From assembly GCF_016097555.1 (NCBI RefSeq), contig NC_054704.1, positions 100,190,716 to 100,254,715 on the forward strand: 64,000 nucleotides of DNA. The letters run 5' to 3'. This stretch comes from Gigantopelta aegis (lineage: Eukaryota; Mollusca; Gastropoda; Neomphalida; Peltospiridae). Of this stretch, positions 1 through 64,000 are shown piece after piece (within the stretch, counting starts at the first letter, position 1; each line of letters starts with the position of its first letter). The notes under the pieces are model-generated. The model was not told the origin of the DNA. It worked only from the letters and a program-made list of their open reading frames with translations, and ran no database searches. The translations under genes were made by a program, and so were the position numbers.

Positions 1-3000
1 GTTCATAAACAGCACGAGGGATCAGTACACAATAATTGCCACAGAATGTGTACAACAATTACCACGGAATGTGTACATCACAGTTCATAAACAGCACCAG
101 GGGTCAATACACAATAATTACCACGGAATGTGCACATCGCAGTTGATAAACAGCACCAGGGGTCAATACACAGTAATTACCACGGAATCTGCCACATCGC
201 AGTTCATAAACAGCACCAGGGATCAGTACACAATAATTGCCACAGAATGTGTACAACAATTACCACGGAATGTGTACATCACAGTTCATAAACAGCACCA
301 GGGGTCAATACACAATCATTATCACGGAATGTGCACATCGCAGTTCATAAACAGCACCAGGGATCAATACACAATAATTACCACGGAATTTGCACATCGC
401 AGTTCATAAACAGCACCAGGGATCAGTACACAATAATTGCCACGGAATGTGTACAATAATTACCACGTAATGTGTACATCACAGTTCATAAACAGCACCA
501 GGGGTCAATACACAATAATCATCACGGAATGTGCACATCACAGTTCATAAACAGCACCAGGGGTCAATACACAATGATTACCACGGAATGTGTACATCAC
601 AGTTCATAAACAGCACCAGGGGTCAATACACAAAAATCACCACGGAATGTGCACATCGCAGTTCATAAACAGCACCAGGGGTCAATACACAGTAATTACC
701 ACGGAATGTGCACATCGCAGTTGATAAACAGCACCAGGGGTCAATACACAGTAATTACCACGGAATGTGCACATCGCAGTTCATAAACAGCACCAGGGGT
801 CAATACACATTAATTACCACGGAATGTACACATCGCAGTTGATAAACAGCACCAGGGGTCAATACACAGTAATTACCACGGAATGTGCACATCGCAGTTG
901 ATAAACAGCACCAGGGGTCAATACACAGCAATTACCACGGAATTTGCACATCGTAGTTCATAAACAGCACCAGGGATCAGTACACAATAATTGCCACGGA
1001 ATGTGTACCACGGAATGTGTACAATAATTACCACGGAATGTGTACATCACAGTTCATAAACAGCACCAGGGGTCAATACACAATGATTACCACGGAATGT
1101 GCACATCGCAGTTCATAAACAGCACCAGGGGTCAATACACAATGATTACCACGGAATGTGCACATCGCAGTTCATAAACAGCACCAGGGGTCAATACACA
1201 ATGATTACCACGGAATGTGCACATCGCAGTTCATAAACAGAACCAGGGGTCAATACACAATCATTATCACGGAATGTGCACATCGCAGTTCATAAACAGC
1301 ACCAGGGATCAATACACAATAATTACCTCGGAATTTGCACATCGCAGTTCATAAACAGCACCAGGGATCAGTACACAATAATTGCCACGGAATGTGTACA
1401 ACAATTACCACGTAATGTGTACATCACAGTTCATAAACAGCACCAGGGGTCAATACACAATAATCATCACGGAATGTGCACATCACAGTTCATAAACAGC
1501 ACCAGGGGTCAATACACAGTAATTACCACGGAATGTGCACATCGCAGTTGATAAACAGCACCAGGGGTCAATACACAGTAATTACCACGGAATGTGCACA
1601 TCGCAGTTCATAAACAGCACCAGGGGTCAATACACATTAATTACCACGGAATGTACACATCGCAGTTGATAAACAGCACCAGGGGTCAATACACAGTAAT
1701 TACCACGGAATGTGCACATCGCAGTTGATAAACAGCACCAGGGGTCAATACACAGCAATTACCACGGAATTTGCACATCGTAGTTCATAAACAGCACCAG
1801 GGATCAGTACACAATAATTGCCACGGAATGTGTACAATAATTACCACGGAATGTGTACATCACAGTTCATAAACAGCACCAGGGGTCAATACACAATGAT
1901 TACCACGGAATGTGCACATCGCAGTTCATAAACAGCACCAGGGGTCAATACACAATGATTACCACGGAATGTGCACATCGCAGTTCATAAACAGCACCAG
2001 GGGTCAATACACAATGATTACCACGGAATGTGCACATCGCAGTTCATAAACAGCACCAGGGGTCAATACACAATCATTATCACGGAATGTGCACATCGCA
2101 GTTCATAAACAGCACCAGGGATCAATACACAATAATTACCTCGGAATTTGCACATCGCAGTTCATAAACAGCACCAGGGATCAGTACACAATAATTGCCA
2201 CGGAATGTGTACAACAATTACCACGTAATGTGTACATCACAGTTCATAAACAGCACCAGGGGTCAATACACAGTAATTACCACGGAATGTGCACATCGCA
2301 GTTGATAAACAGCACCAGGGGTCAATACACAGTAATTACCACGGAATGTGCACATCGCAGTTCATAAACAGCACCAGGGGTCAATACACATTAATTACCA
2401 CGGAATGTACACATCGCAGTTGATAAACAGCACCAGGGGTCAATACACAGTAATTACCACGGAATGTGCACATCGCAGTTGATAAACAGCACCAGGGGTC
2501 AATACACAGTAATTACCACGGAATCTGCCACATCGCAGTTCATAAACAGCACCAGGGATCAGTACACAATAATTGCCACAGAATGTGTACAACAATTACC
2601 ACGGAATGTGTACATCACAGTTCATAAACAGCACCAGGGGTCAATACACAATAATTACCACGGAATGTGCACATCGCAGTTCATAAACAGCACCAGGGGT
2701 CAATACACAATAATCACCACGGAATGTGCACATCGCAGTTCATAAACAGCACCAGGGGTCAATACACATTAATTACCACGGAATGTGCACATCGCAGTTC
2801 ATAAACAGCACCAGAGGTCAATACACAATAATTACCACGGAATGTGTACATCACAGTTCATAAACAGCACCAGGAGTCAATGCACAATAATTACCACGGA
2901 ATGTGCACATCGCAGTTCATAAACAGCACCAGGGATCAGTACACAATAATTGCCACGGAATGTGTACAATAATTACCACGGAATGTGTACATCACAGTTC

Positions 3001-3196
3001 ATAAACAGCCCCAGGGGTCAATACACAATAATCATCACGGAATGTGCACATCACAGTTCATAAACAGCACCAGGGGTCAATACACAATAATCACGGAATG
3101 TGTACATCACAATTCATAAACAGCACCAGGGGTCAATACACAATAATTACCACGGAATGTGCACATCACTGTTCATAAACAGCACCAGGGGTCAAA
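1..3196. repeat. 59-bp satellite array with higher-order structure
   Basis: About fifty head-to-tail copies of a 59-bp monomer (for example starting at 661, 720 and 779) run from the window edge to about 3196. Some monomers are longer by roughly 24 bp because a short segment is doubled. Variant monomers recur in the same order: the one carrying cacattaattacc starts at 779, 1606 and 2360, giving a higher-order period of about 750-830 bp. Open frames crossing the array are by-products of the repeat, not genes. The array's left end is outside the window. Confidence 0.95.
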
Positions 3197-3431
3197 CGTA
3201 GGACTTCGGTATACTGTCTTTAGATCGTCAGTATATTTCTGTTCACCTTTAAAGTCATTTTATTATCTACTAATTAATAATAGCTGGATCTCTATCTTAG
3301 TTAAAGAGTAAACGCTATGGTTTTTATTTAGGTCTGAACAAAAATGTCCATATGATTTTAGTGGCAAATATACTGTTATGCAACTTCATGTAATATAGTA
3401 TGCAGTCTTAACTATGTTGCGCCTCTGTTAT

Positions 3432-3475
3432 AATGAATGAATGAATGAATCAATGAATCAATCAATCAATCAATT
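3432..3475. repeat. (AATG/AATC)n microsatellite
   Basis: Tetranucleotide run of aatg units passing into aatc units. ATTC/AATC tails also end the LINEs of this window, so it could be a remnant tail, but no LINE body is recognisable beside it. Confidence 0.8.
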
Positions 3476-4041
3476 GTATAAAAAATAGACAGATTTCAGA
3501 TCATGCCTGAACCCTAGTGGATATAGGCATGTAAGATTTCAGAACACGTGAAAAAACACACAAAAAAACCCGAAACAAATGGCGCCATTTCACGTAGTGC
3601 CTATCGTAAACTAAAACTGTTCAATTCAACAGATGCCATTTAAGGATAAATCTTACAGCACATTGATGTGATAGGTTAATGTAGAAGAAGAAAAAACACC
3701 GGGATTCTGAAGTTTCTATTAGATCACCAAATAGGCTGTAAAAGGAATGTCTGAAAGTATACCACAAAAACAAACGGGACGAAAAAACCCACTGTTCAAA
3801 TAAAATTGGCTATTACTTCATATCATGTGTGCTGCTATTTTTCTTGTTTTGTTTTTTTTGTGTGAGTTTTTTGTTTGTTGTTGTTTGTTGTTGTTGTTTG
3901 TTTCCTTCTTGTATTGTTTCTTGTTTTATTTCTTGTTTATTTGTTGTTAGTTTTTTTTATTATAATTATGTTGTTGCATGTTTTGATGGATACTGCATGT
4001 TATCTGCTTCGTCAGTTATAGTAATTCCCGTCCGTATTAGT
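3476..4041. other. AT-rich stretch without recognisable genes
   Basis: I see no gene here. A T/GTT-rich stretch (about 3830-3960) produces a hydrophobic open frame of low complexity that is not credible as a protein. Confidence 0.6.
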
Positions 4042-4170
4042 GAACGCGTGGTGTAATTCAGTGGATAAAGAGCCCGCTTAAGATGCGACTGGTCAAAGGA
4101 TCGATACCCGTTAGTGCACCCATTTGTGGTTTCCTCGTTACTCAGTGGTCGACATGTTACTATATACACG
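4042..4170 (+). mobile_element. tRNA-derived SINE head fragment (SINE-1 type)
   Basis: Contains a tRNA-like A box (taattcagtgg) and B box (ggatcgataccc), followed by the cctcgtt-to-cagtgg stretch found in the complete SINE-1 copies of this window. Only the 5' part is present. Confidence 0.6.
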
Positions 4171-4184
4171 GTTTAAAGGGGCAG

Positions 4185-4262
4185 TCTCGTGTTGTGTGCG
4201 TGCGTGTGCGTGTGTGTGTGCATGCGTGTGTACATGCGTGTGTTTGTGCGTGAAGTGTTTTG
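4185..4262. repeat. GT-rich microsatellite
   Basis: Imperfect (GT)n with GC-containing interruptions. Confidence 0.8.
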
Positions 4263-4323
4263 TTGTGTGGTTTTTTTGTGAAGTGTGGTCATGGCATTTC
4301 GTTGTCACGCAGTTCATTTAAAT

Positions 4324-4630
4324 TACCTCCTATTAACACACACATAAACTTCATGATATCTAGTTTTTATCTCCTATCATCACACACACAAACTTCATGA
4401 TATCTAGTTTTACCTCCTATCATCACACACACAAACTTCATGATATCCAGTTTTACCTCCTATCATCACACACACAAACTCCATCGTATCTAGTTTTACC
4501 TCCTATCATCACACACACAGACTTCATGATATCTAGTTTTTACCTCCTATCACCACACACACAAACTTCATGATATCTAGTTTTTACCTCCTATCATCAC
4601 ACACACAAACTTCATGATATGTATTTAGTG
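4324..4630. repeat. about 43-bp minisatellite ending at the assembly gap
   Basis: Seven copies of a roughly 43-45 bp unit containing cctcctatcatcacacacac and aacttcatgatatctag. The array runs into the N block, so the gap was probably caused by this repeat and the true array may be longer. Confidence 0.9.
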
Positions 4631-4830
4631 NNNNNNNNNNNNNNNNNNNNNNNNNNNNNNNNNNNNNNNNNNNNNNNNNNNNNNNNNNNNNNNNNNNNNN
4701 NNNNNNNNNNNNNNNNNNNNNNNNNNNNNNNNNNNNNNNNNNNNNNNNNNNNNNNNNNNNNNNNNNNNNNNNNNNNNNNNNNNNNNNNNNNNNNNNNNNN
4801 NNNNNNNNNNNNNNNNNNNNNNNNNNNNNN
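4631..4830. other. assembly gap (200 N)
   Basis: Exactly 200 N, a conventional scaffold gap of unknown true size. It lies between a minisatellite and the Gypsy 3' LTR side, so the left end of that element cannot be placed securely. Confidence 0.99.
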
Positions 4831-5159
4831 TAGACCGTCCTGTTGCAGAACCGTGCTGTGTAGGAACGTCCTGCACAGAGCCGGTAAGGTTTTGGTCCCT
4901 TATGGAACAAGAGAAATAATCAGACTAGGGTATAGTCCAGTCGTCATATGTTGGTATAGTGGTGCGGACGGGCCCGACTCCGGAGGATACTACATGGTAT
5001 CACAAAAAAACAAAGTAACAAAGTAAAGTCAAGAAAAGAGTAGTAGGGGCCGACCCCGCTTCCTATTTCTTCTTAGAGTGGGGCGGTCAATCTTCCAGTG
5101 CTGCTAGGACAGGCTCGGACATGTAGAGACTAAACGCGAACAACCGTGGCGTTCTGCAG
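4831..5159. other. unassigned sequence beside the Gypsy element
   Basis: No gene recognised. It does not match the corresponding outer part of the 5' LTR (17882-18256), so it is either host flank or a different LTR variant. Confidence 0.5.
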
Positions 5160-5909
5160 AATAATTGAGAAACGCTTCTAGGGGAACTTAATTAATAAAG
5201 GAATTACAACACTATTCCTAACTGGTTAATTTTTAATTAACCCTTAACTACTCATTCAGTAACCTTGTAACACAAAATTAATACTGGTACCTATCACAAT
5301 AACTGGCTAAGCTTTATATTACCAAATACTCGTATAAATATAGAACAGTAAGACTACGATTTACTTCGTCAGATGACCGAAGACACTGTCTAAAGAATAG
5401 TGGTATAATACAGTATTAAAATATTTAAAGTCACATCAATCACATCAAGGTTATACAACAGAGCAGAAATAAACTATTTACCAAAGTCCAAACGGACAAC
5501 GTTCCCGGGAAGCCTTCCTTTTTGGTTCTCCCAAATATCTCTAAACCCTAGCTATTTATTATAAAACAGAATATCGCCTGGGGGTACAAGGCGGTCCTCC
5601 CCCTATCATCTGATATTCCACCTCTCCCAGAGTCGGTATATTTCTCTCTGATCGTCAGTCTGGCTGTCGCCAATCCGCGAGCAATCCCCTGGCCATAAAC
5701 AGCACTACCGGAGATATTACGTAACTACTAGCCACATGGCCTCCACACCTGCTCTGTGTGTGTATTAGAAAAGCTCGATGACCGTCGCACAGAAGTATTA
5801 CGTAACAAGTTGCCCACCTGGATAAGTGCAATTTGGAACTGCGCACGGCCTTCTAAAACAATTAATATCGCCACAGGCGAAAACAAAATTAAGAGCATGT
5901 ACCGTCACA
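5160..5909 (-). repeat. 3' LTR of the Gypsy element (recognisable part)
   Basis: Matches about 18363-19141 almost base for base apart from small indels. On the minus strand it begins TGTGACGG directly after a purine-rich tract. The recognisable match stops near 5160; the assembly gap lies beyond. Confidence 0.85.
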
Positions 5910-5928
5910 CACCCCCACCTCAAAAAGG
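5910..5928 (-). other. polypurine tract of the Gypsy element
   Basis: On the minus strand the sequence reads gaggtgggggtg immediately before the LTR start TGTGACGG. This is the expected position and composition of a plus-strand primer. Confidence 0.65.
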
Positions 5929-6129
5929 ATATTTCCTTTACTCTAGGAATAGGGAAATATACTACATTAAAACAAAAGTGCGTTAACCGACGCATACGGG
6001 CATTTATAACACATGCAATAATAAGGTGACTACCAGTAATCACACTGAGTCTCTGAGTCCCTGGTATACAAAATAAAATATATATAAACAAAACAGAAAT
6101 CAAGAATGTCAACACATTATCATAATGTT

Positions 6130-6688
6130 CAACTTCGGGACAGGGCATCAGCGATTACATTGGATGGGCCCTTGATATGTTCAATGGTAATTGGGTATTC
6201 TTGCAGAAGAAGACTCCATCTCAACTCTCTCTGGTTGGAGGCTTTCATTAGGATGGTCCAGTCCGTCTTCGTCTTCTTGGAACAGCACAGCTCCAGCACC
6301 CACGTCACTGGCACCCACAGCTAGCTTGAACGGCATTCGGTAGTCTGGTGCTGCGATCACGGGAGACGAGGAGCGCATCTGCTTGAGACGGTTGAATGAC
6401 TTCTCGCATTCACCTGACCACTGGAACTTCGTTTCTTTCTTTTTCGTGGTCGCACGTTTTCCAGGTTTTCTCCGATAGGCGTGCTGTCGAATCGGTGTAG
6501 CGTTGGGTTCCAAGCGCACATCCTGGCTTAAGGTGTTGGTAATCGTTGGAAGGTTGTGACAAATGGAAACATTGTCTTGTTTCAACGTAGTCAACTTTGC
6601 TCGCTGGGGGTTCAAGTCTGCTAGAATCTGGCTGTTGGTTAATTTTCTCTCTGCAGTCTTGACGTCATCACAGGAAATTGAGTGACTC
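6130..6688 (-). pseudogene. Gypsy RT/RNase H region (fossil)
   Basis: Minus-strand fragments carry peptides typical of the Gypsy RT-RNase H junction (FKLAVGASDVGAGAVLFQED) and of the RNase H end (HIKGPSNVIADALSR). The region belongs to the broken Gypsy element and continues beyond the short LINE-derived element inserted at 6701. No function is expected now. Confidence 0.8.
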
Positions 6689-6700
6689 TCAATTTGGACA
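6689..6700. repeat. 12-bp target-site duplication, left copy
   Basis: tcaatttggaca is repeated exactly at 6981-6992 and brackets the short element. Confidence 0.95.
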
Positions 6701-6773
6701 GCCCCTGCGTGTGCTGTAACCTCACCGTGGTGCAGGGGTGTAACATTCTCTTTGAGAATGGCCAATACAGCAC
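6701..6773 (+). ncRNA. HDV-like self-cleaving ribozyme (short element 1)
   Basis: P1 GCCCCTGC (6701-6708) pairs with GCAGGGGT (6732-6739), putting a G-U wobble at the cleavage site as in HDV. P2 GTGCTGT (6711-6717) pairs with ACAGCAC (6767-6773), which forms a pseudoknot with P1. P3 is ACC/GGT around a 7-nt loop. P4 is CATTCTC/GAGAATG (6744-6750/6754-6760). J4/2 starts GCC, with C6762 in the position of the catalytic cytosine. Predicted cleavage is just 5' of G6701, which is exactly the element boundary defined by the target-site duplication. Confidence 0.82.
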
Positions 6774-6980
6774 AAAATTGAAGTTTTGAGTAAAATTCAG
6801 TATCCATAAAATTCTGTGATATTTGTGTTTTTGCACAGTTCTTTACACTGTTTTTGTTTGTCTTGAATTTTTATATTGATGTTGATCATCACTTTATTTA
6901 TTTGCATTACCATAGTTTGACACCCAATAGCCGATGTATTTTTCGTGCTGGGGTGTCGTTAAACATTCATTCATTCATTC
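6701..6980 (+). mobile_element. short ribozyme-headed nonautonomous element, copy 1
   Basis: 280 bp with perfect 12-bp target-site duplications. The first 73 bp are an HDV-like ribozyme related to the 5' end of the LINE copies at 7561 and 10098. The last ~170 bp, from ctgtgatatttg through gtgctggggtgtcgttaaac to an ATTC tail, match the LINE 3' UTR at 15590-15760. It has no coding capacity. It is best read as an internally deleted LINE derivative mobilised in trans by the full LINE. The arrangement recalls trypanosome L1Tc/NARTc, where a ribozyme-bearing 5' end is shared between an autonomous and a nonautonomous element. The second copy is at 19870-20143. Confidence 0.88.
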
Positions 6981-7008
6981 TCAATTTGGACAGGTAGTAC
7001 TGGAACTA

Positions 7009-7548
7009 TCAGCAGTCTGTCAAATAACCTTTTAGCAAATTGATGCGACAATACCTACTTTTCCTAACCCTATCAGGAGTGTTTATCACATACCCTGTCT
7101 CATTAACCCGTTTGTGCACAACATAGGGCCCGAAATAGCTGTTCTGCACAGAACCCCGTTTAATGGGAAGGTACAGCAGCACTTTATCCCCTGGTTTAAA
7201 TTCCCGACTCTTAGCCTTCCTATCAAACACTGATTTTATTTTGCTCTGAGCATGGCTCAGTTGCTTCCTAGCCTTCCTGTCTCTAACTCTCTTATTCATT
7301 AATATTCCCTTGTCCATATCATAACCTGACATCTGATCCTCCATCTCACCCTCTGTTAACAATGTAGTGCGAGCTGCCAACAATTGTGGATCAGCCCCCT
7401 GCTCTAGAATTAACTCTTGTCTATTACAAGGTAAATCCCCTCTATCAAACACAACTGGTTCAATTCCCCTCTGCGGGAGATCAACAGGTTCCACCACATT
7501 AGTTTCGTCAGTTGACTTATCTACCATTTTACTGATAACTTCATCCAC
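7009..7548 (-). pseudogene. Gypsy integrase C-terminal region (fossil)
   Basis: The minus-strand frame contains an HHCC-linker-like start (RQELILEQGADPQLLAAR) and a GPY/F-type integrase C-terminal module (KPGDKVLLYLPIKR, FGPYVVHKRVNETGYVI). It belongs to the broken Gypsy element. On the minus strand it precedes the RT/RNase H part, consistent with Gmr1-like order. Confidence 0.8.
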
Positions 7549-7559
7549 TCCAATTTCAT
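7549..7559. repeat. 11-bp target-site duplication of the LINE composite, left copy
   Basis: tccaatttcat recurs at 15761-15771. The two copies bracket the whole A+B LINE composite, implying a single insertion event into the Gypsy element. Confidence 0.92.
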
Positions 7560-7560
7560 A

Positions 7561-7633
7561 GCCCCTGCGTGTGCATTAACCTCACCGTGGTGCAGGGGTG
7601 AACATTCTTTTATAGAATGGCCAATAAATGCAC
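7561..7633 (+). ncRNA. HDV-like self-cleaving ribozyme (LINE copy A 5' end)
   Basis: P1 GCCCCTGC (7561-7568) with GCAGGGGT (7592-7599). P2 GTGCATT (7571-7577) with AATGCAC (7627-7633), a perfect 7-bp pseudoknotted helix that differs from the short elements by two compensated pairs. P3 ACC/GGT. P4 CATTCT/AGAATG (7603-7608/7614-7619). J4/2 GCCAATA with candidate catalytic C7621. The J1.1/4-P4 and J4/2 stretches (ACATTC, AATGGC) read like the HDV ribozyme itself. Cleavage before G7561 would free the LINE RNA 5' end. Confidence 0.82.
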
Positions 7634-8069
7634 AACTCCTCGTATGAGGCACTTGTTGGCCGCGAGGTGCATCCCGTAATGCTGGATGATGGGATCCTGG
7701 TGGTTGAGTTGGGTGCATATCTGCAGGTATGTTTTCTGGCAACACACCACTTTGGCCTGGAGTTCAGCCAGACGGGTGGTCAGGGAGGCCCGACCTGATC
7801 AATCGGCTGGTCATGTCAAGCTCAAGAGCAAACAACCTTTGTTTCTTTCATCTAGCCAAGAGTAAGCATTGTTTAATTTACCATGTGTATTTGTTGCTCT
7901 TGGGGCGGTGGCTGGGGTCAATTGGGTGATTTATTGTTTGTATATTGCCCAAGTATATCAATCATGTATCCCTGGCATGGCTGTCTGCTGGTTATCCGCA
8001 GCACCATGTCCCCTTTGTTGGACTCGGTGGTGGGTGGGGGCATGGTTGATGAACATTTGAATTATTAAT
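7634..8069 (+). other. LINE copy A 5' UTR
   Basis: Between ribozyme and ORF1. It aligns with 10170-10607 of copy B, including a stretch of in-frame but unlikely upstream codons. No separate gene is seen. Confidence 0.7.
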
Positions 8070-9370
8070 ATGGATATCATCCAAAATTTAATTCCAAATT
8101 CTGATGGGACCCTGAAAAGGGTCCACACCGAAGTTTCGGACTTCTTGTCTTCGGACGAGGAGTCCATGGCATCAAGAACAACTGTGAAGAAATCCAAAGT
8201 GATTTCTTCACAAAATTGGCCAAGGTTTCTTGTCATCAGTTCTACTGATGATGGGGCCTTGAACAAATTATCCCCGTTTGCCATTCAAAAGGCAATTGTT
8301 GGCTTGGCTGGTGAGCCTAAATCAGTAAAAAATAAATAAAGAATGGACTATTGGTTGAATGTTCAACCGAAAAACACTCAACTTGTCTTCTCAAGTCTAC
8401 AGTTTTTTGTACCTTATCCATTAAGGTCACTCCACATACCTCCCTTAACTCGTCTAAGGGAGTGATCAGATGCAGGGATCTGGAAGGAGTTAGTGAGGAT
8501 GAGATATGCCAAAATCTATGTTCGCAGGGTGTTACTGCTGTGAGGAGGATAAAGGTTCGTCGGAGCAATGAATTGTTACCGACGAATACTTTTATCCTAA
8601 CATTTAATATCCCTACCCTTCCCCAATCTGTCAAGGCTGGTTACCTTAGTATTCCTGTTGAACCCTTTATTCCAAACCCCTTGCGTTGCTTCAAATGCCA
8701 GAGGTTTTGCCATGGTCAGAACACGTGTCGTGGGAAACTTACATGTGGCCGATGTGGTCTTTTTGACCATGATAGCAAGACGTGTACAAACGATATACTT
8801 TGTCTTAACTGCAAGGGCAACCACTGTGCATACTCGCGAGAGTGTCCACGGTGGAAACTGGAAAAACGGGTTCAGCAGGTAAAGGTACAAAATAAGTTAT
8901 CTTTCATGGATGCCAGGAGGTTGGTGGAAACAGCAACACCAACAGTGGTTGGCAAGCCATATGCAGCTGCAGTTGCTGCCAAAGTCGCCACTAAAAGTGT
9001 TGGAGTTAACACAGAATTAGCCTGGCATTGTGATGATGCCAAATACAAAAAACTGTCTGACATTGAGAAGGCTCAAAAACAGGTGCACAAAGCATCACAA
9101 AAAAACAAAGTTACTCCCCAGCACAAAGAAATGGAAACCCAGGTGTCATTGGATGTTACAAATCCACCAAATAGGTCGAAAACAAAAGAAGTACTTTCAG
9201 GTCGGCTTAAAAAGATCGAACTGCGTTCGGTCCCGATCAGCAATATGTACGAAACTTTGGCTGATATTGGTGATGATGATATGGAGGTTTCATCTCCAGA
9301 TCATTGCCGATCACAAAGACCACCAGCAAAGCCAAAGATAAAGCCCATACTTCCTCCCGATGGAAAATAA
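8070..9370 (+). pseudogene. LINE copy A ORF1 (RNA-binding, CCHC knuckles), frameshifted
   Basis: Starts at ATG 8070 (MDIIQN) and ends at TAA 9370. Three CCHC-type knuckles lie in the stretch beginning CFKCQRFCHGQNTC and ending near CAYSRECPRW, the hallmark of I/jockey-group ORF1 nucleic-acid chaperones. One frameshift around 8325-8350 separates the N-terminal 89 codons from the rest (frame resumes at LLVECSTE). The last codons overlap the start of ORF2 by 11 nt. Against copy B ORF1 the protein is only about 70% identical by eye, lower than for ORF2. Confidence 0.85.
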
Positions 9371-10085
9371 AGTCATCCAATGGAACTGTCGTGGGCTTAG
9401 GCCCAATTTTGATGAATTAAGTCTTTTAATTCAAAAACATAATCCTCTTGCAGTGTGTCTTCAGGAAACGTTCTTGAAGGACACTGATCATATTACTATG
9501 AGAGGATTTAACCTCTATCATAAATTTCAAGAAACTGAAAATAGAGCATCTGGGGGTGTTTCCATTCTTGTTAATGAAAACACTCATCAGAGTATAGTAG
9601 CATTAATTACAAATTTACAAGCTGTGGCTGTAAAGGTCACGGCTCATAAAACTATAACTCTGTGTTCGGTTTACTTGCCACCTCGAAACCATTTTAGTTT
9701 TCATCCTAGGGACCTTCAATGTCTTATTGATCAGCTCCCTACTCCCTTTATTATTATGGGAGATTTTAATGGTCACCACACTTTGTGGGGATGTGAGGAT
9801 GTAAATATTAGAGGTAAACAATTCGAAGACTTAATTCTCAAAAATGACTTACTTTTCTTCAATGATAAAAGTCATACATATTTTCATTCTGCAAGTGGTT
9901 CTTTCACTTCTATAGATTTAACCCTTTGTAATCCTTCACTTTTTCTTGATTTCTCCTGGAAAGTTGGTTCAGACCTTTGTGGTAGTAACCACTTTCCCAT
10001 TATTTTGGAGAATGATGGACCACCATCACTTGAAAGGGTTCAAAGGTGGAAGTTGGCGAAGGCAAATTGGGGTCAGTTTCAGCAT
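9360..10085 (+). pseudogene. LINE copy A ORF2, endonuclease part only
   Basis: Starts MENKVIQWNCRGLRPNFDEL. It holds the APE-type endonuclease motifs: the QWNCRG start, CLQETF with the metal-binding Glu, GDFNGHHTLWG, SIDLTL and a C-terminal NHFPI. The frame is open up to the junction, where copy A stops after QFQHLC and copy B's 5' end follows. RT and RNase H are absent. About 90% identical to copy B over this stretch by eye. Confidence 0.85.
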
Positions 10086-10097
10086 CTGTGCAGCACA

Positions 10098-10169
10098 CTC
10101 CTGCGTGTGCATTAACCTCACCGTGGTGCAGGGGTGAACATTCTTTTATAGAATGGCCAATAAATGCAC
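10098..10169 (+). ncRNA. HDV-like ribozyme (LINE copy B 5' end)
   Basis: P1 CTCCTGC (10098-10104) with GCAGGGG (10128-10134), including a U-G pair. P2 GTGCATT (10107-10113) with AATGCAC (10163-10169). P4 CATTCT/AGAATG (10139-10144/10150-10155). J4/2 contains candidate catalytic C10157. The first two bases of the usual GCCCC start are altered at the join to copy A, so cleavage of this copy may be weak. Confidence 0.75.
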
Positions 10170-10607
10170 ATCTCCTCGTATGAGGCACCTTGTTTGCCGT
10201 GAGGTGCGACCCGTGAAAATGGATGATGGGATCCTGGTGATTGAGTCGGGGCATACCTGCGGGTATGACTTCTGACAATACATCACTTTGGCCTGGAGTT
10301 CAAATAGACGGGCGGTCAGGGAGGCCCGACCTGATCAATCGGCTGGTCACGCCAAGCTCGAGACCAAAAAACCTTTGTTTTGTTTATTTTAGCCAAGAAC
10401 AAACATTGTTTTATTTACCTTTTGTATTTGTTGCTCTTGGGGCGGTGGCTAGGGTCAATTGGGTGATTTATTTTTGTTTATTGCCCAAGTATATTAACCA
10501 TGTATCCCTGGCATGGATGTCTGCTGGTTATCCGCAGCACCATGTCCCCTTGTTGGACTCGGTGGTGGGTGGGGAGCATGGTTGATGAATTAACACTCCA
10601 TACTAAC
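10170..10607 (+). other. LINE copy B 5' UTR
   Basis: Aligns with the 5' UTR of copy A. An in-frame ATG at 10500 lies upstream, but ORF1 homology between the copies starts at the ATG at 10608. Confidence 0.7.
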
Positions 10608-11917
10608 ATGGATATTAACAAATCTCCAACATTTGATGGGACTCTGAAGAGAGTCCGCACCGAGGTTTCGGATTCCTCCTCCTCTGATGAGGAATCCATG
10701 TTGTCTAGTTTGACTGTGAAGAAATCAAGGGTTATTTCTTTGGATATTTGGCCAAGGTTCCTCGTTATCGAATCTTCAAACGATGGAGCTTTGCAAAAAT
10801 TATCACCTTTTGCAGTTGAGAAGGTACTCCAAGGCTTGGCTGGTGAGCCAAAGAGTGTTAAAAAGTTAAAGAATGGTTCTCTGTTGGTAGAATGCTCCAC
10901 TGAGAGTCATTCCAAATGTCTTCTCAAATCCAAAATGCTATGCAATATATCCATCAAAGTCAGTGTGCACAAGTCCCTTAATTCATCAAAGGGTGTGATT
11001 CGATCACGAGATTTGGAAGGAGTGAGTGAAGATGAGATATGTGAAAATCTCTCTTCACAAGGTGTTTCGTTTGTTAAACGGATACGTGTTCGTCGGAACA
11101 ATGAATTGGTTCCAACGAACACATTTATCATAACTTTTGATAAACCTCTCCTTCCTGAATCCATCAAGGCTGGGTATCTAAACATACCAGTTGTACCATT
11201 CATTCCAAATCCCTTGCGGTGTTTTAAATGCCAAAAATATGGACATGGTCAAAACACCTGCCGTGGCAAAATGACATGTGCACGATGTGGGCAGTTTGAC
11301 CACGAGAGCAAGACATGTCATATTGATATATCATGTACTAACTGCAAGGGAAACCATTTTGCTTACTCTCGAGAGTGCCCAAGATGGCAATTGGAAAAAC
11401 GGATACAACAGGTTCGGGTTGCAAAACGTGTGTCGTTTCCTGAAGCCAGAAAGTTGGTGGAGACTAAGTCAGCTGTTGCTGTGGAGAAATCCTATGCTGC
11501 AGCAGTTAAGGTCTCTACTACAAGTACTTCAGTTCAGACGGATTTAACCTGGCCTGATGGTGTTGATCGATATCAGAAATTATCGGATGTAGAGAAGGCT
11601 CAAAAGCGGGCAGCAAAGGCTGTTCAGATGCTGTGTCCCAAATGTCCTTAGATTCTCAGAATGCTCCAGTGGTTTCACCAGTTGGAAAACCAGGTTGTAG
11701 CAAACCTGTCACCAAAAAGGAAACCAAAAAACAACATAAAGATAACTTGTCAGGTAGACTAAAGAAATATGAACAGCGAACAGTTTCAACTGCTAATTCA
11801 TTTGAGGCTTTGGATGATCTGGAACATGAGATGGACATCTCTCAAGATTATCCATGAACAAAAAGACCACCACCAAAGCCTACGATAACTCCCATACTTC
11901 CACCTAATGGCAAATAA
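10608..11917 (+). pseudogene. LINE copy B ORF1 (CCHC knuckles), broken
   Basis: Starts MDINKSPTFDGTLKR, acidic/serine-rich at the N terminus, with three CCHC knuckles beginning CFKCQKYGHGQNTC and an RNA-binding core. A frameshift near 11630-11650 and a stop at 11855-11857 break the C-terminal part. Copy A remains open to its TAA there. The frame corresponding to copy A's end would stop at 11917, overlapping the ORF2 ATG at 11907 as in copy A. Confidence 0.85.
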
Positions 11918-14900
11918 ATTCCTACAGTGGAACTGCCGTGGGCTTAGGCCCAATTTTGATGAATTAACTCTTTTAATTCTAAAACACAATCCTCTTGCAG
12001 TGTGTCTTCGGGAAACTTTCTTGAAGGACACTGATCATATTACCATGAGAGAATTTAACCTCTATCATAAGTTTCATGAAACTGAAACTAGAGCATCTGG
12101 GGGTGTTTCCATTCTTGTTAATGAAAACATTCCTCAGAGTATAGTAGCTTTAACTACAAATTTACAAGCTGTGGCTGTAAAGGTCACGGCTCATAAAACT
12201 ATAACTCTGTGTTCAGTTTATTTACCTCCTCGAAACCATTTTAATTTTAATTCTAGAGATCTTCAAGACCTCATTAACCAGCTTCCTACTCTCTTTATTA
12301 TTATGGGAGATTTTAATGGTCACCACACTTTGTGGGGATGCGAGGATATCAATATTAGAGGTAAACAATTGGAAGACTTAATTCTCAAAAACGACTTACT
12401 TTTATTTAATGATAAAAGTCGTACATATCTTCATTCTGCAAGTGGATCTTTCACTTCCATAGATTTAACTCTTTGTAGTCCATCACTTTTTTTGTTGTTG
12501 ATTTCTCCTGGAAAGTTGGTTCAGACCCTTGTGGTAGTGACCACTTTCCCAATATTTTGGAGAATGATGGACCACCATCACTTGAAAGGGTTCAAAGGTG
12601 GAAGTTGGCGAAGGCAAATTGGGGTCAGTTTCAGCATCTGTGCAGCACTCGCCTGCAACAATTTGCCATAACTAATGCTGATGATCCCATGTCTTTGTTC
12701 ACTTCCATCTTGAAGAACATTGCAGATGTAAACATTGAACATTCAGTAAACCATGGTTTAATGATACGTGCAAAGATGCATTCAAAGAGCGAAACAGGTT
12801 GCTTGAGCGGTTCAAACGAGAACCTACAGCAGACAACCTGGATGCATTTCGTATTGCTAGGGCTAAGGCTCGCAGAGAGATTAGACAGAGTAAGAAAACA
12901 TCTTGGAGAACTTTTGTCTCCAAGTTGAATTCACAAACATCAGTAAAATCTGTCTGGAATAGGATCCGTAAAATCAAAGGTAAAGAATCCAGTAATACAG
13001 TTCATCATTTGTCTGTCAATGATACGGATGTCACGTCTCATCGAGACATTGCCAATGCATTGGCAGACAACTTTTCTCATAACTCATCTTCTGCTTTCAG
13101 TACAGCTGCTTTTACATCTGTCAGAACTAAAGCTGAAAAGCAGTCCATTAATTTTTCATCTGAAAATGCTGAAGTGTACAACAGGCGTTTCTCTATGGAG
13201 GAATTGCAGGATGCTCTTCTTAGAGCCCATGATACTTCAGTAGGACCGGATGAAATTCATTATCAGTTATTAAAACATTTACCTGAATCATCTTTGATGG
13301 TTCTTTTGAATATTTTTAATAACATCTGGATTTCTGGAGACTTTCCTTCTGATTGGAGGAAAGCTATTATCATTCCTATTCCCAAGCCTGGTAAGGATCC
13401 AACCAATCCCACTAGTTATCGCCCTATCGCTTTGACAAGTTGCATTTGTAAAACCATGGAACGCATGATCAATCGTAGACTTGTCTGGTATCTTGAATCT
13501 CACAAATTGCTCACTAACGTGCAATGTGGGTTCAGATCTAGACGTAGCACGGTTGATCACCTTGTTAGATTTGAAACGTTTTGTAGGGAAGCTTTCATCC
13601 ATAATCAGTACTTGGTTTCAGTGTTTTTTGATTTGGAGAAAGCTTACGATACCACGTGGAAGTATGGGATTTTAAACGACCTCCATGGCATGGGCCTAAG
13701 AAGTCGACTTCCAGTTTTTATATCTCAGTTTTTAAGAGATAGATCTTTTAAAGTCCGGGTGGGGTCGACTTTGTCCGACATTCACCCACAGGAGATGGGT
13801 GTGCCTCAAGGTAGTATCCTGTCTGTAACTCTATTTTCTGTGAAAATTAATAGCATCACCCAGTGTTTAACACCTGATGTCGATTGCTCGTTATATGTCG
13901 ATGATTTTCAGATTTGCTATAGATCGTCCAATATGAGTATCATTGAACGTAAGTTGCAGCTTTGTTTGAATAAACTTCATCAATGGGCAACTGACAATGG
14001 CTTTAGATTCTCAAAGGCAAAAACGGTTTGTATGCATATCTGCCAGAAAAGAGGTCTTCACTTAGATCCACAGTTGTTTTTGGACAAAAATCCAATTCCA
14101 GTTGTGGAGGAGACTAAATTTCTGGGGGTTATATTTGACAGGAAGCTATCTTTTGTGCCCCATCTTAAATATGTTAAAAAGAAGGGCTTAAAAGCTCTCA
14201 ATATTTTAAAAGTTATTGGTAATACGGAATGGGGAGCAGACCGCAAGGTTATGCTCCCTCTGTATAGATCTCTTGTGAGGTCTAAACTTGATTATGGATG
14301 CATTGTGTATGGGTCGGCACGCAAGTCTTACTTGCAGATGCTAGATCCTATACACAATCAGGGACTTAGGCTTTGTCTTGGTGCGTTTAGAATATCACCT
14401 GTAGAGAGCTTGTACGTTGATGCACACGAACCTTGTTTGGGTGCTAGACGTGCAAAGCTTTTTCTGCAGTATGCTGCCAAGATTAAATCTTTACCAACAC
14501 ATCCAGCTCATGATGCTGTGTTTGACAACAAATATATGAAGTTGTTTGATGCAAGGCTAAATGCTATTCGTACATTTGGTCTTCGCATTAAGCGTTTTTT
14601 GTCGCTTTCCAACATTGATTTAACTGACACTTTGGAAACTCCTTCATATTTTGTTTTACCACCATGGTGTATTACACCACCTAAAATTGTCTTTCATCTG
14701 GCGCATCTGAAGAAAGATCGTACAGATGCTGTAGTTTATAAACAATTGTTCATGGAAATTCAGGACAAGTACCGTGATTACATTCCTGTGTATACAGATG
14801 GATCACGGGAGGGGAATTCTGTGGCTTGTGCTACAGTTTTTCCATCAGACACAATACTTTCCATGCGACTGCCTGACTCAGCATCAATCTTTAGTGCTGA

Positions 14901-15582
14901 AGTTTGGGCAGTCATTAAAGCCTTAGAAGAAATCAAAGATTCAATAGCATCCAAATTTATTATTTTTACAGACTCACTTTCATGTCTCCAAGCTTTACGT
15001 AATATGAAGCTGGACCATCCCTTAATTGGGATGGTGATACGAAAGTGGGTCTTTTTATCTATTGCCAATAAAGACATTGTATTTTGTTGGGTACCCAGCC
15101 ATGTTGGCATCAGGGGTAATGAAAAGGTAGATTCAGCTGCCAAGTCTGCTTTGGATTTGCCTCATGCCAGGGTTGGTGTGCCTTATACTGATTTTAAACC
15201 TAACATCAACCAATTTATCTTTTCAATTTGGCAACGTGATTGGGACGGTGAGGTTACGAACAAGCTTCATGCTATCAAGCCAGTCTTGGGAGAGTGGCAG
15301 TCCTCCTATAGACAGTGCAGGAAGGATGAAATAGTCTTGTGTCGTGCCCGCATTGGTCATACTCACTTGACCCATTCATTTATCTTAAAGAAAGATCCTC
15401 CACCTCAGTGTGAACACTGTCAGTGTACTCTGACTGTGCGTCACATTTTGGTGGAGTGTCAGTTTTTGAAAGAAATTCGAAAAGATATATTTGGTCAGAG
15501 AAATGTGATGGAATCCTTTCGATTCCATCCAGAACTTTTATTACAATTTCTTCGAGATACTGACTTTTATTGTAAATTTTAA
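11907..15582 (+). pseudogene. LINE copy B ORF2: endonuclease-RT-RNase H, two frameshifts
   Basis: MANKFLQWNCRG opens the APE endonuclease. A short insertion near 12490 relative to copy A, and a second shift near 12740, change frame. From about 12745 to 15582 the frame is open. RT motifs are SYRPIALTSCICKTMER, GFRSRRSTVDHLVRFE, FFDLEKAYDTTW, GVPQGSILSVTLF and the catalytic LYVDDFQICY. A type-I RNase H follows (VYTDGSREG, SAEVWAVIKALEE, IIFTDSLSCLQAL, GNEKVDSAAKSA), then a cysteine-rich C terminus (QCEHCQCTLTVRHILVEC). The domain set is that of I-group LINEs. The open RT-RNase H half suggests recent mobility. Confidence 0.9.
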
Positions 15583-15760
15583 TTTGATTCATCTGTGATA
15601 TTTGTATTTTTGCACAGTTCTTTACACTGTGTTTTAATTTAACTGTTGAATTTTTATATTGAAGTTGATTATCGAATTTGTTTCGCTTTTACCATAGTTT
15701 GACACCCAATAGCCGATGTATTTTTCGTGCTGGTGTGTCGTTAAACATTCATTCATTCAT
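15583..15760 (+). other. LINE copy B 3' UTR and ATTC tail
   Basis: Contains ttgacacccaatagccgatg and gtgtcgttaaacattc followed by ATTC repeats. Both short elements end the same way, and the tRNA-SINEs of this window share the same motif pair, which suggests it is the LINE's RT recognition end. Confidence 0.85.
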
Positions 15761-15889
15761 TCCAATTTCATGGCTCACACACGTATCAGACAAATCACAA
15801 ATATCCTCTGGGTCTCGTTTTACCCTTCTGGCCATAGCCCTAGTCTTTACACACGCAGGATAACTAATCTCATCAACCTCACTCTCTCA

Positions 15890-17717
<1,828 letters not shown>

Positions 17718-17850
17718 GTTTAGATATGACGCACTTAATATTAATTAATTTTCTAGTGAACAACGTTGCTACTTCTAGTATTTGTAAAAATAATTTATAA
17801 AGCCCCCATTTACAAACAATACTTTTTTAAATATGCATGTCCCGTTTCAG

Positions 17851-17869
17851 ATCCGGGACGAGCGCCCCA
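17851..17869 (-). other. primer-binding-site candidate of the Gypsy element
   Basis: On the minus strand, TGGGGCGCTCGTCCCGG starts 12 nt after the 5' LTR end. Its complement ends in CCCA and, with the bases beside it, resembles a tRNA T-arm and acceptor 3' strand. I cannot name the tRNA. Confidence 0.5.
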
Positions 17870-17881
17870 ATTTTCTACTCC

Positions 17882-19141
17882 TGTCACGGGGATTCTATAA
17901 TACCCGTAACTGAATAAAACACGATTGTCCAAATATCTCTCCTAACTGTATATCTATTAGATCTCTCTGTAACGGGCAGTTCAAAACCGCTTTGGCTCGT
18001 CTAGGTATGATCAGAGATACGATCTTATATAAAGTATATATTATTATAGCACGTTTAGTTCACTAGAAAACACACCAAAAACACAATACACTTTGGAATC
18101 TGTATTAACCTACGCTGACAAATGTACTGCCGCAGTAGTTAATTAATAACAACAATAATAACAACCCAGAACTGATCACTTAATTAGTTAATCTCTAGGT
18201 GTCTAGTTTACACAATATGCGAATCACTTCACCGTGACACAACCCCCACACGTGTGATAATTGAGAAACGCTTCTAGGGGAACTTAATTAATAAAGGAAT
18301 TACAACACTATTCCTAACTGGTTAATTTTTAATTAACCCTTACTACTCGTTCAATAACGTTTGATAATTGAGAAACGCTGCCAGGAGAACTTAATTAATA
18401 AAGGAATTACAACACTATTCCTAACTGGTTAATTTTTAATTAACCCTTAACTACTCATTCAGTAACCTTGTAACACAGAATTAATACTGGTACCTATCAC
18501 AATAAAGACAATAACCTACAGTTTACCTAGGTCTTCTAGGATGACTGGCTAAGCTTTATATTCGTATAAATATAGAACAGTAAGACTACGATTTACTTCG
18601 TCAGATGACCGAAGACACTGTCTAAAGAATATTGGTATAATACAGTATTAAAATATTTAAAGTCACATCAATCACATCAAGGTTATACAACAGAGCAGAA
18701 ATAAAATATTTACCAAAGTCCAAACGGACAACGTTCCCGGGAAGTCTTCCTTTTTGGTTCTCCCAGATATCTCTAAACCCTAGCTATTTATTATAAATCA
18801 GAATATCGCCTGGGGGTACAAGGCGGTCCTCCCCCTTTCATCTGATATTCCACCTCTCCCAGAGTCGGTATATTTCTCTCTGATCGTCAGTCTGGCTGTC
18901 GCCAATCCGCGAGCAATCCCCTGGCCATAAACAGCACTACCGGAGATATTACGTAACTACTAGCCACATGGCCTCCACACCTGCTCTGGGTGTGTATTAG
19001 AAAAGCTCGATGACCGTCGCACAGAAGTATTACGTAACAAGTTGCCCACCTGGCTAAGTGCAATTTGGAACTGCGCACGGCCTTCTAAAACAATTAATAT
19101 CGCCACAGGCGAAAACAAAATTAAGAGCATGTACCGTCACA
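17882..19141 (-). repeat. 5' LTR of the Gypsy element
   Basis: About 1260 bp bounded by TGTCACGG (17882) and CCGTCACA (19141), which are near-perfect short inverted ends. It shares about 97% identity with 5160-5909 over the inner part. A segment starting ataattgagaaacgc occurs twice (about 18257 and 18364), so this LTR carries an internal tandem duplication not seen in the 3' copy. Confidence 0.85.
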
Positions 19142-19855
19142 TTAATCAATTTATAATTCTCTACCAGTACTACCAAACGTTTATGGTGGCTGGATGGGGA
19201 CATTTCTTTTAGCCGAGTATATATGTTATATGTATGTGGTATGCAAGTGTGCGAGTGTAAGTGTATTGCTCGGTATTGGGTGGGGGTTTATCTGGCAGTA
19301 ATAATCCCCTCTCCCTTCCGAGAAATTGCATGTTATAAATATGTGTGTCTTTTAATTTTGGCTTTGGTTGGTTGGTTGTTTGTTTGTTTGTTTGTTGTTG
19401 TTGTTTTGTTGTTGTTTTTTTGGGGGGGTTCCTTTTATTTTATTTTATTTATTTATTTTTATTTATTTATTATTATTATTTTATTATTTTACTTTTTATT
19501 TTTTTATTATTATTATTATTATTTTTTTTTTTTTTTTTTGGTAAACAAATTTGATAGGTTTATGTTTATGTATATTTTATCCATATTTTAATCATTATTT
19601 TATATTTTTAATAAAAAAAAAAAAAATTATGTAATTTAACAGGGCAGGTGTCTGGTCTGTGCCTTTGGTAGTGGCTTGGTTAATATTACCTCGTCTACTG
19701 CCCTAGGTATTATAGATTAAAGTGTTCGCCGCGTCTTCTAAATAACGTAATCGTGTTGTTTTGGAGGACAACTGAGGAGTCGCCTGTTTTTCCATGGTTC
19801 GGCCGGGTTCACCTCTCTCCTTCTGGCAGGCTTGGTACTTAAAATTAAATATTAA
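19142..19855. other. low-complexity and unassigned flank
   Basis: A GTT/T/TTA-rich tract occupies about 19372-19540 and an A run lies at 19613-19625. I recognise nothing in 19640-19850. The hydrophobic open frames through the T-rich tract are compositional. Confidence 0.6.
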
Positions 19856-19869
19856 ATTAATCAAGTATA

Positions 19870-19941
19870 CCCCCGCGCGTGCTGTAACCTCACCGTGGTG
19901 CAGGGGTGTAACATTCTCTTTGAGAATGGCCAATACAGCAC
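19870..19941 (+). ncRNA. HDV-like ribozyme (short element 2)
   Basis: P2 GTGCTGT pairs with ACAGCAC (19935-19941). P4 is CATTCTC/GAGAATG and the J4/2 candidate C is 19930. The 5' P1 strand has drifted (CCCCCGC against GCAGGGG), so this copy is probably impaired. Confidence 0.7.
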
Positions 19942-20143
19942 CAAATTAAAATTTTGAGTAAAATTCAGTATCTGTAAAATTCTGTGATATTTTGTGTTTT
20001 TGCACTGTTTTTGTTTAAATCTTGAATTTTTATATTGATGTTGATCATCACTTTATTTATTTGCATTACCATAGTTTGGCACCCAATAGCCGATGTATTT
20101 TTCGTGCTGGGGTGTCGTTAAACATTCATTCATTCATTCATTC
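19870..20143 (+). mobile_element. short ribozyme-headed nonautonomous element, copy 2
   Basis: 274 bp flanked by a perfect 14-bp target-site duplication (attaatcaagtata at 19856-19869 and 20144-20157). It has the same architecture as the element at 6701-6980: HDV-like ribozyme head, short spacer, LINE 3' tail, ATTC repeats. It inserted next to the ORF2 stop of a minus-strand LINE relic. Confidence 0.88.
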
Positions 20144-20157
20144 ATTAATCAAGTATA

Positions 20158-21383
20158 GTTAAGTATATCTTAAAATTTTGTATAGAAGTCAAAGTGTTTA
20201 AAAAACTTTACAATTAACATTGGATGGAATTTAAACGATTCCAAAACATTTCTGTTGCCAAATATATCATTTCTTGTCGGCTTGAGATGATCACACTCCA
20301 CCAAAATGTGTCGCACAGTCAGTGTACACTGACAGTGTTCACACTGAGGAGGGGGGTCCTTCTTTAAAATAAATGAATGCGTCAAATATGTATGGCCGAT
20401 GCGGACACAGCATAAGACTACTTCATCCTTCCTGCATCGCCTGTAGGATGACTGCCACTCTCCCAGGACTGCCTTGACAGAATGAAGCTTATTCGCAACC
20501 GCACCGTCCCAATCATCTTGCCAAGTCGAAAAGATATATTGGTTAATATGAAATTTAAAATCACTGTAGGGGACTCCAACATGGACACGGCGCAAGTTCA
20601 AAGCAGACTTGGCAGCAACATCTGCCTTTTCGTTACCCCTAATGCCAACATGACTGGGTACCCAACACAATATAACATCTTTATTGGCAATTGATAAAAA
20701 GACACACTTTCGTATCACCATCCCAACTAAGGGATGCACCAATTTCATGTACTGTAGAGCTTGAAGACACGAAAGCGAGTCTGTAAAAATAATATACTTG
20801 GATGCACATGAATGCTTAATCTGTTCCAGGGCTTTAATGATTGCCCAAATTTCAGCAGTAAAGATTGATGCTGAATCGGGCAATCTCATGGAAATTATTG
20901 CATCTGATGGAAAAACTGTAGACAAGCCACAGAATTCCCATCCCGTGATCCGTCTGTGTAAACAGGAATGTAATCACAATACCTCTCTTGGATTTCCATG
21001 AAATGTTGTTTATAAATAACTGCATCTGTGCGATATTTTTTTAGATGCACAAGATCGAATACAATTTTTGGTGGTTTGATACACCAAGGTGGCAAAATAA
21101 AATATGAAGGCGTTTTCAAAATGTCTGTTAAATCAGTGTTGGAAACTGATAAAAACTGCTTAATGCGAAAACCAAATGTTCGAATCGCATTCGGTTTCGC
21201 ATCAAATAAATTCATATATTTATTATCAAACACCGCATTGTGTGCAGGATGTGAGAATCGGATAACGTAGATACCACTCGTACCATGAAAGACCTATTCT
21301 GTAAGAAATTTGAGATAAAGTCAGGCATACGGCCTCTTAAGCCCATGCCATGGAGGTCTTTCAAAATCCCATACTTCCACGTG
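20158..21383 (-). mobile_element. 5'-truncated, internally deleted LINE relic (C), same lineage as copy B
   Basis: On the minus strand it encodes TWKYGILKDLHGMGLRGR of the RT, then jumps directly to the post-RT linker (FDNKYMNLFDAKPNAIR) and RNase H (IPVYTDGSRDGNS, IIFTDSLSCLQAL, GNEKADVAAKSA), ending at the ORF2 stop near 20170. Compared with copy B about 0.7 kb including the RT catalytic YVDD region is missing at about 21255. A frame change near 20910 is also present. It is roughly 70-75% identical in protein to copy B, so it is a separate subfamily. Confidence 0.85.
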
Positions 21384-21510
21384 AGTAGTATATTTTGTAC
21401 ATAGCGGGGACAACAAAGGAAATACAATGGAGTCGCCTCCAATACAATGGATATGCACCTCCGGAACAATGGGTCCTCAATCCGCAACAATGGATGTGCA
21501 CCTATTGTCT

Positions 21511-21600
21511 TTCCGGTTCAGTGGAACGTATAATTGGTTTTTCTGGTTCAGTGGAGCGGATAATGGGGTTTTCCGGTTCAGTGGAGCGAATAATGGATTT
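21511..21600. repeat. 30-bp tandem repeat, three copies
   Basis: Units start at 21511, 21541 and 21571 (ttccggttcagtggagcg core). Confidence 0.9.
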
Positions 21601-21632
21601 TTGAACAAAAGAAGTGCACCTATTGTGCTGAG

Positions 21633-21682
21633 TGGATGACTGGCATTTTTTCAAAGGATGACTGGCATTTTTTCAAATTTTG
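21633..21682. repeat. 22-bp tandem duplication
   Basis: ggatgactggcattttttca occurs twice in a row. Confidence 0.85.
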
Positions 21683-21960
21683 GGCGGGAACGTCCGCGTT
21701 TTCAATGGGAACTAAAGTGGTGTTATTTATAGATATTTTGAGTCAGTCTTTTGTGTTGGCTTGGGTTTTTAGTTGTGACAAGGGTGATGGTTGCAAAGAC
21801 CTTTGTCTAAATATACTTTGAAAGGTTTATTGTTAGCAATGATGAAATAATATTTTTGAATAGAAAACCAGTTGAAACCGGTTTATTTATTTGTTATTAT
21901 TATTATTATTAACCAATCGCAACCAGTCGTTAGTAGTAAGGGGGCCTGTTGGGCCCCATG
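21683..21960. other. AT-rich upstream sequence
   Basis: No gene recognised. It leads into the repeated TGACCT block. Confidence 0.5.
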
Positions 21961-22136
21961 ACCTACTTTCCGTGACCTTGACCTACTTTCCGTGACCTTG
22001 ATGACATCACGTGACCTCGTCCTACTGGCCCTGACCTACTTAGACCGGCCCATGACCTACTTAGACCGGCCCCTGACCTACTTAGGCCGGCCCCTGACCT
22101 ACTTAGAACGGCCCCTGACCTACCTAGACTGACACG
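21961..22136 (+). promoter_or_regulatory. upstream array of TGACCT half-sites, 21-bp phased
   Basis: Two TGACCTTGA sites (21973-21981, 21993-22001) equal the reverse complement of TCAAGGTCA, the extended half-site bound by FTZ-F1/SF-1/ERR-type nuclear receptors. Then five units of 21 bp (22032, 22053, 22074, 22095, 22116) each start TGACCTACTTAG. 21 bp is two helical turns, so all half-sites would face the same side. A TGACATCA and a CACGTG lie between them. The array ends seven bases before a TATA box. Receptor binding is inference. Confidence 0.6.
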
Positions 22137-22142
22137 AAAGAG

Positions 22143-22176
22143 TATAAAAAGGCTAGATACGGTTTCATTGTCATTC
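22143..22176 (+). promoter_or_regulatory. core promoter: TATA box and initiator
   Basis: TATAAAAA at 22143-22150 and TCATTC (matches the TCAKTY initiator consensus) at 22171-22176, 28 bp apart. This predicts a 5' UTR of only about 40 nt before the ATG at 22215. Confidence 0.65.
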
Positions 22177-22214
22177 GCTCGCCGAAAACAATCAGATCTA
22201 CGTTCAATCCAGAG

Positions 22215-22660
22215 ATGGCCTGTTCCACAAGTGATGAAGTGAGATGTCGTCTAGAACTTGGAACTAACGTCTACGTGGTGGCCAAGTTATGGAAAGGGGA
22301 CACTGCTATTCACATAAGGAAATTTGACAGTGACAAGGGGAAAACCTTCCCCACCAAGCGAGGTATTGTCCTTAGTCTTAAACAGTGGATCGAAACTGTC
22401 TGGATGTAAAAGCCAAATTGACGAAACGATTTCAGCATTAAACCAGAGGAAAGACGAAACATTGTTCAGACACCTTGGTGTCAACGTCCATGTCAGCGTC
22501 GACAAGAACTTTGCTGGGGTGGACCTGCGTCAGTGGTGGTGGTGTGAAGAAACTAAATCCGTGAAACCTTCGAAGAAGGGAATATTCCTTTTCTCTACAA
22601 CAATGGGAGAAACTGAAAGGCTGTTTCACAGTCATGTGTGACTTTGTACCACAGCTGAAC
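22215..22660 (+). pseudogene. intronless gene fragment with two PC4-like ssDNA-binding modules
   Basis: From the ATG the first frame gives MACSTSDEVRCRLELG and a module (IHIRKFDSDKGKTFPTKRG then IVLSLKQW) matching the PC4/p15 coactivator C-terminal fold pattern: IDIR, a short acidic turn, P-x-x-KGI-x-L-x-x-QW. A second, similar module follows (FAGVDLRQWWWCEETKSVKP, SKKGIFL). The sequence then enters an assembly gap, and the reading is not continuous in this window, so I treat it as broken. PC4-type proteins bind single-stranded DNA and act in transcription. Whether this is a host gene or came from a DNA virus-like element is open; both carry PC4-like proteins. Confidence 0.65.
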
Positions 22661-22860
22661 NNNNNNNNNNNNNNNNNNNNNNNNNNNNNNNNNNNNNNNN
22701 NNNNNNNNNNNNNNNNNNNNNNNNNNNNNNNNNNNNNNNNNNNNNNNNNNNNNNNNNNNNNNNNNNNNNNNNNNNNNNNNNNNNNNNNNNNNNNNNNNNN
22801 NNNNNNNNNNNNNNNNNNNNNNNNNNNNNNNNNNNNNNNNNNNNNNNNNNNNNNNNNNNN
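22661..22860. other. assembly gap (200 N)
   Basis: Exactly 200 N. It truncates the PC4-like gene. Confidence 0.99.
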
Positions 22861-22994
22861 TTTTGTTGTTGTTGTTTGTTTATTTGTTTATGAAATTAAG
22901 TTGTACAGACATGCATTACAATTTTGACGTTTAGATAACCGTAACCACTGGTGTAAAATTCATCAAAATATCGGCGGGATTATCCCACAGAAGA

Positions 22995-23672
22995 TTGATT
23001 GATTGATTGAATGTTTGTTTAACGACACCCCAGCACAAAAATACATATCGGCTATTGGGTGTCACAAATGGTATATGAACATATTATTTATATATAGTTA
23101 TGTAAAACCACAGTGTAAGGAGCTGTGGCGGGAAAGTATAATACAATATATAAAATCGAGTTAAGTATATATTAAAATTTTGTATACAAGTCAAAGTGTT
23201 TTAAAAACTTTACAATTAACATTGGATGGAATTTAAAAGATTCCAAAACATTTTTGTTGCCAAATATATCATTTCTCGTCGGCTTGAGATGATCACACTC
23301 CACCAAAATGTGCCGCACAGTCAGTGTACACTGACAGTGTTCACACTGAGGAGGAGGGACCTTCTTTAAAATAAATGAATGCGTCAAACACGTATGGCCG
23401 ATGCGGGCACAGCACAAGACCACCTCATCCTTCCTGCACCTCCTGTAGGATGACTGCCACTCTCCCAGGACTGCCTTGACAGAATGAAGCTTATTTGCAA
23501 CCGCACCGTCCCAATCATCTTGCCAAGTCGAAAAGATATATTGATTAATATGAAATTTAAAATCACTGTAGGGGACACCAAAATGGACACGGGGCAAGTT
23601 CAAAGCAGACTTAGCAGCAACATGTGCCTTTTCGTTACCCTTAATGCCAACATGGCTGGGTACCCAACAAAA
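22995..23672 (-). mobile_element. 5'-truncated LINE (D), same subfamily as relic C
   Basis: Flanked by an exact 11-bp target-site duplication cccacagaaga (22984-22994 and 23673-23683). On the minus strand it starts within RNase H (CWVPSHVGIKGNEK), runs open to the ORF2 stop at 23172, and ends in a 3' UTR with tgacacccaatag, gtgctggggtgtcgttaaac and an AATC tail. Classic target-primed 5' truncation. Close to C in the ORF2 C terminus. Confidence 0.92.
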
Positions 23673-23683
23673 CCCACAGAAGA

Positions 23684-24870
23684 AGAGTAGGAAAACAACA
23701 AACAACGGCATTGATATACGCTACGTAACATTCAATTACACAATTTATTAACCACACTGTATATTATTAAATACTTGTTACATTAATATCTACAGTTGGA
23801 ATAATTTATATATATACACCAGAACATTACTCGATGTCGTAAAATCTCGATGTCGATCAACCGTTTGATCATGAATATTCAGTAAACTCTCACTGGCTGA
23901 CGACTCTCGGTGTCTACGATTTAGTCTCTCCCGCATAGCCACCCTATGCACTTAAGTTGATCTTAGGGCTAAGATCGCTTCGTGGAACGGGGCCCTGCCT
24001 GTCAAACGTTACGAACTAGTAAAACAAATTACACTAATGTGCAGCTGGATATGTGAGCCTGTTACGCCGTTATCGAACCGAGTCAAATAACCACGATATC
24101 AAAACGTAGTAACCTGATAATTTGTTTTATCATGCAACCCCTTTCAAGTTATATTTTTGTAATATGTTTCAGTCAAAAGCGGTATAGAAACTTAGATTTA
24201 TCGTGTAGAAACTATTTCCGGGAGTCGGACAATAGCAGGTGCCCAAAAGCATCTTGGGAATGGCATAGCCAGCCTAAAAGTTATGTGTTTCCAAATTTTA
24301 AATAAAATACTTTGATTATATGTCCAAGTATGTTGTGTCACATTACAACTTTTGTACCTTTTTCTGTGAAAATAAACTCAAGTTTATGTGTTACCTGAAG
24401 ATCTGCATCACTGGCTGCTAGTGACTGTGACGTCAGACACGTTCCCAATGTACATATTATTTGCAGGCAGCTACTTGCATTTTTGTTTTAAAATGTTTTA
24501 TTAAAAACGCTGGCTAGTTCCGAATGGGTGCGAATAATGGAGAATTGAAAAATAAGAGGTAATTTGATGTTATAGGAAGTGTAAATGTTATATTTATTTA
24601 TGCAGTTCAACAATTATTGCTGTAAATGGGTATTTGAAAAATGAGAAAATTATCTACCTGAAAATTTAGCAAACATTCATCATGCGCACAATTCATTTTC
24701 TAGTGACATGATAACATTTCAAACTATCAGGTAGAGGTTATCAGGCATAATAATTTATTGTATACGAACACAAAAGGACAGTCCTGTGATTGTCGTCCAT
24801 TTTAGGACTAACATGGAAGTACACCACAGTATGCTTAAGTCATACAATTTTTGGTAGGATTTTATTTAAT
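23684..24870. other. non-coding, no recognisable element
   Basis: AT-rich. I see neither a credible gene nor a bounded repeat. Confidence 0.5.
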
Positions 24871-24948
24871 TGCACAGAACAGTAGTTCATCAAGATTAAC
24901 CTCGAATGCAAGTATGCCCGAGGTTAATCTTGATGAACTGCACAGAAC
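24871..24948. repeat. perfect 21-bp inverted repeat between 10-bp direct repeats
   Basis: Arm 24884-24904 (agttcatcaagattaacctc plus g) is the exact reverse complement of 24919-24939, with a 14-nt loop. The whole is flanked by tgcacagaac at 24871-24880 and 24939-24948. It could be a templated-inversion scar or a tiny fold-back insertion. Confidence 0.9.
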
Positions 24949-26075
24949 ATCATCTCTTTTTGCCAAAACTGTTTTCCCTACATTGACACGAACAAAAATT
25001 ATATATGAAAAACATGTTTTAAAAACTAAAAGCAGACTATGCTAATATGGCTATAGTATAGGCTAGCCTAACAGAACGGGTTCTCGTTGGCACTAACAAC
25101 ATACACCATTGCGAACATACATTATATAAGCATTTATTTTCACTCCAAAATTGAGAACATTTCCGTCTCTGATTTTTGCTATATGACAGCATCTGGCTGT
25201 AGTACCGGTCCGAACAAGTGGTTCATTAACCGATTCACTCCGGCTGTCTCTTGCGCTATACACCCATGTCCTAAAAGGTCGATGCACAATATTACAAAAT
25301 AACATGGGCAAAATACAGCCAGAAGGCTTACCATTAAACATACATATTGTTTTAATTCTTCACCATTTTCTAGAAGTGAATATGTGAACCATAATATGTG
25401 TCACAATAGGATTGTATCAGAGACTTTCCGACAGGTGGCGCTCGTGCACTATACACCATTCCGGTTTCTAAATTTGTATTGTCGTAACGCACCGATCGAT
25501 ATATCCACTCTATTATTCCCGACCTAATTGTGAGCATGTGACTAAAGCGTAGAACGGCTAAAAATTAAAGTAAATAATTAAAATCTACGAAATTCCACAG
25601 TTGGTAGTAAAAAAAAAAAGAAAAAAAGTGGAAGAATAAAAAAGAACAAAATAATGTCCAGTCAAATCGTGGGAACTATAGTGGACCGTGATTAATGAAC
25701 TCTCACCCGGAAGTGATCTGTGTAGTGAGACCCTATCATTAGTGACGTCACGCTACTGTCGTTCGGCTAGTTAATGAGTTTACCGCTGCCAAATAGAGTG
25801 GCGCTGCGTGCGATATCATTTCCCCGTACCTGCACACGTGCCTTACTGCGTAAGCATGCTAAATACACAACTCGCATAAACATTCTAACATTAATATATA
25901 TTGATGAGTGTAAATTTACGGAAACGGAAGTTTTCTTACGTGCAGGATATGCGTAACATTCTTTGTTCGCTAACCTCTGACCTTCAAATTATAAATAGAC
26001 ATACGAGTAAATAAAAAATTTAAATTAAAACAAAAAACAAAACAAAACAGGTAATAATAATGTCTCTTCACTGAC
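24949..26075. other. upstream region of the CNBD2-like gene
   Basis: No other gene seen. A perfect CRE (TGACGTCA, 25743-25750) lies 326 bp before the first coding ATG and may belong to that gene's promoter. Confidence 0.4.
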
Positions 26076-26480
26076 ATGAGCACTGTACAGTTGGAGAGTC
26101 ACAGCACTGAGCCTTCCAGACTCCAATTACCGCTTATTAATACTTCTAGCGAGCCACAACCTGGAATACAACACCTACTAGCCAAAATAAACGCCAAACA
26201 GTCTAGTGACGAACTTTTGCCAGGGAACATTGACAACAAGCCCAGAGAAGTGCCATCAAAATGTGGTCTGCGCCCTCGGTCCCACGCAGTTAAAAGACGA
26301 CCGCATCACGCGTTTCAGTCGCGAGCAGGGGAAATTCTATCACAAGAGATGGGCGCCGCGTCGATGCCCGAGACGCCGGCTGTGAGTAACACCGACGGCT
26401 GCATCACCCCTGTGTGTAAAGAACCGTGTCGCACGCCCAAGGCTGGTGTGAAGTCACTATGGGCGTTAGGAGGGAAAGAG
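26076..26480 (+). CDS. CNBD2: CNBD2-like exon 1
   Basis: ATG followed by 135 codons (MSTVQLESHSTEPSRLQ) ending ALGGKE at a gtaatc donor, phase 0. Weakly conserved, Ser/Pro-rich and basic. The first of several possible starts; a tandem GT microsatellite lies 50 bp into the intron. Confidence 0.65.
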
Positions 26481-28245
26481 GTAATCACTTATTGCATCAC
26501 TGATATATATGACAGACCCGTAGACAGGATTTGTGTGTGTGTGTGTGTGTGTGTGTGTGGGGGGGGGGGGGGGGTCGTTTAGGCTTATGTTGAGGCACCC
26601 GCTAGTTGCTTAGGGGCATATTGAAGAAGAAAAAAGCCACCGTTGGGGGAGGGGGAGTCCACCCACCCACCCATTGGCTACGGGCCTGATTATAAATACT
26701 CGAAGAGTAGAATGTCCTGTGCAGATAAAATGGCTTCAAATTTGAACTTTATAAATGATTGCAATTTGTAACGCTGTTGTATACCCGGTAGGTCGAAACC
26801 TTATGTGGCGTTACGGGTGTGATATAACACACACACACACACTCTCTCTCTCTCTCTCGGCGGATCCGACGTTTGCACGGTATACGAGTTTTTTCTCGTT
26901 GCCATCTAGCTCACATGTCAAAGGCTGTGGTATGTGCTTTTCTGTCTGTGTGAAAGTGCATATAAAAGATTCCTTGCGTGTAGCTGGTTTTTCCTCTGAC
27001 TAAATGTTTGACATCCAATAGCCTATGATTTATTAATCAATGTTCTCTAGTGGTGTCATTAAACAAAACAAAATTTAACTCTGTTAGTTCTACCACAATA
27101 ACCTTTAATTAGGATAGTCATGTTTTGACCAATAGCCTACATTTCTCGAAAACAATTTATTTTCCTTTCAATACCAGTCGCGTGTGCAAGAGGTGTTCAG
27201 ACCAAACTACCCTCAAGTAATTTGTTCTTCTGTCTTCTTTAACATTTTGTCATATTTTTATTAAGTACGAGAGCAATTGTTCTGTGTCAAGTTCACAGTA
27301 ATTTGAGTGACATAAATTATTGATATATACATGTAAAAGCAGCCCATCAGCCATGTAAAAATAGTTTTACACGAGTCCATAGACAATTTCTGCACGGGCG
27401 TATGCTGAACAGTTTGTATTAAATTTCATTTGGTTACTCAATCAGCTGATCTAGCAAAAATTTTGGCCCCGATTTATTTTGTCTGGCGGACACATTTCAC
27501 CAACGAATATGTCTGTCCATACTTAAAGGAAGTGGACACGGTGGCCTCAAAGTGCAGGGTTGTTTCACGTGGTTACCTTTTCGAATGAATCATTGATCTA
27601 GCTATATTTTGGGGTACCATTCTAATACCCCACATTACCACACCCATTACGGTAAGCCAGGCAGATGTCCAGTTCGTTATGTTGTCTCAAAGTTTGTTTT
27701 GTTTAACGACACCACTAAAGCACATTAATTAATCACTGGCTATTGGATGTCAAACGTGGTAATCCTCGGGGGCGTAAGCAAATGGTTCGCTTTCAGAATT
27801 AAAACATACAGGTTTATACATATGGAGTTTCTGGTGGTGCAAAACAAAATAGAAAAAGGGTCCACTTGGTTCATATTCGACCCCCCCCCCCCCCCCCCCC
27901 CCCCCCCGGACCAGATCACGCTACGCCCCTGATCCCGACAGTGTCATCAGAGAAAACCTACATTTTTCCATAAGCAGCAAGTAATCTTTTATATGAACTT
28001 TCCCATATAGGCAGGAAAGCACATACATCAACCTTTCACTAGTTGTGGTGCACTGGTTGGAATGAGGTAAAAACCCAAACCTCAGGCAAGCACTCAACCA
28101 ACTGAGCTAAATCCAGCCCCCATTGTGTTGTGATGTATGTAGCACATAGTACCAAGTGATACACTAACAACTGGTTACTTGCTCTGCTAGGCTGACCCCC
28201 GCTCTATGAGGACTGAGTAAGACTTACCTTGACATGGGCGTACAT

Positions 28246-28279
<34 letters not shown>

Positions 28280-31200
28280 TTTCTTTTATAATTTAATATA
28301 TCTGACATTATTATATTTACTCAACATAGAAATATATGCCCAATATCTCTGCAATCTATTTTGGAACCCCCCTTTTCAAAATCCTATGTACACCCATGCT
28401 TGATGATCATCAATGGTTGTAACATGTTTCTTTACATGAAAACAAACACATGTAATTAATATAATGAGTTTTATTTTCAGCATACATCAATTGACTTTCA
28501 ATCCTAATGTACATACGCAAATATAAAATTCCTGTAGAAAAGGAAAAACTACTCACCCCACCGTGTCTATTGTTTATTCAGTCCAATCACTGACTTAGCC
28601 AGGAGGGGTCATGGTGGCATTCTCCAATCACCTTTCCACCACCACAACCGTTTATATTTCCTGTCACTCCAGCGCATGACTCATAGACCATGTGATTGCC
28701 CCAACCAGCCCCACCCCAAGACAAAATCATGACTGGAACGAATCAATCTATATGTCAATGAAATGTATATATTTTACTTGTGTAACTTATAGATCTAAGT
28801 AATATGCTGACAACATGCTAAAACTGTAGTATAGTATATTGGTACCCTGAAAGCATGGAAATACATATTAAGTTTAAAACAGTACTTTAGCAAAAGACCA
28901 TAATTATTTATCTTCAACTGTGGCTTCATAAATGTTCACCTCTAGAGATGTTTTTAAAATAAAGAAATATACAGGTGGCTTTAGTTTGAAATAAATGAAA
29001 AAAGGGAATAATTATGAACATGTAACTGAATTTGAAACAACTTTTTGTGTTACTTCTAAGCAAAAACAAGCAAACTGTTTTTGCAGTAGGGTATAGCCTC
29101 TATTAGAAGTTCAAAACCCAGCTACAGCCTCAAAACTGAGCAAGTTAGACTTGTTATATTACATTTCAGCGCGCAGACATGCACACGATAAAACGTGTTA
29201 GTGGAAAGTGGCCCTTACGCTGAAAGAAAAGCCAGTAAACACTGGTCAGGGTTAGGTAAAAATTAAAATTAATTTTTTTGTAAAAAGTATCAAATAAAAT
29301 TGTAAATTGTGGGTAGCAAGACTCAGCACGGTTAATTTAAAATGCATTTCTGATTTTTTTGTATGACACAAATCTATTTATTGTAACATTAGTTTGTATT
29401 ATTGCGAGCCACAGACACACATCAGACTGTTTGTAAGTTCTAACATTACACAGTGCGTATTACTGCGAGCCCCGCATTAACAGCTGTTGAAATCTGTTGG
29501 TGATCACGAGCGACATGTCAATGAAGCGTTCGACACAGTTCACCATGCAGGTCTCCGTCCGACTGTCCAGCTTGTCGCGTGGTTTGTCCATGCACGTCTC
29601 CCAACACGTGTCTGTTAGTTTGTGGATCTGGTTCTGAAATTCAGCCTTCTGTGATTCCATCTGCACAAACCTTGCCAGTTCCGGGTCAGTCCCTTCGGGA
29701 AGCTTACTGCTGTCGAACGACATTGCTGGCTGCTTATTATGACTTGTCACAAAGTTCCAATACTTCCAACTGCCGGAGTATTATTCATAGACTGAAAAGG
29801 AAAAACACCAAATAACTAAGTTGATGTTGAAAAATTATATATATACACACACACACAATTATATGTACAAAAAGCAGGGGGTGGAATTTAACTCAGTCGG
29901 TTGAGTGCTTGCTAGAGGTGCTTACGTCGCAGGATCGAACCACCTCAGTGGATCCATTCAACCGATTAAGTATTTTCTTGTTGCAACCAGTGCACCACAA
30001 CTGGACAAAGGCCGTGGTATGTGCTTTCCTCTTCATGGGAAAGTGCATATAAAAGATCCCTTGCTGCATTAGGAAAAATGTAGGTTTCCTCCGATGACTA
30101 CGTGTCAGAATTACCAAATATTTGACATCCAATAGCCAATGATTAATTAATCAATGTGCTCCAGTAGTGTCATTAAACAACACAAACTTCACCCTGTCCA
30201 TTGCCAAATTAGCCAATTTTATACAAAATAGCTACATTTAGTAATTGGCCGATAAACCTTTCTGTAAATTAAAGAACATTTACATGTAGTACTTTTAACT
30301 ATCATGATTCACATTGCAATTCATACATTGATCACTATGCAAGTTTCAGAGACCACTACACAATTCTAAACAATAAATAGTAGCTGCTAATGAATTTTCA
30401 ATCAACAACTTAGTAATAAAATTTTAGAAAACAAAATATTCCCTTTGAGTGTGTGACACTCCTCTGTTATTTATTTATAATTTTTATGACATTCTCTGCA
30501 AAGAATATCAGGTTCTGTGACCTTTGTTATATTCAAATATGATTAAAAGGCATGGTTAAAGATTTTGTGTGAACTCACAAAATACATTTTAAAAAGATGA
30601 TAAAGCTTAGCAGGGCTAGTTCTAGGTGAACACAAAGTTTCGCCAAATTATCTATTAAACTTCAAAAGTTGCAGAAAACCAGTTATTTTATAATAAAATA
30701 TAGTAAAATTATTTCGCCATCTCAAAATAAAATTTGCCAGTTGTTTTCAAAATCCTTCTTAGCTTTCAGTTAATGAAAATGCTTCTTAATTGTGAAGAAA
30801 ATTGCACAAATGAACGAGATTCGTGATGGTGTGTGCTATCCTGTCTATGGGATGGTGCATATAAAAGATCCCTTGCTACTAATGGAAAAATGTAGCAGGG
30901 TTCCTCTGTAAGACTGACAAAATTACCAAATGTTTGTCATCCAATAGCCGATTATTCATAAATCAATGTGCTCTAGTGGCAGGGTTTAAGCTGTCATTCG
31001 CCAAATCGCCAAATGCGAATTAATATTTAATTCAGCGAAAATATTTCATTATTAAACCTGCTTTATTTTTGTCAATCGGAATAGCTTGACTGTTCTTACT
31101 ATACCGTTTGCCGGATATATCATAAAGGATTGTTAAAACTATGATTAAACTGTTTAACTCTATCTTTATTTTAGCTTCTGAGAAGCAGTGGTTATTCAAC

Positions 31201-34200
31201 TTATTGATTATTGTCCGAACCAAATTGTTAACAACTACAAAAAATTACTCTCCTACCTTTAATTGCCGTTAGATTTCCTCCAAAGTTTGTCCAGACACAA
31301 ATTGCAAAAAAAACCACTACAAATATACAGATTCCACACATGAGACTACAACGATGTCGCCGATATTGTCTTTGCTGAGATTGCATAGGGAAAAATGCCG
31401 TCTGCCATGTTGTTTGTTTATGGAATATTCTTCAAGAGGGGTGAAAGCCTCCAAAGTATGTGACATAATTAATATGAAATCAATGATCTCTAGTGGTATC
31501 ATTAAAATAATAATAATAATAGTAACAAAAAATAATAATAATATGACGTCATCACGTTTTCTTTTATATCATAACATGTTATGACGTTGTTAGATTAAGT
31601 CCTATCCTTTCACCTCTCTTGAAGAATATTCCGTAAAAATGGCAGCTGATACACAATTACATGCTTTTTTCCCTATGCGCTCCCAGCGAAGTCGATATAG
31701 ATGACATGGTTAGCATCTGGTATGTGGAATCTGTGTCATTGTAATGGTTTTTTCAAGATTTGGGTCTGGTCAAACTGTGGAGGAAATCTAACGGCAATTA
31801 AAGGTAGGAGAGTAATTTTTCGTAGTTGTTAAAGCCGCACACCCTAGTTCCATCCAGCGAAAATACATTATATTTTGGTTAATCTACAAACCTGTAACAC
31901 ACTTAGATCATGTTTTTATCAAATGGAGTGAAAAAGCAGGTTTTATATCGATAAATACCATGGGAATCCCCATGTCCCAATTGCTTGAAATAATTTTGAA
32001 AGTTAGTATTCTGATGTCACCGGTAGATGTCGCTCAAAGCACAACAATGCCTACGTCACAACAAATTTCACAGAGTGCGCACAGACTTGGGGTGCGTTCT
32101 TTTCACCTCTCCTGGACATGTTCCAACTGTTCTGTCCTGGTTGTATCCCCTCCAGATATCGTAAGACTTAGCAAAATTATTGGTTTTAAGGGTTTGTAAC
32201 GTTTTGTATTGAGACACTTACTTGTCTGAACTTTATTGTTACTGAAAATGTTCACGAACTGTAAAGAAAAATCTCACAAATGAACAACAAGCAAACGACA
32301 ACAAATCGGATGTTGATTGCGCGAACCGTGCACGAGAAAACAAACCGAACCAAAAATGATAACGGTCATGTGGTATACCAACGTCTGTGACGTTTACACA
32401 GGAAGATTTGCTCTAAAAATAGATTGGACCTCGCTTGCTTAACGGTTTTTTCTCGAGTGCACGCCTGTTGTTAAGAAATACAAAAAATGCATTTCGTGGT
32501 TTTACAAACATCAGGATTACCAGGATTACCAAAAAGCACTTCAGGTGAATGGAAATGTGTATTCTAAATAATAAAATGTAAGTAAAGTGCAATTTTATTT
32601 GTGAAGAAATGGGTTTAATAGCGAAAAACAACGCCGTAATGGTTAACAACTAGCCGTAACTAGGGCGTGTCCCTTTAAGTTAGTTTAACAATTTGGTTCG
32701 GACAATAGTCTTTGTTTATTTTTAAGGATATTTCCGGGTTTTAACATAAGACTTAACTTTAACTCTGTTGTAACTTCATCCAAATGTGTTACAGGTTTGT
32801 AGATGAACTAAACTTAGTGTCTATTTTAACGAGTTAAAACTAGGGCCTGTGCCTGTAAGAACCTGTAACACGTGCCGACATGACACGAACTGGTTTGGAG
32901 GGTAGTACGCCCAGGACTCTTGCTACTGCATCTAAACGACAGTAACTGACTGACTGGATTTCATTTCTCTCTAATGGATTTACCTGATGACAAATTAAAA
33001 CTGTTTTGTTCTAATTTATCGATACAGTCAGAACCTTCAAAGTCAAATTCACGTTTTGTAAACAAAAACGGAAACGGAAGCCAATTCACACATGAAGCGA
33101 CATTCGTATTTCCCCCCAATAGGTTGGAGCACCCAGTGCTTTACTACAAACAAACCGTATTGTAACACGAACCTACCGACCTCGGTGGTGTTAAGTCATC
33201 GGTCACAAGGCTGGTAGCTTCGTAGGTACAGGGATCGCAGCCCGGTACCGGCTCCCACCCATAGCAAGTTTTAAGGACTCAATGGTAAAACCACTACATC
33301 CTCTTCTCTCTCACTAACTACTAACAACTAACCCACTGTTCAGGACAGCATAAGCTCGAAAATAAGTTGAAATGAATGAACTCAGAATAGCCGTCACAAC
33401 TGTTAATGCAAAATGTTAAGGTTTGTTTTGTTTAACGACACCATGCACATGCATATACTAATCATCGGCTATTGGATGTCAAACATTTGGTTATTCTGAC
33501 ATATATATATGAAACCCGCTTCATTTTTCCATTAGTAGCAATGGATCTTTTATATAATAATAATAATAATAGATTTTTATTTCAGATCAGAGATCCATAG
33601 AACATATATAAACATCACATACAAACCTGATTACATAATATACAGCAGCTTGTGCCAGCGATTTACACATACAGATTTGACGTACACAGTTGTACACCGC
33701 AGGTGGGCAAGTAGGTCGTTTGAAGTTGTTTCGATTCTGCTCTTCAGCGAATATGCTGTTGAGCGAAGTAAAGCGCCAAAGCTTTTTACTCGATGACTGA
33801 CAAACATCTTGCTGGCACTGTATGGTCGTCGTTGTCCGATCATCCATCGGTATGCATTATTATAACATATGTTAAGATCTTTCATGGTATCCTGCTTAAA
33901 TTTCACCCATAATGCACCCGCGTACAAATTACTACAATAACTCACAAATAATTGTGTTTTAACAGATTCTGAACATTTTGCAAATCGCCGCAACAACATG
34001 TTTGCACGTACACAAAGGGCTCTATACTGTCGTTTAATGTCTTTATCGTCTTTCATGTTTTTGCATATGATATGACCTAGATATTTATAGTTGTCAACAA
34101 ATTTCAGTACATCACCACACAAATATATCGAAGGCACATTGATCAACTTCAGAGTTTCTGGCTCAATACACATACAAACAGTTTTCATTGTATTATATAT

Positions 34201-36770
34201 AATATCATAATCTTCTGCAAATTTCTCGCAAATCGTTAACATTTTTCTTAATGCAGAAATAGATGGGCAAAGAAGTGACATATCATCAGCAAAACTGAAG
34301 TTATTTAGAAACACCCCACCAACATTACACCCAACTGCACATTTTGACAACTGTAGGTTAAGGCCATCAATATATATATTAAATAATAAGGGTGACATTA
34401 CCCCACCTTGACGGACGCCATTTGTTACATTAAAATTACAGGAAATATATGCACCCCATTTTACACTAAACTGCACTATCACACAGACAGAATAGCACAT
34501 ACCACGACTTTTGATATACCAGTCGTATTGCACTGGCTGGAACGAAAAATAGTCCAATGGGCCACCGACGGGGATCGATCCTAGACCGATCGCGCATCAT
34601 GCAAACGCTTTACCACTGGGCTACGTTCCTCCCCTGTTAATGCAAAACGACTAGCTAATCCAAACATTGTTAAAGTTTGTTTTGTTTAAAGACACTGCTA
34701 GAGCACATTGATTTATTTATCGTCGGATTTTGCATAGGTCTACCTTTGATAATTCTAGGATACGGACATAGTACTTCTAATACAGTGTGTCATAATTATT
34801 AAATAGAAGAATCCTGTTACATTTTTCGTGGGGATCCTTTATGTGCACTTTCCTACAGACAGGACAGCACATACCAGATATGCCAGTTGCGAGGCACGGG
34901 AGAGAGAGAGCCTGTGTGGTATCGTAACATTCAAATTTATTTATTTCGCCATATTATTTCGTAAGACAATAAATACCAAAATTTAAATAAAAAGTCATCG
35001 GAAGCGAGACGGGTGGATGGGGTGCACAAATTATTGAGTATTTGCGAAAGTAATTGTAACGAATTATTTAATCGAACTGTACAGTCGTTCACTCCAAGTT
35101 ATTGATTGATCCAACAATTTGGTACATGGCTGTGGCGTTAATGTATTCAACGTATACATATAGATCTATATAAATTATACATCAGGGACATTAATTTAAC
35201 ACGCGTTGCATTTGCCATGATGAATGTGACCTGTAGAATGCAAGACCTCTGGTTTTCAAAATTTTCTCAGGGTGCATGGTCCTAAACTCGCCCTCGATCT
35301 CTGTCCCCCCCCCCCACCCACCCACCCTTCTTCCTCCACTTGCTTCCGTATCTGGCACGGCGGATTGGAGGCAGAACGGTGGGGCGACTGAGATCGAGGG
35401 TCACTCTAACATATAGTATTCGCTATAACATGATCTCAATCCACTCAAGAATCTCCAAGGCAAGTCGGGCCTTTGCATCACTCCGAAACATCTGGAAAGC
35501 AAGCAAGATTAGTTTGAAGACAAAGATACGCCTTTTTAAAAGCAGTCTTAAGCACTCTACTGTATGGAACAGAATCCTAAAAAATTACCAAGACCATCGG
35601 TCAAAAGTTGGAGCTCTTTCAAAATTGGTGCCTTCGCAGGATTCTGAATATCTTCTGGCCCAACATCATAACCAATGAAGAACTCCATAAACAAACCTCC
35701 ACAGAGTCATTGGTATCGGAGATCAAGCGCCGAAGATGGCGCTGGATTGGCCATGTTATCAGAATGCCTCAAACAGCCCTGCCAAGAGTGGCACTTCGAA
35801 TGACCCCTCCTGGGAAAAGGAAACGAGGAAGACCGAAAGAAACATGGATGAGGACAGTAGAGACGTAAATTCGAGAGGGCGGTCTGAGCTGGGGGCTGCT
35901 GGAGAAACTGGCAAAAGACAGGCAGCAGTGGCGATCTCTGGTTACAGCCTTATGTGCTTCTTAGCACGAAAGGGATTAAAAAAACATAACATGATCTCGT
36001 TCCAACCAGTGCACCACAACTGGTATATCAAAGGCCGTGGTATGTGTTATCGTATTCATATAAAAGATCCCTTGCTACAAATGGGAAAAAATATAGCGAG
36101 TTTCCTCCCTAAGACTATATGTCAAAACTACCAAATATTTGACATCCAATAGCCGATTATTAATTAATCAATGTGCTCTACTAGATCCTAAATATTTCTT
36201 TTTATAAGGCTGGTGACCTTTTCTTTCTTTATAGTCTTTGCTTTAAAAATATAACAGAAAAAAAAACAATAAACAAAAAACCCAACAATTTTGTAACTTG
36301 TTTGAAAAAAACAAAAAAACTGTTTTCCATACTTCTTTTTGAACCTCGCCTATTTTTACCATACTTCATTCATATTTCTAGGATACCAAGTGATGTTCTT
36401 ACTACATTAGACACCCACTTAAAGCAGTTATTACCCCCCCCCCCAAAAAAAAAAAAACAACAAAAAAAAAACAACAAAACAAACAACAACAACCCCAACA
36501 ACAACAAAACAAAAACATTTGGGTGTTGATAGACAAACCTTTTCTTTCTATCCCTTTTCCCTTTCTTTTCTCCCCTCTATGCTCGTTTTATCTATCCATT
36601 TTGACACTCAGATCATTAAAAAAAACCCAAATATGGATATGTTTGTGCAATATAGACGACAAATGAAATGAATGTAACTACCATATGTATCATATATGTA
36701 TGTATGTATATGCCCGTATATGTGTGTATGTGTGTATATGTATATCTATGTGTATGTATGTGTGTATATG

Positions 36771-36830
<60 letters not shown>

Positions 36831-39800
36831 TGTGTGTATCTATATGTATGTGTATGTGTGCATATATGTATATATGAAATAAGTTATAATTTTATTATTA
36901 TTGTACATTTGTAAGACGATGACTCAAGGCACCCCAACCTTGACATTGCCAGTGATCTAGGGTAATAAAGTTTATATATAAAAAAAAGAAGAAAAAAAAA
37001 AAGTGCTCTACTAAAGTAATCTATTTAATAACAGTGACATCGTGTTTCTATCGGAATGCTGGTTAAATGTGAACACCAATATAAGTCTTGAAGGTTATAC
37101 CAGTGTGGTAGTGCCAAGGAAGAGGTGTCGAGGTGGTGGACTGGTATTACTATATAAAGAATATTTAAATGATAATATTGAAATTTTAAACATGGAACAC
37201 GATAGCATAATTTGGATAAGATGTGATAAATCGCTGTTTGTTGACAATGTAGATAATTATTTATGTTTTGTATATTTACCACCAGATCGAAGTGAGTTTT
37301 ATACAGTATATGATTGTGACTTATTCCAAACATTGGAAGAAAATATTGAATATTTTAAAGATCAGGGGCATGTTATACTGATGGGCGATTTTAATGGGCG
37401 TGTTGGCCAAGAGAGTGATTTTATAGAAAATGATAAAGCATTCTTTGATGATATCGGTTGCTTTCCTAAGCTATTTGATTACGAGAGCGATATTTACTGT
37501 AAAAGAAACTCGGAAGATGTGAAAGTAAACGCCATGGGACGATGTTTATTAAACATGTGTATAGCGTCTGGCGTAAGAATAGTAAACGGCAGGTCGGCTA
37601 GTGACTGCACCGGAAAAATCACATTCTATAACAAAAACGGAACAAGCTTAATAGATTATTGTATTGTAGATAAATATTCTTTAGATGTTATACACGATTT
37701 CTTTGTTGGGGATTTTAATATTTACTCTGATCATGCACCTATATTCATGTTATTAAGAAAACCAGATGGTGTAAATGAACCAATGTGTACTTGTAAAAGT
37801 GGTAACAAAACATATATATACGAGTGGAATACTGATAAAAAAGAAACAGCGCTTAACAATGTTACTTCTAGGCAAAACGAACTCAGTGCATGCATTGATG
37901 ATCTTATTCTTAATAAAACTTCTGTTAATGAGTGCGTTAATAACTTGACAGTGCTGCTACAAGATATTTTTGACGAGACCTGTTTAAGCGCGAAACGCGA
38001 ACGGGTAACAACTGCTCAGTACACACAAACACACGCGGTATTGTTCATGAAGACAAGCCTTGGTTCAATGAGGAATGCACCAAGTTGTATAATAGGTACA
38101 GGTATACTCTCCGACAATTCAATTACAATCGTAGCCATCTGAATAGATTCAAATTATCAGAAGCTAAGAACAAATACAAGTTATTACAAAGGAAACTGCG
38201 TTCATCTTACCTGATGCAAGAAGGAAATATGATTGGTACTCTCAGGAAAAACAACCCAAAAGCATTTTACAAGAAATATAATAAATCTAAAAAAAGGCAT
38301 AACTGTAACATAACAATAGACGAATTTGTTAAATACTTCAAAGACCTCGTTGGTTCTAAGCAAGACGATAATACACAAGGAACGAACGATTGCACTGATC
38401 AAGATAATCAAGCCTTGTATGAAGAATTAGACAGTCGAAATACTGAACAAGAGATCCTATTTGCGTTAAGTAAAGTTAAACATAACAAAAGCCCCGGAAT
38501 AGATGGTATATTATATGAGTTTTTCACGGAATGTAAAGATATAATGGTACCTATTCTCTGTAAACTTTTTAATGTTATTTTAGATTCGGGTATCTTTCCA
38601 GAGAACTGGTGCAACGGCACTATTATCCCCATATTTAAAAAGGGAGATAAAAACGATGTAAACAATTATAGAGGTATTACTCTCATGAGCCACTTAGCAA
38701 AATTGTTTACCTCAATTTTAAACAATAGATTACTGAATGTGAGTTCAACCTACAATATAATATCTGGTGCCCAGTTTGGCTTCAGGCCTGGTTTCAGCAC
38801 AGTTGACGCTATTTTTGCTTTACATAGCCTTATAACTCTTACGCTTGGCAATAAGAAAGGACTATATTGTGCCTTTATTGACTATAGTAAAACATTTGAT
38901 AATGTTGAACATAAGGCATTATGGCTAAAAATTTATAAATTAGGATTAAATAGCAAGCTTGTAAATGTTGTAAAATCAATGTATGGTCAGATCAAATCAT
39001 GTGTTAAATATCAGGGGAAAATATCTGAATCGTTCTGGTACAAATCTGGTCTAATTCAGGGAGAAGCCCTCTCGCCATTTTTATTTTCTTTATTTGTCAA
39101 TGATTTAGAAATGGAACTGTTAAATACCACGGACTGTCTATACCAGTTAAATATGCTTCACCTCTGTCTTCTAATGTACGCCGATGATACAGTATTGTTC
39201 TCTGAAAGTGTACATGAATTGCAGAGTATGTTAGACACTTTGTATATATACACAATTGAGTGGAATTTAGAAGTAAATATTAATAAAAGTAAAATCATAG
39301 TATTCAGAAAAGGTGGAAATGTGAAACCTGAAGAAAAGTGAACAAACTTTAGAAATTGTCGATAGTTTTAACTACCTGGGGGTCTGTCTTCATTATAATG
39401 GAAAATTTAACACCTCTCAGAAGGTAATATGCAACCAAGGTAGAAAAGCTATGGCTGCTTTATTTGCTAAAACTAGTAACTATTTTTTAAATGCAGAAAC
39501 CTTACTATCATTGTTTGATACATATATTCGTAGTATTTTAACTTATGGGTGTGAAGTGTGGGGTTTTAACAGAGCAAACAGCCACGAGATTCTACATTTG
39601 CAATTTTGTAAACGTATTTTAGGCGTGAAACGGAGCACTACTAATATGATGGTGTATTATGAATTAGGCCGATCACCTCTGTATATCAGTAGGAATATAC
39701 GAATTGTAAAATATTGGATAAAGTTGTTGAATACAGATAACTGTATTTTAAAAGAGTGTTATACCGCCCTCTATGACGAGTGCATAAGAAAACCGCGTAC

Positions 39801-42800
39801 CATCAACTGGGTTAGTCAAGTACGAGACCTCCTTCTCACTAATGGTTTTGGCTATATATGGTACAATCAAAATGTAGAAAATAGCAGAACATTTTTATCA
39901 TTATTCAAGCAGAGAATGACAGATCAATTTATTCAGGCTATGTTTGCTGTAGTTAATAATTCTCCAAAGTGTCTCCTATACAAATTCATTGTTAATAATT
40001 TTTGTCTACAACCTTACCTTCAGAAACCTATCGCCCTGAAATATAAACGTATTTTGAGTAAATTTAGACTTTCTGCACATATTCTCTCCATAGAAACGGG
40101 CAGATACCATCATATCGATAGAAGCAATAGGATATGTAATCTCTGCAACATGAATGTACTAGAAGACGAATATCACTTTGTTCTAGTTTGTCCTTTCTAC
40201 TATACTATAAGAGATAAATATATTAAAACTTATTATTATAATAAACCATCAACTCTGAAATTAACACAATTACTGTCCACCGATAACTCAAGAGAGTTAA
40301 TTAAACTGTGTAAATACTTGATAACTGCTACCACACATAGAACAGACAACCTTGATTTATGAGTATGTTTTTATTTATGTATTTATTTCATTACTGTATT
40401 TTACTATCGACTGTGATAACTTTTAATAGGTCTATCCTGTAGACCTCACCATTCCCCGCAATGTGTACAATGTATTATTTTATTGTAAATATGTTTGTAT
40501 GCCTATAAAATGTATATTTTTTGGCAAATAATAAACTACTTAAACCTACGTACTAGTGTCGTTAAACAAAACAAACTTGAACTTTACATATGTTATTGTC
40601 TATATCATGAATTGAGGTGTACATCTCATGGATATAATACAACAGTTAATTTTGCTATCAGTGACACCGAATACATTTATGGTGTGCGACTTTTCATTCC
40701 GCGGAATTCTTGAATTATATTATAATTATATCTAATATACCAGCCATTGGGCACTGGCTGGGATGGAATCAATCCTAATTTAAAAGATCATTTAATTACT
40801 TTTGAAAATTAGATTTCCTGAAATGCTTTTTTCTGCATCCTACTAATAAATGTGGATGCATGCTTGACAAAGTCGAAAACCTAGCTACTAACCTGCTTTT
40901 CTCTATTCATTGTTTGTACAGACACACCGGCATCGGTGATGTAGTGGTTAAGCCATTGGACATAAGACTGGTAGGTACTGAGTTCGCATCCAAGTACCGG
41001 GTCCCAACCAGAGCGAGTTTTAATGACTTAATGGGTAGGTGTAAGGCCACTTCACCCACTTTTCTCTTACTAGTCATTAACAACCTATCACTAACTGTCC
41101 TAGACATACAGCCCACATAGCTGAGGTGCGTGCCTAGGACAGCGTGTTTGAACCTTAAATGTATATAAGCACGAAAATAACTATAAACTACAATTTTGAA
41201 TAGCCAACTAGTATACTGAAAAATAATAATATATTTTTTATTATTTTTTATTTTTTTCAGAAAGACGTTGTAAAACGTGTTGCCAGATTACTGGGTAAAA
41301 AAAAGTTTGTGGAAACTCCAAAGGTTTGCAGAAACATCAAGGCACTTATTCGTTTCCGGGCCATAGTGCGCTCTGTGTGGCACATTATCCGCCTGTCGGC
41401 CATCACGAGTCGCCAACTGAAGGAAATGGAGGAGAACTTGGATTTCGAGGTCAAGGACCAAGGCAAGGTCTTATGCTTTGACCTTCAGAGTTTCAAGAGC
41501 GCCAGAAACAGTGTCAACGGGCTGTCGAAACGGGCAAAGGAGGCCATTTGCAAACCTCCCAGTAAAAGATCGGATAGTGACATTCAGTGCTTGCTGGTAA
41601 ATATTCAGATAGACATATAGACTATCAAATTAGATAAGGGAGGCCATTAGCAAATCATTTGGACAAAAATATAGTAATAATCCATATTATTGTAGAAGAT
41701 TGGAAAATTCATGAACATGGAAATATGTTTTTTTTTTTTTTATACGATTTGTTTTCCATTCATACATGTAGATATGTTTTTTTTCAGTCACTGTCAGTGA
41801 CGATGTGTGACGTGGTTCGCTGATAAAGATTTCGATCACAATGTTAGCACAAACCAAAATATGACAAGAAAGTGAAGGAATTTCTAAACATTAATTAGTT
41901 AACTTTTGTTTGCTAATATACATATTGAGGCAGTGTTTCTGACAGAAAGAAATGTTTGGGTATGGCGCTATGAAAGTGAATATTTACATGCTGGATGCAA
42001 CCGCAGTCAGTAGGGGGCATGGGGCGACTACCCCAGAAGAAAAAATGGGCTAGGGTTAAGAAACTTATACAAAGTGCTAAAAGTCATTAATTTTGTCAAA
42101 AGGTCAACTTCAAAAAATAAAATCTGCAAAACCAAATTTGGGAATGGCGCCATACCCATTTGAAACACGTTTTAACACACGTTCCATCAATTAATGGCAT
42201 ACAACACTTGGTAGCCATGGGGCGGGACATAGCCCGGTAAAGTGGTTCGCTTGATGTGCGGTCGGTTTGGGATCAATCCCCGTCAATGGACCCGTTGGGT
42301 TATTTCTCGTTCCAGCCAGTGCACTACGTCTGGTACACCAAATGTGCTATCCTGTCTGTGCGATGGTGCATATAAAAGATCCCGTGCTATTAATGCAAAA
42401 ATGTAGCGGGTTTCCTCTCTAAGACTATATAGCCGATGTGCTCTAGTGGTGTCGTTAAACAAAACAAACCTTTTGATAGCAAAGTATAACCTGTAACAAA
42501 GACAAAATAAGAAAATACTAGTAAATATTCATAAACTACTGCGACGCTAACATTGGCGACAGTCTTAAAGATCCACAATCATGGCACATTATTAATACAC
42601 AGTATATCAAACAAATACATAAACATTACAGTATTAAAAAAAAAAACCCCCCAAAACCCCCATCCCAGTTATTAATAAAGTTACTTTTTGTAAAACGCTT
42701 GGGGAAAAAACCCACTGCTCTGTCGATTTGACCCACATCAGACCTGTGACGTAGTATCAGGCGTTCTGTTAGTAGGTCAACATGCCAACAGCAGATAACG

Positions 42801-44420
42801 ATTGTTCGAAAAACTGCTGATTCTTAACAGACGCTAGTTTGGACATTTTGGTCTTATTAACACATTTGTACATCTACTCTAATAGTAACTCGATTAGTGA
42901 GGAAGTGGTATATAAGCACGTTAAGCTAAGTTACCTACAACAGCTTGTTCTGAATGTGCACGTAAAGCCCTATGACCTGACCTGACCTGTTACCTACCTA
43001 CCTGTGAACAGCAGGACACAAGTTCAGTCCCGACTTTTGAAAGTGGGATATCAACATTTGACTGTAATAAAAATATGTGTTCAGATCAGAACGCATTTAA
43101 AACAACAAGCAAAATAAATAACATTATTTTATTGATTAATATCACATAAAATAGGGATCTGAATTTATTGTCTTAGACAGATCGGTATGATGGAATGTAG
43201 GTATGAACACATGCAAATAATACGATTTATCTTGCTACCTACACCCGTTACTACAGGTGTTGTTCACTGTTTGTCAAGCTTTCAAAGAGGCGCGATTATT
43301 TCATAACACTTTCTGTGGTGTCCTAATTACTGGGAAACTGCCGTCATTGTTAAAAGGTGACCACTGGCAGGCAGTAGGTATGATCGCATGCCGGTGTAGA
43401 CAGTATAGGGGCAAGATCACGCGCCGGTGTAGACAGAGCTAATTACTACATGAAAGGTTCTTTTGTTCTTGAATTTGCATCCGAAGTCCGGAATAGAAGG
43501 CATCCGATGTCAACAGATTTTTTGTTTCCTAAAAAAATTAACGGTAGCTGAACGGGACTTTAAAACTGTGCCGCTTTACACATATTGCCGGTTTAGATAG
43601 ATGCCAGTTTGGACAGAGTCCACCCTGTGTGTGTGTGTGTGTGTGTATTGTGTGTGCGTGCGTGCGTGTGTGTGTGTATATATGAACTGGGTGTGTGTGT
43701 ATGTATGTATATATATATATATATAAAGTTGGTATTTAATTATGAAATACAAGCTCCATATATTTTTTATTGTTCTAGGCTTGGTACCCTCCACTGGCGT
43801 AGGCAGGATTTTATATCGGGGGGGGGGGGGGGGGGTAACCCACACTATGTATATACATGTGTATATATGATTTTATATAATTTAATAGTTTAAACAAAAA
43901 AAATTTGATGGGGTGGGTTCCTGTAGGTCCCCTTCCTACGCCACTGCAGGGACGGCGCATGGCCTAACACTTTTCAAAGAAGCACTTTTGTGGGTTATAT
44001 TTGTTTTATCTGTGAAAGTGTCCTCAATTGAATTCGAAAGAAGAGTCGTACTACTATATTTTACACTGCCGCCCCTGCTCGGGTACCCTCCCCATCTCCT
44101 CCTCCCCTCCCCCCCTTTTGAGCTCTAGTTTAGCTCGTGCTCGTCGTGGTTTCTTGTTTGCTGTATCATTCGCAAAAAAAAATAGGTGTCATATTTATCG
44201 TCCACCAGGGATGAAGTGGTCACTGCAGATCCTATCCCATCGTGATGGTCCTTTCCATTACGCACGGGTTCTGTTTAAGAACCACTTCCATGCAAACCCT
44301 GTGATTGTCGGTTTGTTTAAAGTTCGGAATTAAACAACAAAAACAATAGTGAATTACGTTTTTGATAAACGTTGACCTTTAATACATTTTTTTTTTTGGT
44401 GTGTGTGCGCGAGCGCGCGC

Positions 44421-44451
<31 letters not shown>

Positions 44452-47400
44452 TAGTTTGGTGTCAGCTAACCTAATATACGCAATATTATTATTTTTTTCA
44501 ACAGTATTTTATTTATTACTTCAAAGGAAATCATCAACAGAGTGCTGTTCTTTCACGAGTACAACGAGCACGTGCGCTCAGCGATCGCGGCCATTATCCA
44601 GTACGACGAGCTGGAGACTGGCCGAGTGGTGGTCAAGCAGGGCCACCAAGGGACACAGATCTACTTCGTCGTGTCCGGCAGGCTCAAGTGTTATATGACC
44701 GAGACGGATACTGAAACGGGTGAGAACTAGAGGTGTGACGATACGGCGATATAGTATCGTATCGCGATACGAGTCAACGATACGATGTATCGATTTACAA
44801 CAGCTGTATCGATATATACAATCGATTGTAGCTTCTTTTGTTCGCGTTACGTATCGTATCGGGATATGTATCGTATCGCTACCTACTCGTATTGTTACAC
44901 CTCTGGTAAGAATGCACTAGTTGCCAATACAAATATTGTGTCGGTAAGGTCAAAAGGTCATCATTTGTCGGAAACTTAAATCCAGAAATTCGAAGTCTCC
45001 ACTCCCCTCCCGTCTTGGACAGAACTCTGGCACAGGTTGATGTGTCCACGTGAAGCTTGCCAAAAAGTATTCACACCTGCATGCTGGGTTCGAATCTTAA
45101 TACTGATGCAAACGGAATAAAAGTCTGTAGAAGTGAGTGTCACCCCCCCCCCCCCCCCCCCCCCCCCAATTGACCTCCCGACTCTGTCTGCTAGGAATAC
45201 AAGTCATAGGCCTAGTAAACACACACCAGCTGACCTCCAGACACTGTCTGCTAGAAATACAAGTCATAACCGGCCTCGGTGGCGTCGTGGCAGGCCATCG
45301 GTCTACAAACTGGTAGGTACTGGGTTCGGATCCCAGTCAAGGCATGGGATTTTTAATCCAGATACCGACTCCAATCCCTGAGTGAGTGCTCCGCAAGGCT
45401 CAATGGGTAGGTGTAAACCACTTGCACCGACCAGTGATCCATGACTGGTTCAACAAAGGCCATGGTTTGTGCTATCCTGCCTGTGGGAAGCGCAAATAAA
45501 AGACCCCTTGCTGCTAATCGGAAGAGTAGCCCATGTAGTGGCGACAGCGGGTTTCCTCTCAAAATCTTTGTGATCCTTAACCATATGTCTGACGTCATAT
45601 AACCGTAAATAAAATGTGTTGAGTGCGTCGTTAACTAAAACATTTCTTTCTTTCTTTCTACAAGTCATAGGTCTAGTAAACACACACCAATTGACCTCCC
45701 GACTCTTTGTCTGCTAGGAATACAAGTCATAGGTCTAGTAAATACACACCAATTGACCTCCCGACTCTGTCTGCTAGAAATACAAGTCATAGGTCTTGTA
45801 TATCTGGGAATGCTGATCTTACTACTAGGATTCAAAGTCCGGGCTCTGGACAATCGGGGTGGGGTGGGGGTGGAGCACAGTAAAGAACGGTTAGCTAAGT
45901 TTGGTCGTTCCAGTCTTGAGGCCGGCGTTTTGTATTTCAGGTCGCTACAGAGTGCAGTACTTGAATGAGTTCACAGTAGGTACACACTTCGGCAGTCTGT
46001 TTCCAAGAGAACTGCTCAAACGTGACGTCACACTTGTCTGCAAAGGTAAAATAAATGGCTTGCGTGTGTATATTTTAAAAGTATTATAACTTATTAAAAA
46101 TGATTGTGTGTGTTAGATGATAGGTTAGAAAGCATTAAAACGTTTCTTCAGAAATAAGATGGGGCGGAGCGAAACGTCTTAAGCCTTCTAAACAATTTAG
46201 ACGGCATTTCATAGGTTCATTACTTGATATGGGCGGGGCAAGCGTCATTGCGTGTTCGCGCCAGTGGTTTTAACGTCATTCGTACAGCTCTTGATTTGAT
46301 TGATTAAAACTTATTTTCGTGCTTATATCCAATTGAGGTTCAAGCACGCTGTCCTGGGCACATATACCTGAGGGTATATATATATATATATATATATATA
46401 TACTCTTCAAAAAAAGAAACGCAAAAGGGTACAAATGGGTTATAACTCCGATTTTATGTTTCCTACCGGTTCATGCTTTGTGAATATAAGGTCATTGCAT
46501 GTCCCAAACACATTCCCACGGTTACATTCGATAAAACGCAGCTACTGTACAATAAAGTTCCAAAATGTGAATATTCGCAAAAACGCAGCCACGTGCAAAC
46601 CATGTCACCACTGCACGTGCGTTGTCTTCACGTGCAACATGAACACAGACAGTATAAAAGTGCAGGGTGTTCGCTTGCCTGGCCTCTGTATCTGGCCGAC
46701 AGTTGACAATCCAGGACATGACACGTCTCAGTGAACCGCAGAGAAACAATGCCATCGGCCGACTAGACGCAGGCGAATCCAGAACGGCCGTTGCCAGGGC
46801 ATTCCATGTGTCCCCAAGCACCATCTCCAGACTGTGGGACCGTTACCAGCAACATGGATCAACACGTGACCTCCCTAGATCCGGTCGACCACGGGTCACT
46901 ACCCCCGGGCAGGACCGCTACATCCGGGTACGCCACCTTCGGAAACGATTGACTACTGCCACCTCCAAAGCCGCAGCAATACCAGGTTTGCGCAGGATAT
47001 CCGACCAGACCGTACGGAACCGCCTACGTGAGGTAGGAATTCGTGCCAGACGTCCAGTTCGAGGTGTCATCTTAACACCACAACACCGTCGACTCCGACT
47101 GCAGTGGTGCCAGATTCATCGACAATGGCCTCAACTGCGATGGAGACAGGTGTGGTTCAGTGACGAGTCTCGATTTCTGCTCCGACGTCATGATGGAAGA
47201 TGTCGCGTGTATAGGCGTCGTGGTGAACGTTATGCGGCAAACTGCGTGCAGGAAGTGGACAGATTCGGCGGGGGTAGTGTCATGGTGTGGGCAGCCATCT
47301 CACACACTGGCAGAACTGACCTGGTCCACGTGCAGGGCAACCTGAATGTACAGGGCTACATTGACCAGATCCTCCGGCCACACATCGTTCCAGTTATGGC

Positions 47401-47873
47401 CAACGCCAACGCAGTGTTCCAACATGACAACGCCAGGCCTCACACAGCACGTCTCACAACGGCTTTCCTACAGAACAACAACATTAATGTCCTTCCTTGG
47501 CCATCGATATCACCGGATTTGAACCCAATTGAGCATCTATGGGACGAGTTGGACCGACGCCTCCAACAGCGACAACCACAGCCCCAGACCCTGCCCGAGC
47601 TGGCAGCAGCCTTGCAGGCCGAGTGGGCCACCATCCCCCGGGACGTCATCCGTACTCTGGTTGCTTCAATGGGCAGGCGGTGCCAGGCAGTTGTCAACAC
47701 ACGCGGAGGCCACACCCGGTATTGACTCCAGATGACCTTGACCTTGGTGGTGTGTCCTATCACTTACTCACAATACTTACTGCAACATTTGGTAATTATC
47801 GGACTCACCATTCAATAATTAAATCAATTCTCCAAATGTTACGACAATGTGGTTTTGCGTTTCTTCTTTTGAA

Positions 47874-47946
<73 letters not shown>

Positions 47947-50900
47947 CTGACACACACATATATATACTACTCAAAAGAATTTAAGGGTCAAAAATTTATA
48001 ACCAAATAAGTTTCAGAGTGTATTAGATTGATGATGTAAACTACACCAAATTTTTTATTTATTGTTCCATATTTACAAAAAACCACAAATAAACGTCACT
48101 GTATACAAGAAAGTCACATGACATGCTGTCAAAGTTGAAGGTTGTCAAACATGGATTTTACACATTAGAACATTCGTTTAATAGTGTGTGAATCCACCCC
48201 TGGCGCGAATACACTCGACACATCGTTGCCTCATGCTGTTGATCAGACGTCTGAAGAACTCTTGGGGAATGGCCTGCCACTCTGCCATAAGAAGTTGACC
48301 CAGATCATGAAGGTTGGCCGGAGGGGCATGGTTATCCCGAACTCGCCTGCCTAATTCGTCCCAGGTGTACTCTATTGGGGCCAAGTCAGGCGAATATGCT
48401 GGCCAATCCATCCTGGCGATACCTTGTTGTCTGAGAAAGTCCGTTACCACCCTGGCGCGGTGGGGTCTGGCATTGTCATCCTGCAGAACTGCCCCGCCGC
48501 CAATCTGCTGAAGGCCTGCTGAAGGCCTGGGAGAACCAACGGCCGGATAATCTCAGTCAGATAGCGGATTCCATTCAGATTGCCATCCACCACATAGAGG
48601 GGGGTCCTGTGGTGGATAGAGATGCCGCCCCACACCATGACGCTGCCACCACCGAACCGGTGACGTTGTCTAACGTTAACGTCAGCGAAGCGCTCCCCAG
48701 GACGTCTGTAGACACGAACCCGACCGTCGTTGAACTGGAGACTAAACCTGGACTCATCAATGAACATCACTCGACCCCACTAAACACGTTGCCACCGCAG
48801 ATGAAGCGTGCACCAGTGACGTCTGGCCGTTCTGTGACGTGGTAGGAGTGGTGGTCGAACAGCCTGGCGACGGCAGCGTAGATTATTGGCTCTCAGACGA
48901 TTGCGTATGGTTTGATCAGACACTCGAGTTCCAGTCGCAGTCCGAGCCATATTGGTGATGTAGCGGTCCTCTCTATTTGTAGTGCTTCGGGGTCTTCCCG
49001 AACGTGGACGATTTAGAACAGAATTCGTTGCTTGGTACCGTTGCCACAGTCGGCCAACGACACTCTGACTGACACCAAGTCTCAGAGCAACATTTCTTTG
49101 TGTATTGCCATCCTGAAGCCAAGCAATAGCCCTTCCTCGATCTTCGATAGTCAGCTGAAGTCGTACCATTGTCGAATTTGGAGTGTGCACCGTACACGAA
49201 CGCAAGCTCCAATTATACGGAAATTCAGCATTGGGAACATGGAATACACATGCAAAGCGTACAAATGAAGCGCTTTGTGAAAAAGCAAGTTATGGGCACT
49301 TAGCAGACCTTTCGCTTTCGCCCTAATTTACGTGCAAATGTAAGCATGTTTTCGCCATTAGAACTAGTCGACAGTGTCAATGACAGTGGATTTTAATTCA
49401 TTTATGGGTTGCTTAGACCCACTTTCGTCAAAATGGAACATTACCATGCGTGACATTATGGTCTAGCTAATATAATTGACATTCAGAAAATAATGTCAAA
49501 AATATCGTCTGACCCTTAAATTCTTTTGAGTAGTATATATATCCTGGAAAACAATTCTGGATAAACCCCTGCATAGTCTGTTCGTCAGTCTGTTTGTCCA
49601 TCTGTCCCACATATAGTGTTCTGAATGTGTGTTTTTTTCTTCACAATGCCATGATATATTGAGCTAATATTTGGTGTATAGCTTTATCATGTACTGTTAC
49701 AGATGACGTTTAACTTTCATGGAGATTTACGTATTTGTTACAGAGTTATGGCCCTTGAACTTAGTTGATTCGAACATTTGTTTACCCAGACTTGTTTTGC
49801 GCAAAGCCTCAAGATATTGCACTGAAATTTTGAGTATATTTTTATCACATTCTGTTACAGATAAAGTTTGACTTACATGGCAATTTACTCATTTTGACAG
49901 AGTTATGGCCCTTGAACTTAGTAGATATGAAAATTTGTTTTCCGGACTTTTGTTTTGCAACACTGAGATGACATTTTGTATAGCCTATAGCTTTATTATC
50001 TACTGTTATAGATCAAGTTTAATTTTCATGGCGACATACCAATTTTGTTCACAGAGTTATGGCCCTTGAATTTAAAAGATACAAACATTTGTTGGGTGCG
50101 GTAGCAGACATGTATTGCTTTAGCAGTACTCTCAGAATGCTTGTTAATTTCTACTGTAAGGAAAACTGCAATAGTTTGTGAAACTGTCACGACTGGGAAT
50201 GTACCGGCCTTGGTGGTGCAGTGTTTAAGCCATCGCAGGCTGGCAGGTACAGGGTTCGCAGCCCAGTACTGGCTCCAACCCAGAATTCTAAAGGGCTCAA
50301 TGGGTAGGTGTAAGGCCACTACACCCTCTTCTCTCTCACTAACCACTAACAGACAGCCCAGATAGCCGAGGTGTGTGCCCAGGACAGTGTGCTTGAACAT
50401 TAATTGGATATAAGCACGGAAATAAGTTGAAATGAACAGGGATTGTAATACATGGCTGATTGAACCCCCTCTATAAAACAATTTAGGGGTTGTTGCAGAT
50501 GTGTAACATGTGACTTTAAAAAAAAGAATATATACAAAAGACAATAACAATATTGCTATATGTATATTACTTGTAGTAAACAGTACTTTTAAACCTGTTA
50601 ATAAAGTATATTGGTAAAACAACAAACATTCTTGCTGGTGGGTTTCAGCCTTTTTCAAACTAACTAACTAACTAAATAAAAACATTATATTTTATTTATA
50701 GAACCATCAGAGTTATTAAGTATCTGCAAATATGATGTCCTGCAAATTCTGGAGAAAGATGAACTGCGACAACTTAACCAGTTTTACAATTGTTTGAAAA
50801 CGATGCCGTATTTTAAATCTTGGACTGATGAACAGATGCGTGAATGTGCCAGTGATGCCAAGTGCCAAGCATTCGAGGACAAGGAGGCAAGTGGTCAGGC

Positions 50901-53900
50901 TCCAAATTCGTAACATCTGAATGTACTTGAAGTCGCAGACCCTAGTTTCAACCCATGAACAAACCTGTAATACATTTGGATAAAGTTACAATAGAGTAAA
51001 CAAGAGGAGTCTATGTCATTAAAACATCATTAAAAATAGACCAGAGCATGTCTCCATAACAGATATTTCTTAAACCCATGTGGGTTTTTAAGTATAGATG
51101 TATATCAAAAAATGAATTTTGTGGCATTAGAAACACCAGGATGACCAGAAACATTTCGATGTAAGGAAATCGATAATCTAAACAATAAAATGTAAGTAAT
51201 GTCTCTTTCAATTATAAAAAATGGTTGTAATAGTGGAAAAATATGCGGTAGTGTTTAAAAACTAGGGTCTGTCGCTTTACAAGAAACATGTAAATAAGTA
51301 GGCTCAGTATAGTGACAATGCACCTCTGCATCAAGCTGTGGCTTACAACCAGTACTGAGATTTGAACCCAGCGTCTACCAGCCTTGAACCTAATGGTTTA
51401 CTACCGTGTCACAGAGAGCACACAGATGTAAGGGTCACCTCAAGTTTGGTCTACCAGCAATTCAGAAGTGTAAACTGTAATTCAGTGGTTAGAATACTCA
51501 CCTGAGGTGCTCACAGGATCACTCCACAGTGAGATACAATATCCCATTCCAACCATTACTCTCCAACATGTACATCGCCAATGGCTATGGCAGATATTAG
51601 TTTCTTTTTGCATGGAATGAATGAATGAATGTTTAACAAGGCATATGCTAGCTTCTTTTGCTGGCATATTATTTTTTTCAGGGAATAAATGAATGGATGA
51701 ATGGATGGATGGATGGATGAATGGCTTTTGGGTATTAAGTATATGAAGCCCATTTAAAAACAAAAGCTGAAGTAACCTTCAAAAAGCAGAAATCTCTGTG
51801 ATACTAAATAGATTTTCAGCATACAAGATACTTTGTGTAAAAAAAACACACAGAAAAAGCAAAAAAGAACAAAAATCTTAACAATATAAAACAAGACGTT
51901 AAAAGTGTGTTTTGTTTAGGGCCGTCTATAATTTTCAACATTTTCACAAGTGTACAAAGAGTACACTTTTGACCACCCCCTTCCCCCCTAAAAGTGTACA
52001 TCCCCAAATGAAAAATGTTGATCGACATTTTTCATTTTAAAAAAAAAGTGTACACTGGCCCCTTAACCCCCTCCCCGCCGCGTACGGTTTGTACGCTCGT
52101 GAAAATGTTGAAAATTATGGACGGCCCGTTAATGATATCAGCTATTGGATGTCAAACATTTGGTAATTTTGACATGAAGTCTTAAGAGAGGAAACCCGCT
52201 ACATTCTTCCATTAGTAGGAAGGGATCATTTATAGACACCATCCCACAGACAGGATAACACATACCACAACCATTGATATAGACCAGTTGTAGCACACTG
52301 ACTGGAATAAGAAATAGCCCAACTGGCCCGCTGACAAGGATCGATCCTAGACTGACCGTGCATCAGTTCAGCTCTTTACAACTGGGCTATGCCCCCCACC
52401 CCAAATGTCTTATTACTGTACGACACTGCAAAATATCACCTTTCTTAATTTTAGGTCATAATTGATGAATACAAATCAAAAGCACGTCTTCACATCATAG
52501 AGAATGGAACATGTATTATTGTCAAGCGTCTGGACATAGTTAATTTGACCTCACCGTATCGGTCAGAAGAGTATCTTCTTCCTGAGATGAAATCAGAAAC
52601 AGTCTTCTTGAACAAGCCTTATGGAAAATCATTACGAATATTCAACAGAGAATCTCATTTTCTTAAACTCTATACTCTTGAAGCCGGTGATTATTTTAAT
52701 GCAGGTATGTTATATATATAACTTTTTTAATTAATATTTAAAGGAACAGTCATGTCAAATATGAGCCTTACGTGTTGAAAAAGTGAATACCCAGATCATT
52801 AACACATACTGACAGTTTAAGAAAAAGAAAAAAGTGTAATTTTAGAATTAATAAAAAAATGGGGCAACCCATTTTGGTTTTATTTCCATTGCCTCTGGTA
52901 CTGTAGCTCGGAAGGGAAGTTACATCAGCTGATGTAAACTACTCCTGTATGCACTGTGTAAACAAATGCCATAATTTAAGGCACGGGGCTTTGCATTGAT
53001 CACCATGATAATATAATAAACAATTTAACTAAACATATTCCAATGTGCATTAACAGAATAAAATGAGCTTACAGTATTTTTCCCTCTGCAAATTACACCC
53101 CCCCCCCCCCCCCCGCCACTACCAAAAAAAAATGCATAGCCTACTAGTAGACCTAGTAGTATACTCTAGCAAACACGACCACTCACTCTAGCAAAAACAT
53201 TTCAATTTTCTTCAGCAATATGATAACACTGGTCATGATCCACTATACACTAAGAACACAAGTTCTAAGACTAATACTTGGATTGACGTGTCAAGTATTA
53301 CGTAACAACCAAAAAGCAACAATGTATCTTTTACAATTACATTCCCATAGGCAGGGCATTACATACCACAGCCTTTGGTGTACCAGACGTGGGACATGAA
53401 AATATCCATCCATCAATCCTGTGACCCCTCAAACCCCAAGTGAATGCTTCCAACCACATCTAAACTAGGCTTAAAGGTCAGACACCACCATTAATTAATC
53501 CTTGCAGTTCAATACAAATTGTATGTGAGAATATATTGTGTGAAAAATGCGACAATACTGAGTGTGTCATGTGACTACTAGTTATATATATTGTGTGAAA
53601 AATGCGACAATATTGAGTGTGTCATGTGACTACTAGTTATATATATTGTATGAAAAATGCGACAATATTGAGTGTGTCATGTGACTACTAGTTATATTAT
53701 TTTCCCTTGAAAACTACCTTCCAAAAAACCAACATTAATTTGTATTGTTCAAAGACACACCACTAGAGGACATTGATTTATTAACCATCAGCTATTGGAC
53801 GTCAAACATTTTGGAAACTTTCACATATACATGTAGTCTTAGAGAGGAAACATGCTACTGGTGGAAAAATGTAGTGGGTTTCCCCGTCTTAAGACTGTCA

Positions 53901-54368
53901 CAATTACCAAATGTTTGACACCCAATTGCTGATGATTGATAAATCAATGAGCTCTAGTGGTATCATTAAACAAAATAAACTTTACTTTCTTTCCCCTCCC
54001 CTCCCACTATTTTAACAGGTGAGAGACTGGACAACACCTATATAATTGCCAGCGGGAAAGTGGACTGTATCCAGGTGAATCACAACCAGTTTGAGATCAA
54101 CTTCAAGCAGTATGAGCTGATGAAGCTGGCAGAAACCCGTGACTACATACTCCCAAACAGAAAGAGACTCTACCACCTGTTCCTCACCAAGAGACGGTGG
54201 GAGAAATACAAACAACAACTCGTGCTCGAGATCAAACGGAGAAGAAACATTCCATCACTGACAACAATGCAAGATGTTCCCCGAACTTACAAGAGTCATT
54301 ACAAACCCATGTACACGGAATCATTGAAGCCTAAACTCTGTAGATCATGCATGATAACTGGAAGTTAA
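26076..54368 (+). CDS. CNBD2: cyclic nucleotide-binding domain protein, CNBD2-like, seven exons
   Basis: Coding exons 26076-26480, 41261-41596, 44527-44719, 45941-46045, 50702-50886, 52455-52704 and 54019-54368 join in phase to 607 codons plus TAA. The N terminus is low-complexity and basic. Exon 2 has a helical, charged segment (CRNIKALIRFRAIVRSVWHI) like the region before the cNMP-binding domain of CNBD2. Exons 3-4 carry the domain (GRVVVKQGHQGTQIYFVVSG, then GTHFGSLFPRELLKRDVTLV). The usual Glu after FG in the phosphate-binding cassette is Ser here, while an Arg is kept, so cNMP binding is uncertain. Exons 6-7 hold a further beta-rich module (YTLEAGDYFNAGERLDNTYI) and a basic C terminus. 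Intron 5 has a GC-AG boundary. AATAAA follows at 54473. An upstream non-coding exon cannot be excluded. Confidence 0.8.
26481..26700. repeat. (GT)n and poly-G tract in intron 1
   Basis: About 24 bp of GT followed by about 16 G (26531-26573), then G-rich unique sequence. Confidence 0.85.
26888..27075 (+). mobile_element. SINE-1 copy, 5'-truncated
   Basis: Body (ggctgtggtatgtgctt, gtgcatataaaagattcc) and tail (tttgacatccaatagcc, ctctagtggtgtcattaaac). Confidence 0.85.
27690..27765 (-). mobile_element. SINE-1 3' end fragment
   Basis: On the minus strand: gacatccaatagccagtg and ctttagtggtgtcgttaaac. Confidence 0.75.
27884..27907. repeat. poly-C tract
   Basis: About 24 consecutive C. Comparable poly-C/G runs occur at 28247, 43821, 44437, 45145 and 53097. 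Confidence 0.9.
27950..28118 (-). mobile_element. SINE-1 body with an alternative tRNA head
   Basis: The head reads tagctcagttggttgagtgc on the minus strand, a textbook tRNA A box, unlike the tagcccagtgg head of other SINE-1 copies. The body (gcaccacaac, aaagttcatataaaagatta) is SINE-1. Confidence 0.75.
28247..28280. repeat. poly-G tract
   Basis: About 34 consecutive G. Confidence 0.9.
28281..29375. other. intron 1 sequence, nothing recognised
   Basis: AT-rich single-copy-looking sequence without gene or bounded repeat. Confidence 0.5.
29376..29381 (-). terminator. poly(A) signal candidate of TIMM8
   Basis: AATAAA on the minus strand about 80 nt after the TIMM8 stop. Confidence 0.5.
29460..29723 (-). 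CDS. TIMM8: mitochondrial small Tim chaperone, Tim8 type, single exon
   Basis: Encodes 87 aa from MSFDSSKLPEGTDPEL to FQQLLMRGSQ, close to the 90-100 aa of animal Tim8. The twin CX3C motif is complete: CWETC, 14 residues, CMVNC, with the Tim8 signature KLDSR between and NCVERFID after it. In the family, Tim8 pairs with Tim13 in a hexameric chaperone that carries hydrophobic precursors across the intermembrane space to TIM22. An in-frame ATG nine codons upstream (29750) is possible, but the inner start matches family length better. It lies antisense in intron 1 of the CNBD2-like gene. No intron is needed, unlike the two-exon human genes, so it could be an old retrocopy that stayed functional or an intron-loss form. 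The reading frame is intact. Confidence 0.92.
   Translation of the reverse strand: MSFDSSKLPEGTDPELARFVQMESQKAEFQNQIHKLTDTCWETCMDKPRDKLDSRTETCMVNCVERFIDMSLVITNRFQQLLMRGSQ
29879..30186 (+). mobile_element. SINE-1, near full length, alternative tRNA head
   Basis: Head with taactcagtcggttgagtgc and B box caggatcgaacc, then the SINE-1 body and tail (gacatccaatagccaatg, ctccagtagtgtcattaaac). Confidence 0.85.
30187..30829. other. intron 1 sequence, nothing recognised
   Basis: AT-rich; no gene or bounded element seen. Confidence 0.5.
30830..30985 (+). mobile_element. SINE-1 fragment
   Basis: gtgctatcctgtctatggga through gtgctctagtgg. Confidence 0.85.
31232..31828. mobile_element. TTAA-flanked MITE with long inverted repeats
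   Basis: TTAA at 31228-31231 and 31829-31832 flank a 597-bp palindrome-like unit. The left arm (caactacaaaaaattactct, tttaattgccgttagatttc) is mirrored at 31600-31828. The arms are about 220 bp and imperfect; the spacer holds AAT repeats. TTAA duplications are typical of piggyBac and Kolobok. There is no transposase. Confidence 0.8.
31833..32674. mobile_element. second TTAA-flanked nonautonomous DNA transposon
   Basis: Shares the TTAA at 31829-31832 with its left neighbour and has another TTAA at 32675-32678. Terminal inverted repeats are agccgcacaccctagtt and its partner aactagggcgtgtccct. 842 bp, no transposase. A diverged relative is at 50926-51280. Confidence 0.75.
32700..33175. other. 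intron 1 sequence with a decayed TTAA-element remnant
   Basis: aactagggcctgtgcc near 32837 resembles the end of the preceding element. Nothing else recognised. Confidence 0.5.
33176..33372 (+). mobile_element. SINE-2 (tRNA-derived)
   Basis: Head gacctcggtggtgttaagtc, B-box-like gggatcgcagcccgg, body ctcttctctctcactaact, end agctcgaaaataagttgaaa. Confidence 0.8.
33414..34633 (-). mobile_element. SINE-1 interrupted by a LINE, with 14-bp target-site duplication
   Basis: ctgttaatgcaaaa occurs at 33400-33413 and 34634-34647. The SINE 3' part is 33414-33556 and its tRNA head is 34473-34633. The LINE at 33557-34472 is inserted where the SINE would read ttttatatgcaccatc. Confidence 0.9.
33557..34472 (-). 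mobile_element. 5'-truncated LINE (RT C-terminal half) inside a SINE
   Basis: The minus-strand frame of about 290 codons is open: GVRQGGVMSPLLFNIYIDGL, SFADDMSLLCPSISALRKM (the RT catalytic ADD), then a YKYLGH motif and a basic C terminus, followed directly by an (ATT)n tail. RT type with FADD and an RQGG box; clade not assigned. The intact frame suggests a young insertion. Confidence 0.85.
34674..34905 (-). mobile_element. SINE-1, diverged
   Basis: gtttgttttgtttaaagaca through cagacaggacagcacatacc. Confidence 0.7.
34906..35419. other. intron 1 sequence with a poly-C tract
   Basis: Nothing recognised apart from a C-rich run near 35307. Confidence 0.5.
35420..35945 (+). mobile_element. LINE ORF2 C-terminal fragment, decayed
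   Basis: Frames spell ISKASRAFASLRNIWKASKI, FQNWCLRRILNIFWPNIITN and KRRRWRWIGHVIRMPQTALP, with a KRKRGRPKETW end: the post-RT region of a LINE family distinct from copies A-D. Several frameshifts and stops. Clade not assigned. Confidence 0.8.
35993..36183 (+). mobile_element. SINE-1, split by later insertions
   Basis: The body is complete to gtgctctacta; its last ~25 bp (tactagtgtcgttaaacaaa) appear at 40551-40575, beyond two insertions. Confidence 0.75.
36184..37002 (+). mobile_element. poly(A)-tailed retro-insert of unknown source
   Basis: Ends with AATAAA (about 36964) and an A-rich tail, and is flanked by gtgctctacta at 36173-36183 and 37003-37013. It contains a poly-C/A-rich segment and a GT microsatellite. 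No coding homology found. Confidence 0.6.
36770..36840. repeat. (GT)n microsatellite
   Basis: About 55 bp of pure GT with GTAT-rich flanks. Confidence 0.9.
37014..40550 (+). mobile_element. LINE with endonuclease and RT, nearly complete ORF2
   Basis: The first frame holds an APE endonuclease lacking its very start (SDIVFLSECWLN, VILMGDFNGRVGQ, SLIDYCIVDK, YSDHAPIF). The second (from about 38085) holds the RT (NNYRGITLMSHLAKLFTSIL, FGFRPGFSTVDAIFALHSL, CAFIDYSKTFDNV, LMYADDTVLFSESV). The third (from 39340) holds the C-terminal domain with a zinc-finger-like CNLCNMNVLEDEYHFVLVCP. Two frameshifts (about 38080 and 39330) separate them. No RNase H. Unlike the LINEs at 7.5-23.7 kb; clade not assigned. 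Confidence 0.85.
40925..41182 (+). mobile_element. SINE-2, near full length
   Basis: gatgtagtggttaagccatt head, gagttcgcatcc B box, cttaatgggtaggtgtaagg body and tataagcacgaaaataac end. Confidence 0.85.
41261..41596 (+). CDS. CNBD2: CNBD2-like exon 2
   Basis: Acceptor tttttttcag, then KDVVKRVARLLGKKKFVETP; 112 codons, phase 0 to 0, ending IQCLL before gtaaat. The longest well-conserved-looking coding exon. Charged helical content. Confidence 0.85.
41640..42218. other. intron 2 sequence, nothing recognised
   Basis: AT-rich with a T run at 41729-41740. Confidence 0.5.
42219..42470 (+). mobile_element. SINE-1, full length with an internal deletion
   Basis: Head ggggcgggacatagccc, B box tttgggatcaatcccc, body, then actatatagccgatgtgctc where about 35 bp of the usual tail region is missing, and gtgtcgttaaacaaaac end. 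Confidence 0.9.
42471..43620. other. intron 2 sequence, nothing recognised
   Basis: Contains gccggtgtagacag twice (about 43391 and 43424). No gene seen. Confidence 0.5.
43627..43838. repeat. GT, AT and poly-G simple repeats
   Basis: (GT)n at 43627-43678, (AT)n near 43708 and about 18 G near 43820. Confidence 0.85.
44527..44719 (+). CDS. CNBD2: CNBD2-like exon 3 (cNMP-binding domain, first half)
   Basis: Acceptor chosen at ttcaaag because the frame then reads EIINRVLFFHEYNEHVRS and continues the domain. An upstream AG at 44504 gives no usable phase. Ends TETDTETG at gtgaga, phase 1. Confidence 0.8.
44729..44906. mobile_element. small MITE rich in cgatac/gtatcg, beside a splice donor
   Basis: Inverted ends agaggtgt...acacctct enclose about 178 bp dense in cgatacgatac motifs. 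The family resembles hAT-like MITEs with an AGAGGTGTA end, but the duplication is unclear. It begins 10 bp after the exon 3 donor. Confidence 0.65.
45168..45800. repeat. 60-bp minisatellite split by a SINE
   Basis: Units such as ttgacctcccgactctgtct plus gctaggaatacaagtcatag recur about four times: two before 45268 and two after 45660. Confidence 0.85.
45269..45659 (+). mobile_element. SINE-3, full length with 10-bp target-site duplication
   Basis: acaagtcata at 45259-45268 and 45660-45669. The head (ccggcctcggtggcgtcgtg, gggttcggatccc) resembles SINE-2, the middle (ggccatggtttgtgctatcc, aaataaaagacccc) resembles SINE-1, and the tail (tgagtgcgtcgttaac then TTCT repeats) is its own. Confidence 0.9.
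45941..46045 (+). CDS. CNBD2: CNBD2-like exon 4 (phosphate-binding cassette)
   Basis: tttcag acceptor, then (G)RYRVQYLNEFTVGTHFG with SLFPRELLKRDVTLVCK; donor gtaaaa. FGS replaces the canonical FGE of cyclic-nucleotide-binding cassettes. Confidence 0.85.
46297..46372 (-). mobile_element. SINE-2 3' end fragment
   Basis: Minus strand: gcccaggacagcgtgcttga and tataagcacgaaaataagt. Confidence 0.75.
46373..46400. repeat. (TA)n microsatellite, left of Tc1-1
   Basis: About 28 bp of TA; the matching run to the right starts at 47877. Probably one TA tract split by the transposon. Confidence 0.9.
46401..47878 (+). mobile_element. Tc1/mariner element Tc1-1 with intact transposase
   Basis: Inverted ends tactcttcaaaaaaagaaac and gtttcttcttttgaagaata, about 26 bp, inserted in a TA tract. 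1.48 kb. Nested in intron 4 of the CNBD2-like gene. One complete open frame, so it may be young or active. Confidence 0.92.
46718..47725 (+). CDS. Tc1/mariner transposase, DD34E, intact
   Basis: From MTRLSEPQRNNAIGRLDAGE the frame runs 335 codons without a break; an upstream in-frame ATG at 46667 gives 352. An N-terminal paired-type HTH pair (AVARAFHVSPSTISRLWDRY, then RISDQTVRNRLREVGIRARR) joins through a GRPR hook (SGRPRVTT). The catalytic triad is visible: FSDESRF, VFQHDNARPH and SPDLNPIEHLWDEL, with exactly 34 residues between the second D and E. The enzyme cuts at the inverted ends and reinserts at TA. Length is normal for Tc1 (about 340 aa). Confidence 0.93.
   Translation: MTRLSEPQRNNAIGRLDAGESRTAVARAFHVSPSTISRLWDRYQQHGSTRDLPRSGRPRVTTPGQDRYIRVRHLRKRLTTATSKAAAIPGLRRISDQTVRNRLREVGIRARRPVRGVILTPQHRRLRLQWCQIHRQWPQLRWRQVWFSDESRFLLRRHDGRCRVYRRRGERYAANCVQEVDRFGGGSVMVWAAISHTGRTDLVHVQGNLNVQGYIDQILRPHIVPVMANANAVFQHDNARPHTARLTTAFLQNNNINVLPWPSISPDLNPIEHLWDELDRRLQQRQPQPQTLPELAAALQAEWATIPRDVIRTLVASMGRRCQAVVNTRGGHTRY
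47879..47940. repeat. (TA)n microsatellite between two Tc1 elements
   Basis: About 62 bp of TA. Confidence 0.95.
47965..49535 (-). mobile_element. Tc1/mariner element Tc1-2a, broken transposase
   Basis: Inverted ends tactactcaaaagaatttaa / ttaaattcttttgagtagta. The minus-strand transposase is readable in three pieces (48780-49205, 48444-48770, 48178-48450): VRLQLTIEDRGRAIAWLQDG, FIDESRF, SPDLAPIEYTWDELGRR. Relative to the copy at 60563 it lacks about 45 bp after YITNMA and has frameshifts near 48775 and 48510. A close relative of Tc1-2b. Confidence 0.9.
49540..50110 (+). repeat. dispersed repeat with about 150-bp monomers, three copies
   Basis: gagttatggcccttgaactt recurs about every 150 bp (near 49743, 49901, 50055) with cagataaagtttgac blocks between. 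The left end has gtctgtttgtccatctgtcc. An inverted relative lies at 56630-57020. Confidence 0.8.
50205..50440 (+). mobile_element. SINE-2, full length
   Basis: ccggccttggtggtgcagtg head, gggttcgcagccc B box, gggtaggtgtaaggccacta body, aaataagttgaaatg end. Confidence 0.9.
50702..50886 (+). CDS. CNBD2: CNBD2-like exon 5, GC donor
   Basis: ttatag acceptor, then (E)PSELLSICKYDVLQILEK through CQAFEDKE. The exon ends GAG before gcaagt, a strong GC-type donor. Using it gives phase 0 and a seamless join to VIIDEYKSKARL of exon 6; no GT nearby does. Confidence 0.85.
50926..51280. mobile_element. nonautonomous DNA transposon related to 31833-32674
   Basis: Inverted ends gtcgcagaccctagttt and aaactagggtctgtcgc, plus shared internal blocks (ataaaatgtaagtaa, acaaacctgtaa). 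Diverged TTAA-like flanks. Confidence 0.7.
51665..51725. repeat. (ATGG)n microsatellite
   Basis: gatggatggatgaatgg repeats, with an earlier (ATGA)n at 51617-51630. Confidence 0.85.
51905..52400 (-). mobile_element. SINE-1 interrupted by a Harbinger-like MITE
   Basis: gttttgttta at 51909-51918 is the SINE end; the rest resumes at 52129 (atgatatcagctattggatg) and runs to the tRNA head near 52395. Confidence 0.85.
51919..52128. mobile_element. PIF/Harbinger-like MITE
   Basis: Flanked by TTA (51916-51918 and 52129-52131). Inverted ends of about 38 bp start gggccgtctataattttcaa on one side and gggccgtccataattttcaa on the other. 210 bp. TTA duplications with GGGCC ends are typical of Harbinger. 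Confidence 0.8.
52455..52704 (+). CDS. CNBD2: CNBD2-like exon 6
   Basis: ttttag acceptor, VIIDEYKSKARLHIIENGTC through TLEAGDYFNAG; donor gtatgt, phase 1. Confidence 0.88.
52720..53329. other. intron 6 sequence with poly-C tract
   Basis: Poly-C at about 53097-53114. Nothing else recognised. Confidence 0.5.
53330..53470 (-). mobile_element. SINE-1-like fragment, diverged
   Basis: Minus strand: ggctgtggtatgtaatgccc and a tRNA-like head remnant. Confidence 0.55.
53530..53694. repeat. 55-bp tandem repeat, three copies
   Basis: Units containing tgaaaaatgcgacaat and gtcatgtgactactag start near 53536, 53591 and 53646. Confidence 0.92.
53737..53990. mobile_element. two SINE-1 3' halves in inverted orientation
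   Basis: Minus-strand copy 53737-53860 and plus-strand copy 53862-53985 meet back to back, forming a roughly 120-bp imperfect palindrome just before exon 7. Confidence 0.8.
54019..54368 (+). CDS. CNBD2: CNBD2-like exon 7 (last)
   Basis: ttaacag acceptor, (G)ERLDNTYIIASGKVDCIQ; basic tail FLTKRRWEKYKQQLVLEIKR, stop TAA after MITGS. Confidence 0.9.
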
Positions 54369-54472
54369 TCATCTATACAGCTGTACAAGTTTAGAAATAA
54401 CACTCAATATCTCATTCAATGCTTATTATCTTATTTTCACCTCCAACTTCCTGTACAAACACAGGCTTCTAT

Positions 54473-54478
54473 AATAAA
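54473..54478 (+). terminator. poly(A) signal candidate of the CNBD2-like gene
   Basis: AATAAA 105 nt after the stop. Confidence 0.6.
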
Positions 54479-54869
54479 TGCTTATGTTTATGTGCCAATA
54501 TCCACCCATTAATATACACCTGCACTGCTAAACCATTGAAACTTTCAGTAATGGATTAAAAAAAACCCACTAGGTTATTAACCCCCTCCAAATCTCTAAC
54601 GTTAAAATCTATACTTACATATGTAATACCAGTACATATCTGTTATTGGTGTATTTTAAGTAGGGGAATATCCTCGTAACTCTCCATCCCTGAGAAATAA
54701 TGGGACTCCATTATTCGTCAGGAATGGCCAATTACTCGGACATTCCCCTATACATACACAGTATCTAACAATGCCAGTTGCTCTGCACAGGACAGAAATG
54801 ACTATGTTATATACTGATGGGACTAAATACATTTTTTCCTGGAGAGCTTTTGAAATGCTCTCATGCAAC

Positions 54870-54985
54870 CCAGTAGGGGATCTCACCCCGAGTGAGTTTT
54901 AATCACCGTTCGTAGGTCAATTCTCGATCACTAACCACTAACTAACTAATAAACCACTGACCAGTTTGAACCTAATTGGATATTC
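54870..54985 (+). mobile_element. SINE-2 fragment, diverged
   Basis: gagtgagttttaatcacc, ctcgatcactaaccactaac and a decayed end. Confidence 0.6.
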
Positions 54986-56180
54986 ACATGGAAAAAAAAG
55001 AAAAAAAAGTTAAAATAAAAATAATTCAATGAAATCAATTGATGAATGTTAAAAATGTAGATCTTAACCAATATAAAACATAATCAAAAACTAAATTTAA
55101 ATAATCAAAAACATGTTCAGTGAGTTTGTAAAAACATATTAAAAATTATAATTTGTTGCAAATGCCAACTATATGTATAAAGAAAGAAAGAGAAAAATAA
55201 TCCACCACAACCAGCCCCAAACCACCAAACATCCACTTGTACCGGTAATTAAAGAACAAATTTTATTTTGTCACAACAAAGATGTACGAAAACACACAAA
55301 AAACCTTCATGTTACTGTTTCAGCCAAAGTTGAATGTATATTTTCCTGCGCCATGTTGTCAGAATAACAGCTACAACTGAAAGAGCAGCCAAATGTACCG
55401 TATCCAAAATGATAAACAAATAAATTATATTGCAGTATATGCCTTTTCTTTTATATTTATTTTACTTTTTATTTGTTTCAACTACACAAAGACATAACTA
55501 AATCCTGCTGTTGTAGAGAATAGATTTAGCATGGATAACTATTTCATTTTAGTGGTAGTCAAAGACATCACAAGATTAACTCACCAAAATGGGTTTATTT
55601 TTCAAAGGTTTATAATTTTCCAATTTTTTTAGTTCCTTGTTTTTCTTTTACATGTGCACAAGAATGAATTGCACGCACGCACACCAAAATCACTTCTTCA
55701 TTTGGCATGGTTGTTTATAAAGTACATCCAACAAGGCCAAAACATCAGACCTAAAATTGTGGCTGGGTTCCATTTCTTGTCAATATGCATACATACATGC
55801 ACAAACTGTGGTTTGAAAACATTTTAACACCAGACCCGTGAACCCTCGTAGATTGTCTGGAAGTGTCCCAGTATTTGACGAAGTCTCTGTTTTTGTAAAC
55901 TCACACACACATACACACACACACGATACCAGAATCTCTTTTATTAAAACCGGTCTTTACATGAGTCGGTAGAAGTTAATGTTGGATAAACAGTCACTAA
56001 GCAATGCAAATATTTTATACATGGCCCATATTTATGCAGTTATCTTAGCGCTACAAAACTGTAAAACCATTGTGTGCTGTAGTGACGTCCTAGCCTATGA
56101 TGGGGTTACAATGTTGAAGAGCTAGGATAGCTTTGAAAATCTCTAGCCAGGTGTGTAATTTCTCCACAGTGATGTTTAAA
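54986..56180. other. convergent intergenic region between CNBD2-like gene and MRPL22
   Basis: A-rich. No gene. AATAAA on the minus strand near 55939-55944 could end MRPL22 transcripts. Confidence 0.5.
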
Positions 56181-56398
56181 TCACAGTGAGTTGATGACAC
56201 GTCGACTCCTCTGTTCCTCAATATACTCCTCCAGTTTCTCGTTACCCGTCTGTGGTGGGGGGTAGTAGTGCTTGGGTGGGTGGCCTTCTCGGAGTCGCAG
56301 AAAGTAGTTACAGTACCGATATGAGATTATCCCAAACCGCGGCCCTCGGTGCTTCCTCATGCCTTTCACCATCGGACCTTTACCCACAAAGGAATCGG
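56181..56398 (-). CDS. MRPL22: MRPL22 last exon
   Basis: Acceptor tttcag, then (A)DSFVGKGPMVKGMRKH; C terminus EEYIEEQRSRRVINSL and stop at 56181-56183. Confidence 0.92.
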
Positions 56399-59300
56399 CT
56401 GAAACGGAAATATAAAAATAAATGTGTGCAATGCTTCAAAATAATAGTTTGTGATAAAAGATCTTATATGGATATGTGGAAACATGTGTTTTCAGAAAAC
56501 TGGTCTTTGTGATAAGCTTTGATTTGATTTTCTCAAAAATGCCAGGAAACGTCACAGAAAGACATATACCATGTGATACATTAACCTAAGGAAAAATAAT
56601 TCTGTGAGTACTACTACCAAGCCCAACATATTTTTTTATTTCCTAAGTTCAAGGGCCATACCTCTATGAAAAATTGTAAATTGCCATGAAAGTAAAACTT
56701 GTTCTGTAACAGTACATGATAAAGCTATATAAAAAAATTCATCTCAGTATCTTCAGGCATTGCAAAAACAAAAGTCCAAAAAACTAATTTTCGTATCTCC
56801 TAAGTTTAAGGTCCACAATTGTTACTCTGTTAAAAATGTGTAAATCGCCAAGAATGTCTAACTTGATCTGTGACATCACATGATAAAGCTATACACAAAC
56901 TTTCAACTCAATATCTAAAAGTGTAGTGAAAACACATCTGTAAAATTGTTTGTGGGACAGACAGACAGACGGATGGAGACTAAACATACAGTCCCCTCCG
57001 GTTGGGCCAGTAGAGGACCAGTTGGGGACTACAAATGCTAGGGATGTTGCTGTCTATACTAATAGAGGGCAAAATGGGACACAAATTTACATGTGCATGC
57101 ATATGCATGTTTTTATTTCATGTGTGTGTAAGAGTATGAGTGAGTGTGTGTGTGTGTTTTTGTGCATATGTGCACGTGTGTATCTTTTGTGCATGTGTGT
57201 GTGTGTACATACGTGCATGTATGATATATTTATAACTAGTAAAGACAACTGTGTCTGGTAAAGATGGAGTGAAGGAAAGAAACTGAAGATTCTCACCTAT
57301 CCACAGATTAGATTTGTATTCAACATTATGATCTCGAACAGCCATTTCTTGGGCCTCTAGTAACACCTACAAAATCAATGTGAAACTGTAGTAAAAGTAC
57401 CAAACTTCAACTCATAATATACAACAAATTAAAGAAAACGGGAGTGTTTCCTCTCTTTGGGAATATACTTAGCCCATCCTAAAATGTGAAAATATCCTCT
57501 CCTCCCATTTCACTACAAAACATCCCAACAGTTGATCAAACGGCTAACTTTTATTTTGTTGGTGCTCCTACACAATCAACTATCAGGAAGTAGGGAGCTG
57601 AAGTTGGTTAAAACAGATGAGGTCAGACTAAAACATTTCTGAAACGAAAAGGGGATTTAAAGATTTCATCTTTGCTTTTCATAGTGTAGCCTGAATGTGT
57701 TGGGAATGGGTTGACATTTCATCAATCATTGGTTATAATCGGCTTGCACCAACCGATCAACTTTCAATTACGAAAAATTATCAACTAATTGTTATTTTTC
57801 CTGACAAAATTCCATGACCCTGAAAGTGTTTTTGAAAATATTTCTCCTACCTCTTTGACAGTTTCAGCACCTTTTCTCTTGTAGAAAGTCAGCTGTTTGA
57901 GGGCTTCATCTATTGACATTCCTCGTATCTGAAACACATTGTATCAATATTACAATGTACTAAACATCAAACAGAAGTGGAAACAGTAACATCAAAACTT
58001 TAACAACATAATCTGTGAACTAGTACTTGTATGTACCTATTAGTATAATGTAAATTTAGTAGCTATTTAAACCCCAAGGGATGTAACTCTTGCATGAACA
58101 CTATGGCACAAGCCAAACAAAATTGTCACGACTAAAAACAAAGCATACACACACTAACATTATACAGGTATGTATTTATTATGTTGATCTCTAACATAAC
58201 ACTGCATAATTAAATTATGTTTATGCTGACACATACATGTACAATATATCAACTGCATATTTTTATTGTGTGTTTTTTTTGTTTTTGCATGTAGATACAG
58301 AAAATAAAACTTTAACACAATAAGTACTACCAACAGGTAAAACAAGTGACATGTCAGTGAACTATAATTAAACTTTAACACAATAAGTACTACCAACAGG
58401 TAAAACAAGTGACATGTCAGTGAAATATAATAAGTACTACCAACAGGTAAAACAAGTGACATGTCAGTGAAATATAATAAGTACTACCAACAGGTAAAAC
58501 AAGTGACATGTCAGTGAAATATAATTAAACTTTAACACAATAAGTACTACCAACAGGTAAAACGAGCGACATGTCAGTGAAATATAATTAAACTTTAACA
58601 CAATAAGTACTACCAACAGATAAACCAAGCGACATGTCAGTGAAATATAATTAAACTTTAACACAATAAGTACTACCAACAGGTAAAACAAGCGACATGT
58701 CAGTGAAATATAATAAAACTTTAACACAATAAGTACTACCAACAGGTAAAACAAGCGACATGTCAGTGAAATATAATAAAACTTTAACACAATAAGTACT
58801 ACCAACAGGTAAAACAAGCGACATGTCAGTGAAATATAATTAAACTTTAACACAATAAGTACTACCAACAGGTAAAACAAGTGACATGTCAGTGAAATAT
58901 AATAAGTACTACCAATAGGTAAAACAAGCGACATGTCAGTGAAATATAATAAAACTTTAACACAATAAGTACTACCAACAGGTAAAGCAAGTGACATGTC
59001 AGTGAAATATAATAAGTACTACCAACAGGTAAAACAAGCGACATGTCAGTGAAATATAATAAAAGTTCAAGTTTCTTTTCTTTAACGACTACCACTAGAA
59101 TGAAAGAAAGAAATGTTTTATTTAACGATGCACTGAACACATTTTATTTACGGTTATATGGCGTCAAACATATGGTTAAGGACCACACAGATATTGAGAG
59201 AGGAAACCTACTGTCGCCACTTCATAGGCTACTCTTTTCGATTAGCAGCAAGGGATCTTTTATATGCACCATCCCACAGACAGGGTAGTACATACCATGG

Positions 59301-62300
59301 CCTTTGATATACCAGTCGTGGTGCACTGGCTAGAACGAGAAATAGCTCAATAGGCCCACCGACTGGGATCAATCCCAGACCGACTGCGCATCGAGCGAGT
59401 GCTTTACCACTGGGCTACGTCCCGACCTGGACCACCACTAGAGCACATTGATTTATAATCATTGGCTATTGGATGTCAAACATTTGGTAATTTTGACATA
59501 TAGTCTTAGACAGGTAACCCGTTACATTTTCCATTAGTAGCAAGGGATATTTTATATGCATCATCCCACAAGCAGAATAGCACATACCAAGGCCTTTGTT
59601 ATACCAGTCATGGTGCACTGGCTAGAATGAGAAACAACCCAGTGGGCCCTAACAACAGGGGTCGATCCCAGACAGACCACACACCAGGGCTACGTTCTGC
59701 ACACTGAACTGAAATACTACACATATACAACCCAATGGGCCCTAACAACAGGGGTCGATCCCAGACAGACCACACACCAGGGCTACGTTCTGCACACTGA
59801 ACTGAAATACTACACATATACAACCCAATGGGCCCTAACAACAGGGGTCGATCCCAGACAGACCACACACCAGGGCTACGTTCTGCCCACTGAACTGAAA
59901 TACTACACATATACAACCCAATGGGCCCTAACAACAGGGGTCGATGCCAGACAGACCACACACCAGGGCTACGTTCTGCCCACTGAACTGAAATACTACA
60001 CATATACAACCCAATGGGCCCTAACAACAGGGGTCGATCCCAGACAGACCACACACCAGGGCTACGTTCTGCACACTGAACTGAAATACTACACATATAC
60101 AACCCAATGGGCCCTAACAACAGGGGTCGATCCCAGACAGACCACACACCAGGGCTACGTTCTGCACACTGAACTGAAATACTACACATATACAACCCAA
60201 TGGGTCCTAACAACAGGGGTCGATCCCAGACAGACCACACACCAGGGCTACGTTCTGCCCACTGAACTGAAATACTACACATGTACAACCCAATGGGCCC
60301 TAACAACAGGGGTCGATCCCAGACAGACCACACACCAGGGCTACGTTCTGCCCACTGAACTGAAATACTACACATATACAACCCAATGGGCCCTAACAAC
60401 AGGGGTCGATCCCAGACAGACCACACACCAGGGCTACGTTCTGCCCACTGAACTGAAATACTACACATATACAACCCAATGGGCCCTAACAACAGGGGTC
60501 GATCCCAGACAGACCACACACCAGGGCTACGTTCTGCCCACTGAACTGAAATACTACACATATACTACTCAAAAGAATTTAAGGGTCAGACGATATTTTC
60601 GACATTATTTTCTGAATGTCAGTTATATTAGCTAGACCATAATGTCATGCATGGTATTGTTCCATTTTGACGAAAGTGGGTCTAAGCAACCCATAAATGA
60701 ATTAAAATCCACTGTCATTGACACTGTCGACTAGTTCTAATGGCGAAAACATGCTTACATTTGCACGTAAATTAGGGCGAAAGCGAAAGGTCTGCTAAGT
60801 GCCCATAACTTGCTTTTTCACAAAGCGCTTCATTTGCACGCTTTGCACGTGTATTCCATGTTCCCAATGCTGAATTTCCGTATAATTGGAGCTTGCATTC
60901 GTGTACGGTGCACACTCCAAATTCGACAATGGTATCGCACCGTCATACAATTTCGATCAACATATGTCTTCGATACTTTCTTTATAACTGCATGTATCGC
61001 GAGATTATGCGAGATATTACGTCACTATTAGTCTGAACATAAACAACGAAGTGTCTTTTTTCCTCACAATATTAAAAATGCTTCAAGTCAAGCTGCCAAC
61101 TTTATGTTTTAATTATAATACCATATATAGTGTGCATGTTATCGGTTTTTCGTAATGCAATATTTTGGTACTAATGAAATGCCTCACATAGCGAAATCCA
61201 GGTATTACAAATCCCTGCAAAGTTATCGTCTGCAACACTGACATCTGACCTGCCAAAGTTAGAGGATATACTATGTGATCATTACACTGAACAATAAAAT
61301 TTATGGAAGGCTGGTTGGGTTACCTCTTATGTCATTCACAGCAAAGTTGGGGGCATGTTTACATGTACATTTACATTTACTACAAACAAAGGTGGTTTAG
61401 TGGAATTAGATTTTTTGAAAATATATAGTTCTGTATCTCTGTTAGAGTACTTAAGTTGACAATCTGAATTTTGGTGTCATTGATACGTATAACAAGAAGA
61501 TTAGACATTAACCTATGACAAAAACATAATGTAAATATGTTTTAAGTGAACACTGTCTATTGGTCTGAAGATTATTCAATATTTTTTACAAGTTACAAAC
61601 ATTTTATGATTTTATTTTCAAATGAAGATTTTGATGTAAATTATTAAACGGAGTATAGACCCTTCACTGCCATAACAAGGACAAAAATAGACAGCCAATG
61701 AAAGTATCGAAAACATATGACGTTTGTAAAAATATAGCGGTAACACCTGTACGACTCAGCAGCTAGTGTTTATGGAGGAAAACTTGGCGTTCATGGGAAA
61801 TTATCACTTTTTTTCACAATAAACTAATGTGACTTGAGAAAGGTAAAATATTATTGTATGTACGAAGTATTGTTTTTATTATAGTTTAATTTTTTGCTTA
61901 TCGTATCGAAAACATATGACGCCAGGATACGACTTCAACTGACTATCGAAGATCGAGGAAGGGCTATTGCTTGGCTTCAGGATAGCAATACGCAAAGAAA
62001 TGTTGCTCTGAGACTTGGTGTCAGTCAGAGTGTCGTTGGCCGACTGTGGCAACGGTACCAAGCAACGAATTCTGTTCGAAATCGTCCACGTTCGGGAAGA
62101 CCCCGAAGCACTACAAATAGAGAGGACCGCTACATCACCAATATGGCTCTACGTCAACGCACAACCACTGCACACCGATTACGTGACAATCTGCGGACTG
62201 CGACTGGAACTCGAGTGTCTGATCAAACCATACGCAATCGTCTGAGAGCCAATAATCTACGCTGCCGTCGCCAGGCTGTTCGACCACCACTCCTACCACG

Positions 62301-64000
62301 TCACAGAACGGCCAGACGCCACTGGTGCACGCTTCATCTGCGGTGGCAACGTGTTCAGTGGGGTCGAGTGATGTTCACTGATGAGTCCAGGTTTAGTCTC
62401 CAGTTCAACGACGGTCGGGTTCGTGTCTACAGACGTCCTGGGGAGCGCTTCGCTGACGTTAACGTTAGACAACGTCACCGGTTCGGTGGTGGCAGCGTCA
62501 TGGTGTGGGGCGGCATCTCTATCCACCACAGGACCCCCCTCTATGTGGTGGATGGCAATCTGAATGGAATCCACTATCTGAATGAGATTATCCGGCCGTT
62601 GGTTCTCCCAGGCCTTCCAGCAGATTGGCGGCGGGGCAGTTCTGCAGGATGACAATGCCAGACCCCACCGTGCCAGGGTGGTAATGGACTTTCTCAGACA
62701 ACAAGGTATCACCAGGATGGATTGGCCAGCATATTCGCCTGACTTGGCCCCAATAGAGTACACCTGGGACGAATTAGGCAGGAGAGTTGTGTTTTTTTGT
62801 AAATATGGAACAATAAAAAAAAAATTGGTGTAGTTTACATCATCAATCTAATATACACTCTGAATCTTATTTGGTTATAAATTTTTGACCCTTAAATTCT
62901 TTTGAGTAGTATATGTCACTGTGCCTCCAGTTAACTACTTACCATTATTGAAATGTACCACATTTTGAGTGGACTGTATTTGATGTTAAATCTTGAATGA
63001 CATATTTCCTAAAAAAAGAGAAAACAAACATTTGGTAAGTTGTAATACACCTAATGCAAACAATGATAAAGGCAAACAATGATAAAGGCAAACATTGATA
63101 AAGGCAAACATATCACAAAAATGTACTGTCAAAATGTTACAATTGATTTTTGCACAAAAGAAATAAAACACAATTTCATTTAGTTTATGTTGCATTCAAA
63201 TTCAAATGTTTTACTATTACTATTACAACAAATTTCAGAATCAAAAACATTGTCACAAATGCACTATTTCTTGTATTTACAAAGTGTAAACCTGACAGAA
63301 AAATAAATTTACCCAAGCGACCTTCACCTTGCAATTTCAAATAAGATGATAAAAATTTAAGTATCCCCATCAAAAATGACAGACTGCTATCAGTAAAGCC
63401 CTAGACCTATGGCAACTGCTATCAGTAAAGCCATAGACCTACGACAACTGCTATCAGTAAAGCCCTAGACCTACGGCAACAAACTGCTATCAGTAAAGCC
63501 CTAGACCTACGACAACAAACTGCTATCAGTAAAGCCCTAGACCTATGGCAACTGCTATCAGTAAAGCCCTAGACCTATGACAACTGCTATCAGTAAAGCC
63601 CTAGACCTATGGCAACTGCTATCAGTAAAGCCATAGACCTACGACAACTGCTATCAGTAAAGCCCTAGACCTACGGCAACAAACTGCTATCAGTAAAGCC
63701 CTAGACCTACAAAAGCAAACTGCTATCAGTAAAGCCCTAGACCTGACAATTGACATAGTTAAGTTCGAGCCCTAGGGTTAAGACAACTTCCTTTTAAAAC
63801 AATATCATTCAACCTACAGTGGGCCTCATTGGTTTGAGACAATTTCTCTTTAAAACAATATTATCATTCAACCTACAGCGGGCCTCATTGGTTCACCATC
63901 TTGCTGAGGTGGGTAAACAATCTCATTGTATTTCTCCCACTGGTAGGACTTGGTCTTGATTCCAGGCAGAGACTGGTCTTCAAGCTCAGTGTTACGGTAC
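56181..64000 (-). CDS. MRPL22: mitochondrial ribosomal protein uL22m (partial at 5' end)
   Basis: Visible exons on the minus strand: 63877 to beyond 64000, 62943-63008, 57851-57928, 57297-57366, 56181-56398. Joined in phase they read ELEDQSLPGIKTKSYQWEKY, NEIVYPPQQDGEPMRPA, EICHSRFNIKYSPLKMWYIS, IRGMSIDEALKQLTFYKRKG, VLLEAQEMAVRDHNVEYKSN, then RGPRFGIISYRYCNYFLRLR and end IINSL-like VINSL. IRGMSIDEAL and VLLEAQEMAVRDHNVE are family signatures. uL22m lines the exit tunnel of the mitoribosomal large subunit. The start codon and targeting peptide lie beyond the window. Intron between 57929 and 62942 is crowded with repeats. Confidence 0.93.
56630..57020 (-). repeat. dispersed 150-bp-monomer repeat, inverted relative of 49540-50110
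   Basis: ttcaagggccatacctct and gtgggacagacagacagac on the plus strand; two monomers. It lies in the last MRPL22 intron. Confidence 0.8.
57297..57366 (-). CDS. MRPL22: MRPL22 internal exon (70 bp)
   Basis: VLLEAQEMAVRDHNVEYKSN plus LWI; acceptor ttgtag, donor gtgaga, phase 1. Confidence 0.92.
57367..57850. other. MRPL22 intron, nothing recognised
   Basis: No gene or bounded repeat seen. Confidence 0.5.
57851..57928 (-). CDS. MRPL22: MRPL22 internal exon (78 bp)
   Basis: IRGMSIDEALKQLTFYKRKG plus AETVKE, 26 codons, phase 0 to 0; acceptor tttcag, donor gtagga. Confidence 0.93.
58300..59062. repeat. 63-bp / 47-bp minisatellite
   Basis: About 13 units around taagtactaccaacaggtaa and gacatgtcagtgaaatataa. 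Long units (63 bp) carry an extra ttaaactttaacacaa block; short ones lack it. 63 is divisible by 3, so a long open frame appears on the minus strand without meaning. Confidence 0.93.
59070..59700 (-). mobile_element. SINE-1 interrupted by a SINE-3
   Basis: SINE-1 tail at 59070-59096, the rest from about 59430. accactaga flanks the SINE-3 on both sides. The SINE-1 head merges into the 93-bp minisatellite. Confidence 0.85.
59097..59427 (-). mobile_element. SINE-3/SINE-1-headed SINE inside SINE-1
   Basis: TTCT-type tail and tgttcagtgcatcgttaaat end on the minus strand as in 45269-45659, but its tRNA head (gtagcccagtggtaaagcac) is the SINE-1 head. Confidence 0.8.
59636..60560. repeat. 93-bp minisatellite grown from a SINE head
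   Basis: About ten units, e.g. starting at 59729 and 59822. Each contains gggccctaacaacaggggtc, gatcccagacagaccacaca and ccagggctacgttctgc, which is the decayed tRNA head of the SINE-1 next to it, plus actgaactgaaatactacac. 93 is divisible by 3, so a 317-codon minus-strand frame stays open artificially. Confidence 0.95.
60563..62911 (+). mobile_element. Tc1/mariner element Tc1-2b, broken and itself invaded
   Basis: Same inverted ends as Tc1-2a. Transposase homology runs 61929-62790 (RLQLTIEDRGRAIAWLQDSN, FTDESRFSLQFNDG, QDDNARPHRARVV, SPDLAPIEYTWDELGRRV). Frame changes near 62620, and the 3' part after GRRV is lost. 34 residues separate the last D and E. A 993-bp insertion separates it from its start codon. 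Confidence 0.92.
60935..61927. mobile_element. TA-flanked nonautonomous element inside Tc1-2b
   Basis: Comparison with Tc1-2a (atggta|cgact) shows 993 extra bp between TA 60933-60934 and TA 61928-61929. The ends share cgtcata(y)...tttcgat in inverted orientation, and gtatcgaaaacatatgacg recurs near 61702 and 61902. No transposase. Confidence 0.8.
62943..63008 (-). CDS. MRPL22: MRPL22 internal exon (66 bp)
   Basis: EICHSRFNIKYSPLKMWYIS plus IM, 22 codons, phase 0; acceptor ctttttttag, donor gtaagt. Confidence 0.9.
63056..63112. repeat. 16-17 bp tandem repeat
   Basis: caaacaatgataaagg-type units, three to four copies. Confidence 0.85.
63383..63745. repeat. 32/36-bp minisatellite with higher-order repeat
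   Basis: About eleven units of ctgctatcagtaaagcccta with gacctatggcaa; the variant ccatagacct at 63431 and 63631 marks a 200-bp higher-order duplication. Confidence 0.93.
63798..63894. repeat. 58-bp duplication of the MRPL22 exon end and splice donor
   Basis: caacctacagtgggcctcat at about 63812 repeats caacctacagcgggcctcat at about 63870. The second includes the real exon end and its donor; the first is a decoy donor copy within the intron. Confidence 0.88.
63877..64000 (-). CDS. MRPL22: MRPL22 exon, runs off the window
   Basis: YRNTELEDQSLPGIKTKSYQ and WEKYNEIVYPPQQDGEPMRP plus A; donor gtaggt, phase 0. The 5' boundary is not in the window. Confidence 0.9.

Follow-up and report, generated by a model that had tools for sequence, protein, structure and literature searches.

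Retroelements in the analysed window

The stretch of mollusc genome analysed here (64 kb, hereafter the window) holds LINE sequences and short non-autonomous elements on its forward strand. The host is taken to be a mollusc because it carries domains of molluscan hemocyanin, which gave no match in 14 bacterial and other controls, and because these domains match solved hemocyanins of molluscs, including KLH1. The LINE body at 10098..15761 consists of a 5' UTR, ORFs, a 3' end resembling that of the short elements and an (ATTC)n tail. Its ORF1 (10467-11651) shows CCHC-type motifs by eye and gave no Pfam match, and it is followed by an APE endonuclease (11889-12671; PF03372/PF14529) and by a frame encoding RT and RNase H (12739-15582; PF00078, PF00075). 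The domain set of the I group (APE endonuclease, RT and RNase H) is present by Pfam, and the LINE is a candidate member of this group, an assignment that rests on domain order rather than on an RT tree.

Immediately upstream, 7562..10104 holds the 5' part of a LINE copy, in which a ribozyme and a 5' UTR precede the ORFs, and which matches 10100-12656 at 84%. It contains an ORF1 remnant (8336-9370) and an endonuclease frame (9342-10115), after which the piece stops. This 2.5-kb 5' piece is joined through a CCTGC microhomology (window 10090-10106) to the ribozyme of the second LINE. Because 7562-15771 has a single 3' end and a single pair of target-site duplications (TSDs), we ruled out that the sequence starting at 10098 is a nested insertion; the chimera looks like the product of a template jump during reverse transcription.

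The first short element (6702..6980) has a ribozyme joined by a linker of about 38 nt to a LINE-like 3' end of about 170 nt and ends in (ATTC)n, and a second one, also flanked by TSDs, lies at 19870..20143. Short elements and LINEs agree over 71-75 nt at the 5' end (86-89%) and over 149-178 nt at the 3' end (87-88%; for the element at 6702, 88% over 178 nt). The short elements share both ends with the LINE and have no ORFs; judged from these alignments, they are internally deleted LINE derivatives (SIDEs), in the way that passages of PMC4035085 describe NARTc as an internally deleted derivative of L1Tc. An A-box pattern occurs in the short element exactly at 27-37 and with one mismatch at 58 and at 227, while the sole B-box match, at 213, has three mismatches and is distant from 27, so that no B box is convincing. 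A bacterial-type scan found no tRNA in the window. Elsewhere the window contains a long CT microsatellite (17200-17330) and, at 59608-60635, a tandem repeat of coding length with open frames in both orientations.

Four copies of an HDV-like fold

The original prediction had placed the nested pseudoknot of HDV ribozymes at four places. Parsing of the helices confirmed this layout on the forward strand, with the first ribozyme nucleotide (C1) at 6702, 7562, 10098 and 19870; the LINE ribozyme that had been placed at 7561 begins at C7562, with G7561 outside it. A 23-base core, AACCTCACCGTGGTGCAGGGGTG, is present without mismatch at all four sites and had no match in 100 shuffles. Each site has the order P1 (7 bp), P2 (7 bp), P3 (3 bp), a 7-nt L3, P1', a J1/4 of 4-5 nt, P4, a joint and P2', with P1 CCCCTGC/GCAGGGG, P3 ACC/GGT and L3 TCACCGT. 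P2 is GTGCATT/AATGCAC (type A) at 7562 and 10098 and GTGCTGT/ACAGCAC (type B) at 6702 and 19870, and P4 is either CATTCT/AGAATG or CATTCTC/GAGAATG. J4/2 opens with GCCAA, and GGCCAA, matching the catalytic-C motif GGCNAA, is present at all four sites.

The individual copies are a type B ribozyme with a 7-bp P4 that heads the short element (6702..6773; predicted catalytic C 6762), a type A ribozyme with a 6-bp P4 that heads the LINE piece (7562..7633; predicted catalytic C 7621), a second type A ribozyme at the chimeric junction (10098..10169) and a second type B ribozyme (19870..19941). The P helices are fully paired at three of the four sites, counting a T-G wobble at the second P1 pair of 10098 (CTCCTGC/GCAGGGG); the fourth, 19870, has one C/A mismatch in P1 (CCCCCGC/GCAGGGG). 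P1.1, formed by L3 with J1/4, pairs as C-G and A-U in both window types, in a register taken from that of HDV. The positions of the L3 U-G reverse wobble, whose role is treated in passages of PMC3774820, are filled in types A and B by T at L3-1 and G at L3-6.

A strict motif search of the window, of a kind that the original prediction had proposed for all genomic copies, was carried out with a descriptor comprising P1 of 7 bp, P2 of 7 bp, P3 of 3 bp, P4 of 6 bp and GCNAA (the alignment was made without the GCNAA requirement). It matched three of the four sites on the forward strand and nothing on the reverse strand of the window; 19870 escapes it because of the single mismatch in P1. In 300 dinucleotide-shuffled windows the descriptor score of the real sites was never reached, and 84 lower-scoring matches occurred, while a smaller run on 60 shuffles gave 19 matches in total, with scores not separated. 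A covariance model built from the four sites recovered the same four at 97-104 bits, as it must by construction, and three extra matches of less than 10 bits each. At its own thresholds Rfam gave no match in the window. With relaxed thresholds, applied to 6650-10250 (three sites), RF02682 (HDV-F-prausnitzii) matched end to end with E values of 0.0099-0.09, at 29.5 bits (6702, E 0.0099), 26.8 bits (7562) and 25.3 bits (10098), all below the gathering cut-off of 44.

A conserved element end could in principle fold like HDV by accident, and the energy of the fold alone is indeed not unusual: pseudoknot-free folds have unremarkable energies (z -1.40 and -1.31) that do not discriminate, and in type B the fold of lowest energy forms P2 at the cost of P1. 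We give chance pairing next to no credence, given the 0 of 300 shuffles at the descriptor score, the Rfam matches, and the two-sided changes and the TSD boundary at the predicted cut that are described below. The HDV-like fold is thus supported by pairing above chance, by two-sided changes in P2, P4 and P1.1, by an independent Rfam model that matches below its cut-off and, above all, by the TSD boundary.

Compensated changes between two ribozyme types

Between types A and B two P2 pairs are altered on both strands, and P4 of type B is longer by one C-G pair, at a position occupied by T/T in type A, which bears out both the double change in P2 and the extension of P4 from 6 to 7 pairs (T/T to C/G) that had been predicted at the four sites. 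The second pair of P1.1 is A-U in the window and U-A in the Rfam consensus, and in another HDV-like family of the same genome it is C-G at 28 of 30 loci and T-G at the other two.

Across the genome, the two P2 strands were found combined as A/A in 107 copies, as A/B in none and as B/A in one (B/B combinations belong to the looser core-pattern count given below and have no separate tally), so that strands of different types are almost never mixed. The difference between A and B is mainly a single split of two lineages, and its weight is that of two double changes and not of thousands. Within the family, covariation of P1 was sought among copies with P1' GCAAGG and not found: 35 of these 38 copies keep CCCTGC, one has CTCTGC, which is uncompensated, and two have the compensating CCTTGC. 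A third compensated P2 type was also considered, on account of 21 copies with GTGC[C/G]NN (C or G at position 14), and was rejected, as 18 of them keep ACAGCAC and none is compensated.

The rule that LINEs carry GTGCATT and short elements GTGCTGT holds within the window and fails beyond it, where two LINEs carry ribozymes of the short type. One of them (L098) is a LINE 5' region with an internally deleted ribozyme in which the two P2 strands are of type B. The other (L097) is a LINE 5' region of mosaic make-up, with a type B-like ribozyme head containing one P2 mismatch, and it resembles the chimera of the window.

The element boundary at the predicted cleavage site

According to passages of PMC4035085, cleavage by an HDV-like ribozyme should fall 5' of its first nucleotide. 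Within the window, the claim that the predicted cut coincides with the TSD boundary holds exactly for both short elements: the TSD TCTCAATTTGGACAG occupies 6687..6701, directly before C1 (3' copy 6979-6993), and ATTAATCAAGTATA occupies 19856-19869, directly before C1 of 19870, and 20144-20157. For the LINE insertion the coincidence is approximate, since two extra bases, AG (G7561 included), separate the TSD CCAATTTCAT (7550..7559; 3' copy 15762-15771) from C7562, and the ribozyme at 10098 has no TSD of its own.

We extended the comparison to 30 short elements drawn from the 40 matches that scored best against window 6702-6968, one of which (L039) is the window locus 6702 itself, and to eight LINE copies with a type A ribozyme. 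As all of these were picked as the best matches of queries with C1 as their first base, full-length copies are over-represented among them, and the sample is silent on the fraction of truncated copies. A clear TSD of 10-16 bp was present in 29 of the 30 short elements, the remaining one (L053) lying in an AC repeat in which it was unreadable. The TSD ended exactly at C1 in 21 of the 30, one base inside it (a shared C) in four, one base before it in three and two bases before it in one; the 21 exact and four shared-C cases give 25 of 30 at the predicted cut. Six of the eight LINE copies had their 3' end inside the fetched stretch, and by eye the TSD ended at C1 in five of these six (with a two-base ambiguity in L006), whereas L003 had four extra T between TSD and C1. 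In total, the TSD ends at the predicted cleavage site in 30 of 36 readable copies. Since the cut is expected before C1, the TSD boundary of most copies coincides with the predicted cut to the nucleotide.

Promoter and ribozyme readings of the 5' end

A precise 5' end could also be set by an internal Pol II promoter, with transcription starting at C1, a downstream element CGTG at +25 to +28, and conservation acting on the DNA. A cap would leave G as an extra base at the 5' junction; the extra bases at 5' junctions are c, a, t, ca, tttt and ag, and thus mostly not the expected G. According to passages of PMC3774820, R2 elements with cleavage at the 5' end carry variable extra bases as well. The promoter reading gains from the position of CGTG, which starts at +25 in all four window copies, as it does in Pr77 of Trypanosoma cruzi L1Tc, and from the 5' primer for L1Tc Pr77, which begins CCCTGG (both from passages of PMC4748587). 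It does not predict the two-sided base-pair changes in P2, P4 and P1.1 or the GCNAA joint. Moreover, no stretch of R2 ribozymes is more conserved than CCUCCUCGUGG, which, according to parts of PMC5035012, lies in them at other distances from the element start, so that a ribozyme alone can explain CGTG. A promoter as the sole determinant of the 5' end is, in our judgement, very unlikely.

The two functions might also coexist, the same 72 bp serving in DNA as a core promoter for Pol II and in RNA as a ribozyme. This reading is compatible with a ribozyme-set 5' end, and such a dual role has been published for Pr77 of L1Tc (passages of PMC4748587 and PMC4035085), which the window elements match in the position of CGTG and in overall layout. 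However, CGTG is dictated by the ribozyme, as part of L3 and P3', and its position may be a by-product; together with the conservation of CCUCCUCGUGG at other distances in R2, which lowers the odds, this leaves a dual function rather unlikely.

Copies across the genome and their decay

The core pattern, allowing any inner P2, has 4,773 copies in the mollusc genome and none in the control; among the core-pattern matches listed, all on the first contig, four are of type A. In one of eight parts of a scan of viral contigs, the exact core had no match. Of 421 candidates for the type A ribozyme, the 40 that were scored are all 100% identical over 79 nt and lie at scattered sites, and 40 scored copies of the short element (query window 6702-6968) are 99-100% identical.

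Decayed copies occur as well. A or T at position 4 of P1' was found in 141 copies (two in the control), in some of them through loss of P1'. Uncompensated loss of P1 or P2 pairs, named in the original prediction as evidence against a ribozyme, therefore does occur in individual copies, which are few beside 4,773, and we infer that copies with such changes are decayed insertions. A recurrent deletion variant lacks P1' altogether (G000:C1:44097387-44097425 and others), with GTGGTGTAAC in place of GTGGTGCAGGGGTGTAAC; this variant is probably unable to cleave. Two arrangements of copies were also observed. At one locus (L083), from about position 1490, about 14 units of about 81 bp form a tandem array that ends in a short element; the unit consists of the 5' half of the ribozyme and flank, making the array a satellite derived from the ribozyme head. 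At another (L088), two short elements lie head to tail with starts 222 bp apart, the first being truncated.

The existence of decayed copies, some of them without P1', might be taken to mean that an ancestral HDV-like ribozyme is now dead and that 5' ends are inherited through template run-off and microhomology only. The identity of the 40 scored type A copies over 79 nt and the 99-100% identity of the 40 scored short elements, among which the TSDs of eight LINE copies and 30 short elements were examined, point instead to recent spread with the structure intact. The differences between types A and B lie mostly in loops and compensated pairs, and yet the ORF1 of the type B LINE L098 is only 65% identical to that of the window over 387 residues. 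We see little more than a slight chance that the ribozyme is dead.

A second HDV-like family in the same genome

A second, clearly different family of HDV-like ribozymes was observed in this genome at loci L009-L038 (matches at locus position 1501). RF02682 had 61 matches in the genome at E values up to 10, of which 21 are above the gathering score; the control search gave sub-cut-off matches in 6 of 14 genomes. In this family the pairing of P1, P3 and P4 is not independent of the model that selected it, whereas P2 and P1.1 are not pairs of the model. P2 pairs over 5-7 bp in all seven rows checked, which were picked by hand from 16 distinct rows; the P1.1 tally given above covers all 30 loci. 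Conservation extends beyond the cut into the upstream sequence (CATCAAAYTTGGTATAT), and a AGGGCCAC minisatellite follows in some loci, which indicates that the ribozyme sits inside another element. We rejected L009-L038 as relatives of the LINE, as they represent a different element, conserved also ahead of its ribozyme. At L009 the ribozyme lies beside a U4 snRNA, a partial U6 and a tRNA (81-1578).

A proposed ribozyme-based mechanism

We consider it highly likely that the 5' end of an APE-RT-RNase H LINE, and that of its deleted partner, is determined by an HDV-like ribozyme through the mechanism proposed here. The sequences show a fold above chance, compensated changes that separate two lineages, a precise 5' boundary, shared 3' ends and high copy number. 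In the proposed mechanism, every element would be headed by a 72-nt self-cleaving ribozyme with the HDV fold and would be transcribed inside a longer transcript, presumably by co-transcription. The ribozyme would fold and cleave directly before C1, and the RNA of the element would thereby gain a free 5' end; such trimming out of longer transcripts is very probable. The freed RNA would be copied by target-primed reverse transcription at a nick, starting from its (ATTC)n 3' end, and full-length copies that begin precisely at C1 would result from run-off there. The short elements, which combine the ribozyme with the LINE 3' end, may be mobilised in trans by the LINE enzyme.

Comparison with known systems

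LINEs headed by HDV-like ribozymes, and deleted partners that contain such ribozymes, are already known. Ruminski et al. 2011 reportedly described ribozymes of RTE, R4, SART and Baggins LINEs, which are ribozyme-terminated non-LTR elements of animals, the hosts of these LINE ribozymes being said to be arthropods, nematodes and chordates. For a molluscan LINE, a search by title and beginning of abstract, in mostly open literature that does not establish priority, found no report of an HDV-like ribozyme. With the present family, which has thousands of copies, the known range of ribozyme-headed retroelements would grow by a mollusc and by an APE-RT-RNase H LINE. Most copies are a short partner without a clear Pol III promoter, and, with so many of them young, the relation of the cleavage site to the insertion boundary can be tested directly.

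Among Rfam families, RF02682 shares with the window copies the P1-P3-P4 layout, an L3 of UCNNCGU and the GCNAA joint, at 25-30 bits; it is bacterial, and the window copies score below its gathering cut-off and therefore have no formal Rfam membership. Ribozymes of R2 resemble those described here in having an HDV-like fold at the 5' junction, a P1 of 6-7 bp, the conserved CCUCCUCGUGG and some extra junction bases (passages of PMC3774820 and PMC5035012). R2 differs in inserting mostly into 28S rDNA and in often borrowing P1 from the host (passages of PMC3774820), whereas the window family has dispersed insertions, TSDs of 10-16 bp and a complete ribozyme inside the element. R2 itself is known in a mollusc, the oyster (R2NS-1_CGi; passages of PMC5035012). 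Mollusc hammerhead non-LTR retrozymes are likewise short, non-autonomous and self-cleaving, with about 5000 copies in mussel, but use another ribozyme and have a circular RNA biology (passages of PMC7761336 and PMC7229834).

Closest in organisation are the trypanosomatid elements L1Tc, NARTc and SIDER of the ingi clade, of which Pr77 is the hallmark and in which the ribozyme has about 77 nt, compared with 72 nt in the window (passages of PMC4035085 and PMC4748587). In L1Tc as in the mollusc an HDV-like ribozyme heads an APE-RT-RNase H LINE that has deleted short partners (passages of PMC4035085). The cut, here predicted, lies directly before +1 in both, CGTG occupies +25 to +28, and L1Tc starts with CCCTGG. 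L1Tc differs in host phylum and in sequence, and the comparison with Pr77 draws on two motifs only, from parts of the published descriptions. A single 5' module, combining ribozyme and Pol II downstream promoter, could have been shared by descent between the mollusc LINEs and L1Tc/ingi, with the short partners forming a recurrent, cleavage-dependent class of SINEs without a Pol III promoter. The conservation of CCUCCUCGUGG in R2 at other distances lowers the odds of such shared descent too, and we hold it to be unlikely. The coincidence between CGTG in L3 and the L1Tc promoter nevertheless makes the question of promoter or ribozyme testable outside trypanosomes.
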